DNA from: Psychrobacter cibarius
GTDB taxonomy: Bacteria > Pseudomonadota > Gammaproteobacteria > Pseudomonadales > Moraxellaceae
Direction of reading: 5' to 3'
Assembly (NCBI RefSeq): GCF_016107535.1
Contig: NZ_JABASQ010000001.1
Location: 248,001-312,000 of the forward strand
DNA: 64,000 nt
Shown here piece by piece: positions 1-64,000 of the stretch (its first letter is position 1; every line of letters begins with the position of its first letter). Under the pieces are notes generated by a model. The model saw only the letters and a list, made by a program, of their open reading frames with translations. It was not told the origin of the DNA and ran no database searches. A program made the position numbers and the translations under genes.

Positions 1-606
1 TTATTATTATTTAAGCTGCTGTTTTCAAAAAGCAGTCAAGATTTGACACGACTAATATTGGTCGGCGTTATCTTTGGGGTATTGTTTCGTAGCTTATCAG
101 CCCTGATTGCCAGATTGATCAATCCTGATGATTTCGTCGTCGTGCAATCTGCCAGTTACGCGCAATTTAATACGGTCAATCCGCAGCTGCTTGGTATCAG
201 CATTGTTATCTGTGCCATTAGCGCGCTATTTATCTGGCGCTGGCGTTATCAATGTGACGTATTGATGCTTGGCAAATCACAAGCCATTAACCTCGGTATC
301 AATTATCAACGCCTAGCGTTTGGACTATTAACGGTCATTGCGGTATTGGTCGCCACGGCAACCTCATTGGTCGGTCCAGTGACTTTCTTTGGGCTGTTGG
401 TTTGTGCGCTAACCAATCGTATCGCTCGGAATATGTATCACAGCGAGCGTCTGATATTGGTCTGTTTGGTGGCGATGATTTGCTTGGTACTCGGTCAGAC
501 GATATTTGAGCAACTATTGGGCATGGCAGGGGTACTATCGGTGGTCATTGAATTGGCTGGTGGTTTGGTATTCTTAATATTGATTTTTATGACTCAGCGT
601 CGTTAA
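1..606 (+). CDS. FecCD-family iron-siderophore ABC transporter permease (5' truncated by window edge)
   Basis: This is the C-terminal part of an inner-membrane permease that would move ferric siderophore or heme across the cytoplasmic membrane with the ATPase encoded next door. The reading frame is open to base 1, so the true start lies outside the window; the TTG at 43 is only an internal codon. Several hydrophobic helices are visible, and the segment ATATSLVGPVTFFGLLV is the FecCD-type region that contacts the ATPase. The call rests on that segment and on the adjacent FepC-type ATPase gene 100 bases downstream. The substrate cannot be told from this part. Confidence 0.85.
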   Translation, partial: LLLFKLLFSKSSQDLTRLILVGVIFGVLFRSLSALIARLINPDDFVVVQSASYAQFNTVNPQLLGISIVICAISALFIWRWRYQCDVLMLGKSQAINLGINYQRLAFGLLTVIAVLVATATSLVGPVTFFGLLVCALTNRIARNMYHSERLILVCLVAMICLVLGQTIFEQLLGMAGVLSVVIELAGGLVFLILIFMTQRR

Positions 607-706
607 GACCGTACTTATTTAATAATCACTGACCTAGTAGCCAATCATCTAAAAACCATTGATATAGTAATGAAAAATCAGATCCTTTGTAAAAATAAGA
701 ACCACT

Positions 707-1477
707 ATGATTAAACTCAATAACATCTCGCACCATATTGGCAAACAGCAAATTCTTCATGACATTACGTTGTCGTTACCAAGCGCACAGGTGATTGCCC
801 TGATTGGTCCCAATGGCGCGGGTAAATCTACTTTATTTTCGGTCATGGCACGCTTGCAACCGCTACAGTCGGGACAGGTCAGTTTCGCTGTAGATAATGA
901 GGAACGTGATATTGTTAGTTGTCATGCGCGAACCTTGTCCAAAACTGTGGCGATGCTTGGACAAGACAACCAAGTACAAGGACGACTTCGCGTGCATGAG
1001 CTGCTGATGTTTGGGCGCTATCCTTATCATCAAGGACAGCCGACGGCTGATGATCAGCAAAAAGTGCAAGAAATTATCGAACGTTTTGAGCTTGCGCCAT
1101 TAGCCGAGCGTTTTTTATCGACACTATCAGGTGGTCAGCGTCAGCGGGTATTGATTGCCATGATCGTTTGCCAAGATACGCCTTACTTATTACTCGATGA
1201 GCCGCTCAATAATTTGGATATGTATCATGCTGGTCGCCTGATGCGTGAGCTGCGCGAATTGAGTCATAGCCAGCAAAAAACTGTGGTCATCGTGCTGCAC
1301 GATATCAATCAAGCCGCGCAGTTTGCCGATACCGTGGTCACTATGAAAGAGGGTCAGGTGATGGCTGTTGGTCAACCTGCAGATGTCATCACCCAAGCAA
1401 CCATGAAGGATCTGTATAACGTCGATGTTACCGTGCTCAATCATCAAGGTCGCCCAGTGATTGTCGATGCGGTTTAA
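707..1477 (+). CDS. Iron-siderophore ABC transporter ATP-binding protein (FepC/FecE type)
   Basis: This cytoplasmic ATPase powers the FecCD permease encoded just upstream. The 256-residue protein has a Walker A motif (GPNGAGKST, about residues 34-42), the ABC signature LSGGQRQR, Walker B YLLLDEPLNNLD and the switch histidine in VIVLHDIN. Length and motif order fit the FepC family. It most likely forms one operon with the upstream permease and perhaps the small membrane protein downstream. Any Fur site for the operon would lie outside the window. Confidence 0.92.
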   Translation: MIKLNNISHHIGKQQILHDITLSLPSAQVIALIGPNGAGKSTLFSVMARLQPLQSGQVSFAVDNEERDIVSCHARTLSKTVAMLGQDNQVQGRLRVHELLMFGRYPYHQGQPTADDQQKVQEIIERFELAPLAERFLSTLSGGQRQRVLIAMIVCQDTPYLLLDEPLNNLDMYHAGRLMRELRELSHSQQKTVVIVLHDINQAAQFADTVVTMKEGQVMAVGQPADVITQATMKDLYNVDVTVLNHQGRPVIVDAV

Positions 1478-1512
1478 GTACAGAGCTTTGCAAACAATAA
1501 AAGGAATTGTTG

Positions 1513-1839
1513 ATGCATAAAATCTTATTGAATCATCGATGGATAAATTACAAAAACTTATCCCTATTAATTTTAACCATTAGCTTTTGCCTATGCCTTT
1601 ATTACGCTGTGAATAAAGAGATAGCAGATACCCTATTTTGGTTAGGCATGACTTTGTATGTGCTAAGATTGGTGGTTATTCCGATGGATTTTACTCAAAA
1701 TATTGCTGCAGTAGATTATACAAAAAACTTTGACGAAAATAATAGCTGGCATAGAAATGTCATGCTAGGTGAGCTATTTGCCTCCTTGCTCCTTACCGTT
1801 GGGATAGCCTACAGTATATTTTTGCAATTAAAGCTTTAG
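1513..1839 (+). CDS. Small membrane protein of unknown function
   Basis: A 108-residue hypothetical protein with about three hydrophobic segments (roughly residues 14-30, 38-55 and 85-103) joined by short polar loops. I do not recognise a family. The ATG at 1513 is chosen because AAGGAA lies about 6 bases upstream; an in-frame TTG at 1507 has no better signal. The gene starts 35 bases after the siderophore ATPase on the same strand, so it may be cotranscribed with the iron transporter, but nothing in its sequence ties it to iron. Confidence 0.65.
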   Translation: MHKILLNHRWINYKNLSLLILTISFCLCLYYAVNKEIADTLFWLGMTLYVLRLVVIPMDFTQNIAAVDYTKNFDENNSWHRNVMLGELFASLLLTVGIAYSIFLQLKL

Positions 1840-1970
1840 TTAGCGATCTTAATAAATACTATCAAAGATAGCCGTACTCTGTAATATTGACATTACCACT
1901 TTTACCTCTGAAGGTTGCATAATCATCATTATGGATATGGTTTAAGTACAGCATATCTTATAGTTGCTCT

Positions 1971-3437
1971 TTAATGGCTGGTTTCGCGTAATCGCTTCAA
2001 AGAGTTGTCTTTAACCGTCAATTTTTGCCTTTGCTTTAACCGACTTTGACGCCCTTTGACCCATAAATACACACCTGTGCCAGATAAGACCGCCACGGCT
2101 AACCCCGTCAATGCTAAAAATATTTGATACAACAAATGAACTACGCCATGGCTGATATGTCCCATGTGTAGCGTTGCCATCCATTGATCAGCTTGATTAC
2201 CAAATGAGCTTTGATACCCAAAATTAATACGCTCGACATTGCCTGTTGCGGCGTCAACCGTGATAGATGACGCACCGCCTTTTTTACCGATATCTTTATT
2301 GGTTTTAAAGCGCATTTGCCATTGATTGTCCTCTTCTACCCAACGCACTCCCAATAGCTGCTGGACGTCGACGCCATTTTTTTGTGCGGCTATCTCTGCC
2401 TGCCTGCTTAAATAAGCAATACTATTAGCCTTGTCTACCTTATTAGTACTGTTCATATTAGTGCCAATAGTAGTCGCCTCATCACTACTAGATTCAGTGT
2501 TTATCGCAGGCTTATTTTGTTTCTTTCCTTTGCCTTCATCTCTACCTTCAAGTCCTACCAGCGCTTGCATTACAGGCTGATATACCAATTTTAAATTAAA
2601 ACCAACACTCGACCACGCAATGACAAATAACATGAGCCAGAGCCATAAGCCAAACGCATGATGCAAATCATAATTAAGCTTAAAAGTATTGGTTTTTCGG
2701 CGGATTTTCCAAGCAGGTAGCCAGCGTTTAAAAAATGAAGCGCGGGGTTTGCCAGATGGTTTTCTCAATGCGGTTTGTTGAGATTTATTGGCACTAACTG
2801 CTCTTGGAAAGGTTAAATAAAAGCCGATGAAACAATTAATCGTCCAAATTAAAGACACGATACCCAGTATTAATTTGCCGATATCACCTAGCAATAAATC
2901 TCGGTGCAACCAAAATACCTTGTACATCGTATTGCGCCATGCCCACACCTCTTTATCACGTGTACCGATGATTTCACTAGTAAAGGGATTGACATATACC
3001 TCTTGAAATGGCGCTTTGGGCTGATTTTTGGCGCTTTCACCTCGGACTCTATCTACCGAAAAAACCGCTGATTTGTTCAGCGCTACTGACGTTGGCATAC
3101 TAGAAAATTGATACTGTGGATAAGCGCTGATAACAGCATCATGCAGTGTGGCGATCGGTAGTGGCGGCTTGTGTTGCGACTCAATATTTGCCAGCTTGTG
3201 ATTGAACACATCATCTAACTCATCATGAAACGCCAATAGCGTGCCCGTGATACCAGCAATGATCAAAAAAGCTGCCATCGCAAGCCCAGTATAACGATGA
3301 ATCCATAAACAGCTCTGACGTAACGTAGGGGGAAATGAAGTCATTAGTATTGGTTTTTTATTCATCGTTTCTTTATTCATTGGTTGTTTTGATTGGTATT
3401 TAAAAAAAGTTGTAATTGCTATCACATGCTTCATCAT
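1971..3437 (-). CDS. PepSY-associated TM-helix protein (PiuB-like iron-regulated membrane protein)
   Basis: An inner-membrane protein of the PepSY_TM family. Members sit beside TonB-dependent receptors, and some act as ferric-siderophore reductases. Visible parts are an N-terminal helix (LAMAAFLIIAGITGTLLAF), a PepSY-like segment, helices near LILGIVSLIWTINCFIGFYLTF and LWLWLMLFVIAWSSVGF, a soluble PepSY domain, and a C-terminal helix (LALTGLAVAVLSGTGVYLW). Conserved His residues (HRYTG, HRDLLLG, HHAFG, HMGHISHG) could bind heme. The start is uncertain: ATGs at 3437, 3380 and nearer TSFPPTLRQS are all possible and none has a clear Shine-Dalgarno. It lies downstream of the TonB receptor on the same strand, with a hairpin between them, so expression may depend on readthrough. 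A Ser/Asn/Lys-rich stretch interrupts the soluble part. Confidence 0.85.
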   Translation of the reverse strand: MMKHVIAITTFFKYQSKQPMNKETMNKKPILMTSFPPTLRQSCLWIHRYTGLAMAAFLIIAGITGTLLAFHDELDDVFNHKLANIESQHKPPLPIATLHDAVISAYPQYQFSSMPTSVALNKSAVFSVDRVRGESAKNQPKAPFQEVYVNPFTSEIIGTRDKEVWAWRNTMYKVFWLHRDLLLGDIGKLILGIVSLIWTINCFIGFYLTFPRAVSANKSQQTALRKPSGKPRASFFKRWLPAWKIRRKTNTFKLNYDLHHAFGLWLWLMLFVIAWSSVGFNLKLVYQPVMQALVGLEGRDEGKGKKQNKPAINTESSSDEATTIGTNMNSTNKVDKANSIAYLSRQAEIAAQKNGVDVQQLLGVRWVEEDNQWQMRFKTNKDIGKKGGASSITVDAATGNVERINFGYQSSFGNQADQWMATLHMGHISHGVVHLLYQIFLALTGLAVAVLSGTGVYLWVKGRQSRLKQRQKLTVKDNSLKRLRETSH

Positions 3438-3450
3438 TTACTGACCATAA

Positions 3451-3485
3451 AAAAGCCAGCTCTCATACAAAGACAGCTAGCTTTT
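3451..3485 (-). terminator. Hairpin terminator after the TonB-dependent receptor gene
   Basis: On the minus strand AAAAGCTAGCT and AGCTGGCTTTT form an 11-bp stem with one G-T pair around a 13-base loop, followed by a short T run. It lies 24 bases after the receptor stop codon and just before the longest start of the PepSY gene. Confidence 0.7.
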
Positions 3486-3508
3486 AGATATTACCAATAA
3501 CAGTTAGA

Positions 3509-5590
3509 TTAGAATTGATAGGTCAAAGAGGTTTTGATATTACGACCCATCTCAAAATCTGTAGCCGTAGCATTAGCTGGATTTAAGCGCGAACCGTGGC
3601 TAGCATAAGTTTCATCAAACAGGTTATAAACCCCAACTGTGGCTTTCAAGCCATCTACTTGAGCTGGAGAGTAGCTCATAAAGATATCATGGACATCATA
3701 GCTCGGTTTCTTAAGCTCCGTAACGTCACCTCGAAGTATAAAGGTTTGCGTAACAGGGGCTACATAGGTACTGCGCCAGCCAAGCTCAGTGGTATCAGTT
3801 GGCTGATACGCTAGATTGACCATGTATTTATCACCTGCATCTGATCCTGACCCTGTTTGTGAATAAAAACTATAACCCGTATCTTCACCTTTACTACGCG
3901 CATGAGCATAGCTTAAACCCATGCTAAAGTTATTCATTTTATAATCAGCGGCCAGCTCAACACCTTTTATTTTATAATCTTCGTCCTTATTGACCGCACC
4001 TTGGCAATCATTCCCAAGGTTTGGTCCACAGCTTAGACCTGAGCGTATAAATTCAATATAGTTTTCGATATTGGTTTCAAAGTATTTACCGCTTAGTTGT
4101 AGCGAATCATTAGCCGTAGTGAGATCACGCAAGGTGGTTACGACACCCACTTCAGCGTTATCACCCTCTTCTGCTTTTAGGTCGTTGTTAACCACTGTGC
4201 CAGCACCATCTCGATTGAAGATAGCTTGGCCTAAATCTGGGCCATTGAACAGCTGAGTATAGCTAGCAAAAACCTGCGTACTCGGCGCAATCTCATAGCT
4301 TGCGGCAAGTGCACCGACAACATTATCGTAAGTTTTGCCACCAGCAATAAAATCAGGTGCTTCATAGCGGTCATAACGCACGCCTGGCGTTAGGCTAAAT
4401 TTACCCATTTGCCATTGGTCTTCTAAATAAACTGAGGTATTTTTAGCACTATCTTCCCCTGATGCGGGCAGTTTTGTTGCACGGTCTTTAGCGGTGTAAA
4501 AATCTGACTGTTTTTTATAGTGCTCTAATCCTGCGATCAGTTTATGGCGTCCTGACGTTGCATCAATTACACTGGTGTTTTCGATCTTACCACCAGTAGT
4601 TTTCACTTTTGCATCCCAATCATAGCCTGGCGATGTTTTCGGGTCATTATCACGTGAAATTTGGGTCTCGGTTTGATAAATGGTGGTATCAACGTCAACC
4701 AGCGAGCTTGCTGGGTTAAAGTTATAATCAAGCGTATAGGTATCACGCTTTACTTTTTGCGGGATTGGATCATCGCCGAGGCTTGGAAAATCCGGACGGA
4801 ATGGGAAAGTCCCTTCTTTATCAGTACGGCTAAAGCTTGCGCCTACATGATGGTCATTACCAACATAGGCGCCGGCTTTTAATAAGAAGCTCTCGCTCTC
4901 ACTGTCTTCAAACAACTCACGGCCTTCACCGTCTTCACCCGAGCTGGTATCACGCTTGCCATAATAAGCCAATAAATCGACATTATCAGATGGTGCGCCA
5001 AAAACTGTGGCTGACGTCAGTAGCTCATCATTATTACTGGCATAACCTGCTTTTAGCTTGGCACCAATCTTTTGACCAGGTTTAAGTAAGTCAGCGGCAT
5101 CGACCGTTTTAAAAGCAACCGCGCCGCCAAGTGCATCATTACCGAGCGTGACAGAATTGTTGCCCACTGCCACATCCGCTTGTTTGAGCAAATCAGGATC
5201 AATGGTGATATCGCCCATATGATAGAACAGCTTGCCTTCTTGGCGCGCGCCATCAATGGTGACTTTTAGGTTGCTGTCTTCAAGACCGCGAATACGAATG
5301 CGCTGGTTGACCGATGACGTACCGCCTATGGTCACGCCTGGCACCACATTTAAGAAATCGCTTAAATGGCTTGCTTGCTGTGCAGGCGTATAGTCTTCTA
5401 TGTAAACAGAATCGGTTTGCACTTTATCACGTACTGAGCTATTGGCTGTCACCGTAATGGTCTGCAACGTGGTGCTTGGCATGTCTTCTGCAGGTGCTGC
5501 ACTGACTGCTTGTGACCATAATACCGCTGCCACGCCCATGGACAATACCGTCATTTGACTAGATAGTTTTGATAACTTTACTTCACGCAT
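3509..5590 (-). CDS. TonB-dependent outer-membrane receptor (FetA/FrpB-like)
   Basis: An outer-membrane gated channel that takes up a ferric siderophore or heme using TonB energy. The 693-residue protein has a signal peptide (cleavage likely after AVSA, residue 31), a TonB-box-like segment (LQTITVTA), a plug domain with IRIRGLEDSNLKVTIDGAR and the GNDALGGAVAFKT end, then a beta-barrel ending in an aromatic residue (TSLTYQF). The plug resembles Neisseria FetA/FrpB and the hemin-receptor subgroup from memory; the ligand is not certain. A Fur box lies about 155 bases upstream. The PepSY-TM protein follows on the same strand, a common pairing in iron uptake. The two cysteines near SCGPNLGNDC could form a surface-loop disulfide. 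Confidence 0.9.
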   Translation of the reverse strand: MREVKLSKLSSQMTVLSMGVAAVLWSQAVSAAPAEDMPSTTLQTITVTANSSVRDKVQTDSVYIEDYTPAQQASHLSDFLNVVPGVTIGGTSSVNQRIRIRGLEDSNLKVTIDGARQEGKLFYHMGDITIDPDLLKQADVAVGNNSVTLGNDALGGAVAFKTVDAADLLKPGQKIGAKLKAGYASNNDELLTSATVFGAPSDNVDLLAYYGKRDTSSGEDGEGRELFEDSESESFLLKAGAYVGNDHHVGASFSRTDKEGTFPFRPDFPSLGDDPIPQKVKRDTYTLDYNFNPASSLVDVDTTIYQTETQISRDNDPKTSPGYDWDAKVKTTGGKIENTSVIDATSGRHKLIAGLEHYKKQSDFYTAKDRATKLPASGEDSAKNTSVYLEDQWQMGKFSLTPGVRYDRYEAPDFIAGGKTYDNVVGALAASYEIAPSTQVFASYTQLFNGPDLGQAIFNRDGAGTVVNNDLKAEEGDNAEVGVVTTLRDLTTANDSLQLSGKYFETNIENYIEFIRSGLSCGPNLGNDCQGAVNKDEDYKIKGVELAADYKMNNFSMGLSYAHARSKGEDTGYSFYSQTGSGSDAGDKYMVNLAYQPTDTTELGWRSTYVAPVTQTFILRGDVTELKKPSYDVHDIFMSYSPAQVDGLKATVGVYNLFDETYASHGSRLNPANATATDFEMGRNIKTSLTYQF

Positions 5591-5745
5591 AACACACTCA
5601 CCTTATTGACTATCACAAATTAGAATTTTTAAAAGCTATTTACTGTTGAGCACAGCTTGTGGCAGTTGCACCGCTTATTGTTGAAAACCATTTTTTAGAC
5701 GATTGGAGTCTTGACAAAGCCAAAGTCTTTCATACGAATAACAAT

Positions 5746-5764
5746 GTTAATGATAATTGTTAGC
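5746..5764 (-). promoter_or_regulatory. Fur box upstream of the TonB-dependent receptor
   Basis: GTTAATGATAATTGTTAGC agrees with the 19-bp Fur consensus (GATAAT-GATAAT-C-ATTATC) at about 15 of the 18 positions outside the central base. It lies about 155 bases upstream of the receptor start, so the promoter is probably within that leader. It implies iron repression. Confidence 0.75.
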
Positions 5765-6027
5765 ATTTAAATAATGAGAGGCATAATAACGAAGTATTAA
5801 CAATTTGGCAATAATTAATGCGAGAAATTTAATATTAAAAAATAGCGCTAAATCTGGCTGACTTATTCCGTTTTGTTGCTTACTGTTTTTAGACGAGTAG
5901 AAATAGCGAGCAAACCAAATTCGCTGCGCTATGTTCGTCTAATAGACTGTTATTATTTAAAAAATAAAGCCATCAACATGAAAAAAAACATTGCAATAGC
6001 CAACCCTTTCACTATACCCTTATATAG

Positions 6028-6043
6028 TTGACCAATTAGTCAG
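6028..6043 (+). promoter_or_regulatory. RutR-type operator upstream of the NCS2 permease
   Basis: TTGACCAATTAGTCAG matches the E. coli RutR consensus TTGACCAnnTGGTCAA at 12 of 14 defined positions. The surrounding bases (TAG before, GTTTAA after) are also shared with the second copy at 8593-8608. It lies about 200 bases upstream of the permease start. The rest of the 5591-6246 gap holds the Fur box and no gene that I can support. Confidence 0.75.
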
Positions 6044-6246
6044 GTTTAAACCTACGACTATTAGTCATATTGATAAATAATAGCTAGCTGCTGATATTTA
6101 TTAGCACAAGGATAAGTGCGACTCTTTGTGAGACAACTAAGCAATATGAAGATAAACGGTGTGTCGATATCCATCTCTAAACTCATCACACTGCTTAGCT
6201 CTCTCCACAGAGCTTGGACTAAAAGTCACTTTAGGAGGAAGCCAAG

Positions 6247-7656
6247 ATGAGCGAACACATTCAAGGGAACCCCGATTTACTATACGGATTGCATGACCGC
6301 CCTACCCCTACAAAAGCCTTTTTGGGCGCAGTACAACACGTACTTGCCAGCTTTGTCGGTATCATCACCCCCTCATTAATCATAGGTGGCGTCTTGGGTC
6401 TGGGTGAACATATCCCTTATCTCATCAGCATGTCATTGATGGTATCAGGGGTCGCTACCTTTATTCAGACGCATAAAGTTGGACCGGTAGGTTCAGGTCT
6501 GATGGCGTTACAAGGAACCAGTTTTGGCTTCTTGGCTGCGGTATTGGCAGCAGGTTTTGTGGTAAAAAACAAAGGCGGGAGTCCGGAGGAGATTCTCTCT
6601 GTTATCTTTGGCGTCTCCTTTCTTGGTGCCTTCGTTGAGATTTTCTTAAGCCAATTCATCACCAAACTCAAATCTCTGATGAGCCCTATCGTGACGGGTT
6701 GTGTGATTGTGACTATCGGTCTGTCATTAACCAAGGTTGGTCTGACGGATTTGGCAGGCGGTGTTGGCGCTGAAGATTTCGGGAGTATACAGAATCTGCT
6801 GCTCGGTGGCGGTGTTTTGGTCAGTGTGGTATTGATTAGTATTGTTAATAATAAAGTCATTCGCTCCAGTGCTATTTTTATAGGGTTGATGCTTGGTCTG
6901 ATCGCAGCCATTCTTATGGGACGTATTGATTTCTCTTTGGTCTCTGATGCCCCTATCTTTACGCTACCTGTACCATTCAAGTTTGGCTTTGGGTTTGATT
7001 GGCAGGCTTTTATTCCTATCGCCTTTATGTATGTCATTACCAGTATTGAAACCTCTGGTGATTTGACGGCGACTTCGATGATATCGGGCGAACCCATCAA
7101 AGGACCTTTATACGAGAAACGTATTAAAGGTGGCGTATTGGGAGACGGTGTCAACTCATTAATTGCGGCGGTGTTTAACACGTTCCCTGTAACGACTTTT
7201 AGCCAAAACAACGGCGTTATTCAGATGACTGGTATTGCCAGTCGCTATGTGGGCTTCTATGTTGGGGCTATCTTGTTCACTATGGGGCTATTCCCTATTT
7301 TGGGTGCTATCTTTACCCAATTGCCCAAACCAGTCGTTGGCGGTGTGACGTTATTGATGTTTGCAACGGTAGCGACTGCTGGTATTCGCATCCTATCAAC
7401 GGTCAACTTTACCCATCGTAATATCTTAATCATTGCCACTTCGCTAGGTCTGTCCATGGGCGTGGCTTTTGTTCCTGATGTATTCGCACAAGCGCCTCAG
7501 CTTTTCCGTAATATCTTTGGTTCGGCGGTTACTATGTCAGGTATTGTGGCCATTACTCTCGATATGATTTTGCCCAAAAACTACGGTGTCGAATTTGATA
7601 CGGTAGAACAGCATCTGGATGACGGTCTAAAGCCTCTTAGACAAAAGGCTTCTTAA
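6247..7656 (+). CDS. NCS2 family nucleobase permease, xanthine/urate type (XanQ-like)
   Basis: An inner-membrane proton symporter predicted to import xanthine or urate for the catabolic genes downstream. The 469-residue protein has about 14 hydrophobic segments. The NCS2 signature QNNGVIQMTGIASRYVG, the upstream TSIETSGDLTATSMISGEPI and the MFATVATAGIRIL segment are close to E. coli XanQ/XanP. A strong ribosome site (TAGGAGGA) lies a few bases before the ATG. It is transcribed towards the RutR-like repressor gene and probably controlled by it through the operator at 6028. Xanthine and urate permeases of this family differ at a few binding-site residues, so I cannot fix the substrate; the neighbours favour urate or xanthine over uracil. 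Confidence 0.9.
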   Translation: MSEHIQGNPDLLYGLHDRPTPTKAFLGAVQHVLASFVGIITPSLIIGGVLGLGEHIPYLISMSLMVSGVATFIQTHKVGPVGSGLMALQGTSFGFLAAVLAAGFVVKNKGGSPEEILSVIFGVSFLGAFVEIFLSQFITKLKSLMSPIVTGCVIVTIGLSLTKVGLTDLAGGVGAEDFGSIQNLLLGGGVLVSVVLISIVNNKVIRSSAIFIGLMLGLIAAILMGRIDFSLVSDAPIFTLPVPFKFGFGFDWQAFIPIAFMYVITSIETSGDLTATSMISGEPIKGPLYEKRIKGGVLGDGVNSLIAAVFNTFPVTTFSQNNGVIQMTGIASRYVGFYVGAILFTMGLFPILGAIFTQLPKPVVGGVTLLMFATVATAGIRILSTVNFTHRNILIIATSLGLSMGVAFVPDVFAQAPQLFRNIFGSAVTMSGIVAITLDMILPKNYGVEFDTVEQHLDDGLKPLRQKAS

Positions 7657-7732
7657 ACGTACGTTAGGATAGTCAAATTCTTTACCAATCAGCATTGCTG
7701 TTCTGGTTCTGCACATTGACTCTTTTAGCGCT

Positions 7733-7771
7733 CATTAATACGAAAGCATTTAAAGTGCTTTCGTATTAATG
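7733..7771. terminator. Perfect 16-bp inverted repeat, convergent terminator
   Basis: CATTAATACGAAAGCA and TGCTTTCGTATTAATG pair perfectly around a 7-base loop (TTTAAAG). It lies between the ends of the convergent permease and regulator genes. There is no long T run, only T-rich arm sequence, so termination strength is uncertain. Confidence 0.6.
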
Positions 7772-7806
7772 GCATGTTATAGACGTAAAATAATAATACA
7801 TAAGCA

Positions 7807-8472
7807 TTACTCAAGACCACAGCCACGCAAGATAAACGGCACTAAAAATTCTGCCGCCCGCGCTTCATCCTGCTGATCGTACTCACTCTTTTCCATCAAA
7901 CCGACAATTTCTGTCTCAAATTCTGCATATCGCTGCGTCGTTGCCCAAATCAAAATCAATAGCTGTAAAGGGTCAGCGATGCCAATTTTGCCTTGCTCAT
8001 GCCAAGTTTTCATCACTTGCGCCTTGTCTAGCGCCCACGCCTTCATGGTCGCCGACATAAATTCATGCAGATGAGGAGCACCGCCGATGACTTCCAGCGC
8101 AAACAATTTATGGCGATTGGGATGAGCAAACGCTTGATGCAATTTGGTACGGACAAACTTTTCGATGACCGTTTTAGGGTCACTATCGACACTCATAGCG
8201 ACCAAGCCATCGTTCCACTCTTGAATAATAGAATGCAGCACGGCTTGGTACAGATTTTTTTTATTCTTAAAGTAGTAATGCACGTTAGCTTTTGGCAGCT
8301 CGGCTCTATCGGCAATACCTTGCATCGTCGCACCGCGAAAACCTTGCAGCACGAACTCCTCTTCTGCCGCCGCCAAAATGACGGTTTGATTGTGGGCGCG
8401 GATATCTTGCTGATTGCGCTGTACAGGCGCGTCAGACGCGGCTTGTGGTTCTATATCGTTATGTTGAGCCAT
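7807..8472 (-). CDS. RutR-like TetR family transcriptional regulator
   Basis: A cytoplasmic DNA-binding repressor of the TetR family, 221 residues. The helix-turn-helix is near residues 45-70 (GATMQGIADRAELPKANVHYYFKNKKNLYQAVL). The C-terminal ligand domain (LFALEVIGGAPHL, IWATTQRYAEF) resembles E. coli RutR, which senses uracil and thymine and controls pyrimidine and purine use. Two RutR-type palindromes flank the locus, one upstream of the permease and one between this gene and uraD, so I infer it controls the urate genes and itself. Its ligand here may be a purine intermediate rather than uracil. The ATG at 8472 gives a polar, disordered N-tail of about 25 residues. Confidence 0.85.
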   Translation of the reverse strand: MAQHNDIEPQAASDAPVQRNQQDIRAHNQTVILAAAEEEFVLQGFRGATMQGIADRAELPKANVHYYFKNKKNLYQAVLHSIIQEWNDGLVAMSVDSDPKTVIEKFVRTKLHQAFAHPNRHKLFALEVIGGAPHLHEFMSATMKAWALDKAQVMKTWHEQGKIGIADPLQLLILIWATTQRYAEFETEIVGLMEKSEYDQQDEARAAEFLVPFILRGCGLE

Positions 8473-8592
8473 GATAAATGTTACCTGTCATTATTGTGAT
8501 GAATAAAGAGCCATATCCCAGCCAATAACTGGATTCATATGCTAATTTTTATGAAATATCACCAGTCTAAATAAAATATTTACACAAAGTAG

Positions 8593-8608
8593 TTGACCAA
8601 ATGGTCAG
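8593..8608. promoter_or_regulatory. RutR-type operator in the regulator/uraD divergent region
   Basis: TTGACCAAATGGTCAG matches the E. coli RutR consensus TTGACCAnnTGGTCAA at 13 of 14 defined positions. It sits 121 bases upstream of the regulator start and about 120 bases upstream of uraD, so it could control both directions. Confidence 0.8.
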
Positions 8609-8726
8609 GTTTAAGCAGAATAGCTCATAGTAAACCAATTATTATTCGATAAATACTACTTTAGCATGAGATGTTATCGAGAAATGTTACTCCACCGCTT
8701 TTGTCAGAAAAGAAAAGGATGTCATC

Positions 8727-9248
8727 GTGAAATTATCTTTACAGCAGTTTAATGAGCTCTCAACAGCTGAGGCAATTTCACATCTATTGACCTGCTGTAC
8801 CAGCACCCATTGGGCGCAGGCTTTAGAAAAAAAACGTCCTTTTTCAGATATATCTACATTACTTGCCCATAGTGACCACACTTGGCAACAAGCACAGACA
8901 GCAGAAGCCCAGTTACTAGAGGCTTTTGATGGTCATCCACAAATCGGCAACGTTGACTCATTAAAAGAAAAATACCGCAATACTCAAGACAGTGCTGCCC
9001 ATGAGCAGTCGGGTGCCAATGATGCCAATGACGAGGTGATTGAAGCTTTGGCACAAGGCAATCAAGACTACCTTGATAAATTTGGCTTTATCTTTATCGT
9101 ATTTGCTACCGGTAAGAGCGCGCAGCAAATGCTCGATTTATTGTTGGCACGCTTGCCCAATGATCGCGCTACTGAACTGGTCAATGCGGCGGCTGAGCAA
9201 AATAAAATCACCCGCTTACGTTTACAGAAACTGCTGAGTGACGCTTAA
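8727..9248 (+). CDS. uraD: 2-oxo-4-hydroxy-4-carboxy-5-ureidoimidazoline decarboxylase
   Basis: Catalyses decarboxylation of OHCU to S-allantoin, the third step of urate breakdown. The 173-residue all-helical protein has the family motif HPQIG with the catalytic His70, the upstream PFSDISTLLAHSD segment, and the C-terminal FIFIVFATGKSAQQMLDLLLARLPND region. The start is GTG at 8727 with AAGGA about 8 bases upstream. It is the first gene of the plus-strand urate cluster, directly after the RutR-type operator. Length is normal for the bacterial single-domain form. Confidence 0.93.
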   Translation: MKLSLQQFNELSTAEAISHLLTCCTSTHWAQALEKKRPFSDISTLLAHSDHTWQQAQTAEAQLLEAFDGHPQIGNVDSLKEKYRNTQDSAAHEQSGANDANDEVIEALAQGNQDYLDKFGFIFIVFATGKSAQQMLDLLLARLPNDRATELVNAAAEQNKITRLRLQKLLSDA

Positions 9249-9291
9249 CGCATTCAGCCCATCTGACTCAATTTATATAAAAGGAATTATT

Positions 9292-9660
9292 ATGTCAGGT
9301 ACTCTCTCATCGCATATTTTAGATACCCATTTGGGCAAACCAGCCGCTGGTATTGCCGTGACGCTAGATCGCGTAAGCGCAAATGGCGAGGCTTCTCTAT
9401 TAGCCAATGGCGTCACCAATGCGGATGGACGCGTGGCACCAGACAGCTGGTCGTTTGACCCAACGATTGATATTGCTGAATATCATTTAGATGTTGGTCG
9501 TTATACCTTAACCTTTGATACGCAGTCTTATTTCGATGCACAAAATCTCACGGCTTTTTATCCAAAAGTAGTCATTGATTTTATGATAAGTGATAATGGT
9601 CACTATCATGTACCGCTACTGCTTAGCGTACATGGCTACAGCACGTATCGCGGCTCGTAG
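9292..9660 (+). CDS. uraH: 5-hydroxyisourate hydrolase (transthyretin-like)
   Basis: Hydrolyses 5-hydroxyisourate to OHCU, between the urate oxidase and UraD steps. From the ATG at 9292 (AAGGA upstream) the protein is 122 residues, the usual length. It opens with LSSHILDTHLGKPAAG and ends with the diagnostic C-terminal tetrapeptide YRGS, preceded by HYHVPLLLSVHGYSTYRGS. Active-site His, Arg and the terminal YRGS are all present. It lies 43 bases after uraD on the same strand. Confidence 0.95.
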   Translation: MSGTLSSHILDTHLGKPAAGIAVTLDRVSANGEASLLANGVTNADGRVAPDSWSFDPTIDIAEYHLDVGRYTLTFDTQSYFDAQNLTAFYPKVVIDFMISDNGHYHVPLLLSVHGYSTYRGS

Positions 9661-9782
9661 TTATGTAGTTATATAGCATCACCATATAAAAGAACATCAT
9701 AAAAGCACGTCGCCATAGCAAAACGCGTCGAAAAATTGAAAAAAGCTGAACAAAAGAAAATTGTAAAAAGGACATTTGCAAC

Positions 9783-11108
9783 ATGGGCGCTTATTATCTC
9801 GATTGGTTTAACTTATTTTTTCGCTGGTTCCACGTCATCGCTGGCGTGGCATGGATTGGTGCGTCTTTTTACTTTGTTTGGCTAGATCTTAGTTTACGTA
9901 AACCACCACAGTGGAAGGCTGACAAAGGTATTTCAGGCGACTTATGGGCGGTACATGGTGGCGGCTTTTATGAAATTGCCAAATATAAGCTTGAGCCCGA
10001 AGAGATGCCAAAGACCCTGCACTGGTTTAAATGGGAAGCTTATACCACTTGGCTGACGGGTATGGCGATGCTCTCTATCGTCTATTATGCCAATGCGACT
10101 GCCTACTTGATTGATCCCAGCAAAGTCGATTTTGGTAGTAGTATCGGTGCCATTTCGACCAGTTTGTTATTTTTATTCGGCAGCTATTTCATTTATGAAG
10201 TAATTGTCCGCAGCCATTTAGGCAAAAACTCCTTCATTTTTAGCACCATTATTTTTATCCTATTAATCATCGCCTGCTGGGGTTCTTATCAGCTATTTAG
10301 TGACCGTGCTTCGTTCATTCATATCGGTGCTATCTTAGGTACGGTAATGGCAGGTAACGTCTTCTTCGGCATCATGCCTGCTCAACGAGCGCTGGTAGAA
10401 TGCGTGAGGCGTGGCGAAAAACCAGGCAAAGAAGTAGCGGACTTGGCACTACAAGCAAAAAATCGCTCGCTGATGAACAACTATTTTACCTTACCGCTGA
10501 TCTTTACCATGATTAGCAATCATTATCCGATGATGTACTCTCATGCTCACGGCTGGTTGGTATTGGTATTTGTGGGTATCATCACGGCTATTGTACGTCA
10601 CTATTTTAACCAAAAGCATTTAGACAATCATAAGCCGCGTTATTTGGTCATCCCTGCTGTCTTAACCGTATCATTAATTATTTGGATGCGCCCAGAACCA
10701 ATTGAGCCATTACCTGTTGTCAATGCTGCAGTCGCTGCTGAAACGGCGACACCAAATAGTGTGCCACCAACAACTACTGATAGTGCAGTCGACGGTTCTA
10801 CTATAAGCACTGATGCAGCCTCAAATGAAAATATCACTGCCGACGTCGTGCCAGTAACTGCCTCTGCTGATGATGCCATTATGGATGTCGTGCACACGCG
10901 CTGTAGCACGTGCCATGCCGCTCAGCCTACTCAGCAAGGATTTGCCGCGCCGCCAGCTGGTATCATCTTGCAAACACCGACCGACATGAAAACTCATAAA
11001 GCAAAAATCGTCACTGCCGTACAAACGGGCTATATGCCACTGGGTAATCTCACAAAATTGACTGATGAAGAACGTCAGCAAATGGTGGCTTACGCATCGG
11101 GATTATAG
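9783..11108 (+). CDS. puuD: Urate hydroxylase PuuD (membrane urate oxidase with cytochrome c domain)
   Basis: Oxidises urate to 5-hydroxyisourate in the inner membrane and passes electrons to a fused c-type heme. It opens with DWFNLFFRWFHVIAGVAWIGASFYF, typical of the family, and has about eight transmembrane helices up to residue 305. A Thr/Ala/Asp-rich linker (about 310-365) leads to a C-terminal cytochrome c domain with C374-S-T-C377-H378 and a likely axial Met in GYMPLGN. It replaces a soluble uricase in the cluster. The linker composition is low-complexity and likely variable between strains. Confidence 0.9.
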   Translation: MGAYYLDWFNLFFRWFHVIAGVAWIGASFYFVWLDLSLRKPPQWKADKGISGDLWAVHGGGFYEIAKYKLEPEEMPKTLHWFKWEAYTTWLTGMAMLSIVYYANATAYLIDPSKVDFGSSIGAISTSLLFLFGSYFIYEVIVRSHLGKNSFIFSTIIFILLIIACWGSYQLFSDRASFIHIGAILGTVMAGNVFFGIMPAQRALVECVRRGEKPGKEVADLALQAKNRSLMNNYFTLPLIFTMISNHYPMMYSHAHGWLVLVFVGIITAIVRHYFNQKHLDNHKPRYLVIPAVLTVSLIIWMRPEPIEPLPVVNAAVAAETATPNSVPPTTTDSAVDGSTISTDAASNENITADVVPVTASADDAIMDVVHTRCSTCHAAQPTQQGFAAPPAGIILQTPTDMKTHKAKIVTAVQTGYMPLGNLTKLTDEERQQMVAYASGL

Positions 11109-11205
11109 ATAAAGGTCGCAGATAAATATTATATAGATCCAAAGTTACGCCTTATTTTGCTTTAATTGACTTAAGTTGCTTTAAAATATTTAGGATATAT
11201 TGACA

Positions 11206-12186
11206 ATGACCAAAAAAATAATCAGCGATTTCAATCAAGACGCCTACCCTCGCGACTTAAAAGGCTATGCTGATAAGCCGCCAAAAGCCAACTGGCCAGG
11301 CGGCGCTAAAATCGCTGTACAGTTCGTCCTCAATATCGAAGAAGGCGCAGAAAACAGCGTGATTCATGGTGACGGTCAATCAGAGCGGTTTTTATCGGAT
11401 GTCTTGGGGACACCAGAATTTAACAATCGTCATCAGTCGATTGAGTCGGCATTTGAGTATGGTAGCCGTGTGGGCGTTTGGCGAGTATTGGATACTTTTA
11501 AAGAATACGGTTTGCCTATTACGACCTTCACTTGCGCTGCTGCTGCCGAAAAAACGCCACATATTATCGAGCGAGTATTAGAAGATGGGCACGAAATCGC
11601 CAGTCACGGTCTACGCTGGATTACTTATCAAAATATGTACCGCGAGACCGAGCGCGAGCATGTGCGCCGTGCCACTGAAATATTCGAGAGCATGATCGGC
11701 GGTCAGCCGCTTGGTTGGTACACGGGACGAGATAGCCCGAATACTCGTGAGTTGGTCACCGAACAAGGTGGCTATATTTATGACTCAGACTCTTACGCAG
11801 ATGAGCTCCCTTACTGGCTCAATGTCAAAGTAGAAGACGGTAATAAAATCGCTCGTAAGCCGCATTTGGTCATTCCCTATACCTTAGAGACCAATGACAT
11901 GCGTTTTGCCTCAAGCCCAGGCTTTACCAACGCCGAGCCTTTTTATCAATACTTAAAAGACAGCTTCGATACCTTATACGAGGAAGGCACGCACACACCC
12001 AAGATGCTGACCATCGGGCTGCACTGCCGCATCATTGGTCGCGCCGGTCGCATCGTTGCCCTCAAAAAGTTTTTGCAATATATCACCAGCAAGCCCGATG
12101 TTTGGGTATGCCGCCGTGATGACATTGCCAAACACTGGTATAAAAGCCATCCAGCCACTGCCGATAACACTGCAAACTGGATGTAA
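11206..12186 (+). CDS. puuE: Allantoinase PuuE (polysaccharide-deacetylase fold)
   Basis: Hydrolyses allantoin to allantoate. This form is unrelated to the amidohydrolase-type AllB and belongs to the NodB/CE4 fold. Family features include KANWPGGAKIAVQFVLNIEEG, EFNNRHQSIESAFEYGSRVGVWR, HEIASHGLRWI and GWYTGRDSPNTRELV. The start is ATG at 11206; a TTG two codons earlier is also in frame. The 326-residue length is normal. It follows puuD by about 97 bases and is part of the same strand-wise cluster. Confidence 0.93.
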   Translation: MTKKIISDFNQDAYPRDLKGYADKPPKANWPGGAKIAVQFVLNIEEGAENSVIHGDGQSERFLSDVLGTPEFNNRHQSIESAFEYGSRVGVWRVLDTFKEYGLPITTFTCAAAAEKTPHIIERVLEDGHEIASHGLRWITYQNMYRETEREHVRRATEIFESMIGGQPLGWYTGRDSPNTRELVTEQGGYIYDSDSYADELPYWLNVKVEDGNKIARKPHLVIPYTLETNDMRFASSPGFTNAEPFYQYLKDSFDTLYEEGTHTPKMLTIGLHCRIIGRAGRIVALKKFLQYITSKPDVWVCRRDDIAKHWYKSHPATADNTANWM

Positions 12187-12241
12187 CCATACGTTTAGAC
12201 ACAAATTTATTGCGGCACAACACCACTAAGGAACATCAACA

Positions 12242-13078
12242 ATGTCAACAAAGAGTACATATTACGCACCCACTGGCGGCTTGCCTCCACAAACACAATT
12301 ACTATCAGATCGCGCTATCTTCACCGAAGCTTATGCCATTATTCCCAAACGTGTACTGACCGACATTGTTATTAGCTATCTGCCGTTTTGGACAGGTATG
12401 CGCATGTGGGTGCTTGCACGCCCACTTTCAGGTTTCTCTGAGACTTTTTCGCAGTATATCGTCGAAGTTGAGCCTAATGGCGGCTCAGAAAAGCCTGAGC
12501 TAGATGCAAACGCTGAAGGTGTTATATTCATCGTTGAAGGTGAAATGGACATGACTATCGAAGGCGTGTCGCATCATCTTGAAGCGGGCGGTTATGCATT
12601 CTTACCACCCGGCTGCAAATGGACGATAAAAAACAATAGCGACAAGCACGTTAAATTCCATTGGATTCGTAAAGCTTATCAACACTGTGAAGGTATTGAA
12701 GTGCCTGAAGCCTTTGTAACCAGCGATCACGATGTTGAAGCGATTGAGATGCCGGGTACTAATGGCGTATGGGCAACCACCAGATTTACCGAGCAGTCGG
12801 ATATGCGTCACGACATGCATGTGAATATCGTAACATTTCAGCCAGGTGGCGTGATTCCATTTGATGAAACTCATGTGATGGAACATGGTTTGTATGTCCT
12901 AGAAGGTAAAGCCGTCTATCACTTAAATGGTGAATGGGTAGAAGTGGAAGCGGGCGACTTTATGTGGCTACGCGCATTTTGCCCACAATCTTGTTACGCT
13001 GGCGGACCTGGTCCATTTAGATACTTACTATACAAAGACGTGAATCGTCATATGCCGTTTATTCGCCCAGCACGATAA
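12242..13078 (+). CDS. allE: (S)-ureidoglycine aminohydrolase (bicupin)
   Basis: Converts (S)-ureidoglycine to (S)-ureidoglycolate with release of ammonia. The 278-residue protein has two cupin domains: one around EGVIFIVEGEMDMTIEG and the second around TFQPGGVIPFDETHVMEHG, which supplies the Mn-binding His/Glu residues. The ending FRYLLYKDVNRHMPF is typical of the family. The enzyme makes ureidoglycine-derived product from allantoate, but the allantoate amidohydrolase (AllC) needed before it is not in the window. Confidence 0.92.
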   Translation: MSTKSTYYAPTGGLPPQTQLLSDRAIFTEAYAIIPKRVLTDIVISYLPFWTGMRMWVLARPLSGFSETFSQYIVEVEPNGGSEKPELDANAEGVIFIVEGEMDMTIEGVSHHLEAGGYAFLPPGCKWTIKNNSDKHVKFHWIRKAYQHCEGIEVPEAFVTSDHDVEAIEMPGTNGVWATTRFTEQSDMRHDMHVNIVTFQPGGVIPFDETHVMEHGLYVLEGKAVYHLNGEWVEVEAGDFMWLRAFCPQSCYAGGPGPFRYLLYKDVNRHMPFIRPAR

Positions 13079-13260
13079 GCCCTGCGCAGTAAATAATAAC
13101 CAGAACAACAAACCATTCAGAACGATGAGCAATATAGCGGCATAATCGTTCATTCGAATATGTCATTTATTCCCAGATGTTGATTTAATTCGCGTACGGG
13201 CTTATGGCAAAGTGGCTCATAGCAATTATAAACAGTGATCACCAAAAGTAAGGCAAAGTC

Positions 13261-13794
13261 ATGAGTACTCTTATGAAGACTACGATCGTTGCAAGACCTT
13301 TAACCAAAGCTGAGTTTGCGCCCTACGGCACCGTAATAGAACCCTATGACAAGGCAGCACAGACGCCTGAAAATAGCTACCATATCAATAAAGGCTATGC
13401 CTGCCGCCATCACGCCATCGCTGAAGCCAAACTGGACGGCGGCGATGTCGGCATGAGTATCTTCCGCGCCAAAAAGCGTGAATTTCCTATTGCCTTATCG
13501 GTAATGGAATATCATCCGTTTGGCACGCAAGCGTTCTTTTCGATGAATGGTCAGGATTATATCGTCATCGTTGCGTCTGCTGGTGCGCCGCCACAGTCTG
13601 CAGATGATTTGACCGTGTTTTATGTCCAATCTCATCAAGGTGTGCAATACGATGCCAATGTCTGGCATCATCCGCTACTTGCCCTCGGTTGTGACTCTGA
13701 TTTTTTGGTGATAGATCGCATCAATGGCGAAGGCAAAAACTGTTATGAGCTGGATATAGAGGATTGGCAGGTGCAAATTGAACTTGCCAGTTAG
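13261..13794 (+). CDS. allA: Ureidoglycolate lyase
   Basis: Splits ureidoglycolate into glyoxylate and urea, the last step of this branch. The 177-residue protein shows the family pattern [38 protein letters not shown] and [11 protein letters not shown]. It lies 182 bases after allE on the same strand, so it could have its own promoter, but I see no clear one. A long hairpin follows 41 bases after the stop. The methionine four codons in (13273) is an alternative start. Confidence 0.92.
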
Positions 13795-13835
13795 CACTCT
13801 TCCGTTTAATTAGGGTCTGTAAACGAGCTGTTAAC

Positions 13836-13891
13836 CATTCATAAAGATAAAGCCAGTTAATAAAGATTAGCTGGCTTTATCTTTATGAATG
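13836..13891. terminator. Perfect 21-bp inverted repeat, probable terminator of the urate cluster
   Basis: The 21-base arms at 13836-13856 and 13871-13891 are exact reverse complements with a 14-base loop. The inner part (AAAGCCAG/CTGGCTTT) followed by ATCTTTAT is terminator-like. It lies 41 bases after allA and about 150 bases before trpR. Confidence 0.7.
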
Positions 13892-13984
13892 TAGGATCCA
13901 TCCTATATAAATAATCATCTTCCAAAACACAGTACCCATTTAACAGCAGTAGCAAAACATCTACATAGGCTACTTGCCTTTTAT

Positions 13985-14004
13985 GTACTATCGTACTAGA
14001 ATAC
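13985..14004 (+). promoter_or_regulatory. Possible Trp-operator-like site upstream of trpR
   Basis: The segment contains GTACTA and GTACTAG half-sites resembling the E. coli TrpR operator half GTACTAG/CTAGTAC, though they are arranged mostly as direct repeats. It lies about 40 bases upstream of trpR. This is suggestive only. Confidence 0.3.
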
Positions 14005-14041
14005 TGAAACGAAGTAAGCTTCCCTTTTCTTTTCCATTAAG

Positions 14042-14326
14042 ATGAATGTTATGAGCACAGACCCTTATCAAAGCTTATTAAGCCATTTAGCCAGTTGTCA
14101 TGACAGCACCGCTATCGACCTACTATTCAGTGCGCTATTGACGGAAAAAGAGCAGCAGGAAATTGCCAATCGTATCCGCATTTTTGACTTGCTTGAGCGC
14201 GGTGTCACCCAGCGCGAGATATCCGAGCAGCTAGGTGTCGGTATCGCTACCGTCTCGCGCGGCGCCAAAGCCATGCAAGTTCATGATGTGAGTGCCTTAC
14301 TAATGACTCATAGAAAAAATTCATAA
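14042..14326 (+). CDS. trpR: Trp operon repressor family protein
   Basis: A small all-helical DNA-binding protein that represses tryptophan genes when bound to tryptophan. The 94-residue protein fits TrpR in length. It has the LLTEKEQQEIANRIRIFDLLERG segment and the helix-turn-helix TQREISEQLGVGIATVSRG, matching TrpR's QRELKNELGAGIATITRG. It lies just before trpE and trpG, the expected target genes, so it probably represses its own operon. ATG at 14051 is an alternative start. Confidence 0.85.
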   Translation: MNVMSTDPYQSLLSHLASCHDSTAIDLLFSALLTEKEQQEIANRIRIFDLLERGVTQREISEQLGVGIATVSRGAKAMQVHDVSALLMTHRKNS

Positions 14327-14425
14327 AAGACACAGCTGAAAAGGCCGCCTAATTAATCAGAAACTAGAGTTTTAATTTGTCTTACTTTTTATTTGATCAA
14401 CCATTGAACCAATTTGGATATTGTT

Positions 14426-15844
14426 ATGACCTCTCCTAACTCAAAACCTAACCAACCTGCTGCTATTGACATTCCTAGTAAACCACAGCGCATTAAACTC
14501 ACTCAGGATATTGATTTCTTTGCGTTGTTCAAACGTATTGAGCGCGCTTTTGAGACTTGTTATTTGCTCGAATCATTGGGCGAAGATGGACATATGGCGC
14601 GCCACCATGCCATTGGTTTCGACCCCGTTATGACCATTGCTGCCATCGATCGTACAACCCTCGCGATTACTGATAATAAAACTGCTGAAACTAGCCGTTA
14701 TCAAACGGATAATCCTTACGAGCTACTGCGCAAAATTACGCCACAGCACGTCATTGCTCGCGACCAAAGCGGTGGTCTTGTCGGTTATTTGGGTTACGAC
14801 AGTGTCAATTTCTTTGAACCCAGTCTCAATGCTAAAGCGAGCGATGACTTTGAACCGTTTAAATTTGGCGTATATTTGGATGGTTTGACGCTCGATAAGA
14901 TGACCGGTGAGATTTTCTACTTTTACTATCCAACTGCGCAGCAAGAAAACCGTATCGAGCAAATCAAAGCGCTACTTGATGAGCAAATTCCAAACTATGA
15001 GCCGCCTACAGTTGAGTTTTTGGGTGATGGCATGAGTCAAGAAGAGCATGCCAAAGTCGTGATGCAAGTCAAAGAAGACATCATCTCAGGGCGTATCTTT
15101 CAGTGTGAGGTTGGCTTTAAATCCAAATACCGTATTGCCGGCGATAAAATGCCCATTTATGAGAAATTGCGGTCGGTCAATCCGTCGCCGCACATGTATT
15201 TTATGAAATTTGCCCAGCAGTGCATCATTGGTGCCTCGCCTGAACTGCTATTTCGCTTGCGCCAAGGTGAGATGGAAACCTATCCACTGGCCGGTACTGC
15301 CAAGCGCGGTGTCGATGTCATCGAAGACCGACAGCTTGCCCGTGCATTGCTCAACGATGCCAAAGAGATTGCCGAGCACAATATGCTAGTCGATTTGCAT
15401 CGCAACGATATCGGCCGTGTGGCACAATTTGGCACCGTCAAAGTACGTAGTCTCATGGATATCAAACGCTTCTCTCACGTGCAACATATCTCGTCTGAAA
15501 TCGTCGGAATCTTGCATCCTAATGAAGATATGTTTAGCGCCCTTGCCAGCAACTTCCCCGCTGGGACGTTGTCAGGCGCACCAAAAGTTGAAGCGATTAA
15601 AGTCATCAATGAGCTAGAACCAGATGGTCGCGGTGCTTATGGTGGTGCACTTGGATCGTTTAATTTCAATGGTGATTGTATTTTTGCCATTCCTATTCGC
15701 AGCCTATTCATCAATGGCGAATCCGCTTATGCGCAAACCTGTGGCGGCAATGTCTATGACTCCAATCCTGCTGATGAATATCTAGAAATTCAGCGTAAAT
15801 TGTCTGCCATGAAAGTAGTTTTAGACAGCTTTATGAATCCGTAA
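14426..15844 (+). CDS. trpE: Anthranilate synthase component I
   Basis: Converts chorismate and ammonia (or glutamine through TrpG) to anthranilate, the first step of tryptophan synthesis. The ATG at 14426 gives 472 residues. The N-terminal LLES motif (CYLLESLGEDG) is the known tryptophan-feedback site. The C-terminal chorismate-binding domain shows SGRIFQCEVGFKSKY, IGASPELLFRL, PLAGTAKRGVD, AEHNMLVDLHRNDIGR and FPAGTLSGAPKVEA. The sequence around QCEVGFKSKY is unusual compared with classic enterobacterial TrpE but the catalytic motifs are intact. trpG follows after 33 bases. Confidence 0.9.
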   Translation: MTSPNSKPNQPAAIDIPSKPQRIKLTQDIDFFALFKRIERAFETCYLLESLGEDGHMARHHAIGFDPVMTIAAIDRTTLAITDNKTAETSRYQTDNPYELLRKITPQHVIARDQSGGLVGYLGYDSVNFFEPSLNAKASDDFEPFKFGVYLDGLTLDKMTGEIFYFYYPTAQQENRIEQIKALLDEQIPNYEPPTVEFLGDGMSQEEHAKVVMQVKEDIISGRIFQCEVGFKSKYRIAGDKMPIYEKLRSVNPSPHMYFMKFAQQCIIGASPELLFRLRQGEMETYPLAGTAKRGVDVIEDRQLARALLNDAKEIAEHNMLVDLHRNDIGRVAQFGTVKVRSLMDIKRFSHVQHISSEIVGILHPNEDMFSALASNFPAGTLSGAPKVEAIKVINELEPDGRGAYGGALGSFNFNGDCIFAIPIRSLFINGESAYAQTCGGNVYDSNPADEYLEIQRKLSAMKVVLDSFMNP

Positions 15845-15877
15845 ATTGTGTATATTTTGCCAAAGAGTTGATAACCC

Positions 15878-16525
15878 ATGAATGTTTTAATTATAGATAA
15901 CTACGACTCGTTTACCTTTAATCTTTACCAATATATCGGCGAGATTTTACAGACGATGGACGGCGATAAAGCCGCAAACGTCATTGTTAAACGTAATAAT
16001 GAGATAACGTTAGCAGATGTACAGGCCATGAATCTTGATCGCATTATCATTTCACCGGGCCCTGGCGCTCCTGACGACCCTGCCTACTTCGGTATTTGTG
16101 CCGAAGTAATTGAAGTCATGGGTAAGACGACGCCGTTATTGGGTGTCTGCTTAGGTATGCAAGGGATTGCGCATGTGTTCGGCGGCGATGTGGTACGGGC
16201 AAGCGTGCCGATGCATGGTAAGGTCTCATCGATTCGCCATGATGGCGCGGGTGTTTATCAAGGATTGCCGCAAGAGATTGAAATCATGCGTTACCATTCC
16301 TTGATGGTAAAAGCGGATACCTTACCAGATTGCTTGACTGTCACAGCTGTCGTCGCCAATAATTCTCATGCTGGGTTCAGCCTAACCGAATCTGCGCTAG
16401 CAGGTGAGGAGATTATGGGACTACAGCATAAAGACTATCCCATTCAAGGTGTGCAGTTTCACCCAGAGTCATTTGCGACGGAAGGTGCCAAACGCTTGCT
16501 GACGAATTTTTTACTACAAGTGTAA
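15878..16525 (+). CDS. trpG: Anthranilate/aminodeoxychorismate synthase glutamine amidotransferase
   Basis: Provides ammonia from glutamine to TrpE (and, in many bacteria, PabB). The 215-residue class I amidotransferase opens with DNYDSFTFNLYQY, has the SPGPGAPDDP motif, the nucleophile C91 in GVCLGMQ, and the His-Glu pair in QFHPES. It follows trpE by 33 bases and a hairpin terminator lies downstream. trpD, trpC and others are not in the window, so the trp genes are split in this genome. Confidence 0.92.
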   Translation: MNVLIIDNYDSFTFNLYQYIGEILQTMDGDKAANVIVKRNNEITLADVQAMNLDRIIISPGPGAPDDPAYFGICAEVIEVMGKTTPLLGVCLGMQGIAHVFGGDVVRASVPMHGKVSSIRHDGAGVYQGLPQEIEIMRYHSLMVKADTLPDCLTVTAVVANNSHAGFSLTESALAGEEIMGLQHKDYPIQGVQFHPESFATEGAKRLLTNFLLQV

Positions 16526-16689
16526 ATCTTGATGCTTAAGTTTGGGGGATATGACACCAAAGAATAATAAGCTAAAGACATAAGCTAAAAACAAGCGTAC
16601 CTCTAACTCAAATAAATTGAATTTTATGTCTAACTGACTTGTGTTCGAACTTAATTAACGCTTTAATGATAGACTGAAAACAACAAACA

Positions 16690-16722
16690 AAAGGCAGCCT
16701 TTAACAAGGTTGTCTTTTGTTA
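16690..16722 (+). terminator. Terminator after trpG
   Basis: AAAGGCAGCCTT and AAGGTTGTCTTT form a 12-bp stem with G-T pairs, followed by TGTTATTT. It lies 165 bases after trpG. Confidence 0.6.
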
Positions 16723-16824
16723 TTTCAGCACAGTAATGAGCGACGAGTCAAAAAAAACACCCTTAACTAAAAAACTGACATAGCTTATTGTTTGGATTTT
16801 CTAGAAAATAAAATAGAGAGCGAT

Positions 16825-17772
16825 ATGGCAAATACCGATGGCGTAATGTCAGCACGGCAGTCATGGATAGGCACCATTCAAATCATCACGGCGGCGGTCT
16901 GCTGGGGTACGTTAGGGATATTTTCGACCTACCTCAATCAAATCGGCTTTAGTGGTTGGCAGATTACGATCTTACGTATCGTGACCGCGGCTTTTCTTAT
17001 TCTTGTCATGCTACCAAAATTATGGCCGCATCTTATCAAGCTTCGTCGAAAGCAGTGGCTTGGACTGGCATTGCAGTCTTTGATTGGCGTACTTGGTATG
17101 TCAGTATGCTACTTTTTTGCTGTGATCTATGTCGGTGCTGGCCCTGCGGTTGCCTTGCTTTATACTGCACCTGTGTTTAGCTTATTGTTTTCGGCATTCT
17201 TGCTTGATGAATCTATCACTCGCCAGTCGGCATTACTGGCGCTCATGGCGGTATTTGGTGTTGGATTGACGATGTTGGGTGAGCAAGCGCAAGTCAACTG
17301 GGGCATCCTATTAGGACTGCTAGCAGGCGTCTGTTATTCCTTATACGGGGTACTGGGCAAGCGCGCGATGCACGATGCACACCCTGCGCCTTTGGTGTTT
17401 TTTACCTCTATTATCATCAGTGCTGGTGTACTGTTATTATTACCTGAAACCTATCAAACCTATGGGCAGTTATTGAACTTACCTTTACATACTTGGGGCT
17501 ATGCCTTAGGGTTGTCTTTGATTGGAACCGTCGTGCCCTTTGCCCTTTATATGAAAGCATTAGAGAAATTACCTGCCACTCGTGCATCAGTATTTACGAT
17601 TTTTGAGCCATTGACTGCCATTGCCCTTGCCATACTATTACTGCATCAATCCTTATCTTGGATTCAATATGTGGGCGTGGTATTAATCTTACTGGCAGCT
17701 TTATTTAATGCCATATTAAAAGGCACTGCCACTCGCGTACCACGCTGGCTAAAAAGACGACAAAGAATTTAG
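16825..17772 (+). CDS. EamA/DMT-family transporter
   Basis: An inner-membrane drug/metabolite transporter of about ten transmembrane helices, 315 residues from ATG 16825. Two EamA repeats are visible: residues about 10-140 (IQIITAAVCWGTLGIFSTYLNQIGFSGWQI) and 155-295 (WGILLGLLAGVCYSLYGVLGKRAM, ATRASVFTIFEPLTAIALA). The ATG at 16825 is favoured by GAGAG just upstream; an in-frame TTG at 16792 gives a longer form. The substrate cannot be told; relatives export amino acids or metabolites. Its position after trpG may be chance. Confidence 0.85.
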   Translation: MANTDGVMSARQSWIGTIQIITAAVCWGTLGIFSTYLNQIGFSGWQITILRIVTAAFLILVMLPKLWPHLIKLRRKQWLGLALQSLIGVLGMSVCYFFAVIYVGAGPAVALLYTAPVFSLLFSAFLLDESITRQSALLALMAVFGVGLTMLGEQAQVNWGILLGLLAGVCYSLYGVLGKRAMHDAHPAPLVFFTSIIISAGVLLLLPETYQTYGQLLNLPLHTWGYALGLSLIGTVVPFALYMKALEKLPATRASVFTIFEPLTAIALAILLLHQSLSWIQYVGVVLILLAALFNAILKGTATRVPRWLKRRQRI

Positions 17773-17825
17773 TGGTGACTTTTGATTATTTTAAATATTT
17801 TTATATCTGTATTATCAAACGAAAA

Positions 17826-17858
17826 AATCCCCAACTATATCGATATAGTCGGGGCTTT
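17826..17858. terminator. Bidirectional terminator between EamA and ABC ATPase genes
   Basis: CCCCAACTATAT and ATATAGTCGGGG pair with one mismatch around CG, with A-rich sequence before and TTTAT after. It lies between convergent genes. Confidence 0.65.
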
Positions 17859-17938
17859 ATTCTGCTTGACACTTTGCTTTAGAGGTAAGTATTTATGCCA
17901 TAGACGGTTGCTAAATAACTTGGACTGTCTTGATGATA

Positions 17939-18682
17939 TTACTGTTCAATACGCTGCAAAAAGGCCTGCGTACGTGGATGAGTAGACACTTCGAACATCT
18001 GCTTAGCGCTCCCTTCTTCGACCACATGACCATCCTCAATTAACACCACATGATCTGCCACATCACGAGCAAATTTAATCTCATGAGTCACAACGACCAT
18101 CGTCCAGCCTTCAGATGCCAGTTGCTTCATCGTGCCCAGTACATCTTGTACCAATTCAGGATCGAGCGCAGACGTTGGCTCATCAAATAATAATAATGAC
18201 GGCTTGATAGCCAGTGCACGAGCAATGCCAATACGTTGCTGCTGACCACCAGAGAGCTGGAACGGATACAGATCTGCCTTATCCGATAAGCCTACTTTAT
18301 CAAGTAATGCCAGTGCCTGTTCGCGTGCTTGCGCCTTAGTTTGCCCTTGCACTACCGTCGGCCCAAGCATTAAATTCTCAATCGCGGTCTTGTGTGGAAA
18401 CAAGTTATAAGATTGAAATACCATGCCTGATTTACGCTGCAGCGCCAGCAATGTTTTTTTCTTAGGCTTGGTAGCGAAGTCGACCGTTAAGCTACCATCA
18501 TCAAAAGCAATGATGCCTTGATCAGGAATTTCCAGCGCATTCAAGCAGCGTAAAAAAGTGGTTTTACCAGACCCTGACGGTCCTAATATCACCACTACCT
18601 TGCCTTTTTCGATGGTCAAGTCGATGCCTTTAAGCACTTGATTGCCACCAAAAGCTTTGTGAATATTAGTGACTTGAATCAT
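17939..18682 (-). CDS. Polar amino-acid ABC transporter ATP-binding protein (cystine/glutamine type)
   Basis: The ATPase of the uptake system encoded by the two genes upstream of it on the same strand. It has Walker A GPSGSGKTT (residues 34-42), the Q-loop MVFQSYNLFPH, signature LSGGQQQRIGIARAL, Walker B LLLFDEPTSALDPE and the switch His in VVVTHEIKFA. The 247-residue length is typical of GlnQ/TcyC/TcyN proteins. A 91-base gap separates it from the permease gene. Confidence 0.9.
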   Translation of the reverse strand: MIQVTNIHKAFGGNQVLKGIDLTIEKGKVVVILGPSGSGKTTFLRCLNALEIPDQGIIAFDDGSLTVDFATKPKKKTLLALQRKSGMVFQSYNLFPHKTAIENLMLGPTVVQGQTKAQAREQALALLDKVGLSDKADLYPFQLSGGQQQRIGIARALAIKPSLLLFDEPTSALDPELVQDVLGTMKQLASEGWTMVVVTHEIKFARDVADHVVLIEDGHVVEEGSAKQMFEVSTHPRTQAFLQRIEQ

Positions 18683-18773
18683 AAAGCTTCCTGTTGTACT
18701 GATATCTGTTTGCTAATAACACACGCTTATCGACGCGGTATTACCATCCTATACTGCCCCCATTATCAAGGGT

Positions 18774-19511
18774 TTATTTCGCCACGTAGCGATCAAGTCT
18801 GGTTTCAAGCTTACCTTGAATAAAGGTTAAGAACAGACAAATACCCCAATAAATAATCGCCGCTTCGGTGTAGACCAACATAAATTCATAGTTACGTGCC
18901 GTGATGATTTGCGCCTGCTTAAATAGCTCAGTCACCAATACCAATGACGCCAAAGAGGTGTCTTTTACTAGGCTAATAAAGGTATTGGATAACGGGGGTA
19001 CTGACACCCGAAGTGCTTGCGGCAAAATCACGTGGCGAAAGGTTTGTAGATACGTCAAGCCTACGGTCGAGCCTGCTTCCCACTGCCCTTTTGGAATCGA
19101 CAAAATAGAGGCACGCACCGTCTCCGATGCATACGCGCCAATATTGAGCGAAAAGGCAATAATCGCTGAGGGAAAAGGATCAAGCTTTACCCCGATACTT
19201 GGCAAGCCATAGAAAATAATAAATAGCTGAACCAGCATTGGTGTCCCGCGAATGGCAGACACATAAATACGGGCAAATCTGTATATGATTTCATGGAACC
19301 AGCCAGCACGCGGTACGATACGAATCAGCGCTACTGTCAGCGCAATAGACATACCAATCGCAAATGAGATCAACGCCAGCGGTATCGAATAATAAATACC
19401 GCCTTTGAGCATTGGCCAAAATGAATTGATGACAATTTGCGCCCGCGCAGGATCCATAAATGGTAGTAGTGCCAGTAACTCAGCTAGCATTGACGTGATA
19501 GACGCTAGCAT
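18774..19511 (-). CDS. Polar amino-acid ABC transporter permease (cystine type)
   Basis: An inner-membrane permease with about five helices, 245 residues. It shows the His/Glu/Gln-family signature near [18 protein letters not shown], the [28 protein letters not shown] loop, and the [11 protein letters not shown] segment. Its ATG overlaps the stop codon of the binding-protein gene (TAATG), which indicates translational coupling. It belongs with the binding protein and ATPase on either side. Confidence 0.9.
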
Positions 19512-20347
19512 TATTTTTGTTGACTTATATCAGCACCAAAGAACTCTTCGCTAAGCTTGGTCAGCGTCCCATCGGCTGCTAATGCGGCCATTGCTTCATT
19601 TAGTTTTGCCACCACAGCGTCATCCCCTTTGATGAGTACTAAACCTGAACCAGTCTGCTCACTCGCAGGCGCTGTCAGTTTGATTTCAAGTGCTGCATCT
19701 GGGAATTTTTTGAGATAATCCAATACTGCCAGATTGTCATTCATCGTGAAGTCAGCACGGTCTTGCTTAACCAGTTGAATCGCTTGCGCCATACCATCGA
19801 CAGGGACGATTTCTGCGCCGTAGCGTTCTGCAAGCTCACCATAGTTGCTGCTCAGTGATTGCGCAGTACGCAGACCTTTTAAACCTTCCCACGAGCTATA
19901 GCGATTGTCATCAGTCGGTGCTAGTACAACCGCGCCCGACCAGCTATAAGGCATGGCTTTGTCATACTTAGCCAAACGCTCAGGCGTGGTCAAGCTTACT
20001 TGATTGGCCACCATATCGAAGCGTTTTGAGTCAAGACCTGCCAGCATAGCATCCCACTGGGTCTCTTTAAATTCGACGTCTACGCCTAGTTTATCTGCAA
20101 CCGCACGTGTCACTTCGACATCATAGCCAGTTAGCTTGCCACTCTCATCATGATAAGTGAATGGCGGATAAGTACCCTCTGTACCGACGTTGATGGTGCC
20201 ACCATTATTGATACGTTGCAGCAAATCAGAGCCACCCGTCGCGGCACTGTCTGTCGCATTGGTTTCTGCTTCATTGGTAGTAGACTGACCACAAGCGGCA
20301 AGTAGCATAGTACTGGCGGCAAGTGCTAAAAGAGTACGACGTTTCAT
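19511..20347 (-). CDS. Amino-acid ABC transporter substrate-binding lipoprotein (TcyJ/FliY-like, probably cystine)
   Basis: A periplasmic binding lipoprotein, 278 residues, with a lipobox LLAAC (Cys19) and a Ser/Thr/Asn-rich linker. The core ([53 protein letters not shown]) is close to E. coli TcyJ (FliY), the cystine-binding protein. The substrate is probably cystine or a related polar amino acid. The gene lies next to hutC on the same strand, so a histidine-related role cannot be excluded from context alone. Confidence 0.85.
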
Positions 20348-20661
20348 AAGACGTCCTTATAAGAGTGAATGAATAATGCAAAAAGGTATCGTGCCAATAA
20401 AACCATAGCAACAAATAAGGATAAGACCAGCACAGGCAAATACTATAATAAAGTATTTGCGCCGCATTATTTAGCTTTGGCTGCTCGATTTGAGGATGAT
20501 CAGCATATTTTTCAATACTGTTTCTATATTATCTTTGAATTTTTGGACATTTTTTAGGCAGATATTAACGTTATTATTGCCGATTAAATAGCCATTTATT
20601 CGTATACTAACGCACTTCAGAAAGAATAAACGTACAAAAACAGTGAGCATGCGTAAGACTA
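20348..20661. other. Intergenic region between the binding-protein gene and hutC
   Basis: No gene is supported here. It holds a perfect 9-bp inverted repeat (GCAAATACT at 20436-20444, AGTATTTGC at 20452-20460) about 90-110 bases upstream of the binding-protein start. This could be an operator or the terminator of hutC. Confidence 0.4.
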
Positions 20662-21459
20662 TTATAATTCACCGGAGAATTGATAGCGATCGCCTGCATG
20701 CCACATCTTCACAAAGGTCAATACTCGACCTGCTGAATACGTCTGACGACGCAATACCAATGTCGGCGATTGCGGTGCGATTTGCAGTAGCGCGGCAATC
20801 TCATCTGGTGCCGCTAGTGCACGAATGGTATAGCGACCACGCTCTAGTGGACTTTTGGCAATGAGATAATCACTGGTATTGACCACACTAAAATCCTGCT
20901 CAATAAATTCTGGCACCTTTTGCGCATCCACCCAGCGCTCTTCGAACTGTATGGGCTGACCATCCGCAAAGTGAATGATTTTTACCTCGTATAAAACAGC
21001 AACGTCGCTACTACTATCTGCGCCAGTACTGTCATCCATCACGGTTGTATCAGCGTTTGTGTTAGCGCTTGTATTAGAAGACACAGCTACTTCATTAATA
21101 TCAAATTTACGCCGTAATTCATCATCCAACATCGCAGCCGTAAGTATGCGTTTACTCACCACTTGCGCCTGATAATCACGGTTGGCAGATTTTAAATCCT
21201 GCGCGATATTACGCACTTCTACAAAAGTGTGATTGAACTGCTGCTGGGCGACAAACGTCCCCGACCCTTGCCGACGCTCTAGCACTCGCTCTTCGCTCAG
21301 CTCTTTTAGAGCGCGATTGACCGTCATACGCGATACGCCAAACTCTTTTGCCAACGCCATTTCTGTAGAAATTGCATTACCCGCTTGCCATTTACCCGAG
21401 TGAATATTGTCTAATATGGCGTTTTTTATGCGCTGATATGCCGGAATCGTCTTTGTCAT
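20662..21459 (-). CDS. hutC: Histidine utilization repressor
   Basis: A GntR-family repressor that binds urocanate and controls the hut genes. The N-terminal winged helix (about residues 1-72) has MALAKEFGVSRMTVNRALKELSEERVLERRQGSGTFVA. The UTRA ligand domain follows (FVEVRNIAQDLKS, LYEVKIIHFADGQPIQFEERWVD, RQTYSAGRVLTFVKMWHAGDRYQFSGE). A polar low-complexity insert (Ser/Asn/Thr/Asp-rich, about residues 125-150) makes the protein longer than the usual 230-250. It is divergent from hutU, with a HutC-type palindrome between. Confidence 0.92.
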   Translation of the reverse strand: MTKTIPAYQRIKNAILDNIHSGKWQAGNAISTEMALAKEFGVSRMTVNRALKELSEERVLERRQGSGTFVAQQQFNHTFVEVRNIAQDLKSANRDYQAQVVSKRILTAAMLDDELRRKFDINEVAVSSNTSANTNADTTVMDDSTGADSSSDVAVLYEVKIIHFADGQPIQFEERWVDAQKVPEFIEQDFSVVNTSDYLIAKSPLERGRYTIRALAAPDEIAALLQIAPQSPTLVLRRQTYSAGRVLTFVKMWHAGDRYQFSGEL

Positions 21460-21630
21460 GTCCGTGTTTAACCGTTAATTTCACCAATAAGAGTAGCGCC
21501 ATAATATCACGAGATAACGTCATGAACCTTGTCAAAACACTGTGACATTTATCTATCTACCAAAATCCTCATAAAAATAATTGAGTCATTTATAAAAAAT
21601 TGCTTGCATGAAAAAAGTATCTTTGATAAT

Positions 21631-21642
21631 TTGTATATACAA
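21631..21642 (+). promoter_or_regulatory. HutC-type operator upstream of hutU
   Basis: TTGTATATACAA is a perfect 12-bp palindrome and matches the HutC recognition pattern known from Pseudomonas (CTTGTATGTACAAG). It directly follows a -10-like GATAAT (21625-21630), so binding would block hutU transcription. It lies about 120 bases upstream of hutU. Confidence 0.7.
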
Positions 21643-21764
21643 CTTTACGACAGTGCTAAAAAATCTGCGTCATCTAATCAATATTTCGCTGAATTTATAG
21701 ACTGACGGTAAAACACTTACTTTGATTACTTTATCGTCTTAACAGATATCACAAGGATATGATA

Positions 21765-23483
21765 ATGACTACTGACCATGGAACCAATAAAGAGACTAAG
21801 CTGACTCGCCGTGATGAGAGCCGCGAAATCGCCGCGCCCACTGGCAATACTCTACATTGCAAAAGCTGGCTGACCGAAGCACCTTATCGCATGCTGCAAA
21901 ACAATTTGCATCCTGATGTGGCTGAGAACCCAAAAAGCCTCGTGGTCTATGGTGGTATCGGACGCGCAGCCCGCAATTGGGAAAGCTATGATCAAATCCT
22001 AGCGTCATTAAAAGAATTGGAAGACGATGAGACGTTGCTCGTGCAATCAGGCAAGCCTGTTGGCGTGTTTCAAACACACGAAAATGCGCCGCGCGTATTG
22101 ATTGCAAACTCTAACCTTGTACCACGCTGGGCTACGTGGGAGCACTTTAACGAGCTCGATCGCAAAGACTTGATGATGTATGGTCAAATGACCGCGGGTA
22201 GCTGGATTTATATTGGCACCCAAGGCATCGTCCAAGGTACTTACGAGACCTTTGTAGAAGCAGGTCGTCAGCATTATGATGGTAGCTGGGCAGGACGTTG
22301 GATTTTAACCGCTGGTCTTGGTGGCATGGGCGGCGCGCAGCCACTTGCGGCTACTTTTGCAGGGGCAACTTCACTGAACATTGAGTGCCAACAGTCTAGT
22401 ATCGATTTCCGCTTACGTACTGGTTATGTCGATAAGCAAGCCGATGATCTCGACCATGCTTACGAGCTCATCAAACAGCATACCGACGCAGGTGAAGCGG
22501 TCTCTATTGCCCTACTTGGTAATGCAGCAGACATCTTACCTGAGATGGTCAAGCGTGCGCACGATGGTGGCATGAAGCCTGATTTGGTCACCGATCAAAC
22601 CTCAGCGCATGATTTGATCAATGGCTATCTACCAAGTGGCTGGACAGTGGAAGCATGGAAAGCTGCCCAAGAAGATTCAGGGCAACATGCAGCATTAACC
22701 AAAGCCGCCGCTCAGTCTTGTGCCGTACACGTACAGGCGATGCTAGATTTACAAGCAATGGACATTCCAACGACTGATTATGGTAATAATATCCGTCAGG
22801 TGGCTTTTGATGAAGGCGTTAAAGATGCCTTTAATTTCCCAGGTTTTGTCCCCGCTTATATTCGTCCGCTGTTTTGCCAAGGTAAAGGCCCATTTCGCTG
22901 GGTGGCGCTGTCAGGCGATCCAGAAGATATCTACAAAACCGATCAAAAAATCAAAGAGCTGTTCCCTGAAAATCAACATATCCATCGCTGGTTAGATATG
23001 GCAAAAGAGCGCATTCAGTTTCAGGGTTTGCCTGCCCGTATCTGCTGGTTAGGATTGGGTGAGCGTGACAAAGCAGGGCTCGCATTCAATGAAATGGTCA
23101 AAAACGGCGAGCTAAAAGGCCCTATTGTCATTGGTCGTGACCATTTAGACACAGGCTCAGTGGCTAGTCCAAATCGCGAAACAGAAAGCATGAAAGACGG
23201 CTCAGATGCGGTATCTGACTGGGCATTATTGAATGGTATGCTCAACGTGGCAGGTGGTGCCACTTGGGTGTCATTGCATCATGGCGGCGGCGTTGGCATG
23301 GGCTACTCGCAGCACTCAGGCATGGTCATCGTCGCAGACGGTACTGATGCCGCTGCCAAACGCTTAGCACGGGTACTGGTCAACGATTGCGGTTCAGGGG
23401 TTATGCGTCATGCCGATGCAGGTTATGAGCTAGCGATCAAAACAGCGAAAGATTATGGTCTAAATTTGCCGATGATTAAATAA
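21765..23483 (+). CDS. hutU: Urocanate hydratase
   Basis: Converts urocanate to 4-imidazolone-5-propanoate using tightly bound NAD+. The protein is 572 residues from the ATG at 21765, chosen because AAGGA lies 7 bases before it; the ATG at 21759 is too close. Characteristic parts are [39 protein letters not shown], the catalytic-cysteine region [18 protein letters not shown] and [18 protein letters not shown]. It is the first gene of hutUHGI, divergent from hutC. Confidence 0.96.
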
Positions 23484-23545
23484 TTCGAATCATTTTACTT
23501 TATAAAAATAAATAGCCAGATAACTATGCAACTAGGATTACCCCT

Positions 23546-25108
23546 ATGAACGATATCAAACAATTAACGCTACACCCTCGCCAGCTTAGCTTTAAAATGC
23601 TACGTGATATCTACGAGCAGGCTGTCATATTGACACTGCCCGAGAGTGCTTATAAGGCCATCGATGCCTCACATGAAGATGTGCGTACGATTATTGCCCG
23701 AGACAAAAGCGCCTATGGTATCAATACGGGCTTTGGCCTCTTGGCAAAGACGCGTATCAGTGACGACCAACTTGAGCTACTTCAGCGCAACCTGATCGTT
23801 TCTCACTCAGTGGGCACTGGTGAAGCACTTCCTGCAGGCGTAGTACGACTGATTATGGTCATGAAAGTGGCCAGCCTAGCACAAGGTTTCTCTGGTGTAC
23901 GCCGCAAGGTAGTAGATAGTTTACTGGCCTTAATAAACAACCAAATCACGCCAAATATCCCAGCCAAAGGATCAGTTGGCGCCTCTGGTGACTTAGCCCC
24001 TTTGTCACACATGACGCTTGCGATGATGGGCGAAGGCGATGTCTTTGTTGGTGGTAAAAAAGTGCCTGCCGCTGATGCCCTAGCTCAGCATGGACTTGAG
24101 CCTATTACTCTTGCAGCCAAAGAAGGCCTCGCACTTATCAACGGCACGCAAGTCTCAACAGCATTAGCATTACGGGGTTATTTCTTAGCGCGTGACTTGC
24201 TGGAGACCGCCACCATTGTAGGCTCACTGTCGATTGATGCTGCCAAAGGATCGGACTCACCATTTGATGCCCGTATTCACGAAGTACGTGGGCATCATGG
24301 TCAAATTGAAATCGCCAAAGCACACCGTCAACTCATTAAAGGCAGTGCGATTCGCGCCTCGCATGACGGCGAGCAGGATGACCGAGTACAAGATCCTTAC
24401 TGCCTGCGTTGTCAGCCGCAAGTCATGGGTGCCTGTCTTGATATCATCAATCAAGCAGGTAAAACGCTACTAATCGAATCCAATGCGGTGACCGACAACC
24501 CACTTATTTTTAATAATGAAGATGGCCCAGTCGCTATTTCAGGTGGTAACTTCCATGCTGAGCCAGTCGCTTTTGCCGCTGATATTCTGGCCTTGGCAAT
24601 CGCCGAGATTGGCTCTATGTCTGAGCGCCGTGTCGCTTTGCTAATCGATGCGACGCTGTCAGGTGGTCTGCCGCCGTTCTTGGTCGACAATGCTGGGGTG
24701 AACTCAGGCTTTATGATCGCCCATGTGACCGCAGCCGCGCTTGCCTCAGAAAACAAGTCTATCGCTCATCCGGGTAGCGTTGACAGTATCCCGACCTCCG
24801 CCAATCAGGAAGATCATGTGTCTATGGCGACCTATTGCGCACGCCGCCTATATGAGATGGCACAGAATACTGCCACTATCATCGGTATTGAGCTACTGGC
24901 TGCCGGTCAAGGGATTGATTTTCATCGCGGATTAGAGACTTCAGAGCCTTTAACAGTGGCACATAAGAAACTGCGTGAGAAGGTGACTTTCTATGATAAA
25001 GACCGCTACCTAGCGCCTGATATCGAAGCGGCCAAGCAGTTGGTATTAGACGGTACGCTTGCTGAACATTGGCAGTCACTACGCAGCGATTGGTACGAGT
25101 CTAAATAA
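23546..25108 (+). CDS. hutH: Histidine ammonia-lyase
   Basis: Removes ammonia from L-histidine to form urocanate, the entry step of the pathway. The 520-residue protein has the autocatalytic MIO cofactor triad Ala146-Ser147-Gly148 in [15 protein letters not shown], the catalytic YGINTGFG loop and the C-terminal [14 protein letters not shown] segment. It follows hutU by 62 bases and precedes hutG by 23. Confidence 0.96.
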
Positions 25109-25131
25109 ATATTGATGTGCGGAGAGCAGTG

Positions 25132-26196
25132 ATGACAATAGCGATAACAACAGCACCGAATACCACACCCATTGGCCATACACCTGCTGACATGACCGAG
25201 TGGACAGGTCGTGCAGAGCCATTTGAGACTACGCGTGCCCGCTATTGGTACCAGCTTGCTCAGCCTTACGAGGATCAAAATATTGGGCTAATCGGCTTTG
25301 CATGTGATCAAGGGGTTAGGCGCAATCAAGGCCGCGTGGGTGCACGAGCTGCCCCGCCGCTGATTCGCCGAGCGTTTGCGACACTGCCAGTCATTGCGCC
25401 ATTGCAAATACGATATGACAATCAACTGGCAACATTGCTAGGTGATGCAGGCGATATCTATTGTCATGACGATGATGACTTTGCTGCGCACACTCTTGAG
25501 CAAGCTCAGCTCAAATATGCGGATAAAGTGAGCGCTATCGTCAAACAAGGCGGCTTACCCATCGGGCTTGGCGGTGGTCATGCCATCGCTTATGGTAGCT
25601 TTTTGGGATTGTGGCAGGCATTAGAAAATGAAAGCGAAGCAAATGCCACGCCTACCATCAGCATCATTAATTTTGACGCCCATCTTGATATTCGTCAATC
25701 TGATGTGGCGACTTCTGGTACACCGTTTCGCCAAATTGCCGAGCATCTTGACGCACATGTTCAGCCCTTTCATTATTGCTGCATTGGCGTCAGTCGGTTC
25801 TCTAACACGGCGGCGCTGTTTGATCGTGCTGAGCAATTGGGCGTGCATATCATCAGTGATGAAGACTGCCATTATCAGCCTTGGCAGATACTTGCCGATC
25901 AGGTTATAAGCTTTATCAATCAAGTTGATGTGGTTTATCTGACCATCGATATGGACTGCTTGCCTGCCAGTGTTGTGCCCGGTGTGAGTGCCCCAGCGGC
26001 TTATGGTATTGGGCTTGGTTTTGTTGAACGCATGGTAAAAACCATTATGGCTACTGGTAAAGTAAAAATGGCCGACATTGCCGAGATTAATCCCACCTTT
26101 GATATTGATGCGCGTAGCTGCAAAGTTGCGGCAAGACTATTAGCGACTATTATAGAGCAGCATTTACTGACTCTACAAATAAAGACTTATGAATAA
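25132..26196 (+). CDS. hutG: Formimidoylglutamase
   Basis: Hydrolyses N-formimidoyl-L-glutamate to glutamate and formamide; ureohydrolase (arginase) fold with two Mn ions. Metal-binding motifs are GGGHAIAYG, NFDAHLDIR and TIDMDCLPASVVPGVSAP. The ATG at 25132 (354 residues) is preferred because GGAGAG lies about 6 bases before it; an in-frame GTG at 25117 is less likely. Presence of hutG without hutF indicates the four-step Hut route. Confidence 0.93.
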   Translation: MTIAITTAPNTTPIGHTPADMTEWTGRAEPFETTRARYWYQLAQPYEDQNIGLIGFACDQGVRRNQGRVGARAAPPLIRRAFATLPVIAPLQIRYDNQLATLLGDAGDIYCHDDDDFAAHTLEQAQLKYADKVSAIVKQGGLPIGLGGGHAIAYGSFLGLWQALENESEANATPTISIINFDAHLDIRQSDVATSGTPFRQIAEHLDAHVQPFHYCCIGVSRFSNTAALFDRAEQLGVHIISDEDCHYQPWQILADQVISFINQVDVVYLTIDMDCLPASVVPGVSAPAAYGIGLGFVERMVKTIMATGKVKMADIAEINPTFDIDARSCKVAARLLATIIEQHLLTLQIKTYE

Positions 26197-26255
26197 AACT
26201 TTAAAGATAAATTTTATATATTCACCTGACTATCAGTATTAAGCAGGAGCTTATT

Positions 26256-27596
26256 ATGAACAACTCTAGCGCACAGATACTCGACAAATCTATCAATACT
26301 ACAGATGATAAAGACATCCTAACATCGTTTGACCACATCATTATCAATGCCAATCTTGCGACTTTTTCAGTGCAGTATGGTTTTGGCATGTCTACAGATG
26401 AACATACAAATAGCATCCCATATGGTCAATTAAACAATGCTGCTATCGGTATTAAAAATGGCAGCATTGCTTGGATTGGTGAGCACAATCAAATCACTGC
26501 TCATCTGACTCACTATCAAGACCACCAAATCACAGACGTAGATGGTAAATGGATAACTCCTGGACTTATCGACTGTCACACTCATATCGTCTATGGTGGC
26601 AATCGCAGTAACGAGTTTGAGGCACGTTTGCAAGGCGCTAGTTATCAAGACATTGCGGCACAAGGTGGCGGTATCGTCTCAACTGTCACTGCCACCCGCG
26701 CTGCCAATATTGAATCGCTATTTGCACAAAGTGAAAAACGGTTGCTTGCACTGATGAAAGAAGGCGTGACCAGTATCGAAATCAAATCGGGCTACGGCTT
26801 AGATTTAGATACTGAACGCAAAATGCTCACGGTTGCTCGCCAGCTTGGTGACAAGCACAATATCCATGTGAGCACCTCTTATCTAGCAGCGCATGCCCTA
26901 CCACCTGAATACAAATCTCACATGCAGGACCGCTCGGATGACTATATCGAGCAAGTGTGCGATTGGCTACCGATACTACATTCAGAAGGTTTAGTCGATG
27001 CGGTCGACGGCTTTTGTGAAAATATTGCCTTTAGCACTGAGCAAATCAGACGCGTTTTTGAAGTCGCGCGCTCATTAAACATTCCAGTTAAACTGCACTC
27101 TGAGCAATTATCTGACATAGGCGGAAGTGCATTGGTTGCCGAATATAAAGGGTTATCAAGCGACCATTTAGAGCATTTATCAGCAGACGACATCAAAAAA
27201 ATGGCGGCCAGTGATACCGTTGCCGTTCTATTGCCCGGTGCATTTTATACCCTGCGGGATACCAAGTTGCCACCTATTGAGGCATTACGAAGACACCAAG
27301 TACCCATGGCTATTTCTACTGATTGTAATCCTGGCACTTCACCGCTTACCTCATTATTGCTTGCGATGAACATGGGCTGTACGCTATTTTACTTAACCAC
27401 TGAAGAGGTACTGGCAGGGGCAACTGTTTATGCAGCACAAGCGCTGGGATTGTCTAATAAAGGCAAAATAGAGATTGGCTGTGATGCAGATTTAGTCCTA
27501 TGGGATATCGCCCGCCCTGCGGATTTGGCTTATCAGATGGGACTAAACCCTATTAACGGCATTATGGTTCAAGGCAAGTGGCGTGAGACGGTATAG
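26256..27596 (+). CDS. hutI: Imidazolonepropionase
   Basis: Hydrolyses 4-imidazolone-5-propanoate to N-formimidoyl-L-glutamate. A 446-residue amidohydrolase-superfamily enzyme with the metal site [25 protein letters not shown], then [28 protein letters not shown] and [15 protein letters not shown]. The N-terminal 30 residues are a polar extension beyond the usual start. It ends the hut operon and is followed by a strong terminator. Confidence 0.95.
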
Positions 27597-27620
27597 CGAA
27601 CTTATCTAACTACTCACATT

Positions 27621-27658
27621 AAAAAAGCCCCAGTCATTGAATGATTGGGGCTTTTTTA
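27621..27658 (+). terminator. Rho-independent terminator after hutI
   Basis: AAAAAAGCCCCAGTCATT and AATGATTGGGGCTTTTTT form a strong stem flanked by A and T runs, 25 bases after the hutI stop. It could work in both directions. Confidence 0.9.
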
Positions 27659-27729
27659 AAAATAAATGCACAGCTTTGCTATCCCATTTTCAAAAAACTG
27701 AGTAGTAAGAAAAACGACTATTAGCGATA

Positions 27730-27763
27730 CCTGTCTGTCTGTCTATCTATCTGTATGTATGTC
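27730..27763. repeat. Tetranucleotide simple-sequence repeat
   Basis: The stretch is built of CTGT, CTAT and GTAT units (TGTC x3, then TATC and TATG pairs). It lies just past the 3' end of the PepSY protein gene and may vary in length between strains. Confidence 0.7.
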
Positions 27764-27775
27764 TAACTTACTTAG

Positions 27776-28360
27776 CTATTTCTTAAACTTATTGTTGAAT
27801 ACACTGCCAGTATTGGCATCAACATTTAGCCAAACGATACTATTACCTTTGAGGATATCAGCTTCATAATAGGACGCATGATCACTATAATCTCGGTCGT
27901 TTTTAAACTCAATCTCGATAACACGGCCGCCCGATTGTTTTTCAGCAATTTTCATTGCCTGTTTAACATCAATCTTCGCTTGTTTAAGTGCCTTATAATC
28001 TACCAGATCATCACTGTCTAATCGTTCCACATCCGTACTAATCACTCTACCATTCATGGCGTCAATTTTGATTTCATAGTTTCGGCTACTGGTTACAAAT
28101 TCCATCTCATACACACCGCCTTGCGCTTTATCATCATCGTGATCAAAGCTGGCACTCATCAATAGACCAGATGACTTTTTCGCCGCAATATTTATTGCTT
28201 GTTGTAAGCTTATTCTGCTGGCTTTGGCGGCTTGCACCTCACTTGCTAGCGGTTGCTGCGTAGAGGCATAGATTGTCGTAGTTAACATAGCCGCACCCAC
28301 TACTACTGCAGCACGAGTACCCAAAGTCGTTAGCGAAAATGGCTTGAAAATCTTGCTCAT
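27776..28360 (-). CDS. Secreted protein with two PepSY domains
   Basis: A 194-residue exported protein from ATG 28360, preceded by GGAG. The signal peptide covers about the first 38 residues (LGTRAAVVVGAAMLTTTIYA). Two PepSY repeats follow: ISLQQAINIAAKKSSGLLMSASFDHDD...YEMEFVTSSRNYEIKIDAMNGRVISTD-like and IDVKQAMKIAEKQSGG...YEADILKGNSIVWLNVDANTGSVFN-like. PepSY domains are thought to inhibit peptidases or bind periplasmic ligands. No partner gene is adjacent. A longer in-frame start at 28423 lacks a ribosome site. Confidence 0.85.
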   Translation of the reverse strand: MSKIFKPFSLTTLGTRAAVVVGAAMLTTTIYASTQQPLASEVQAAKASRISLQQAINIAAKKSSGLLMSASFDHDDDKAQGGVYEMEFVTSSRNYEIKIDAMNGRVISTDVERLDSDDLVDYKALKQAKIDVKQAMKIAEKQSGGRVIEIEFKNDRDYSDHASYYEADILKGNSIVWLNVDANTGSVFNNKFKK

Positions 28361-28493
28361 AACGGTCTCCACAAAATTAATCTTATTGAGTGTTCTAAAA
28401 TTATTATCTTTTAAAAAACACACATTATCAATAGGTCAATCGTATCACTTCATAAAAACCACTTTGACTGTTCACGGTAGGGTTCATCCATAA

Positions 28494-28527
28494 AAAACGC
28501 GCCTATCGTTAAAACAGACGCGTTATT
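28494..28527 (-). terminator. Terminator after gdhA
   Basis: On the minus strand AACGCGTCT and AGGCGCGTT pair (one G-T) and are followed by TTTTTTA. It lies about 30 bases after the gdhA stop. Confidence 0.75.
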
Positions 28528-28555
28528 CGTTAATAGGTGGCTATGATAAAAATGC

Positions 28556-29902
28556 TTAGTTTAAAATACCGTAAGCAACTAATGCATCGGCAACTCGTTT
28601 AAAGCCAACGATATTTGCACCAGCCATATAGTTGATATAGCCATTATCCGTTTGACCATACTGTTCTGAGGCATCAGCTGCGCAGTCATGGATATTTCTC
28701 ATGATATTTTTGAGGCGCAAGTCGATTTGCTCAAAGCTCTTATACTGACGGACTGAGTTTTGTGACATCTCAAGCGCAGAGACTGCTACACCGCCCGCGT
28801 TGGCGGCTTTACCTGGGGCATAATGCACCCGGTGCAAACGAATATAGTCGATGGCTTCAGCAGTCAATGGCATGTTGGCACCTTCGACAACGTATGTGAT
28901 GCCATTTTCCACCATGAGCTTGGCATCTTCTTCATTGACTTCGTTTTGCGTCGCAGATGGAATCGCGATATCGCCTTTGAATTGCCACGGCTTTTGCTTC
29001 GCAAACCACTCTCCACCATAAACATCGACGTACTCAGCCAACGGTTTGCTTTTTGCTTTTTGCGCCTTGAGCCAATCAATTTTTTCTTGATTCAGACCCG
29101 CTTCATCATACAAAGTCCCTTGTGAGTCTGACACAGTGACGACGATGCCACCCAGCATATGGGCTTTTTCAGCAGCATGTAATGAGACGTTACCAGCACC
29201 TGAAACCAATACTCTTTTACCTTTGATATCGTCATTTTGCGCCGTAAGCATGTTTTCTAAGAAATACACCGCGCCATAACCTGTCGCCTCAGTACGCATC
29301 AAACTACCACCGAAGCCAACGCCTTTACCGGTCAAAACGCCGCCGTATTCGTGCGTTAAATTCTTATACATAGCAAACATATAGCTGACTTCACGCCCAC
29401 CCACGCCAATGTCACCAGCGGGTACATCGATGTCTTTATTCACATAGTGATGTAGTTCACGCATAAAGGCATAGCAAAAACGGCGGATTTCACTGTCTGT
29501 TTTGCCTTTGGGATCAAAATCAGAGCCACCTTTACCGCCGCCCATTGGCAATCCAGTCAAAGCGTTTTTGAATATTTGCTCAAAGCCTAAAAACTTCAAA
29601 ACAGATTGGTTGACAGTCGGATGAAATCTCACGCCACCTTTATAAGGACCTAACGCATTGCTGAACTGGACACGCCAGCCGCGGTTAACCTGAACTTCAC
29701 CTTGGTCATTTTCCCAGTTAATACGAAAAGCAATAACGCGGTCAGGCTCAACGAGGCGCTCAAATATCTTAAAAGTATCATATTCTGGGTGGGCGTCGTA
29801 TAACGGCGCAATCGTAATTGCAACTTCTTTTACCGCTTGAACGAATTCAGGTTGATGGGCGTAACGCGCTTCGACTTTTTCGATGGCCTGACTGATACTC
29901 AT
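28556..29902 (-). CDS. gdhA: NADP-specific glutamate dehydrogenase
   Basis: Interconverts glutamate with 2-oxoglutarate and ammonia. The 448-residue protein has the length and motifs of the hexameric bacterial NADP form: KGGVRFHPTVNQSVLKFLGF, the catalytic Lys in GLPMGGGKGGSDFDPKG, PAGDIGVGGREVSYMF and a nucleotide-binding VSGAGNVSLHAAEKA. It lies near hutUHGI, whose product is glutamate, so it may help assimilate or spill nitrogen from histidine; that link is inference. Confidence 0.95.
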   Translation of the reverse strand: MSISQAIEKVEARYAHQPEFVQAVKEVAITIAPLYDAHPEYDTFKIFERLVEPDRVIAFRINWENDQGEVQVNRGWRVQFSNALGPYKGGVRFHPTVNQSVLKFLGFEQIFKNALTGLPMGGGKGGSDFDPKGKTDSEIRRFCYAFMRELHHYVNKDIDVPAGDIGVGGREVSYMFAMYKNLTHEYGGVLTGKGVGFGGSLMRTEATGYGAVYFLENMLTAQNDDIKGKRVLVSGAGNVSLHAAEKAHMLGGIVVTVSDSQGTLYDEAGLNQEKIDWLKAQKAKSKPLAEYVDVYGGEWFAKQKPWQFKGDIAIPSATQNEVNEEDAKLMVENGITYVVEGANMPLTAEAIDYIRLHRVHYAPGKAANAGGVAVSALEMSQNSVRQYKSFEQIDLRLKNIMRNIHDCAADASEQYGQTDNGYINYMAGANIVGFKRVADALVAYGILN

Positions 29903-30538
29903 ATCTTTTCCTTAGGGTAAAAATGGTGATCGTGCTTACTTACACCGATGTCACATCGTATGACAACAAACGAGAGGATTGTAGACACTGGTGTAAAACT
30001 GAAATTGCCCCGACACGCTGGCTTGTGTAGAGACAAATGGGATTAAAAAAGCTGACTGAATTTATGCCTAGATGCCACATTCAGAGACAAGAACATTTTT
30101 TATCCCATAATATATATCATTTTTGAGGCGTATAAGTCTAGTAAATATCACCATCATGAAAAGTTATAAGCGATTTTTATTGGCACAGTCTAGAGTGCGC
30201 CTTTGCATAGCACCTTGAGACACCGACTGATGAGCTTACAGATCTCATTGATTGTGCTAAAAATAGTCCTGTATTACTAAAAAATTTTCGTTTTTCTAAT
30301 CGGTCAATAAATCAAATATTAATGGAAATTTGTGTATTGATAACCGTTAAGTAAAGACGAAGGGTCAATAATCAACACCAAACGGTATAAAAAACCCAAA
30401 AACTTGGCTTTTTGCTCGAGCTGATGTATATCAATATTAACAGCAAGGGTTTATAATAGCCGACTTAGTCAACATTTATTCTCCACCATTACTAACTGTT
30501 ATTTGATTAATTGAATAACCCGTCATAGAGAAAGCGAT
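29903..30538. other. 636-base intergenic region between gdhA and the roadblock gene
   Basis: A/T-rich and without a credible gene. A weak stem (AAAAACCCAA at 30390-30399 with TTGGCTTTTT at 30404-30413, one C-C mismatch) is the only structure I noticed. The region should hold the promoters of both divergent genes. Confidence 0.4.
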
Positions 30539-30901
30539 ATGCGTACAGATTCATTCCAGCAAATCTTGGAAGACCTAAACAGCTCATCAGCCGATGTTGA
30601 AGCATCTGCCCTTATTTCTAACGATGGTCTGATGATTGCCTCAGCACTACCAACGGGCGTTGATGAAGACCGTGTTGGCGCTATGTCAGCGGCTTTATTG
30701 TCATTGGGTGACCGCGCAGGTCGTGAGTTGGCACGTGGTAGTATCGATCGTATTATGATTCAAGGTGAAAAAGGCTACGTGATTATGACCTCATCTGGAG
30801 ATGAAGCGGTACTTACCATTATGGCAAAACCGAATGCAAAACTTGGTTTGATATTCTTAGATATCAAGCGTGCCTCAGAAGCCCTTGCAAAACTTATCTA
30901 A
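30539..30901 (+). CDS. Roadblock/LC7 domain protein
   Basis: A 120-residue single-domain protein of the roadblock/LC7 (MglB-like) fold. The pattern ASALISNDGLMIASALPTGVDEDRVGAMSAALLSLGDRAG followed by IDRIMIQGEKGYVIMTSSGDEAVLTIMAKPNAKLGLIFLDIKRA is typical. Family members act as GTPase regulators (MglB) or scaffold subunits. No Ras-like GTPase or sensor kinase gene is nearby. It heads a set of five plus-strand genes (PAS, PhnD-like and two unknown) and probably works with them. Confidence 0.85.
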   Translation: MRTDSFQQILEDLNSSSADVEASALISNDGLMIASALPTGVDEDRVGAMSAALLSLGDRAGRELARGSIDRIMIQGEKGYVIMTSSGDEAVLTIMAKPNAKLGLIFLDIKRASEALAKLI

Positions 30902-31173
30902 TTGGTAAATTTGGATTTTTGTCGATAACACATTTTTTATTATTTAACGTCATATAGCACATAGCGCGACTGATAAATATGACTTTAAATCAAAATGAAG
31001 TGACTGTCTCATAAAAAATATTTAAGATGGCACACATTATTTGTATGGAATAATAGCCTGATAAATATTGGGACGACGACTGAGCTGAAAGGCAACCTGA
31101 TGTTATCGACAACTACCACACCAGATTGGCTTTTTAATCATTATAAATATAACGATAAATAAAGGAGATTACG

Positions 31174-31668
31174 ATGGGTTCTCCAATCCCTGATGCACAT
31201 AAGCCTGATATGCCCGCTGAGCAGATTACTCTGACTTATTATGATGGTACATCACGGACTGTCTATGATACTGGTATTGAACGCCCTTATCCTGATGGCA
31301 AGCTGATTGTATCTCGCACCGATTTGGATGGTGTGCTGACTCACGTCAACGATGCTTTTGTCGAAATCAGTGGCTACAGCGTTGATGAGCTTATTGGTCA
31401 GCCACAATCTATTTTGCGCCATCCTGATATGCCAAAAGCCGCTTATAAAGATTTGTGGGATACCGCAGCGGCTGGGCAAAAATGGCATGGCTACGTTAAG
31501 AATTTATGCAAAGATGGTAGTCACTATTGGGTCTATGCGACCGTTGTGCCGAACATTCGTCGCGGCGAAACAGTGGGTTATACCTCGGTACGCCGTAAGC
31601 CATCACGTAGCAAAATCGAAGCTGCTATGGCTCAGTATGCCCAAATGAATCAAAATGAGGAAGGCTAA
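31174..31668 (+). CDS. Stand-alone Aer-type PAS domain protein
   Basis: A 164-residue soluble protein made of one PAS domain (about residues 45-145). It matches the N-terminal FAD-binding PAS of the Aer aerotaxis receptor: THVNDAFVEISGYSVDELIGQP, LRHPDMPKAAYKDLWDTAAAG, KNLCKDGSHYWVYATVVP. The Arg82, His83, Asp85 and Trp104 positions correspond to residues linked to FAD binding in Aer. Unlike Aer there is no membrane segment, HAMP or methyl-accepting domain. I infer a redox or oxygen sensor that signals through a partner. It ends 3 bases before the PhnD-like gene; AAAGGAG precedes its ATG. Confidence 0.85.
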   Translation: MGSPIPDAHKPDMPAEQITLTYYDGTSRTVYDTGIERPYPDGKLIVSRTDLDGVLTHVNDAFVEISGYSVDELIGQPQSILRHPDMPKAAYKDLWDTAAAGQKWHGYVKNLCKDGSHYWVYATVVPNIRRGETVGYTSVRRKPSRSKIEAAMAQYAQMNQNEEG

Positions 31669-31671
31669 ATC

Positions 31672-32421
31672 ATGACGACACACAATATGTTAATCGCCCC
31701 TGATTTTTCTCCTGAGCGTTTTGCAGGCTGGCACATGTTTAATATTTTGATTCAAAAACGTGCCAACCTAAATATGCATCTAAACATACCTACCTCACAT
31801 GCTGAACAAGAGCAAATCATTGAGGCAGGTGACATTCAAGTTATCTATGCCAACCCATTTGATGCAGCTACTTTGATCCGTGAACAAGGCTATCGCGCTG
31901 TTGCACGCCCTATCGGCAAATCGGATGAGATGGTCATTGCTGCTGCGGCAAACAGTGATATCAAGCGCTTAGAAGACATTAAAGCGGGTGCGACCGTAGC
32001 AATGGCAGACAACCGTGATGTTAAGCTGATTGGCTTACGCTTGCTAGAAGCTGTGGATATAGAAGAGTCTGATCTTAACTGGGATATCACTGAGACTTAT
32101 CAGGCAGCCGCCCGTAAAGTCATCAAAGGTGATGCTCAAGCGGCTTTCTTCTTGGCAGAGATTTTTCATAGCTTTTCACGCTTGACCAAAACTCAGCTGT
32201 CAGTGCTAATCGAAAGTGATTTGGCAGATATTAGCCATGTATTATTGATTAAAGATGGCTTTCCTGATACAGAAATATTCATGAATGCGATCCTGAACTT
32301 GCATAATGATGACGATGGTAGAGAAGCATTGGCTGAACTTGGCATGCCTCAAGGGTTTGAAGCCATGGACGAAGAAGATGCTGAATTTATGATAGATTTG
32401 ATGCAAACTTTACTTGATTAA
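31672..32421 (+). CDS. PhnD-like binding protein without signal peptide
   Basis: A 249-residue protein with the type 2 periplasmic-binding fold of the PhnD/phosphonate family: an early MLIAPDFSPERFAGWHMF, QVIYANPFDAATLIREQGYRAVARPIG, and a second lobe with AMADNRDVKLIGLRLLEA and VIKGDAQAAFFLAEI. It starts directly with the domain and shows no signal peptide or lipobox, so it is probably cytoplasmic and not part of an ABC importer. No permease or ATPase gene is near. It starts 3 bases after the PAS gene, so both are likely translated together. I infer a ligand-sensing role. Confidence 0.75.
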   Translation: MTTHNMLIAPDFSPERFAGWHMFNILIQKRANLNMHLNIPTSHAEQEQIIEAGDIQVIYANPFDAATLIREQGYRAVARPIGKSDEMVIAAAANSDIKRLEDIKAGATVAMADNRDVKLIGLRLLEAVDIEESDLNWDITETYQAAARKVIKGDAQAAFFLAEIFHSFSRLTKTQLSVLIESDLADISHVLLIKDGFPDTEIFMNAILNLHNDDDGREALAELGMPQGFEAMDEEDAEFMIDLMQTLLD

Positions 32422-32571
32422 TTATTACTTATTAATTGGCACGTTGCACCGTTTCGCTTAGTGAAGTCATAGGCTATTGTCGCTCAATAGTGGCTATATC
32501 ATTTTGACCATACGATATTAGCCATAAGCTGTTAGCCATACAATAGACACTATGACTTAAAGGACACTATT

Positions 32572-33189
32572 ATGTCTGATTTAGACCTTATTAAAGAAAA
32601 TGAGATGGAAGCGCGCCGAGTATTTCGTTTATATTCGCGTAAAGTGTTTTTGGCACCCAATAACCGTCATTTTCATGAACAACGTATCAATGCCGCATTA
32701 CTTTTAACCGAAAAAGAGCCGCTGCAAGGTGCCGTCGCAGACTTTTTTTATGGCTGCTGGTATGACATTCCTTACGATGTAAATAACCTGTTTACGCGTA
32801 TTAAAGATCGCTTGTACCCTCATGTCCAGCAAGGGTTTCGCGATTGTATTAGTAAGAAGCGATATATTCAACGCAATAGTATGCTGGCGACTCGCTGGAG
32901 TGTCCTGATATCGCCGTCTCTCAATGAGCAAAAACAGCGATTGCTTATCAGTAGCGATGACGCCAAAGAAATATCCAAAGACATCACCGCTGAGCTCATG
33001 CAAGCGCGTGAAGATAAAGATTGGGGCACGATTGAGCAGATCGAAAACGAATTCTTTGCTCACTGTATCGCTCGCAATGATCGACTTGCCTTCTCGTTAG
33101 TATGGTTTCGCTTGGGTAAAAGCGACTGGCAATTCGATGAGCGCTGGAACAACTGTCAACAGCATCTTGATCAGACCATCAAGACCTAA
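32572..33189 (+). CDS. Unrecognised protein in the roadblock/PAS cluster
   Basis: A 205-residue protein, probably soluble and mainly helical, with no motif I know. It opens acidic and Arg-rich (LIKENEMEARRVFRLYSRKVFLAPNN), has a central FYGCWYDIPYDVNNLFTRIKDRL segment and a Trp-rich end (LVWFRLGKSDWQFDERWNNCQQHL). No signal peptide or membrane helix. AAAGGA precedes the ATG. It stands 150 bases after the PhnD-like gene and 29 bases before the next gene on the same strand. Confidence 0.75.
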   Translation: MSDLDLIKENEMEARRVFRLYSRKVFLAPNNRHFHEQRINAALLLTEKEPLQGAVADFFYGCWYDIPYDVNNLFTRIKDRLYPHVQQGFRDCISKKRYIQRNSMLATRWSVLISPSLNEQKQRLLISSDDAKEISKDITAELMQAREDKDWGTIEQIENEFFAHCIARNDRLAFSLVWFRLGKSDWQFDERWNNCQQHLDQTIKT

Positions 33190-33218
33190 TTTATCGCCGA
33201 TTTAACCCTTTCATCACA

Positions 33219-33845
33219 ATGGTAGCCGCTATGTCCTCTTACTTAAATGCTGATAAAACGTATCTAACCCTCACTCCAGCCGGTATTTTTGAGGCATTTT
33301 CACAAAGTGAGCCCACTGATGAACAGCTGTCATTACAAGACTTAATGTCCTATGGGGAGACGTTGCTCGCCGCTGATTGGCTTGAGCGTTATTCTGACGA
33401 ATGGCTACAGAGCTTTATAGAACACGGCTGGATTGAAAAGCTGTCTTTGTTGTTACCCGCACCCAATCTGCCATTGGACCAGTTTTTACCGTATGTGGTT
33501 GCCAGCTTATCCGGTAAACGCCGTGCCGCTATTGGCTCTGATGAAGGGTTTTGCCTAGCACGAATCGGTTACAGCCAAGAAGAAGCGGACATGCTAAGTG
33601 TTGCAGCTGCTGACTTTTCAGGTTTTATGATTCGCCAAAAACAACGCGGCTGGGCGGTCGAAAGCCAAGCCATCTCGTTTTTTCAACAAGTTGACTTACT
33701 GATTCCTGAGACCAGCTTTGTGTTTTTATGGATTGATGGTTCAGGTTACGCCCTCATCATCGATGGCGAGCCTTTAACTAATAGCCGCGCCTTTGTTGAG
33801 ATGGTATGGGCATTGAAAACGTCTGGCTTAAGATTTCTTAGCTAA
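33219..33845 (+). CDS. Unrecognised protein, possible roadblock-like C-terminal domain
   Basis: A 208-residue soluble protein. The first 90 residues are Leu/Glu-rich and helical. The second half (SDEGFCLARIGYSQEEADML...VFLWIDGSGYALIIDGEPLTNSRA in outline) follows the strand-helix-strand pattern of roadblock/LC7 proteins, starting with a SDEGF turn like the SNDGL of the first gene in this cluster. I treat that as a hypothesis, not an assignment. ATG 33231 is an alternative start. It ends the five-gene set. Confidence 0.7.
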   Translation: MVAAMSSYLNADKTYLTLTPAGIFEAFSQSEPTDEQLSLQDLMSYGETLLAADWLERYSDEWLQSFIEHGWIEKLSLLLPAPNLPLDQFLPYVVASLSGKRRAAIGSDEGFCLARIGYSQEEADMLSVAAADFSGFMIRQKQRGWAVESQAISFFQQVDLLIPETSFVFLWIDGSGYALIIDGEPLTNSRAFVEMVWALKTSGLRFLS

Positions 33846-34053
33846 ATCAACCAAACCGCTTGATATACCATTAAATATCAGTATGACACGCTGCCATACT
33901 GACCCGTGCGCTTATATCAAACCAAGCGCACTTCTTTCAATCTCTTTCTCTCATCTTCTGCTATAGCCGATTTGTATACAAGGATAAGGTATTACAAATT
34001 GCACTTAGGCTTTACGCATTATTAAGATGTGATATTCAAATAAATTATGAAAT

Positions 34054-34086
34054 AAAAAAAAGACGCTATTTACAGCGTCTTTTTTG
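34054..34086. terminator. Bidirectional rho-independent terminator
   Basis: AAAAGACGCT and AGCGTCTTTT pair around ATTTAC, flanked by long A and T runs. It lies about 210 bases after the roadblock cluster and before the convergent HdeD-like gene. Confidence 0.85.
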
Positions 34087-34093
34087 TTTATTG

Positions 34094-34268
34094 CTAGGGC
34101 GTGTCCTCATTTCAAAAATGGTGATAAAAATGAGTTAAATTGCCGTCAAACGAGGAAAATAGCGCAGATAATATCGGGATATTAACCAGCTATTTAACGA
34201 TATTTGGCAAAATTTAGCCATTTTTAGCCCGTTTAGATATGATCAATTGAATTGAGGACACGCCCTAG
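34094..34268. mobile_element. MITE-like element with 18-19 bp terminal inverted repeats
   Basis: The left end GGGCGTGTCCTCATTTCAA (from 34098) and the right end read in reverse (GGGCGTGTCCTCAATTCAA, ending at 34264) match at 18 of 19 positions. Both are flanked by CTA/CTAG, a plausible target duplication. The 175-base element has no coding capacity. IS5-like elements use YTAR targets, so an IS5-type transposase in trans is a reasonable guess. Its right edge is 8 bases from the HdeD gene stop. The rest of the 33846-34276 gap is the terminator and A/T-rich sequence. Confidence 0.75.
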
Positions 34269-34276
34269 AACTACAT

Positions 34277-34798
34277 TTATATATTGCGCACTATAATTGA
34301 TGGTATACGTGAATACATAATTAATGATATGCCGTTAGATATCAACTCGACGGCCAACAGTATGCCAAGAATATACGTCGCTGACTGCGGATAACTGGTA
34401 AATATCATGATAGCCAATATAATCGAGAGCAGACCTGAGAGTAATATTGGGACAAAAGCCACTGTCCGACGGAGACCGAAAGCAACAACAACTCTGACTA
34501 TACCTGTTGCCATAAATAAAATAGCAATGACCATGGTCAAGGTTAATATGCCTTGCAACGGATCTTGTAATAATTCAATACCAATCAATACACCAAGTAC
34601 ACCGCCGATGGCAGCCAGCACTTTTCCAGTGGTACTATGTGCTCGGAACAAGGCAATAAACTGTAAAACACCCACTAAAAGGAAGATAAAACCTGCTAAC
34701 TGCTCAGCGGCCAAAGTGGCGCTAAGAGGATTAAAAAATGCAAAGATACCGCCAAGAATACTAATGATGCCAATGACTAACCACAGTGTACGATTCAT
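34277..34798 (-). CDS. HdeD/DUF308 family membrane protein
   Basis: An inner-membrane protein of 173 residues with six predicted helices arranged as repeated pairs (LWLVIGIISILGGIFAFF, FIFLLVGVLQFIALF, LAAIGGVLGVLIGIELL, TLTMVIAILFMATGIVRVV, FVPILLSGLLSIILAIMIF, YILGILLAVELISNGISLI). This layout is that of the HdeD acid-resistance family. The function outside enterobacteria is not known. Confidence 0.85.
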   Translation of the reverse strand: MNRTLWLVIGIISILGGIFAFFNPLSATLAAEQLAGFIFLLVGVLQFIALFRAHSTTGKVLAAIGGVLGVLIGIELLQDPLQGILTLTMVIAILFMATGIVRVVVAFGLRRTVAFVPILLSGLLSIILAIMIFTSYPQSATYILGILLAVELISNGISLIMYSRIPSIIVRNI

Positions 34799-34923
34799 AA
34801 GACGACCTTATTTTACATTTAATAGAAAATAAATTATATCGCAAACCTTACCTTGTGTTGTATAACGGTAGTAATATCTTCGAGTAGTCCTGTTAATATC
34901 AGAGTGTGGGCATTGATTTGTGG

Positions 34924-35508
34924 TCACAAGCCTGCTAACTGATTGTTCCACTGTTGCCGCGTCATGTTATAAAGTACATGCTCAGCCAGCCGATGGTTAG
35001 GGTTAAGGGCTGGGTGGTAGAAGTTGGCTCGGGTATCCATCATGCCAATACGCTCCATAATCAATTGCGAGCGCTTATTGATAACCGCTGTGAATGACAC
35101 AACCTCATCGAGCGACAGCTCAGTAAAAGCGAAATTCAGCGCCGCGCGTGCCGCCTCTGTAGCATAGCCCTGTCCCCAATAATCTTTATGTAGTCGCCAT
35201 GCAATCTCGACAGCCGGGGCAAAAGACATATCTGCGTGGGTATCATTCAAGCCAACAAAACCGATAAAATCATCATATGTTTTGGTGCTATCTTTTAAAC
35301 TGACGGCCCAAAGCCCCCAGCCTTGATTAGCAATAAGCTGCTGGCATTTACTAGCGATGATGTCACTTACTTTAGGCGTTAATAACTTGGGGAAATATTT
35401 CATTACTTCAGGATCAGCATTTATTTCAGCAAAAACAGCAAAGTCACTTGCTTGCCATTGCCTGAGGTAAAGACGTTCTGTTTCTATCACATTTATCATT
35501 TTTATCAC
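34924..35508 (-). CDS. GNAT-family N-acetyltransferase (RimJ/RimL type)
   Basis: A 194-residue acetyltransferase with acetyl-CoA as donor. It opens IETERLYLRQWQASDF, has the strand-helix core VEIAWRLHKDYWGQGYATEAARAALNFAFTELSLDEV where GQGYA is the acetyl-CoA loop, and ends with SQLIMERIGM. This is the RimJ/RimL-like branch; the substrate may be a protein N-terminus or small molecule. It follows the MocA-like gene by 22 bases and may be at the end of the molybdoenzyme operon. Start may be ATG 35508 or 35499. Confidence 0.85.
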   Translation of the reverse strand: MIKMINVIETERLYLRQWQASDFAVFAEINADPEVMKYFPKLLTPKVSDIIASKCQQLIANQGWGLWAVSLKDSTKTYDDFIGFVGLNDTHADMSFAPAVEIAWRLHKDYWGQGYATEAARAALNFAFTELSLDEVVSFTAVINKRSQLIMERIGMMDTRANFYHPALNPNHRLAEHVLYNMTRQQWNNQLAGL

Positions 35509-35530
35509 TTATGGATTGACACTATTAATA

Positions 35531-36271
35531 CTATTTATCCAGCCAGCCTTTTTGCTTAGCATGAGCAAGTTGCTCAGGAGTATCGATATCATAGCTCAGT
35601 TGATTATTAACAACGGTACTCATCTGACTGGGCGGCAAACCTCTAATTAAATAACGCAGCCCTTTATCGCCTACCAGCAATGCTTGCCACTCTCTGAATA
35701 AATCACAATCAATCGTTAAAGGTAGTCCGATAACATTTTGCTTTAATGCAGTGGCAGCAGACGTTTCATTTAAATTCATATTATTTAAATGCTGCCAGCT
35801 ACTATATTCACTTGCTACCACTGACTCCTTACCTGCCAGCAGTCCCATTAAATGCTGCTCATCGAGTAAAACTTGATCAACACCCATAATGACGACGCGC
35901 TCGATTAATGAGCTTGTCAACTGCGTGACTGCCTCAATAGCCAAATTCAAACTATACGCCATACCTATTTCAGGCGTAGAATTTACGACCATTTGAATCA
36001 TAGAGTACTGAAAAGCCAATTCATTCATCGCACTGGCTATTGATGGCTGATTATCAGGAATGACTATAATAATTGCTTGCGGTTTTGTAGAAAGTGCGAG
36101 TTTGGTCATGAAGCAAATTAAGGGTTCGCCATCTTTACACAGTAACTGTTTTGCTTGACCTAAACGCAGGCTCAGTCCACTGGCCAAAATAATGACCACA
36201 TAGTTTGGTGGATTTGATAGATTTATTGGCTTTAGTTGCGTAGATGCCAAAATAGATGCGTCGCGGCTCAT
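35531..36271 (-). CDS. MocA-like molybdenum cofactor nucleotidyltransferase
   Basis: A nucleotidyltransferase of the MobA/MocA family, expected to attach CMP to the molybdenum cofactor to make the cytosine dinucleotide form used by xanthine-oxidase-family enzymes. The N-terminal motif IILASGLSLRLGQAKQLL is the nucleotide-binding loop (usually LAAGxSxRMGxxKxLL), here with variant residues. GVDQVLLDEQHL is the metal-binding DQP-like site with L in place of P. It overlaps the XdhC-like gene by 4 bases (ATGA), so both are coupled. The 246-residue length includes a polar insertion. Confidence 0.8.
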   Translation of the reverse strand: MSRDASILASTQLKPINLSNPPNYVVIILASGLSLRLGQAKQLLCKDGEPLICFMTKLALSTKPQAIIIVIPDNQPSIASAMNELAFQYSMIQMVVNSTPEIGMAYSLNLAIEAVTQLTSSLIERVVIMGVDQVLLDEQHLMGLLAGKESVVASEYSSWQHLNNMNLNETSAATALKQNVIGLPLTIDCDLFREWQALLVGDKGLRYLIRGLPPSQMSTVVNNQLSYDIDTPEQLAHAKQKGWLDK

Positions 36272-37668
36272 GATAAACTTATCGATGCACGAGCACTTGT
36301 AGCAGTCATCTCTATAGAATCAATATGCGTAGAAAATAGCGTTGTAAAGTTAGTGTTTGACAGATGAGTGTCTGAGTTTTCTGCTGGCGGCAGCTGGTTA
36401 TAGACGACCGCATTGACTTGTGCCATGATACCCAGTGCTAAAGCTTCAGGACCATCTCCGCCCAGCTTATAGCCAATCGGATAATGCAGTTTTTTGATAC
36501 CTAGGTTTAAACTGGCAGGATTTGTAAGCCTTGTACTAATTTCTTCGATTAAGCGCTCGGTACGGTAGCGTGGTCCTAGTTGTCCAAGATATTTATAGTG
36601 ATTAGCATGCTCTAATAATACGCCAAGGCGAGCACGGTCTTGGCTGAGACTATGCGACATCAAAGCAACAGCAGCATTTTTACTTAGTTCTAGTAAAGTA
36701 TCACTATCATTTAACGCCAGTACCATCACGCTATCTGCCTGAGGAAAACGCCGCTGCGTAGCATATTGCGCTCGACTGTCTACCACTGTCACATGCCAAT
36801 CTTGCAGCTTTGCCATCATAACTAGTGGCATCACATCATTGCCAGCACCACAAATCAGCAAGCGAATTTGTGGTTGTAGGCGCTGAATCAGCCATTCTGT
36901 GACTAAATTGTCATTGTCATTGTCATTGTCATCTTTTACGATAACGTACTCAGCATTTTTATGGAGCAGTTTATATTCGGATAAACTTTCAATAGCATGG
37001 ATAATTGTGCTTGAAGCATTAGATACCACTTTATCTGAATTATTAGCGTCGATAGCGGTGAGTTTTCCTGACTTGATATAATTATCTAGGTTAAGACGCA
37101 AACCAATTTGAAGTTGAGAGTTTGGATTATTTTGGTTATTAAAATGGATTGTAGAGCGGATTAAAGTTGCTACCGTTACCGGCTGCTGAGACTGACGAAC
37201 CTGACTGATGACATTTAACAAAGACATTGCTGTCACTAGCCTTTCAAACAACACATGTACGCGCCCATTACAGCCTAATCCAAAATTTAACTCGTCCAAA
37301 TCAATATCTTGTTCATCGTATTTATTATCTGTACCCTTATTATCACTGCCTCTATCAAAGTCAAAACCCTCTTCTGATACGCTTGCTGGCACATTACCAT
37401 TTTCAGCATATTCAATATCATCGCCTGTTTGATAGACTTGTACGTTTGTACCTTGACGCGTGAGCCAAAAAGCACGTTTAATAATATGTGGCTCCAAACA
37501 GCCACCGCTAATCATCCCGACCGAACGACCATCTTCACAGATGAGCATCATCGCGCCTGCGCGGCGATAGGCTGACCCTTCGGTACGCACGACGGTTGCT
37601 AATACCGCGTCAACCTGTTGTTGCTGAGCCTCGCGTGCCAGCTTAAGAATATCAGCGATTTGATTCAT
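36268..37668 (-). CDS. XdhC/CoxI-family molybdoenzyme maturation factor (PaoD-like)
   Basis: A cytoplasmic chaperone that binds and sulfurates the molybdenum cofactor before its insertion into the PaoC-like subunit. The N-terminal XdhC/CoxI domain is clear (VDAVLATVVRTEGSAYRRAGAMMLI, VGMISGGCLEPHI), and a C-terminal Rossmann domain follows (RLLICGAGNDVMPLVMMAKLQDWHVTVVDSR, YLGQLGPRYRTERLIEE). At 466 residues it is about 100 longer than usual because of Asp/Asn-rich inserts near residues 110-135 and 250-260. The latter is encoded by four copies of a 6-bp unit. Confidence 0.85.
   Translation of the reverse strand: MNQIADILKLAREAQQQQVDAVLATVVRTEGSAYRRAGAMMLICEDGRSVGMISGGCLEPHIIKRAFWLTRQGTNVQVYQTGDDIEYAENGNVPASVSEEGFDFDRGSDNKGTDNKYDEQDIDLDELNFGLGCNGRVHVLFERLVTAMSLLNVISQVRQSQQPVTVATLIRSTIHFNNQNNPNSQLQIGLRLNLDNYIKSGKLTAIDANNSDKVVSNASSTIIHAIESLSEYKLLHKNAEYVIVKDDNDNDNDNLVTEWLIQRLQPQIRLLICGAGNDVMPLVMMAKLQDWHVTVVDSRAQYATQRRFPQADSVMVLALNDSDTLLELSKNAAVALMSHSLSQDRARLGVLLEHANHYKYLGQLGPRYRTERLIEEISTRLTNPASLNLGIKKLHYPIGYKLGGDGPEALALGIMAQVNAVVYNQLPPAENSDTHLSNTNFTTLFSTHIDSIEMTATSARASISLS
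36907..36930. repeat. Four tandem ATTGTC hexamers inside the XdhC-like gene
   Basis: ATTGTC x4 on the plus strand codes for alternating Asp-Asn in the protein on the minus strand. Gain or loss of a copy keeps the frame, so length polymorphism is likely between strains. Confidence 0.8.
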
Positions 37669-37807
37669 AATGTCTCTTATATACTCTCTATCATTGATGT
37701 CTATATACGGTCTACATCCATCATGACCAACTTACAAAACCAGTTTATAAAACCCGTTAACGACTATAATTAGAGGGTTTATATTGTCCATATATTTGAC
37801 TAAAAAC

Positions 37808-40255
37808 CTACTCTGGTAGTTCATAAAGTAATTTGTCGAGGGTAATAGGAAAGTCATAAACTCGTACACCCACGGCGTTGTAAACGGCATTAGCAATAGC
37901 AGCGGCAGCACCAGCAATCGCCGTTTCCCCAATACCTTTTATGTGCATTGGATTGGTATACGGATCGTCCTCTTCTACCAAGATAACATCAAGCTGAGGA
38001 ACATCCGCACTGACTGGGACATGGTATTCTGCAAGATTATGATTACATAGCCGACCGTCATGCTTATCGTGAATCACCTGCTCCATCAACGCAGAACCAA
38101 TACCAAATATCATACCGCCGTAGCACTGTGAGGTCGCGGTTTTGTAATTGAGGATACGCCCTGCTGCAAAGGCACCAGTCATACGTTTAACGCGTATTTC
38201 ACCAGTCACTCGATGTACAGCGACCTCGGCAAAATTGGCACCAAATGACGCTTGGCGATGACTTTTGGCATTTTTACCCGGTGCAATTTGACCTTTGGCA
38301 CTGACTTTTTGGTCATCATATTGAGCGACGATATCGGCTAATGAATGAGTCTGGAAATTACTAAAGTCATATTCTTTCGATTCAGTTAGTGAGATTCCCG
38401 TTACTTCACCTAATTTGTCTTTTAAATCAGCGACTTTATCTACGATATTATCGCCCAAACCTGCTACTTTTTCTTTTCCTGCTTCTATAACGGTTTCTAC
38501 AAAGTTAGCCTCATGCTCACCTACCTGCTTAATTTGACCGTTATCCAACTGAATGGTGTCAGGGTATAGACCGACTTTTTCTGCGATCATCTCACGTAGC
38601 TGCTGACAAGCAAGGTAAATACTACTGCCTGAACTGGCAGCGCCCATACTGCCCCCTGAACCAACCGCAGGTGGCAAACTGGTATCACCAAGCTTCATTT
38701 CAATATGATCTATTGGTAGTCCTAATAAATCTGCAGCAACCTGAGTAAATACGGTATAAGAACCTGTACCGATATCGGTCATGTCTGTCTCAATCACAGC
38801 TTTGACGCCTAGTGCTTTTGAGTTATCTATTTGCAGGGTCGCCCGTGCTTCTGATGGCGCTAAGCTGTTGCCGCGAGCTGCCGCTGCCATACCCATACCC
38901 ATCCACCAATCACCTTCTAAGCGACTGGCAGGCTTAGCATTGCGTTGATTCCAGCCAAACTGTTCAGCCGCTTGATCGATACAAGCGATGAGCTTACGCG
39001 TGGAAAACGGGACACCTTTACTAGGATCTTGCTCAGGCTCATTACGACGGCGCAGCTCGACAGGGTCTAGGTTGAGTTGCTCTGCCAATTCATCCATCGC
39101 ACACTCAAGGGCAATCTGCCCCACTGCTTCACCGGGGGCACGCATTGAGCCTGACAAAACTTGGTTCATATCTACTTGCTGATAGTTGACCCGGCGATTT
39201 TCACCGCGATACAAATAATGCGTAGAGAGTGCTGCTGGCTCAAAAAAGGCTTCTCCTGGCAAATTACTAGAGACCGTCTCATGAATCATGGTGTCAATAA
39301 TACCGTCTTTACTACAACCAATTGCGATGCGTTGACGCGTGTTTGAGCGTCTAATCGTTGCCTCCATTACTTGCGGACGTGTCATAGTGATTAACACGGG
39401 ACGACCCAAGTCCTTTGCTGCTAGTGCGGCGGCTATCGATTCTGGAGAAATCCCAAGCTTGCTACCAAAACCCCCACCGACATAACGAGCGATTAATTGC
39501 ACATTATCTGCATCCAAATCCAATGCATCAACGATTTGCTTTTTGCACGAAGAAAGCATTTGATTAGAGGAGTACATAATCAGCTTCTCACCTTTCCAGT
39601 GAGCAAGCGTTGCATGAGGCTCCATCGCTGCGCTGTTTTGACTTGGCGTATGATAAAAGCGGTCAAGGGTTACCGCAGCATCAGCAAGACTTTGTTCTGG
39701 ATTACCCTTTTCTGAATTTTTATCCGAACCTTTTTTTTCATTAACCTCATGAGCATTTGGCAGCTCTGTCGTAAAGTTTAATGCCGCCTGCTCAGTCTCA
39801 TCCTCATAAGTCACTTTGAGCGCTTTTGCACCTTCTGTCGCCGCCTCAAACGTCTCAGCGATGACGACCGCGATCGGCTGACCATGATAAAAAATCTCAC
39901 TGACGCCTTGCTTAGGTGATTTGGTTGCACCGCCCTGTTGTGCATTGCGCAAAAAATGCTCAGGATCAGTAACTACTTTAATAATGTTGGGAATACCCTC
40001 TAAAGAGCTGCTATCAATTTTCTTAACGCGCCCTTTGGCAATCGTTGCGCTCACCAAAACACCATAGGCTTGATTGTCTAAATGAATCTCTGCCGTATAA
40101 GGTGCTTGACCACTGACCTTGAGTGATCCCTCAACTCGGTTAATGGGCTTACCCACCAATTTGCTCGCTGTTTTATCAAAAAGCGACTCAACTGACCCAT
40201 TCATCATCATTTTTTTGGTCGGTTCTGCTGGCAATATTGAATCCAATAATGACAT
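37808..40255 (-). CDS. paoC: Molybdenum-binding subunit of PaoABC-type aldehyde oxidoreductase
   Basis: The catalytic subunit of a three-subunit xanthine-oxidase-family enzyme that oxidises aldehydes. It resembles E. coli PaoC (YagR). Visible are the VGKPINRVEGSLKVSGQAPYTAEI start, GGGFGSKLG, GSMRAPGEAVGQIALE (cofactor loop) and the active-site Glu in KGIGETAIAGAAAAIANAVY. At 815 residues it exceeds the about 730 of PaoC, with a charged insert at about 39690-39750 and an amphipathic helical insert at about 38380-38520. No Tat leader is seen on any subunit of this complex. Confidence 0.88.
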   Translation of the reverse strand: MSLLDSILPAEPTKKMMMNGSVESLFDKTASKLVGKPINRVEGSLKVSGQAPYTAEIHLDNQAYGVLVSATIAKGRVKKIDSSSLEGIPNIIKVVTDPEHFLRNAQQGGATKSPKQGVSEIFYHGQPIAVVIAETFEAATEGAKALKVTYEDETEQAALNFTTELPNAHEVNEKKGSDKNSEKGNPEQSLADAAVTLDRFYHTPSQNSAAMEPHATLAHWKGEKLIMYSSNQMLSSCKKQIVDALDLDADNVQLIARYVGGGFGSKLGISPESIAAALAAKDLGRPVLITMTRPQVMEATIRRSNTRQRIAIGCSKDGIIDTMIHETVSSNLPGEAFFEPAALSTHYLYRGENRRVNYQQVDMNQVLSGSMRAPGEAVGQIALECAMDELAEQLNLDPVELRRRNEPEQDPSKGVPFSTRKLIACIDQAAEQFGWNQRNAKPASRLEGDWWMGMGMAAAARGNSLAPSEARATLQIDNSKALGVKAVIETDMTDIGTGSYTVFTQVAADLLGLPIDHIEMKLGDTSLPPAVGSGGSMGAASSGSSIYLACQQLREMIAEKVGLYPDTIQLDNGQIKQVGEHEANFVETVIEAGKEKVAGLGDNIVDKVADLKDKLGEVTGISLTESKEYDFSNFQTHSLADIVAQYDDQKVSAKGQIAPGKNAKSHRQASFGANFAEVAVHRVTGEIRVKRMTGAFAAGRILNYKTATSQCYGGMIFGIGSALMEQVIHDKHDGRLCNHNLAEYHVPVSADVPQLDVILVEEDDPYTNPMHIKGIGETAIAGAAAAIANAVYNAVGVRVYDFPITLDKLLYELPE

Positions 40256-40257
40256 GA

Positions 40258-41250
40258 TTATGCTCCCTTGCCCGCTAATGCGCGTTGAATAACTTGTTTG
40301 AGTAGACGACGAGTCAGCGGTATTTTAAAATCATTTTGACCACTACCTTTAGCCTCTTTTAATAATAAGTCCGCTGCTTGTTTGATGACATTTTCATTGC
40401 CATCAGTACCCGTCAGCAATGCCTCAACGGCTTCGTTGCGCCATGGCTCAGTACCAATACCGCCGAATGCTAGGCGCACTGTGCCCAAAAGCCCATTATC
40501 AGTCACGTCTATGATCGCGGCACAAGACACTAAGGCAAAAGCATAGGACGCGCGATCACGCACTTTGTCATAAGTGTGCATACCGCTGGCAGGCGCTGGC
40601 AACACCACATGAGTGATAAGCTCACCAGACTCTAAAACGTTTTCGATATGCGGAGTGTCTTTTGGTAGACAATAAAAGTCTTTGATTGCAATTGTACGCG
40701 TTGAACCATCCCTTTTTAACGTCTCAATAGTGGCATCTAATAAGCGCATCGCGACGGCCATATCAGATGGATGCTGGGCAATACAGGACTCGCTAGTACC
40801 CAAAATTGCCAACGTACGATTTTCACCATTTATCGCTGGGCAACCAGAACCTGGGTTGCGTTTATTGCAGGCGCTGTCTGTCTGATAAAAATAATAACAA
40901 CGCGTACGTTGCAATAGATTACCGCCCGTCGTCGCCCTATTGCGCAACTGTCCTGTCGCACCTGCCAAAATCGCCCGTGATAGCACTGGGTAATTGGCAA
41001 TGACCTCAGGATGCGCGGCCAAGTCGCTATTGGTCACCAGCGTACCGATGCGTAGGCCACCATCTGTAGTCTTCTCAATTTGAGCTAATGCTAAGCGAGT
41101 GATATCCACCAGCTTAATTGGCGTCTCAATCTCTAACTTCATTAAGTCTAAAAGGTTGGTACCCCCTGCGATAAATGAGGCGTCTTTTACACTAGCAGAT
41201 TGGGCTGCTTGCTCTGGCGCGGTAGCACGGCTATATTCAAAGCGTTTCAT
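40258..41250 (-). CDS. paoB: FAD-binding subunit of PaoABC-type aldehyde oxidoreductase
   Basis: The 330-residue medium subunit carrying FAD and, as in E. coli PaoB, a likely 4Fe-4S cluster. It is strikingly close to PaoB (YagS): FIAGGTNLLDLMKLEIETP, LSRAILAGATGQLRNRATTGGNLLQRTRCYYFYQTDSACNKRNPGSGCPAI (cluster cysteines) and HPSDMAVAMRLLDA, KVRDRASYAFALVS. It overlaps the iron-sulfur gene by 4 bases (ATGA) and is followed by the paoC-like gene after 2 bases, so all three are one operon. Confidence 0.92.
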   Translation of the reverse strand: MKRFEYSRATAPEQAAQSASVKDASFIAGGTNLLDLMKLEIETPIKLVDITRLALAQIEKTTDGGLRIGTLVTNSDLAAHPEVIANYPVLSRAILAGATGQLRNRATTGGNLLQRTRCYYFYQTDSACNKRNPGSGCPAINGENRTLAILGTSESCIAQHPSDMAVAMRLLDATIETLKRDGSTRTIAIKDFYCLPKDTPHIENVLESGELITHVVLPAPASGMHTYDKVRDRASYAFALVSCAAIIDVTDNGLLGTVRLAFGGIGTEPWRNEAVEALLTGTDGNENVIKQAADLLLKEAKGSGQNDFKIPLTRRLLKQVIQRALAGKGA

Positions 41251-41894
41251 GAGCGACCTCCTGACGTGCTAGTTGCCGTCTTATTACTTTTCGTTTGGCT
41301 TCCTAATTGCGCTTCACTAGGTGGTGGCGACCAAATACCCGTCACCTCTGATTTTTGTGCTGTGTCAGTTTTAGATGAATCATTCATTTCATTTTCTAAA
41401 ACTTGTGAAATGGCCTTAATAATATTGGGATAAGCAGAACAGCGGCAAATATTGCCACTCATACGCTCAGCGATTTCTTGCACCAGCAATCCATCAGGAT
41501 TTTGCAAATCTGTAGTGACATGACTGGGCCAGTTTTGTTTAATTTCATCGATCAGCGCTGTTGCTGAACAAATTTGCCCAGGGGTACAGTAACCACATTG
41601 AAACGCATCATTATCTTTAAAGGCTTGTTGTAGCTCCGATAATGATTCGGGCATGCCAATACCTTCAATCGTGGTAATCTCATCACCATCGTGCATAACT
41701 GCTAAGGTCAAACAGGCATTGACCCTACGCCCATTGATAAGTATGGTACAAGCGCCACATTGACCATGGTCACAACCTTTTTTAGGCCCCGTAATTTTGA
41801 GGTGCTGACGACAGACATCGAGTAATGTCGTGCGTGAATCAAGATTGTCGAGCTGATAATCCTGCTTATTAATGGTTAAGTTCAAGGTAGACAT
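41247..41894 (-). CDS. paoA: 2Fe-2S subunit of PaoABC-type aldehyde oxidoreductase, no Tat signal
   Basis: The small electron-transfer subunit with two 2Fe-2S clusters. The plant-type cluster is in KKGCDHGQCGACTILINGRRVNAC and the second in FQCGYCTPGQIC with NICRCSAYPN. It matches E. coli PaoA (YagT), but PaoA begins with a Tat leader and this protein starts directly with MSTLNLTINKQDYQLD. A longer in-frame start at 41921 adds nine residues without a leader. I infer a cytoplasmic enzyme. A Ser/Thr-rich tail of about 40 residues follows the last cysteines. Confidence 0.9.
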   Translation of the reverse strand: MSTLNLTINKQDYQLDNLDSRTTLLDVCRQHLKITGPKKGCDHGQCGACTILINGRRVNACLTLAVMHDGDEITTIEGIGMPESLSELQQAFKDNDAFQCGYCTPGQICSATALIDEIKQNWPSHVTTDLQNPDGLLVQEIAERMSGNICRCSAYPNIIKAISQVLENEMNDSSKTDTAQKSEVTGIWSPPPSEAQLGSQTKSNKTATSTSGGRS

Positions 41895-42118
41895 GCTGGC
41901 TTCTCGCTGGCAGATAATCAAAAAAAATAGGGTTAAACGCTCCTTAAAAGTCGCGCCAATCGATTTATTATGACTTATTAGAAATGTCGATTTGTTTTCA
42001 CTTTGTAGTTATTACAGTGTAGTTTTTAATCTAAAAAAATTTTTCTTCTCACTATTCTATCTCGCTTATTCACTATCAATTTTATAAATGAAACTCAAAA
42101 ACTCATTTTATTAGCAAA

Positions 42119-42155
42119 AAATAGCGCTATAAACATGCCGTTTATAACGCTATTT
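42119..42155 (-). terminator. Terminator after the nfsB-like gene
   Basis: AAATAGCGCTATAAAC and GTTTATAACGCTATTT pair with one mismatch around ATGCC. On the minus strand a TTTTT run follows. It lies 38 bases after the nitroreductase stop and upstream of the pao-like operon. Confidence 0.8.
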
Positions 42156-42192
42156 GAGTTCAATATAGTCAGTTAAAAATACCAGTCGGGCA

Positions 42193-42849
42193 TTAGGCTT
42201 TAGTAATAATGCTCGCTTCACTCAATCGAGACTTGGGTAAATCTGCATTAAAATCGTCTTCACTACGATAACCAAGTGAGATAACGGCAACGGCTGTGTA
42301 GCCTTTGCTACGTAGCTCAAATTCTTCATCGAGTGCCTTTAAATCAGCACCTTCCATCGGTACAGCATCAATGCCTAAAGTAGCAGCACCCAGTAATAAT
42401 GCGCCCATATTTAGGTACACTTGCTCGACCAGCCAATGTGGCTCGTCTTTTTGCTCATAACGACGAATGTCCAAAAACATTTTGCGGACTTGATGCATTT
42501 GCTCTTTGAATTTTGGTTCTGCGAAGCGACCATCAGCATCTTCTTTATCCAATACTTCATGCAAAAATTCATCATCAGCATAGATACGACTACAGAAAAT
42601 GATGACGTGGGAGGCATCTTTCACCTTTGCCCTGTTGAAATCAAACATCCCTTGTGTACCTTTTGCGATACGTGCCTTGCCAGCCTCATCATCAGCGATC
42701 ACAAAATGCCAAGGCTGAATATTAGTGCTTGATGGGCTAAGTCGTAGGATATCCTTTAAACTTTGAAAGTCTGCTGCTGATATTTTTTTATTGGCGTCAA
42801 ACTCTTTGGTGCTGTAACGCCAGTTCATGGCTTCAGTGATATTTTTCAT
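42193..42849 (-). CDS. Oxygen-insensitive NAD(P)H nitroreductase (NfsB-like)
   Basis: An FMN enzyme that reduces nitroaromatics, quinones and similar compounds. The 218-residue protein is collinear with E. coli NfsB: MNWRYSTKEFDANKKI, LRLSPSSTNIQPWHFVIADDEAGKARIAKG, KEDADGRFAEP, QVYLNMGALLLGAATLGIDAVPMEG and DLPKSRL. The physiological substrate is unknown. It is divergent from the FrnE-like gene across a 326-base gap with a 12-bp tandem repeat. Confidence 0.92.
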   Translation of the reverse strand: MKNITEAMNWRYSTKEFDANKKISAADFQSLKDILRLSPSSTNIQPWHFVIADDEAGKARIAKGTQGMFDFNRAKVKDASHVIIFCSRIYADDEFLHEVLDKEDADGRFAEPKFKEQMHQVRKMFLDIRRYEQKDEPHWLVEQVYLNMGALLLGAATLGIDAVPMEGADLKALDEEFELRSKGYTAVAVISLGYRSEDDFNADLPKSRLSEASIITKA

Positions 42850-43175
42850 TTATGACTCCAAGATTTTTAGTACCGCCACTTTAAGCAAAAACCCGTTTGA
42901 TGACCGTTACAGATTGGTTAAGTAGTCACCTATTTTGTTATTACGTTACTGATGATTCAGTGCATCGCTGAGTTATTTGAGCAGGTATTTGAACAGTTAT
43001 TTAAGCAGATACTTATTAGACGGACACTCATTAAACAGTAACTTAGACGATATTGTAATCGCTCACTCATTCTCTTAGCATTAGTTAATTAGTATTGATA
43101 ATGAGCATTGATTTATAAGGCGGTCGACCACAGACAGCTTATATATAAAATAAATACTGAATTAGGCAGATAGAT
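42850..43175. other. Divergent intergenic region between nfsB-like and frnE-like genes
   Basis: No gene is supported. The main feature is the 12-bp tandem repeat at 42974-43021, listed separately. The promoters of both genes should lie here. Confidence 0.4.
42974..43021. repeat. Tandem repeat of a 12-bp unit in the nfsB/frnE intergenic region
   Basis: Units TATTTGAGCAGG, TATTTGAACAGT and TATTTAAGCAGA follow each other exactly, with a more degenerate fourth (TACTTATTAGAC). It could be an array of binding sites or neutral minisatellite sequence. Confidence 0.7.
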
Positions 43176-43844
43176 ATGGAACATTCAAAGCAGTTATTCT
43201 CAGAGCAGCCACTACGCATAGATATCGTCTCAGACGTTGTTTGTCCTTGGTGCGTCATTGGTTACCGCCAGCTGGCAGAAGCCCTCAAGCAAACCAACAC
43301 CGAACACGAGATTCACTGGCATCCGTTTGAGCTTAATCCAAATATGCCAAGCGCAGGACAAAATATGCGTGAACATATTATGGAGAAATATGGTTCGAGC
43401 AAGCAAGAATCTGATGCTAGCCGTGCTCGATTAATGGAAGCGGGTAATGAGGTTGGCTTTACGTTTAATTTTAACGATGACACGCGTATGCACAACACGT
43501 TCAACTTGCATCAATTGCTGCACTGGGCAGATCAGCAAGGTCGCATGCATGACTTAAAGCAGGCGTTATTCATCGCTCATTTTACCAATGGTCGCAATAT
43601 TTCTGACAATGCCGTGCTTGCTGATATCGCCGCAGAGATTGGACTAGATCGTGATGAGGCATTAGCCGTGTTAGCAGACCAAAGGTTCGCTAAAGAGGTG
43701 CGCGCAGAAGAGCAACATTGGCAACAACAAGGCATTCAAAGCGTCCCAGCGGTAATTTTTAATAAGCGTCATCTGGTTAGCGGTGCGCAAGGCGTGGAAA
43801 ATTTCAAAAATATCTTGCAGCAGTTGGCTGACATGCCAGACTAG
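43176..43844 (+). CDS. DsbA-family oxidoreductase, FrnE-like
   Basis: A cytoplasmic thioredoxin-fold protein of 222 residues with a CPWC active site (Cys23, Cys26) in SDVVCPWCVIGYRQL. Its helical insert (MREHIMEKYGSSKQESD) and end (IQSVPAVIFNKRHLVSGAQGVE, with the cis-Pro in SVPAV) are typical of FrnE. Members act as disulfide isomerases in oxidative stress or in polyketide synthesis. It precedes the HAD gene by 57 bases on the same strand. Confidence 0.9.
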   Translation: MEHSKQLFSEQPLRIDIVSDVVCPWCVIGYRQLAEALKQTNTEHEIHWHPFELNPNMPSAGQNMREHIMEKYGSSKQESDASRARLMEAGNEVGFTFNFNDDTRMHNTFNLHQLLHWADQQGRMHDLKQALFIAHFTNGRNISDNAVLADIAAEIGLDRDEALAVLADQRFAKEVRAEEQHWQQQGIQSVPAVIFNKRHLVSGAQGVENFKNILQQLADMPD

Positions 43845-43901
43845 TTTTCCTGACGAGATTTTTTGGCAAGATTTCGTTAGCTATTCATAAAAGGATCCCT
43901 T

Positions 43902-44630
43902 ATGTCCTCTGATAAATCCCTTCCTATTATCGTGTTTGATGTCAATGAGACGCTACTCGACATTACCACGCTTGAGCCATTATTTACCCGATTGTTTGAT
44001 GACAGGCAGATGCTAAGAGAATGGTTTGCCCAATTGGTGCTATATTCACAAACCATGACGTTGTCAGGACTTTATACGCCTTTTGGCGAGCTTGGCGTCA
44101 GTGCCTTACAGATGACCGCTGATATTCATAACGTCAGGCTGATAGATAGCGATGTCGACGAATTACAAGAGCGTATGAGCAAAATGCCTGCTCACCCTGA
44201 TGTAGTACCAGCATTAACCAAGCTGCGTGAGGCAGAGTTTCGACTGGTAACGTTGACCAACTCAGCAAATAGCGCTTCCCCGACCCCGCTTGAAAAAGCC
44301 GGCATCAGCCATTTTTTCGAACAGCATTTTAGTGTTGAGCAGGTTGCAAAGTTCAAGCCTGCGCCTGAGACTTATCAAATGGTCGCTCATGCATTGTCTG
44401 TTGACGTATCGGATTTGTGCCTTGTCGCTTGTCATCTTTGGGATACGATTGGCGCGCAAGCAGCTGGCTGCCGAGGGGCGTTTCTCACGCGACCATATAA
44501 TGCTTTATTAGCAGCGCCAAACGTTTCAGCGCCAGACTTTATAGCAGCAGATCTAACCACGCTTGCCGAACAGATAATTTTTTCCACTAAAAAACAATTA
44601 CCAATACCAAAAAAATGCCGCCCTATATAA
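43902..44630 (+). CDS. Haloacid dehalogenase type II family hydrolase
   Basis: A 242-residue HAD-superfamily hydrolase. Motif I is FDVNETLLD with the nucleophile Asp, motif II LVTLTNSANS, and motif III spans the Lys in VAKFKPAPETYQMVA to ACHLWDTIGAQAAG. The order resembles L-2-haloacid dehalogenases, but the Arg and Asn expected for halide binding are not obvious, so dehalogenase activity is not assured. The gene ends inside its own terminator hairpin. Confidence 0.85.
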   Translation: MSSDKSLPIIVFDVNETLLDITTLEPLFTRLFDDRQMLREWFAQLVLYSQTMTLSGLYTPFGELGVSALQMTADIHNVRLIDSDVDELQERMSKMPAHPDVVPALTKLREAEFRLVTLTNSANSASPTPLEKAGISHFFEQHFSVEQVAKFKPAPETYQMVAHALSVDVSDLCLVACHLWDTIGAQAAGCRGAFLTRPYNALLAAPNVSAPDFIAADLTTLAEQIIFSTKKQLPIPKKCRPI

Positions 44631-44646
44631 GGACGGCATTTTTGGT
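44609..44646. terminator. Bidirectional terminator overlapping the HAD gene stop
   Basis: AAAAATGCCG and CGGCATTTTT form the stem, with CCT/AGG pairing inside and the TAA stop codon in the loop. It serves both the HAD gene and the convergent frmA-like gene. Confidence 0.85.
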
Positions 44647-44704
44647 TTAGCATACTGCTATTTTATAAGGCTAAATCTATAATCACTATTATTAATAATG
44701 ATTT

Positions 44705-45853
<1,149 letters not shown>

Positions 45854-45984
45854 TTATGGGTTATTAAGCGCGGACCTCTATTCAGCTTATCTTGCTTGTT
45901 GAATGGAGGCAAGCGGCAGTTGTAGCAGTCTGTAAAGCTTTATACTGACTATTATAGTTTTTTCTATAGCGATAACAATGTGCT

Positions 45985-45998
45985 ATATTTGCAAATAT
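45985..45998. promoter_or_regulatory. Perfect 14-bp palindrome upstream of the LysR-type gene
   Basis: ATATTTGCAAATAT lies 22 bases before the LysR start, in the region shared with frmA. A second inverted repeat (TATAG/CTATA around TTTTTT) stands about 15-25 bases further upstream. Either could be bound by the LysR protein. Confidence 0.4.
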
Positions 45999-46020
45999 CT
46001 TTTACACAGTGGTAATAATA

Positions 46021-46914
46021 ATGCGCTGGGATGGTATTAGCGAATTTGTTTATGTAGCAGATTACGAAAGCTTTACGCGCGCGGCAAAAGAATTGGGCAT
46101 TTCTACCGCGCAAGTCAGTCGGCAGATAAGCGCGTTAGAGAAGCGACTGAATATTAAACTGCTGTATCGCACGACGCGTAAGGTATCACTGACTGAAGAA
46201 GGTCGCGTGTTTTATCAGCACTGCCGCGGTGTGCTCGATGGCTTGGATGCCGCTGAGCAAGCAGTAAGCAATTTACAATCAAAGCCGCAAGGTAGGATTA
46301 AGCTGACCGCTCCTGTCACTTATGGCGAGCAGCAATTATTGCCATTAGTCAATGATTTCATGGTGCAATATCGCGATATCGAAGTGACGGCATTTTTGAG
46401 CAATCAAAAAATCGACCTCATTGATGGCGGTTATGATTTGGCGATTCGTATCGGAAAATTAAGTGATTCGACGATGATGGCAAAAAAGCTCAGCCGTCGT
46501 ACCAATTTCGTCTGTGCCGCGCCTGCTTATCTCGAAAAATACGGCATACCACATTCTTTGAGCGATCTGAGTCAGCATAACTGCTTACTTGGCACGCGTG
46601 ACTATTGGCACTTTATAGAAGATGGCAAAATAGATTCTGGAAAAAATGCTGATAAAGAAAAAAACCTGCGCGTGTCTGGCAGTGTCCAATATAACAGCGG
46701 TCACAGTCTAGTCGATGCGGCGTTAAAAGGTCTGGGTATCGTGCAGCTACCTGATTATTATGTGCAAAAATACTTAGCATCAGGTGAGCTGGTCAGCTTA
46801 TTGAATAACTATCGAGAGCCTGAAGAAAGTATCTGGGCCATCTATCCGCACAACCGTCATTTATCGCCAAAGATTAGACTGCTCGTCGATTATCTAGCAG
46901 AGCATTTGGTTTAG
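46021..46914 (+). CDS. LysR-family transcriptional regulator
   Basis: A 297-residue regulator with an N-terminal winged helix-turn-helix (FTRAAKELGISTAQVSRQISALEKRLNIKLLYRTTRKVSLTEEG) and a co-inducer domain starting near GRIKLTAPVTYGEQQLLPLV. The subgroup is the one with IDLIDGGYDLAIRIGKL and a late AIYPHNRHLSPKIRLLVDYL. It is divergent from frmA and probably regulates it. The start at 46021 lacks a strong ribosome site; a GTG at 46009 is possible. Confidence 0.9.
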   Translation: MRWDGISEFVYVADYESFTRAAKELGISTAQVSRQISALEKRLNIKLLYRTTRKVSLTEEGRVFYQHCRGVLDGLDAAEQAVSNLQSKPQGRIKLTAPVTYGEQQLLPLVNDFMVQYRDIEVTAFLSNQKIDLIDGGYDLAIRIGKLSDSTMMAKKLSRRTNFVCAAPAYLEKYGIPHSLSDLSQHNCLLGTRDYWHFIEDGKIDSGKNADKEKNLRVSGSVQYNSGHSLVDAALKGLGIVQLPDYYVQKYLASGELVSLLNNYREPEESIWAIYPHNRHLSPKIRLLVDYLAEHLV

Positions 46915-47087
46915 CTATGCGTTTTGGCTTAGGCATTCTTTAAGGTGTGTTGCAATGCGAGGCTTTACTATGCACGGTTTATTACGCACAATGCTACTAA
47001 GCACAAGGAATATTATGGTTCACACTAAATATTCGATGTTGTCAGCCATCATTCGCTGAATAAACAATGACAATAAAAGGACTTTTT

Positions 47088-47606
47088 ATGCTTAAAATTA
47101 TCTCTATCGCTGCCCTAGCTTTGGCCGTATCCTCTTGCGCCAGTGTTGAAAATATTTTAAACGCGCCAGATAAGATGCCATCAACGCCAAAAACGATGAC
47201 TGCTATCGATGCCGAAAAAGGCTTGGTTACGCTGCAAAGCAATCGTTCCGTGCAAGATACTGCTGATAAACTGGCGGCAATTATTGAAAGCAAAGGTATG
47301 AAAGTATTTGCACGCGTCGATCATCAGAAAAACGCCCAAGGTGTCAATTTAACATTAAGACCGACGCAAGTAATTATGTTTGGTAATCCGAAAGCGGGTA
47401 CGCCATTGATGAATTGTGAGCAAAGCGTCGCTATCGACTTGCCGCAAAAAATTCTCATCAGTGAAGATGCTGATAAAAAAGTTTGGTTGTCGTACAATAA
47501 TCCTGAATATCTCAAAGACCGCCATAATATAAAGGGTTGTGATACCCAATTGGCGAATATCGCAAAAGCCCTTGATGGTGTCAGTAAAGCCGCTATTGCA
47601 AAGTAA
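47088..47606 (+). CDS. DUF302-domain lipoprotein
   Basis: A 172-residue exported lipoprotein from ATG 47088 (AAAGGA upstream). The lipobox is in ALAVSSC, placing Cys about residue 17. A DUF302 domain follows: TLQSNRSVQDTADKLAAIIESKGMKVFARVDH, QVIMFGNPKAGTPLMNCEQSVAIDLPQKILI, YNNPEYLKDRHNI. DUF302 function is not known. It stands alone on the plus strand. Confidence 0.85.
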   Translation: MLKIISIAALALAVSSCASVENILNAPDKMPSTPKTMTAIDAEKGLVTLQSNRSVQDTADKLAAIIESKGMKVFARVDHQKNAQGVNLTLRPTQVIMFGNPKAGTPLMNCEQSVAIDLPQKILISEDADKKVWLSYNNPEYLKDRHNIKGCDTQLANIAKALDGVSKAAIAK

Positions 47607-47611
47607 TACCA

Positions 47612-47745
47612 AACCCAAAAAATACGATTAACGACGTCATTTTTGCTTGTTCCGCTCGCTTAGTCTACTAGATGTAGTACTTGCACTCTTTTTCCTTGCT
47701 ACTCTAATTTTTTGAGAGGGTGTAAGCGTTGGGTGAAAATCTAAA
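47612..47745. other. Intergenic segment resembling a dispersed repeat
   Basis: The sequence downstream of the DUF302 gene (around TCCGCTCGCTTAGTCTACT and GATGTAGTACTTGCACTC) does not look like coding DNA and holds a near palindrome around CTACTAGATGTAG. I suspect a repeated intergenic element of Psychrobacter genomes, but only one copy is in this window. Confidence 0.3.
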
Positions 47746-47750
47746 GATAT

Positions 47751-47784
47751 AAAAAGGTGGGATGCAAAAGCACTCCCACCTTTT
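47751..47784. terminator. Bidirectional terminator
   Basis: AAAAGGTGGGA and TCCCACCTTTT pair with TGC/GCA inside and a one-base bulge around AAAA. It lies between the DUF302 gene and the convergent DUF4031 gene. Confidence 0.8.
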
Positions 47785-47836
47785 ATTTGCCTTTAAAAAA
47801 TTAACGTATTAGCAATCTTCAGACTGTGCTACTTGC

Positions 47837-48115
47837 TCATATAGCGCTGTTTAGATCGTGTAGCTCTATTTTTAACTTCTTTGCACATTCGATAATCTTT
47901 TTTCGACCAGCAGGAATAGCCCCATATTCAATCGCCGTTTCGCGCATTTGCACCGTGACATCATAGTGTGGATAACTGGCATGACGATGGAATAAACGCT
48001 TATCCACTTCAATCAGCGCTGCAAAATCATGCAGCTCTTGCAGGGTATCTGCCAGCATGTGGCACCACTTATAGCCTTTAAATTCTATCTGCATAAAATC
48101 AACGTATATCGCCAT
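47837..48115 (-). CDS. DUF4031 domain protein
   Basis: A 92-residue soluble protein. AIYVDFMQIEFKGYKWCHMLADTLQELHDFA, PHYDVTVQMRETAIEYGAIP and GRKKIIE make the DUF4031 pattern. Function is not known. GGAGGCGA lies upstream of the ATG. It is downstream of the transglutaminase operon's last gene region but begins 69 bases after it on the same strand. Confidence 0.85.
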   Translation of the reverse strand: MAIYVDFMQIEFKGYKWCHMLADTLQELHDFAALIEVDKRLFHRHASYPHYDVTVQMRETAIEYGAIPAGRKKIIECAKKLKIELHDLNSAI

Positions 48116-48183
48116 AGAGTCGCCTCCTTTATTATCAATAGCTATTTTATGATGTGCTAAACAACGCTTTCACAAAACAGCCA

Positions 48184-50526
48184 TTAGAACAATTCACGTG
48201 CATCTTTCTTAAGCTGCTTTAGGATAGTTTGGTACTCGCTATCATTAGTTTCAAGGCTGCTTAGACGTCCATAACGCAGTTGACGATAGTCCTGCCTCAT
48301 TTGCAAGATTTTTGCTTGTACAATCTCTGGATGGCCGCTATCTGTTAGCTTACTCACTTTACTGCTCTTATTACTACTTTTAGCATTGGTATCGGCGTTG
48401 GTCTCAGCGTCGATATCAGTATTTGAATCATTTTCTCGGTCATCAACCGCTATTGCCAAGCGCTCAAGCCAAGCCAGCTGCCCTTCACTTTCTTGACGAG
48501 CCAACTCTTTATCACTTTTACCAATACGTTTTGATAGCTGTGCAAGTGGTAGGTCTGCTGGATGCCAACGCTTACGGCGACGTTGCCAAATAACAAAGAC
48601 CAAAATCACCATGACAGTAATAGCACTTGCCGCTAGCCAAATAATTTGCTGCATGATTGAACGGATATTAAACCATTTGAGTAGCGAGTCGGCTTGCTTG
48701 TCCTGATCGTAACCAACGACATCTTTTTGCCAATAGTAACTGGCTTGATCGGAGAGGCGGCGTAAGGTTTGTAGCATTTGATACTGCTGATAGCTGATTT
48801 GTGCCCCAGCGCCATCACCGAACATTGCTGCCCCTTGTGCCTGCGTCAGTGCATCCATACCCTGCTCGACACGCTCAGGCGCGACAAAAGCCGTCGGATC
48901 GACACGTACCCAACCTTGACCGTCAAGCCAAACCTCCGTCCAAGCGTGCGCATCCTTTTGCCGTACTTCCCAAACATTACCACCGCGGCTCAGCTCGCCA
49001 CCTTGATAGCCCGCCACGACGCGTGCTGGAATGCCAGCGGCGCGCATCATAAAGGTGAAGCTGGAAGAATAATGCTCACAAAACCCCGCTTTGGTCTCAA
49101 ATAAAAACTCATCAATACGGTTATTATTCAGCCGTGGCGGAGACAGTGTATAACGAAATTCCGTTTGGTTAATCCAGCGCTCAAGTGCTTGCATGTAGCG
49201 CACGGGGTCTGAGTCTGATTGAACAAACAGCTGCTGCGCCAGTGTTCGTGCTTGCGGATTACCGTCAGCTGGTAGGGTAAGATTTAGACGGCGCGACTCA
49301 TCAGAGAGAATCGGATCGATACGCATCGGTGCAAACTGCAATACCTCGTAGCGCAGCTGTTGGGTAACCGGCTGATCTTTCAATAAGGTAAAGTCTGAGG
49401 TGATACTGACATCTTGGCGCTGAGCAAAAGGATAATCAAGTCCAAACAGCCAGTTTTGCTGAGTTGGCTCTAGGATAATCTCATAGTTGGTCGGCGCAAC
49501 TTTCACTTCATCAGGGATGGTTGCAAAGGCATTCTCAATCCAAGCAGGTGGTTGCGGAGCAGGCTGCCATTGTCGTTGCTGAGGGCTAGGACGCCAAGTG
49601 ACTCCATCAAAGTCGCTAAAGACCAAACCACGCCAATAGAGCTGCTGCTGTGGTGCGCGGTTATCTACAAACTCTACCCGAAACGCAAGCTCAGTCGATT
49701 GTCCTAAATTGGCAAAATCACCGGGCGACATGCTATCAGAGACACCCGTGGTCGCTTGCTGACCTGAGAGCTGCACTGACCATAGCGGTGGCAAGCGCGG
49801 AAAGAACAAAAATAGCACGACCAATAACGGCAATGCCCCAAGACCTAATACACCTAAAGTACGCAAGCGACCATCACCATGAGTATTGCCATCGTCATTT
49901 AGCGCAATAAATGCCAATAACACAATGACTGCCCCGACAATTACTTCTAACGTCGTCACAAGACCTTGATCCATTAAGAATAGCGCGGCAAGGACAAACA
50001 GTGAAAGATTCAATACCACATAAGCATCACGGCGCTTATACAACTCCCACAGCTTACTGATGAGACATAGCACTAAAAACGCTACGCCCATATCGAGGCC
50101 GAAAGCGGTATTATAAGTCAGCCACAGACCTGTAAGCCCCAATAAGAAGCCAAGCATTTGCATGCTTTGATAGACACGTTTTAGATGCGCTAATTTTTTA
50201 AATCGCGCTTTTACACGCGGCATCTGAGCAATGATACTGACCACCGCAAAACCCATTAGCCATAATGGCAAGTGCGCTGCATGCGGTAAGATAATGACAA
50301 CTTGAGCAATTAATACCCAATAATAGGCTGGTAAGGCGAGTAGCTTGTGAGTCCATTTAGCATTGCTGCCCTGCATAGCATGAGCATAGGTATGAGCATT
50401 GATATTTTGACCCAAAGCCAACTGCTCAAAGCTCGCGGAGTCTATAAAGTCTGATTTGGTAGAGACAATAGAGGCATCGATTGCTTTTTTTGAAAAAAAT
50501 CTTTTAGAATTGGTCATATTAGTCAT
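48184..50526 (-). CDS. TgpA-family transglutaminase-like membrane protein (DUF3488)
   Basis: An inner-membrane protein with about six N-terminal helices (residues about 60-230), a large periplasmic transglutaminase domain and a C-terminal helix. The catalytic Cys-His-Asp triad is in TKAGFCEHYSSSFTFMMRAAGIPARVVAGYQ, KDAHAWTEVWLDG and GWVRVDPT. It resembles Pseudomonas TgpA. The ATG at 50526 overlaps the DUF58 stop (ATGA) and gives 780 residues. The cytoplasmic tail holds an Asn/Asp/Thr-rich low-complexity stretch. The operon order MoxR-DUF58-TgpA is conserved in many proteobacteria, with unclear role. Confidence 0.9.
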   Translation of the reverse strand: MTNMTNSKRFFSKKAIDASIVSTKSDFIDSASFEQLALGQNINAHTYAHAMQGSNAKWTHKLLALPAYYWVLIAQVVIILPHAAHLPLWLMGFAVVSIIAQMPRVKARFKKLAHLKRVYQSMQMLGFLLGLTGLWLTYNTAFGLDMGVAFLVLCLISKLWELYKRRDAYVVLNLSLFVLAALFLMDQGLVTTLEVIVGAVIVLLAFIALNDDGNTHGDGRLRTLGVLGLGALPLLVVLFLFFPRLPPLWSVQLSGQQATTGVSDSMSPGDFANLGQSTELAFRVEFVDNRAPQQQLYWRGLVFSDFDGVTWRPSPQQRQWQPAPQPPAWIENAFATIPDEVKVAPTNYEIILEPTQQNWLFGLDYPFAQRQDVSITSDFTLLKDQPVTQQLRYEVLQFAPMRIDPILSDESRRLNLTLPADGNPQARTLAQQLFVQSDSDPVRYMQALERWINQTEFRYTLSPPRLNNNRIDEFLFETKAGFCEHYSSSFTFMMRAAGIPARVVAGYQGGELSRGGNVWEVRQKDAHAWTEVWLDGQGWVRVDPTAFVAPERVEQGMDALTQAQGAAMFGDGAGAQISYQQYQMLQTLRRLSDQASYYWQKDVVGYDQDKQADSLLKWFNIRSIMQQIIWLAASAITVMVILVFVIWQRRRKRWHPADLPLAQLSKRIGKSDKELARQESEGQLAWLERLAIAVDDRENDSNTDIDAETNADTNAKSSNKSSKVSKLTDSGHPEIVQAKILQMRQDYRQLRYGRLSSLETNDSEYQTILKQLKKDARELF

Positions 50527-51584
50527 GGCGCTTTTGCCAACCTTAGCAAGCACGCTTGCGCAAAGCCATTACCTTCGCCCATTGTTGCAGCAGAAGGCGC
50601 GTCGCCGGCTAAGCGCATGTTAAATGGCACACCCAGCTCACCTAATGTCACGACGCCATAAGCCAGTTGTGCGAGTTTTTGTTCATGATGTGCTGCTGGC
50701 ATATCCGCATAATCTAACGTTTGCTCATGACCGACTGGGTCGGCAAAATGCTTGGTAAAAATCCCCTGACCGCGCGCCACATGACCCCAAGAAACCCTTG
50801 CTAGGGACTCACCTTCGATATAGTTATCTAGCCGCTCAAAATCGTCCTGACCTTGTCTATTCTGTCCACCAGTTGGTAAATCTTCCTGACTGGCAACAGC
50901 ATACTGGGCCTGCCAATCAAAGACTTCAGGTTTTGGATATACCCAAGCGCTACGGGCAAAATAGACATAAGACCATGCGCGCATAATACCTAACGGATAA
51001 ACGGTTTTGATGGTTAATCTTGGTAATATCAGCTGCCCACGACTGTGCGTTTGTACAGGCAAACGAATCACTTGCTCGCCTTGCAGTCGTGTCACCAGTA
51101 TCGACTCTTGAGTACTAGCGCTATTTTTGATTTTCTTATTGGCTTTTTTATCTGTCTTACTATTAGCCTTACTATTCGCTTGGCCGTCAGCCTGCTCAAA
51201 GCTAAATAATAGCTGCCGTCTTGGTTGACGGCTTTCACTAATCAGTTGCAAGGTCACCCAGACAGGCGCACCTGCTTCTGCCATGGTCACTTCTATTAAC
51301 TGTACTTTAAGACCTGAGATATGGGCAAAGGTCACATGAAAGCTGATAAGCCAAACGCTGACCAGATAAAAACACAGACCCAACACCAAGTTATTGCCAT
51401 AGTTGATACCAGCAATAAAAGTGACAATTAATAACACCGCATATAGCATCCCTTCGCGGCTAAAAAAGATATAGACATTACGCAAATTGAGCGTGGCGCT
51501 ATCGCTTTTTGGTGCCCGCGCGGCAAACCAACGGCGTAATGCGGAACTAGCTGGTATGGTGAAGACTTTTGGCAAAAGACTCAT
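50523..51584 (-). CDS. DUF58 domain membrane protein
   Basis: A 353-residue protein with two N-terminal helices (GMLYAVLLIVTFIAGINYG, LVLGLCFYLVSVWLISF), a beta domain and a DUF58 segment (LDNYIEGESLARVSWGHVARGQGIFTKHF). A Lys/Asn/Ser-rich insert (about residues 130-155) interrupts the beta domain. Partner of the MoxR ATPase encoded upstream and of TgpA downstream, translationally coupled to the latter. Confidence 0.88.
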   Translation of the reverse strand: MSLLPKVFTIPASSALRRWFAARAPKSDSATLNLRNVYIFFSREGMLYAVLLIVTFIAGINYGNNLVLGLCFYLVSVWLISFHVTFAHISGLKVQLIEVTMAEAGAPVWVTLQLISESRQPRRQLLFSFEQADGQANSKANSKTDKKANKKIKNSASTQESILVTRLQGEQVIRLPVQTHSRGQLILPRLTIKTVYPLGIMRAWSYVYFARSAWVYPKPEVFDWQAQYAVASQEDLPTGGQNRQGQDDFERLDNYIEGESLARVSWGHVARGQGIFTKHFADPVGHEQTLDYADMPAAHHEQKLAQLAYGVVTLGELGVPFNMRLAGDAPSAATMGEGNGFAQACLLRLAKAP

Positions 51585-51668
51585 GACTACCCTATTTTCA
51601 AAATTAATAGTCTTATCGCTAATAAACGAGCAGCTTTGGAAGTGAATCTATTATGAGTAAAAAAATGG

Positions 51669-52709
51669 TCAAACAATAACAGGCACTTCTGCCAAAATAC
51701 GTTGGGCGATGGTCTGCATCGCTTGCCCACCAGTCACATGTGCGGGTACAAAACGCTGACCGAGGCGATGATCGGTGACGGCAGCAAATACGGCTTGGAT
51801 ATCTTCAGGCGTGACCTCCATATGCCCTGATACATAAGCATAAGCCTGCGCAGCACGCTGTAGCGACAGGACGCCACGTGGTGAAAGACCATGATACTCA
51901 GAGCTTGCACGTGTTTTGGCGACCAGTCTTTGCAGATAATCTAACACTACATCCGCGACATACACTTGCTTGACACCTTGTTGCGCTAATAATACAGCCT
52001 GCGTATCAAGCACCGCGGGCAGCTCTTTTAATAGCTCGCGGCGGTCTTGACCTTTTAATAGCTCGCGCTCAGCGGCAGGTGATGGATATCCTAGCGACAG
52101 ACACAATAAAAACCGATCTAGTTGCGATTCAGGCAATGGATAAACACCCGCTTGCTGCAATGGGTTTTGCGTAGCAATGACGAAAAATGGCTGTGGTAAC
52201 GGATAGGTTTGCCCATCTTGTGTCACTTGACGCTCTTCCATCGCTTCTAGTAATGCACTTTGGGTCTTAGGACTAGAGCGATTTATTTCATCTGCCAGCA
52301 ATAGCTGAGTGAAGATGGGGCCGGGACGAAAATCAAACTGCTGTTTGCTTTGATCGTAGATGCTCATACCCAAAATATCTGCCGGCAGCATGTCATTGGT
52401 AAACTGCACGCGGCTAAAGCTTAGACCGAGCAGCTGCGCTAAGCCTTGTGCCAACGTCGTTTTTCCCATACCCGGCAAATCTTGCAACAATAGATGCCCA
52501 CCTGCCAGTATGCCGCTCAGCGCCAACTTGATGGCCTGCGGTTTGTCTAGGACGATTTTATTTAACTGCAGCATGAGCTGAGCAATTTTTTGCTGGTTGC
52601 GGGGATAGTTGGCAGCGCCATGGGCAGCATCAGGAGCAGAATCATTGACTGCTGACGATACTGACTGAGATACGGAGGTCTGTTTTCTATCTATAGCTGC
52701 ATGAATCAT
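51669..52709 (-). CDS. MoxR-family AAA+ ATPase
   Basis: A cytoplasmic AAA+ ATPase thought to act as a chaperone for membrane or periplasmic partners. From ATG 52709 the protein has 346 residues. Walker A is GMGKTTLAQG, Walker B LLADEINRSSPKTQSALLEAMEERQVT, sensor 1 FFVIATQNPLQQAGVYPLPESQLDRF, and the lid region SPRGVLSLQRAAQAYA. First gene of the MoxR-DUF58-TgpA operon. Confidence 0.92.
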   Translation of the reverse strand: MIHAAIDRKQTSVSQSVSSAVNDSAPDAAHGAANYPRNQQKIAQLMLQLNKIVLDKPQAIKLALSGILAGGHLLLQDLPGMGKTTLAQGLAQLLGLSFSRVQFTNDMLPADILGMSIYDQSKQQFDFRPGPIFTQLLLADEINRSSPKTQSALLEAMEERQVTQDGQTYPLPQPFFVIATQNPLQQAGVYPLPESQLDRFLLCLSLGYPSPAAERELLKGQDRRELLKELPAVLDTQAVLLAQQGVKQVYVADVVLDYLQRLVAKTRASSEYHGLSPRGVLSLQRAAQAYAYVSGHMEVTPEDIQAVFAAVTDHRLGQRFVPAHVTGGQAMQTIAQRILAEVPVIV

Positions 52710-52765
52710 AGTCAATTATTGGCTCGTTTTTTTGATTAATAATTATAAGACTGTTAAGTCAGTAG

Positions 52766-53224
52766 TTACTTAGCATTCTCTTCAATCGGCGGCGCTGCAC
52801 GAAGCGTGGACAAATAAGCAATCACATCTGCTCGCTCCTGAGCATCAGGCATCGGATCCGAAAGCATCTTTGAATCTAGCATAGTATTGGGAGCATCTGC
52901 GATATAAGGATCTAACGTCTCAGCATCCCATATCCAACCTGATGTCTTAAGCCCTTCGCTATAAGTATAGTCGTCTAGCTCTGCTGCTTTTGCACCGTAT
53001 ATATTCATCAGCTGTGGCCCTTTTTTATTGAGGCCAGCATTCAGCTGATGACATTGACCACAGGCATCTTGATAAATAATAGCGCCGTTATCGGCATCAC
53101 CCTCAGTATATAACGGTAATGTCACAGGGGCACGGTGGTCAGGTGGTGTACGTTCGCCGCAAGCGCTGAGCAATAGAACAGCAGCAAATATACTGCTTAT
53201 TTGATATTTATTAATGATGGGCAT
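52766..53224 (-). CDS. c-type cytochrome lipoprotein
   Basis: A 152-residue exported protein with a lipobox (LLLSAC, Cys about 22) and one class I cytochrome c domain. The heme site is CGQCH in IIYQDACGQCHQLNAG, and KMLSDPMPDAQERADVIAYLSTL contains a likely Met ligand and the C-terminal helix. ATG 53224 is used; a TTG at 53233 is in frame. Its electron partner is unknown. It precedes the MoxR gene on the same strand by 56 bases, which may be chance. Confidence 0.85.
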   Translation of the reverse strand: MPIINKYQISSIFAAVLLLSACGERTPPDHRAPVTLPLYTEGDADNGAIIYQDACGQCHQLNAGLNKKGPQLMNIYGAKAAELDDYTYSEGLKTSGWIWDAETLDPYIADAPNTMLDSKMLSDPMPDAQERADVIAYLSTLRAAPPIEENAK

Positions 53225-53513
53225 TTTCGGCAATCTTTGGTTAAGGAATGTCAGCTATAGATGAACAATATAGATAATAAGGTAGGGTCAAACACATGCA
53301 AAGTGGAACCCTCTTCACATCTAAACAGCTGCTTGTAAAAACATAACGTTATTTATTGGGGCATATCGAGCCAATAAACAACGCTTATAGGACAGTTTGA
53401 GTAAGGCTTTTGTAATGTATGACAATAAAGAATTTATGAAATATTAAGCCGTATCGAGTATTCCATAAATAGGCGCTGTTGATAGTTGCGTATCAAACGC
53501 GCCCTAAATGACT

Positions 53514-55601
53514 TTAGGTCGCAACTTTTATCGTACTGCTGGGTTCTTCTAAATAATAGCCTTGTAAATAGCGCGCGCCCACGCTCCAAGCAACGGACAT
53601 GGTCGCCGCATCTTCAATATAAGGCATCAATACGTCCACATTGACTTCATTCGTATGCATAATAAGTGATTTGACAGTTTCTAAATTGTCTGCTGAGTCA
53701 ATGCCATCCACATAGCTGCGTGCTAAACGCACCATATCTGGCTGCACAAAACTGACAATCTCTATGGATTTGGCAGAAGAGCCGAAGTTATTGATGCCCA
53801 TCTGACAGCTGACTTGGCTAAGGGCGGCAAATTGTGTTTTTGCCACTGTAAGATGGTCTGAGACGTCTTTTTCGTTGAATTGCAAGGTGAGCACACCAGC
53901 TGCACCGCCCACCGCTTTTATAAGCTGACTGGCAACACTAGGCAGTTTTTTGTCTATCAATGAGGCACTAGTCAATTGCACTAGCAATCTGGCTTCAGGA
54001 TGTGTTTTACGTACCTCATTGACCTTTTTACAGGCATTGATGAGCACCCAACGATCTATTTTTTCGAGCAATTTATGCGTCTTGGCGACTGCCATAAATT
54101 GATCAGGCGTCAATATCGTATTGTCCGCATCCGCCAATGGCAACCGCAGATATACTTCAAAAAAGTCGCTTCGGTCATTGTTAATATCATATATTGGCTG
54201 GAAAGATAACTCAAAACGGCTATTGGCAATAGCATCAACTAAAGATTCGGCAAGCGCATGATCATCACTATTGGCATGCTCGCTTGGATCGTACAAATGA
54301 TAAGTGCCGCCATGATTAGAGGTCTCTATCATAATCTGATTGATGGCATCCATCGCACGTTCGAGCACGATACTTGGCTCTGCTGTATTGGTTTCGATTT
54401 TGACAATACCAATACTGACAGTCGTACTGGTCGTACGCTTGTCTACCTCAATGAGCATATCACTGATACGTGAACCAATTTGCTTAGCCAGTTCTTCAAG
54501 CTCTGTGGTGCTCTTGTCCTCGACCAGTATGGTAAAGGCGGTATCACTAAAACGACTCACATGCCCGTCTGATATCAGCTCATCTAATGCATAGGCGACT
54601 TGCTTGACGGTCGCATCTACCCCTTGCAAACCTAGACTGCTTCTTATTTTACCGACATTATCGAGCTGAATATATAAAAGCCCAGCCGTCAGTACACCTT
54701 GACGTGCTTGCTGGTACACGATTGCCATTTGTTCTTCAAAGCCGCGGCGGTTGTTGATTCCTGTCAGACTGTCTTTGCATTCAGCGGCTGCCAAACGCTT
54801 AGCGACTTCCGCACTATTATTATGGTTTTGTTGGATAATAACCTGCGTCACTGGCTCGCCATCTAAGGTCGCGGCTGCCAATTGTAGCTTTGCTTCAAAA
54901 GTACTGCCATCCATCCGCTTACTTTCAAAATTGAACTCGACTTCTTGGCGGCTACCTTTATCAAATTGACGTAAAAACTGTTTGAAACCCTTAACGTTAT
55001 CACCGCCTGCAATCAGGTCAACAACAGGCACGCCTATGGCATCATTCATCGACTCAAAACCAAAAAGCTGAAGATAAGGGTCATTGGCAAAAATATGGAT
55101 ACCCTGATCAATATAGGCGACCGCACTTTTAGAGTTTTTAATCAATACGTTGGCGCGTTGCTCTGCTTCAGAGAGAACATGGCGCAACGTTCTAAGCTCA
55201 CGACGACTGCGTAAATTATCATGCTGTAGACAGATAGACATCACTACTGCCATCTCTTGGTCTACTTTGAGCGTTTTGACCATCGTGCCGCTAATAATAT
55301 CAGGTAGCCCCTCATCGTTATTGGCGGACGCTGCCATCTCTTCATTGAATAGGCAGATCATAGGCAAATCAATACTTTGCTCTTGAACGACGCCCACCAC
55401 ATCGGTGAAACTCATATCATAAGCATTGCCAAACACCAAGACATCCCACGGTTGTCGAAGTGACTTTAACAGCTCCTCTTTATCGTCCAAAAACCCTAAA
55501 TTGATGGTGTCATAATAGCAACCTAGTAAGTGCACAAGGCGCTCAGCATAGAGCTGATCGTCATCAATGACTAAGAGATTTAAGATGGACTGAGTACGCA
55601 T
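53514..55601 (-). CDS. fimX: FimX-like c-di-GMP effector (REC-PAS-degenerate GGDEF-EAL)
   Basis: A cytoplasmic regulator of type IV pili and twitching motility. The 695-residue protein is collinear with P. aeruginosa FimX: a receiver-like domain (LLVIDDDQLYAERLVHLL), PAS (VAYIDQGIHIFANDPYLQLFGFES), GGDEF (DSLTGINNRRGFEEQM) whose active site reads RFSDTAF, and EAL (FELSFQPIYDINNDRSDFFEVYLRL) without a proper EAL motif. Ending ARYLQGYYLEEP is also FimX-like. Both enzyme sites are degenerate, so it probably binds rather than makes or breaks c-di-GMP. ATG 55601 is chosen; a longer in-frame start at 55670 adds 23 basic residues. Confidence 0.88.
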   Translation of the reverse strand: MRTQSILNLLVIDDDQLYAERLVHLLGCYYDTINLGFLDDKEELLKSLRQPWDVLVFGNAYDMSFTDVVGVVQEQSIDLPMICLFNEEMAASANNDEGLPDIISGTMVKTLKVDQEMAVVMSICLQHDNLRSRRELRTLRHVLSEAEQRANVLIKNSKSAVAYIDQGIHIFANDPYLQLFGFESMNDAIGVPVVDLIAGGDNVKGFKQFLRQFDKGSRQEVEFNFESKRMDGSTFEAKLQLAAATLDGEPVTQVIIQQNHNNSAEVAKRLAAAECKDSLTGINNRRGFEEQMAIVYQQARQGVLTAGLLYIQLDNVGKIRSSLGLQGVDATVKQVAYALDELISDGHVSRFSDTAFTILVEDKSTTELEELAKQIGSRISDMLIEVDKRTTSTTVSIGIVKIETNTAEPSIVLERAMDAINQIMIETSNHGGTYHLYDPSEHANSDDHALAESLVDAIANSRFELSFQPIYDINNDRSDFFEVYLRLPLADADNTILTPDQFMAVAKTHKLLEKIDRWVLINACKKVNEVRKTHPEARLLVQLTSASLIDKKLPSVASQLIKAVGGAAGVLTLQFNEKDVSDHLTVAKTQFAALSQVSCQMGINNFGSSAKSIEIVSFVQPDMVRLARSYVDGIDSADNLETVKSLIMHTNEVNVDVLMPYIEDAATMSVAWSVGARYLQGYYLEEPSSTIKVAT

Positions 55602-55926
55602 AAGAAGCCTTTTGGATCTTGTGATCTTATTTTTATGTTTGGTTTGATACCCTACACCTTTTCCAAGCATTAACCCAGCAAGGAGAATACTATCAGGGAT
55701 AGGCTTAGCGGTTTTTAGTAGATTGGCATCGTCTTTCGAATCAAGGCGACATCTTGGTGAAGCAAAAACATCGTATAAACGAACATAACTGTATCAATCA
55801 TTATAGACAATAACTTGACTGATTGCAGACTAACTTATCATCATTATTCAGTACATTTATTCACTGCTATTATCGAATAAAAAATTCAATGAAGTAGCCT
55901 TTAAGCCAGTATTTATTGACATTAAA
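55602..55926. other. Intergenic region upstream of fimX
   Basis: A 325-base A/T-rich leader between the unknown protein gene and fimX, both on the minus strand. I see no gene, repeat or clear hairpin. It probably includes a fimX promoter. Confidence 0.4.
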
Positions 55927-57702
55927 CTATAGCTGCACCACCTCATACTGGCTGAACTCATCCGTAATCAGCAACCTCTGTCCCAAACGTAAAGGGGTTT
56001 GTTTGCTATTAATACGCATAATGACTCTATCATCGGTCTGAAAGTAAGAAGTCGGTACAATCAGAGTACCAGTGGTTTGTAGCCGCTCATCTCTACCAAG
56101 AATAAATGCTGGCACAAAATGGCGACTACGCGTTTCTTTACCTTCTAAACGCAAGCCACAAGCCACTAGCTGATGTCCAAGTACTTGCCACTCGATCTCC
56201 GGGTTTTTACTATCAAAATCAAGCCAGCGCGCCACGCCCATCGACCAATCAGGCGGCGTGATTGTATCAGATCGACAGACTAAAAAAAGGCTCATCATAT
56301 GTAATGCTGGCGGTGCAGTCGTCGCAGATGTATCCTCATCAGCCACTATGTTAAGACTGTCTTTATGAACACTGTTTTTATGAAAGACATCTTCATGAAA
56401 GCGGTCTTTATTTAAAGTATCTACTGTTAGTGATAGTCGCAGGGTGCGAAATAGTGATAAATCATCATTATGATCAAAGGTTTCACTGGCTAATACGTGG
56501 CTGCTGTCTTGTTTTTTATTCACGGTATCATAACGAGGACGCTGCTCATCTGGTAACTCTTTTATAGCGATTAAACTGGTAAAGCTATGTGAATGGCTCA
56601 CCCGGTAATGAATATTATTAAAACCTGTAATCAAAACAGCGTCTTCTTTCGCACTATGTTTAGTCGCTAGGGTGAGCGGCGGCTGTAAATAGCGGTAATT
56701 GAGCGTCATCGCTATTTTATTAAGCAAGTGACTCTCAACGCCGTCACCCCCTTCCTTAACTAAAGCCTGTTTGCGTCGTTTAAGATACTCAACCAGCGGG
56801 GCAATTTCTATAAATAAACAGTGATAGCGATCATCGTATGGGTTGATTGTAGAACTGGCCGTCAGGTAAGTTGGCGGATTGTCACTTTGTAAATCAACGA
56901 ACACGCGGGTCTCGGTGGTTGGCTCAATCGTCGCAACGATATGCTTAGCCCATTCAGGTAACAAACGTTGGACGAGCAGAATATTGGGACGACGCATGGC
57001 ACGTACATTTAATAGACTGTATAAACAAATTTGGCAATACAGCTGATGAACCGTCTTGGCACGCTGGGTGCCTGCCGTAACACTCATATTAATCTCAGCC
57101 GCATGGTACTGATAAGCAAGGTAATACAGCTGATTGATTTTGTGCCATAAGTAAGATGAGGGTTTTTGATAGCACAGTGCTTCTTCGCCCAATAGCTTCT
57201 GATACATCTGCAGCGTCTGGTAAATAGCAATGGCGAGTGTCGTTGATGAAGACTTATCAACATTAAAATAGCGCTGCCAGCCATTACTTGCAGCATATTT
57301 TCGCTGATTATTGAGCAATGAAGTTTTATGACGTATCACTCTGTCATAGACCATAATCATTGAATAATATAGCGACTTTATTTGAGCCACATAACCCATT
57401 TGAATGTCGCTAAGCGCACCTGTTTCATAAATATAAGACTGTCGCAAAGTGGCAATTAACTGATCTGAGGCGTCTATCACTGTCGCCATAAGGGTAAGAC
57501 GTTGCGAATCATCTATATTAGCTACGCGTAGTACCGTAAGTATTTTTGCTAATTGTTCAGCTTGCTGTGCTTGCGTTTGCGAAGGTAACGCTGCCAACAA
57601 TTTTAGCAAATAACCTTCTTGGCCATTAGCGGATCGCTTAGAAACTAGGGGCAATGCCTCTGTAGAAGATAGGTGCTCTTGAAACGTCGATAAAGTTATC
57701 AT
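55927..57702 (-). CDS. Large unrecognised protein upstream of fimX
   Basis: A 591-residue protein I do not recognise. ATG 57702 has AGGA about 6 bases before it; a longer frame to 57798 adds a hydrophobic stretch that I doubt is translated. The first 300 residues look helical (QTLQMYQKLLGEEAL, LYYLAYQYHAAEINMSV). The end is beta-rich with MGVARWLDFDSKNPEIEWQ and VIMRINSKQTPLRLGQRLLITDEF, which recalls small beta-barrel domains such as PilZ, though no PilZ motif is seen. A 4x15-bp coding repeat makes a His/Lys-rich linker. It lies upstream of fimX on the same strand. Confidence 0.8.
   Translation of the reverse strand: MITLSTFQEHLSSTEALPLVSKRSANGQEGYLLKLLAALPSQTQAQQAEQLAKILTVLRVANIDDSQRLTLMATVIDASDQLIATLRQSYIYETGALSDIQMGYVAQIKSLYYSMIMVYDRVIRHKTSLLNNQRKYAASNGWQRYFNVDKSSSTTLAIAIYQTLQMYQKLLGEEALCYQKPSSYLWHKINQLYYLAYQYHAAEINMSVTAGTQRAKTVHQLYCQICLYSLLNVRAMRRPNILLVQRLLPEWAKHIVATIEPTTETRVFVDLQSDNPPTYLTASSTINPYDDRYHCLFIEIAPLVEYLKRRKQALVKEGGDGVESHLLNKIAMTLNYRYLQPPLTLATKHSAKEDAVLITGFNNIHYRVSHSHSFTSLIAIKELPDEQRPRYDTVNKKQDSSHVLASETFDHNDDLSLFRTLRLSLTVDTLNKDRFHEDVFHKNSVHKDSLNIVADEDTSATTAPPALHMMSLFLVCRSDTITPPDWSMGVARWLDFDSKNPEIEWQVLGHQLVACGLRLEGKETRSRHFVPAFILGRDERLQTTGTLIVPTSYFQTDDRVIMRINSKQTPLRLGQRLLITDEFSQYEVVQL
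56359..56418. repeat. Four 15-bp tandem repeats inside the unrecognised protein gene
   Basis: Units start at 56359, 56374, 56389 and 56404, with core GTCTTTATGAA-like sequence. On the minus strand they code for five-residue units such as DRFHE, DVFHK and NSVHK. Copy changes keep the frame. Confidence 0.75.
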
Positions 57703-57922
57703 CAGTATTCCTAGTAATCTTGAGTAACTTGGCAGGAGGCAAATATTCAACCATGCCGTATGCAACAACACAAGATAAAAGATACAAATCAGCAGCAACC
57801 ATCAAAATCGACAGCACCCATTTTTAGTAACGATTACGTTCTATAGCATCATCTAACCGCACTCCCATCTTCTAAAAACCACGCTTTGTTCACTAATTTT
57901 TCAATATACCATAGTGCCTATA

Positions 57923-58930
57923 TTAACGATCATTGTAAATATCAATCGGTACCTTGAACGGTCTATTTGGTAGCTCACGTACCAGCTTGGGTACCAAGTA
58001 ACCAGGGAGTGCTGCCAACAATGACCAATACAGCTCAATTGCGAAGCGCTCATCATTATCGAAATGTGCGGCACCAGCCACTTTATCCAGTACGTGCAAA
58101 TAATAAGGCAACACACCAGCGGAAAACAAACGCTGACTTAATTGTGTTTGAACAGCAACGCTATCATTGATGCCTTTTAATAGCACCGCTTGATTCAATA
58201 ACGTTATGCCAGCCGCTCGAGCACGTTGCAGATGCTCTGCTGTTAAGGCATCGATTTCATTGGCATGATTGCAGTGGATGACCATCACAATATGACAGCG
58301 ACTTTGAGACAGTCTGGTCAATAATGCATCATCCAAACGTGCTGGTATGACCAGCGGCAAGCGTGTATGCAGACGAATAGTGGTCAATTGCGGAAGTGAC
58401 TCTAAAGTATCTAGCCAAGCAAACAGGCGTCTATTTGTCACATTCAGTGGATCACCGCCACTCAAAATCACCTCATTGATCTCAGGGTGCGAAGTTATGT
58501 AATCAATAATATTTTCTTTGGCATCAGCCGTCGGCATATTGGCACTATAGTCAAAATGCTGACGGAAACAGTAACGACAATGAATGGCACAAGCACCTGT
58601 CACGGTCAATAATACTCTGGATTGGTACTTATGCAGCATACCTTTGACTGGATTTTGCGTATTCTCGCTCAAAGGATCCGCCACATAGCCCGTTACCTTG
58701 ATTTGCTCGCGCTGATCAGGCAATACTTGTCTCAGTAAAGGATCATTGCTATCGCCGATACTCATTTTTGCCACAAATCCACGTGGTACGCGCAGCTCAA
58801 AATGCTTAGGTACATAAACCTCTGCACGCAATGATTCTAGCTTTAGGATGCTTAACAGCTCATCGATAGACGTAATGGCCTCGGATAATTGCGTTTGCCA
58901 GTTTTTTTGTGTGATTAAATGGTTTATCAT
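57923..58930 (-). CDS. epmB: EF-P-lysine 2,3-aminomutase EpmB
   Basis: A radical-SAM enzyme that makes (R)-beta-lysine, which EpmA then attaches to Lys34 of EF-P. The 335-residue protein has Cys114-Cys118-Cys121 in GACAIHCRYCFRQHF for the 4Fe-4S cluster, EVILSGGDPL and LLNQAVLLKGIND. It is divergent from efp, the usual arrangement. EpmA is not in the window. Confidence 0.94.
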   Translation of the reverse strand: MINHLITQKNWQTQLSEAITSIDELLSILKLESLRAEVYVPKHFELRVPRGFVAKMSIGDSNDPLLRQVLPDQREQIKVTGYVADPLSENTQNPVKGMLHKYQSRVLLTVTGACAIHCRYCFRQHFDYSANMPTADAKENIIDYITSHPEINEVILSGGDPLNVTNRRLFAWLDTLESLPQLTTIRLHTRLPLVIPARLDDALLTRLSQSRCHIVMVIHCNHANEIDALTAEHLQRARAAGITLLNQAVLLKGINDSVAVQTQLSQRLFSAGVLPYYLHVLDKVAGAAHFDNDERFAIELYWSLLAALPGYLVPKLVRELPNRPFKVPIDIYNDR

Positions 58931-59097
58931 GACAACCTAATACCTGTGCCCAAAAGTCGCTATTATACGCGCTTAGTGCGTAGCCTATCAAAGCATACGA
59001 CCTATCCTTTAAACACTTAGCGTAATAAGCGATTTTAACGCAGCAAGCTATTCATTCCCTTATCTACCACCCTATTTATAACCCCTAGGAGTTTCTT

Positions 59098-59673
59098 GTG
59101 GCAAGTTTTTCTACTAATGAATTTAAAGCTGGTCTAAAAGTCATGCTCGATGGCAACCCTTGTGCCATTCTTGAAAATGAGTTTGTTAAACCAGGTAAAG
59201 GTCAAGCCTTTAACCGTGTTAAATTGCGCAACCTTCGTAGTGGTAAAGTATTGGAACAAACCTTTAAGTCAGGCGATAGCTTAGAAGCTGCTGATGTCAT
59301 GGACACTGAAATGAACTATCTATATAACGATGGTGAGTTTTGGCATTTCATGCACCCTGAAAGTTTTGAGCAGATTCAAGCGGACAAAACAGCGATGGGC
59401 GATTCAATAAAGTGGCTAAAAGAAAACAGCAATGCACTATGTACCATCACTTTATTCAACGGTACTCCTCTTTCAGTAACACCGCCTAACTTTGTTGAGT
59501 TGCAAATCACTGAAACAGATCCTGGTGTGCGTGGTGATACTTCAGGTGGTGGCGGCAAACCTGCCAAGTTAGAGACAGGTGCTGTCGTCCGTGTGCCATT
59601 GTTTGTACAACAAGAAGAAGTCGTACGTGTTGATACTCGCACAGGTGACTATCAAACTCGCGTTAGCCAATAG
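59098..59673 (+). CDS. efp: Elongation factor P
   Basis: Helps ribosomes through polyproline stretches. A 191-residue protein with the modified-lysine loop KPGKGQAF; Lys34 is conserved, as needed for EpmA/EpmB modification. Three beta-barrel domains end with [16 protein letters not shown]. It starts with GTG at 59098 after TAGGAG. It faces epmB divergently. Confidence 0.96.
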
Positions 59674-59751
59674 TATGTAAAAGTCATAGCGCTCGACATA
59701 ATAGGACTTATATAATAGAACTTAACAGTTAGCCTCTAGCTGTTATTCCAC

Positions 59752-59793
59752 AAAAAAGCTGAACCACTGATAAAGCGGTTCAGCTTTTTTTAT
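59752..59793 (+). terminator. Rho-independent terminator after efp
   Basis: AAAAAGCTGAACC and GGTTCAGCTTTTT form a strong stem followed by a T run, about 80 bases after the efp stop. Confidence 0.9.
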
Positions 59794-59967
59794 TTATGAA
59801 TATTGTCTCTGTAGTTAATTTGATTGAAAAGTATTCCAACGCAACCGAGTAAAATTCATATGGAGTATGTCAAACAAGGTCAGCGCTGCGGTTTTTTTAT
59901 AGTGGATGAACTGTCGCTATTGATGACAGCGATGATAAATAACCTTCTATAGATATCTACCAAACCA

Positions 59968-61797
59968 CTACTCTGCTGATGAGTGTTTCTGTATCAGCCA
60001 ATATTGTACCAATGCATTCAACTGCTCTTGTTTAAAAGGCTTGGTACAGTAATCTTGCATTCCAACTTTTAAATACTTTTCACGCTCACCATCCATTGCA
60101 TTGGCGGTCAACGCAATAATAGGTGGTAATGATTGAGGATCATAGAGTTCATGCAATTTAATAGTGGCCTGTACGCCATCTAAAATAGGCATGTGATGGT
60201 CCATTAAAATGACATCATAACGCTCAGGTGAGAGCGCAAAAATCTCAATAGCCTGCTGCCCATCAGTGACATGCGTGACCGTATGACCACTATTATTCAG
60301 GGCTTTTTTAGCGATGATGGCATTGACGGTATCGTCTTCAACTAACAATATATGACCAGCACGCTCATGGGTCGGCTCAATCATCGTAAAGTCATTTGAC
60401 TCTTGCCACATCTCATACTGGTTTTCATCGATAGTCGGTAGCGGCAATAAAACACTGAACGTAGTGCCCACACCCACTTCGCTATCCACATCGATATAAC
60501 CACCCATCAAATCAACCAAAGACTTACAAACCGAGAGCCCTAGACCTGTGCCACCATAAAGACGGTGGGTGAATTTATTTGCTTGGTCATAAGCATCAAA
60601 TATCGCATCCAATGACTCAGCTTTGATGCCGACACCCGTATCTGTGACTTCAATGCATAAGGTCATGACTTCATGATAGATGGTATTACTGATAGCTTCT
60701 TGAGCCGTTATTTTGCTGAGATCACTTGCCGAAATACCTTGAGCGCGATATTGGTCAGCGCTGTCATCGTCAAAACCATCACAATGACAATTGGGTACAT
60801 GTTTGACATCAATAGTGACTCGCCCGCCCTCACGAGTAAATTTAATCGCATTATTAACAAGGTTTGCTAAAATTTGTTTGAGGCGTACCGGATCGCCTTG
60901 TACATAGGGCGATAACGACTCGGTATAATGGTAGTCTAAAATAAGCCCTCGCTGACGTGCTTTGACAGCAAAGAGGCTGACCACCTCATTACATAATGCG
61001 GATAAGTTAACAGGAATAGAATCAATGGTCATTTTCCCAGATTCTACTTTCGATAAATCTAAAATCCCGTTAATGATCGCCATCAAATGCTCATTGGAAA
61101 CTTTGATATTGTCCACGTATTCTTGTTGTTCACTGCTAAGTTTGGTCTCACCGAGCATCTCCACCATACCAATAATGCCATTCATCGGTGTACGAATTTC
61201 ATGACTCATATTGGCCAAAAAGTCTGATTTCATCTCATTGGCATGTTTGGCATCACGCTGCTTATCCTGTAGCTGCAAGGCATCTGCCGCCATCATCGCA
61301 AATTGAGCCAACACCTTTGCTTTTTGCTCATCAAAGTCATGATTGGGCTTCATATCCATCACACACAGCGAGCCCAAACGATAGCTTTTATTGTCCTCAT
61401 GCAAGATAATTGGCGCACCAGCATAAAACTGTAGGTATGGCGATTCTGTCACTAGGGGATTGTGGCTAAAGCGGCTGTCTTTAGTTAAGTCCGATACTAC
61501 AAAGACGTCGTTAGAAAGCACAGTATAATTGCAAATAGCTACTTCACGCGTCGTTCGGCAAACACCGCCCAGTCCTTGGACAGATTTTAGATACTGTGTT
61601 TCTTCATCCATGAAAGTAATGGTCACAACTGGCACATCAAAAAATAGCTTCGCCAGATCAATTAGGCGCTTAAATGCAGGCTCATCATTGTCATTGAGCA
61701 CCTGATACTTCCTAAGCTTATTGATGCGTTCTACTTCATCTGCCGCCACTGGGTAGCTGTGTTTAGGTGCGTTCAATATAGACAAGATAGACTCCAT
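59968..61797 (-). CDS. Hybrid sensor histidine kinase (GAF-HisKA-HATPase-REC)
   Basis: A cytoplasmic hybrid kinase of 609 residues without membrane helices. A GAF domain (residues about 25-170, with SVQGLGGVCRTTREVAICNYTV) is followed by HisKA with His199 in LANMSHEIRTPMNG, HATPase_c (NLVNNAIKFT, DTGVGI, GGTGLGLSV) and a receiver with Asp533 in VILMDHHMPILDG. A 35-residue insert sits inside the ATPase domain near 336-371. No separate response regulator is adjacent. The ligand of the GAF domain is unknown. Confidence 0.92.
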   Translation of the reverse strand: MESILSILNAPKHSYPVAADEVERINKLRKYQVLNDNDEPAFKRLIDLAKLFFDVPVVTITFMDEETQYLKSVQGLGGVCRTTREVAICNYTVLSNDVFVVSDLTKDSRFSHNPLVTESPYLQFYAGAPIILHEDNKSYRLGSLCVMDMKPNHDFDEQKAKVLAQFAMMAADALQLQDKQRDAKHANEMKSDFLANMSHEIRTPMNGIIGMVEMLGETKLSSEQQEYVDNIKVSNEHLMAIINGILDLSKVESGKMTIDSIPVNLSALCNEVVSLFAVKARQRGLILDYHYTESLSPYVQGDPVRLKQILANLVNNAIKFTREGGRVTIDVKHVPNCHCDGFDDDSADQYRAQGISASDLSKITAQEAISNTIYHEVMTLCIEVTDTGVGIKAESLDAIFDAYDQANKFTHRLYGGTGLGLSVCKSLVDLMGGYIDVDSEVGVGTTFSVLLPLPTIDENQYEMWQESNDFTMIEPTHERAGHILLVEDDTVNAIIAKKALNNSGHTVTHVTDGQQAIEIFALSPERYDVILMDHHMPILDGVQATIKLHELYDPQSLPPIIALTANAMDGEREKYLKVGMQDYCTKPFKQEQLNALVQYWLIQKHSSAE

Positions 61798-61806
61798 TAA
61801 ATAAGA

Positions 61807-62688
61807 TCAGACGCTCGGCTTGATGCCCGCCTGTTTTATTAATAATTGTAATGCTTCACTCACCATAATCATCGCAACCACCGATGTGACCACTACTGCT
61901 GAGCCGTAACCACCACACTGCAAACCGCCTGTCTGACAACTCTTATCTACCCGTGGTGGCTCTGTAGAGTAGACACATTTGATACCGAACTTTTCTTTTA
62001 GTGTACTATTAATGCCTTTTTCGTGGCGCAGCTTATTGCGTAATTTGGCAAGTAAAGGATCTTGGTAACTGTCACGCAAGTCGCTCACCCTAATCTGACT
62101 AGGGTCTATCTTGCCACCTGCGCCGCCTGCACAAACCAGTTTTAATTTATTAAAACGACAATGTAGCGCGATGGCAAGCTTGGCATTCATATCATCTACG
62201 CAGTCCAAAATAACCATAGGTCTGCCTTGAGCGATAGCGGCTTTTGCTTCATCGCGACTTGGCAATAAAGTGGCGACATTTTCTACAGTTAAAAAATCAT
62301 CGATCAAGTTTAGCGTTACTTTGGGATTAATTTCACGAATACGGTTGGCCATCGCTGCAATTTTACTCTCACCAAAGGTGCTGTCTAGTGCAGGCAACTG
62401 CCGATTGACATTGGACGCAACCAAAACGTCCAAATCGATCAACGTAATAGTGCCCACTGCCGTTCTTGCCAAAGCCTCAGCTGCCCAAGAACCAACGCCT
62501 CCAACGCCAATAACGTATACATGCGCATCGGCAAAAGTAGTGACAGCTGTCGTACCATAAAGAGTGCGCGTACCTTGAAAACGGCGTTCATATTGCACAT
62601 TGTCTTCGCTCAGCTCTTCTGTCTTTGTAACGTCTTCTATGCCAATGGACTCTGTCATTGTTTGCTCAAATGGTTGTATTTCACTCAT
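61807..62688 (-). CDS. tcdA: tRNA threonylcarbamoyladenosine dehydratase
   Basis: Converts t6A at position 37 of tRNA to its cyclic form. A 293-residue E1-like enzyme with the nucleotide loop VIGVGGVGSWAAEALARTAVG, DLDVLVASNVNRQ, and the CVDDMNAKLAIALHC and KSCQTGGLQCGGYGSAV cysteine regions. The N-terminal 30 residues extend beyond the family's usual start. It precedes the hybrid kinase on the same strand by 9 bases. Confidence 0.92.
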   Translation of the reverse strand: MSEIQPFEQTMTESIGIEDVTKTEELSEDNVQYERRFQGTRTLYGTTAVTTFADAHVYVIGVGGVGSWAAEALARTAVGTITLIDLDVLVASNVNRQLPALDSTFGESKIAAMANRIREINPKVTLNLIDDFLTVENVATLLPSRDEAKAAIAQGRPMVILDCVDDMNAKLAIALHCRFNKLKLVCAGGAGGKIDPSQIRVSDLRDSYQDPLLAKLRNKLRHEKGINSTLKEKFGIKCVYSTEPPRVDKSCQTGGLQCGGYGSAVVVTSVVAMIMVSEALQLLIKQAGIKPSV

Positions 62689-62826
62689 AACAGATTAAAT
62701 GCTCTTTTAAATTATTTTGGTGACGCTTATATTACGTTAATTTCTTTATTCACGGCTATCTCATTCACTATCATATCAATGGCTAGCCATACAATAAACC
62801 GTCATTGACTAAAATATGTGGCACTA

Positions 62827-63813
62827 CTACGACGGATAATCCCATTTTGTTTGCAAAGCACTGCAACTGTTGTGCCACAATTGCTTAGCAAAACTGGCGG
62901 GTGGTACATTAAGCAACTCACTCAAGCTTAGCAATACCCATGGCAGATTGGCAGGTACATTTCTATTATGTACGGCTGTACTCCTCCGTGCACTGTCTGA
63001 GTTTTGAGTTGGCACTGATGAATCATGGTCAGATATTTGACACATGATAGGCGTCATATCAGGGCAATCCGTTTCTATCACCAAACATTCAACACCATAG
63101 CTATCAACCGCTGCTTGAATGGCACGGCGCAGTTTCTTAGCATTGGGATTAGTGATTTGACCGGTAACCCCAAGCTTAAATCCCAACTTAACAAATGCTT
63201 TGGCTTCTTGCGTCCCACCACTAAAACTATGCGCGATACCGCCAAGTTTGTGTGCATCGTAGTCATGCGCTTTTAGTATGGCCAACGCTTCTGCATGGGC
63301 TTTACGAATATGCAGCATCACTGGCAGCTGGTGAGTCACCGCCATGTCCAATTGTGCCTTAAAAAATCGTACTTGTTTGGCAAATATGTCAGGCGCTTTC
63401 ATCGCCTCAGTAAAGGTGTCCAAACCAATCTCGCCGATTGCTAATGGGCGTTTATCAGCAATCCTTTTTGCCATGGCGATTAAATGATCGTCAGTATGTT
63501 GTTTAATATAAAAAGGATGCAAACCGACCGCAATATGGCTACTAAAATTTGACACTTTTTGTCTATCGACATTGGCTGTCGTAGGTAATGACAGCGTATT
63601 TAACAGGCGCTCAGTCTCATACATCCGCTCAAAATGCTGATATAGATAACCCACTAATACCAGATGGCGTACTCCCTGATTGTGAGCCTGCTGCGTCAGT
63701 ATTTCTCTATCATCATCAAATATTGGGGCATCAAAATGAGTATGCGTGTCAATGAGAGGATAAATAGTAGATAAGGGCTGTTTAATCATCTTAGGTGAAT
63801 CGATAGGGGTCAT
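62827..63813 (-). CDS. TatD-family metal-dependent hydrolase
   Basis: A metal-dependent deoxyribonuclease-like hydrolase. The 328-residue protein has DTHTHFDAPIFDDDRE (first metal site), AVGLHPFYI, IGEIGLD, MLHIRKAHAEALAIL, GIAHSFSGG and IETDCPD. It is longer than E. coli TatD because of an insert after DCPDMTPIM (SDHDSSVPTQNSDS). The substrate is uncertain. The remaining 63814-64000 holds no gene. Confidence 0.9.
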   Translation of the reverse strand: MTPIDSPKMIKQPLSTIYPLIDTHTHFDAPIFDDDREILTQQAHNQGVRHLVLVGYLYQHFERMYETERLLNTLSLPTTANVDRQKVSNFSSHIAVGLHPFYIKQHTDDHLIAMAKRIADKRPLAIGEIGLDTFTEAMKAPDIFAKQVRFFKAQLDMAVTHQLPVMLHIRKAHAEALAILKAHDYDAHKLGGIAHSFSGGTQEAKAFVKLGFKLGVTGQITNPNAKKLRRAIQAAVDSYGVECLVIETDCPDMTPIMCQISDHDSSVPTQNSDSARRSTAVHNRNVPANLPWVLLSLSELLNVPPASFAKQLWHNSCSALQTKWDYPS

Positions 63814-64000
63814 TGATAGACTCCAAAATTAATAGTTTTCAGTGAGGCATTCCGTGATTTGTCATTCAATAGACATTATTTGTCATTTTGTAGCAAGAAC
63901 TACGTCAATGAACACTTTAGGATGGCAACTTTATTTAAAATGATTTCGACAGTTAAAAACATGCCAATCAACAAAAGAGCTTTTGATAAGTAAGTAGACC

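Follow-up and report, generated by a model that had tools for sequence, protein, structure and literature searches.

The window, meaning the whole stretch of 64,000 nucleotides that was analysed, contained five consecutive open reading frames on the plus strand between positions 30539 and 33845 (Table 1). Pfam matches identified a roadblock/LC7 gene (RB), an Aer-type PAS gene (PAS) and a PhnD-like gene (PHN), followed by two unknown genes (G4 and G5), which confirmed the composition and the single strand proposed in an earlier sequence-only reading. The set contained no kinase, GTPase or receptor gene, as that reading had also stated. The 636-base flanking gap that it had named was measured upstream of RB, and the gene on the far side (28556–29902, minus strand) is presumably glutamate dehydrogenase-like. 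A terminator-like stem was located 210 bases past the last stop codon, but the scan gave 5 such sites in comparison with a mean of 3.8 in shuffled sequences, so that by itself it is weak evidence. Because of the internal gaps of 272 bases (RB to PAS) and 150 bases (PHN to G4), a single transcript for the five genes is a candidate only. No 19-residue window exceeded 1.25 on the Kyte–Doolittle scale in any of the five proteins.

Table 1. Positions of the cluster genes and flanking features in the window
Feature	Position	Strand	Remarks
Upstream intergenic region, 636 bases	29903..30538	.	Divergent minus-strand gene on the far side
RB, roadblock/LC7 (MglB-like), 120 aa	30539..30901	+	Pfam PF03259 Robl_LC7, E 2.4e-18
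PAS, soluble Aer-type PAS protein, 164 aa	31174..31668	+	PAS_3, E 8.7e-16; no HAMP/MCP domain found
PHN, PhnD-like (Phosphonate-bd family), 249 aa	31672..32421	+	PF12974, E 2.9e-33; starts 3 bases after PAS
G4, predicted all-helical protein, 205 aa	32572..33189	+	AlphaFold2; hhalign to outgroup TPR-like proteins
G4–G5 junction, 29 bases	33190..33218	+	Site of G420 and the GTPase in seven-gene relatives
G5, small N-terminal domain and predicted C-terminal roadblock/LC7 domain (~residues 83–206), 208 aa	33219..33845	+	AlphaFold2, Foldseek, VIA-align
Terminator-like inverted repeat	34056..34085	+ (matches both strands)	210 bases past the last stop

Predicted identities of the five proteins

RB was matched to Robl_LC7 with 66.1 bits, against a Pfam cut-off of 23. 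Its orthologues were 84–100% identical in the family sample, and the identity was 58–63% for seven sequences aligned from modules of other Gammaproteobacteria. The best solved-structure match of the PAS profile was the aerotaxis receptor (PDB code 8dik, E 2.2e-42), and by its sequence the protein is assigned to the Aer type. Although the PAS sequence was like that of the Aer receptor (PDB codes 8dik and 31cj), the cluster protein consisted of a PAS domain only, without a membrane anchor, and neither a HAMP nor an MCP signalling domain was found with Pfam. PHN belonged to the same domain family as the phosphonate-binding proteins of ABC transporters. It differed from them in its N-terminus, which lacked the strongly hydrophobic stretch of a signal peptide in the hydropathy profile, as had been claimed, and in its neighbours, which were the other four cluster genes, with no ABC transporter gene recognised by eye. 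The score against the NCBIfam PhnD model was 14.8 (cut-off 261), and the PHN profile had no matches among solved structures. The Pfam and structure matches thus bore out a redox-type part (the Aer PAS) and a ligand-type part (the PhnD fold) in a conserved module of signalling type.

For G4 and G5, nothing was obtained above the Pfam cut-offs and the NCBIfam search led nowhere; a PHROGs search with RB, G4 and G5 also gave no matches. The AlphaFold2 model of G5 (pLDDT 79, pTM 0.76) had MglB, roadblock, MP1/p14-Ragulator or dynein light-chain-type chains in its best 44 Foldseek rows, with probabilities of 0.92–1.00 and a best E of 2e-3, none being below 1e-3. MP1/p14-Ragulator and dynein light-chain-type chains are roadblock folds. 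The best VIA-align match had a Z of 7.9 and 3.4 Å over 107 residues, where a Z below 8 can, by the tool's own warning, mean merely a common arrangement. Weak, sub-threshold Robl_LC7 matches were found in 10 of 27 G5 relatives, the G5 of the window being below the Pfam cut-off, and the G5 profile matched solved structures only at E 0.25 and 0.57, the second of which was a roadblock protein. At the level of the fold, G5 is predicted to carry a second roadblock domain.

G4 was left without a firm fold match. Its model was all-helical (pLDDT 82.5, pTM 0.55), and fold searches gave no match with E below 1 (Foldseek best E 1.3), with middling helical-repeat, 14-3-3 and TPR-like rows. The Moraxellaceae G4 was aligned to its outgroup counterpart by hhalign at 95.7% (E 1e-8), and the outgroup proteins in this position had weak TPR matches. 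G4 is thus a putative remote homologue of TPR-like proteins that other Gammaproteobacteria encode in the equivalent position of the cluster.

Conservation of the set and loss of the GTPase

Samples of 119 family, 369 class and 105 genus genomes were searched. G4 and G5 were present in exactly the same 36 of the 119 family genomes; 34 of these contained PHN and 35 an RB orthologue, which in one of the 35 was a broken copy. Among 76 named loci, 59 had the order RB-PAS-PHN-G4-G5 (two of them, L084 and L097, with shortened frames), 14 had RB-PAS-PHN-G4-G420-GTPase-G5, in which G420 is a protein of ~420 residues and the GTPase is of the MglA type, and 3 were partial. The order was kept in all 73 complete loci, as the neighbourhood comparison proposed with the sequence-only reading required of genes conserved together, and it points firmly to a real conserved unit. 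A chance assembly of unrelated neighbours, which the internal gaps might suggest, has a negligible probability and was ruled out by the co-occurrence of G4 and G5 and by an order that was conserved across Moraxellaceae and cyclically permuted in other Gammaproteobacteria. The set was dispensable, since 7 of the 26 genomes that represent the window's own genus in the family sample had none of it. Nor were the five genes inseparable, since two genomes retained only G4 and G5 intact (G023, and G033, in which RB was broken by a TGA codon).

The seven-gene relatives, mostly Moraxella, contained the GTPase and G420 within the same cluster. In other Gammaproteobacteria, 20 loci were chosen for having G5, from 20 of the 33 non-own class-level genomes with a G5 match. 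RB, G420 and G4 were each found in 19 of them and the GTPase in 18, on a single strand in the order G4-G420-GTPase-G5-RB(-PAS-PHN). PAS and PHN were both present in 9 and both absent in 11, and never occurred singly. The Moraxellaceae G420 was matched to the outgroup protein by hhalign at 97.3%. When 21 representative five-gene Psychrobacter loci were placed in a tree with 8 outgroup loci, they formed a single clade with a support of 0.92. Three Psychrobacter-titled records (L113, L117 and L120) kept seven genes and were grouped with Moraxella outside this clade, and the five-gene loci L128 and L033 were nested among seven-gene Moraxella. The tree indicates that the GTPase and G420 were lost in the main Psychrobacter clade and independently in a Moraxella sub-clade. 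In the window, no MglA-type GTPase was found in the cluster, and only the 29-base junction lies at the corresponding site. The earlier claim of a set without a GTPase thus holds for the main Psychrobacter clade but not for Moraxella, the three Psychrobacter-titled records or most of the other gammaproteobacterial loci, and the possibility that a GTPase was never part of the set was ruled out by its place inside these clusters.

The five retained genes were under strong purifying selection. For pairs of 57 five-gene loci (without L084 and L097), the median dN/dS was 0.010 for RB, 0.050 for PAS, 0.046 for PHN, 0.047 for G4 and 0.033 for G5. Pairs with dS outside 0.1–1.5 or saturated were dropped, and the pairs are non-independent; for G4, 857 of 1596 pairs were saturated and 350 were used. 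In the 15 seven-gene loci the values were higher, 0.061–0.190, from 6–41 usable pairs per gene (2–41 across all of the seven-gene figures). The low ratios of the five-gene loci, together with an RB protein of unchanged sequence in seven genomes of the genus, among them that of the window, speak against a pseudogene remnant. It is accordingly very improbable that the five genes are on their way out after the departure of the GTPase and G420, even though the entire set is missing from the seven genomes noted above and G023 and G033 are reduced to G4 and G5.

Probable kinship with Group 3 MglA systems

Group 3 MglA proteins of beta- and gamma-Proteobacteria are described in the main text of Wuichet and Sogaard-Andersen (2014, PMC4316618) as having a DAR sequence in the G5 motif, a non-canonical G4 motif, and one or two roadblock proteins. 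They are accompanied by an unknown protein with a receiver-like N-terminus, a variable linker and a winged-helix-like C-terminus (PMC4316618). In an alignment of 19 GTPase rows, 10 from the module and 9 from other loci, the motifs were GPVGAGKT, PGQ and DAR, with no [NT]KxD; one row from another locus, a BLUF locus (L040), had DPR instead of DAR. The G420 family had a variable middle, and its C-terminal part was aligned by hhalign at 95.2% with the protein encoded next to the GTPase at other Moraxellaceae loci; G420 may correspond to the unknown protein of that text. The seven-gene relatives fit the Group 3 systems (PMC4316618), the module GTPase being assigned to the group from its motifs and gene context. 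A GTPase search of solved structures gave no matches. In Group 3, an MglB-type roadblock protein is expected to be encoded within four genes of the GTPase. The distance between RB and the GTPase was one or two genes in all 18 outgroup loci that have the GTPase. In the seven-gene Moraxellaceae loci, RB was five genes before the GTPase, which was adjoined only by G5, the predicted roadblock protein.

The module differs from the described Group 3 systems by the addition of the PAS and PhnD pair and the TPR-like protein, and the terms PAS, PhnD, phosphonate and TPR have no occurrences in the main text of PMC4316618. The window set differs further in lacking the GTPase and G420. Orphan MglB with conservon genes in Actinobacteria, as that main text presents it (PMC4316618), is similar in that a roadblock protein was kept with its neighbours after mglA loss. 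However, it belongs to Group 2 with a histidine-kinase-like protein, whereas here the partners are a redox/ligand-type pair and the loss extends across most of a genus. The Snodgrassella mgl operon with orphan mglB-3 is of Group 3, but it retains mglA, and no PAS or PhnD partner is named in the accessible text (PMC11112851). No description of the roadblock-PAS-PhnD cluster as a unit was found by title or abstract start in a searched literature that leaves out most subscription journals, which is weak evidence. The sequence-only reading of an undescribed module therefore stands for the unit but not for the kind of system, described in 2014 (PMC4316618). The five genes probably derive, by loss of the GTPase and G420, from a seven-gene module of the Group 3 MglA type (G4, G420, GTPase, G5, RB, PAS and PHN). 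As to evolutionary identity, descent of the window set from this already known kind is highly probable. Concrete candidate sensors (the Aer-type PAS and the cytosolic PhnD-like protein) and a TPR-like protein are now attached to little-characterised bacterial Ras-like systems, so that the input of those systems becomes testable.

Proposed working without a dedicated GTPase

The usual role given to roadblock proteins is to regulate a GTPase partner. In the complete seven-gene module, redox or oxygen state would be sensed by the Aer-type PAS protein, and a small ligand in the cytosol by the PhnD-like protein. Both inputs would converge on the roadblock pair RB/G5; this pair would in turn control whether the GTPase is in one nucleotide state or the other, and G420 and the TPR-like G4 would relay the result. 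This detailed wiring is inferred and is put forward tentatively. In Psychrobacter, assembly of the two sensors with the roadblock platform has probably been retained, with signalling via G4 or another partner and no dedicated GTPase. Also tentative is the proposal that the PAS and PhnD-like sensors act through the RB/G5 platform on an effector, G4 or a partner, with no small GTPase, and that this may have arisen more than once in Gammaproteobacteria. If so, a G-protein system continues to signal after losing its G protein. The near-unchanged retention of the other genes poses the testable question of how a signalling set can operate once its switch GTPase is gone.

The module could instead be a sensory input to the type IV pilus chemosensory system (Pil-Chp) that replaces the lost periplasmic sensor of PilJ. 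Among the matches listed, an MCP gene was present in 36 of 36 module-bearing family genomes, and in Moraxella the module was present in 10 of 10 MCP-positive and 0 of 12 MCP-negative genomes (p 1.5e-6, ignoring relatedness). The sole MCP match of the own genome was a PilJ-type gene, and PilJ lacked the periplasmic region in this genome and others. All 20 of the intact five-gene genomes had a short best MCP frame (471–524 codons), but the frame was long (687–723 codons) in 12 of 14 seven-gene genomes, a contrast with p 1.7e-7, again ignoring relatedness. In Snodgrassella, a change in T4P-type motility is attributed by the authors to mutation of an orphan mglB of a Group 3 system (PMC11112851). 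However, the events within Moraxellaceae are few in independent number, and a short PilJ was also seen in genomes that lack the module (G043 and G111) and in genomes with all seven genes (G022 and G101). We take G101 to be an Acinetobacter. At class level, with PilJ called at an analyst-set threshold of E <= 1e-40, PilJ was found in 17 of 34 G5-positive and 164 of 335 other genomes, with no association (p 1.0). A general coupling to PilJ/Pil-Chp, strong in Moraxella, is thus gone at class level, and the input to Pil-Chp is quite unlikely.

A further alternative to GTPase-independent signalling, a functional module that borrows an MglA-type GTPase in trans, for example from the BLUF operon of its own genome, is unlikely. 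Roadblock proteins are known MglA partners (main text of PMC4316618), and the earlier proposal of a partner elsewhere is possible in these terms. Against it, neither a single GTPase query nor the 19-row profile matched an MglA-type GTPase in 9 of the 18 five-gene genomes of Psychrobacter that were checked. A strongly constrained roadblock module in a genus where half of these genomes show no such GTPase offers a natural test case for roadblock action that does not depend on a GTPase. The profile search of the 105 genus genomes found an MglA-type GTPase in 43 and none in 62. In the other nine of the 18 genomes, the window's included, another MglA-type GTPase was present. The sole match of the own genome was located ~165 kb from the cluster, in a BLUF-GTPase-roadblock-like operon at ~447 kb (L040). 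This GTPase could serve in trans, but when seven BLUF-locus GTPases were read by eye, each was adjoined by a roadblock-like gene of its own.

The five genes in the window and in Moraxellaceae

The roadblock/LC7 (RB), Aer-type PAS (PAS) and PhnD-like (PHN) genes and those of two unknown proteins (G4 and G5) were found as open reading frames on one strand where the sequence-only reading had placed them, flanked by the 636-base gap and terminator-like stem that it had described. Pfam agreed with its identities for the first three. The PAS protein matched the Aer type (best solved structure 8dik, E 2.2e-42), and hydropathy gave no strongly hydrophobic stretch at the N-terminus of PHN, as expected of the proposed lack of a signal peptide. 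Within the set are gaps of 272 and 150 bases, so the five genes may not share one transcript.

Open reading frames of the set, in window coordinates
Gene	Position	Strand	Assignment
RB	30539-30901	+	Pfam roadblock
PAS	31174-31668	+	Pfam PAS
PHN	31672-32421	+	Pfam Phosphonate-bd
G4	32572-33189	+	no Pfam match above cut-off
G5	33219-33845	+	no Pfam match above cut-off

Just downstream of the terminator, an inverted repeat (34089-34273) with 27-base arms, 89% complementary and separated by 131 bases, contained a 15-base perfect core, of which a second copy with two mismatches was located at 38149-38163. It looks like a small mobile-repeat element.

G4 and G5 were each found in 36 of 119 family genomes, the identical 36. 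PHN was found in 34 genomes, all among these, and an RB orthologue in 35 of the 36, including the G033 copy with an internal TGA; a search that included more distant roadblock paralogues reached 47 family genomes in total. PAS relatives were widespread (71 genomes), and the close orthologue was located in the cluster. The 36 genomes comprised 20 with intact five-gene sets (18 of Psychrobacter, G006 and G042), 14 with seven-gene sets, among them split or contig-cut genes (G025, G097, G100 and G112), and two with partial sets (G023 and G033). The whole set was absent from 7 of 26 Psychrobacter genomes in the family sample.

Loci read from other genera carried two extra genes between G4 and G5, encoding a fast-evolving protein of ~420 aa (G420; 22–54% identity among members) and a P-loop GTPase of ~180 aa. 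Among 76 named loci with a G5 homologue, 59 had the order RB-PAS-PHN-G4-G5 and 14 the order RB-PAS-PHN-G4-G420-GTPase-G5; L118 was a seven-gene set interrupted by a contig end, while G4 and G5 alone were present in L109 and, at the edge of a contig, in L078. With 73 of the 76 loci in five- or seven-gene order, the neighbourhood comparison supported conservation of the genes together. The observed five-gene set was confirmed as real and conserved; its reading as a signalling module without a GTPase was upheld in part, as its seven-gene relatives do carry a GTPase. By title, 58 of the 59 five-gene loci were Psychrobacter, and the seven-gene loci were 11 Moraxella and three Psychrobacter sp. (L113, L117 and L120). 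The sole locus titled otherwise, L128 (contig BMPS01000005.1, Streptomyces cinereus JCM 3040), contained a Moraxella-type five-gene cluster and in the tree was next to a Moraxella-group locus; the assembly is probably mislabelled or contaminated.

The GTPase of the seven-gene relatives and its loss

An alignment of 19 GTPases (10 from the module, 9 from other loci) contained GPVGAGKT-type, TTV and PGQ motifs, and DAR in 18 of 19 rows; the [NT]KxD motif was absent. The main text of Wuichet and Sogaard-Andersen 2014 (PMC4316618) describes Group 3 MglA systems in beta/gamma-Proteobacteria, with a deviant G4 motif and a DAR G5 motif in the GTPase, one or two MglB proteins, and an unknown protein whose N- and C-terminal regions are conserved and whose linker varies; the terms PAS, PhnD, phosphonate and TPR do not occur in it. 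The full seven-gene module fits this kind, its GTPase motifs agreeing with that description.

The G5 profile matched 34 of 369 gammaproteobacterial genomes (27 of 272 genera). Twenty loci, read from the 33 matching genomes other than our own and thus containing G5 by selection, had the one-strand order G4-G420-GTPase-G5-RB, a cyclic permutation of the Moraxellaceae order. G4, G420 and RB were each present in 19 and the GTPase in 18. PAS and PHN were never apart, following RB together in nine loci and both being missing from 11. Profile comparison of divergent Moraxellaceae and outgroup members (95.7% for G4, 97.3% for G420) supported their homology.

A FastTree tree of RB, PAS, PHN and G5 was rooted on eight gammaproteobacterial loci. 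In it, the five-gene Psychrobacter loci, of which 21 were used, formed one clade (support 0.92), and the three seven-gene loci titled Psychrobacter grouped with Moraxella (0.89). L128 and L033, both five-gene loci, nested with seven-gene Moraxella. Judged from this topology and the seven-gene state of the outgroup, the absence of the GTPase and G420 is a loss that occurred at least twice. The set in the window is most likely a module of the Group 3 MglA type, equipped with a putative pair of sensors, that lost its GTPase in the main Psychrobacter clade. The GTPase was not found in outgroup locus L143 (7200-11200), nor were the GTPase, G420 and RB in L158 (2016-3386; 4.7-kb contig). These non-Moraxellaceae loci suggest further independent losses of the GTPase, possibly more than two in all. 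Such loss has precedent, since orphan MglB genes remain after mglA loss in actinobacterial conservons, as described in the main text of PMC4316618.

A profile search of 105 Psychrobacter genomes found an MglA-type GTPase in 43 and not in 62. Nine of the 18 five-gene Psychrobacter genomes in the family sample, including the window's, had one elsewhere; single-query and profile searches found none in the other nine (G051, G074, G077, G091, G096, G099, G114, G116 and G118).

The retained proteins and their possible role

Median dN/dS values were 0.010 (RB), 0.050 (PAS), 0.046 (PHN), 0.047 (G4) and 0.033 (G5), a sign of tight constraint on all five genes; the GTPase-less set is therefore in all likelihood functional.

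Structure prediction, suggested earlier for the two unknown proteins, gave roadblock-type matches for G5. Its model (pLDDT 79, pTM 0.76) showed a helix-strand-strand-helix-strand-strand-helix arrangement in residues 86–201, and roadblock proteins, MglB among them, were its best solved matches (E 2e-3 and probability 1.00 in Foldseek). The VIA match had a Z of 7.9 (3.4 Å over 107 residues); according to the tool, a Z below 8 can reflect a common arrangement, and weight was therefore placed on the leading rows all being one fold. The C-terminal part of G5 is thus predicted to adopt the roadblock fold. Residues 1–82 formed a separate small domain, which the searches made here barely probed. The G4 model was all-helical (pLDDT 82.5, pTM 0.55), with no firm match among solved structures; its outgroup homologues gave weak TPR-like matches in the C-terminal half (TPR_19 at E ≤0.01 in 8 of 11).

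PAS would provide a redox input and PHN a ligand input. RB and G5 would form a roadblock platform, which in the ancestor would have regulated the GTPase, and G420 and G4 would be outputs. In Psychrobacter, G4 or another partner would be the target of the platform, with no dedicated GTPase involved.

An input from the module to the type IV pilus Pil-Chp system via PilJ is of low probability. The receptor at the loci read is PilJ, located in a PilG-PilH-PilI-PilJ-CheR-ChpA-type cluster. In counts that ignore relatedness, a chemoreceptor gene was present in all 36 module-bearing family genomes, the module occurred in 10/10 receptor-bearing and 0/12 receptor-less Moraxella genomes, and the MCP frame was short in 20/20 five-gene versus 2/14 seven-gene genomes; PilJ also lacked its periplasmic region in our own genome and several others. 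At class level, however, PilJ was found in 17/34 G5-bearing and 164/335 other genomes, and with no association there the pilus connection was kept only as a low-probability alternative.

The periplasmic region was missing from PilJ at L161:7219-8649 (own genome) and at L162, L165, L166, L167, L171, L172, L178 and L180. The short form, which occurred in Psychrobacter and in certain other members of the family, had 452–481 aa versus about 700 and kept the signalling part.

Other GTPase and roadblock loci

A separate Psychrobacter operon was located at ~446.6-448.3 kb of contig C11 of our own genome (L040:8601-10265, - strand) and in L185-L190. It encoded a roadblock-like protein (119 aa), a BLUF-type protein (PF04940, E 2.5e-20 for L040, the one copy compared with Pfam for this domain), an MglA-type GTPase and a second roadblock-like protein (141 aa in L040, with no Pfam match). 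The own copy was truncated by the contig end, and inspection by eye gave the same layout in the other six genomes. BLUF proteins are blue-light photoreceptors, and the adjoining BLUF protein and GTPase may constitute a light-controlled GTPase system; none of the papers listed by a literature search was on such an operon by its title. In a Moraxella genome (L045:3313-9600), another GTPase with a roadblock-like gene was located close to a protein that has Hpt and HATPase_c domains and, by eye, to a putative response regulator.
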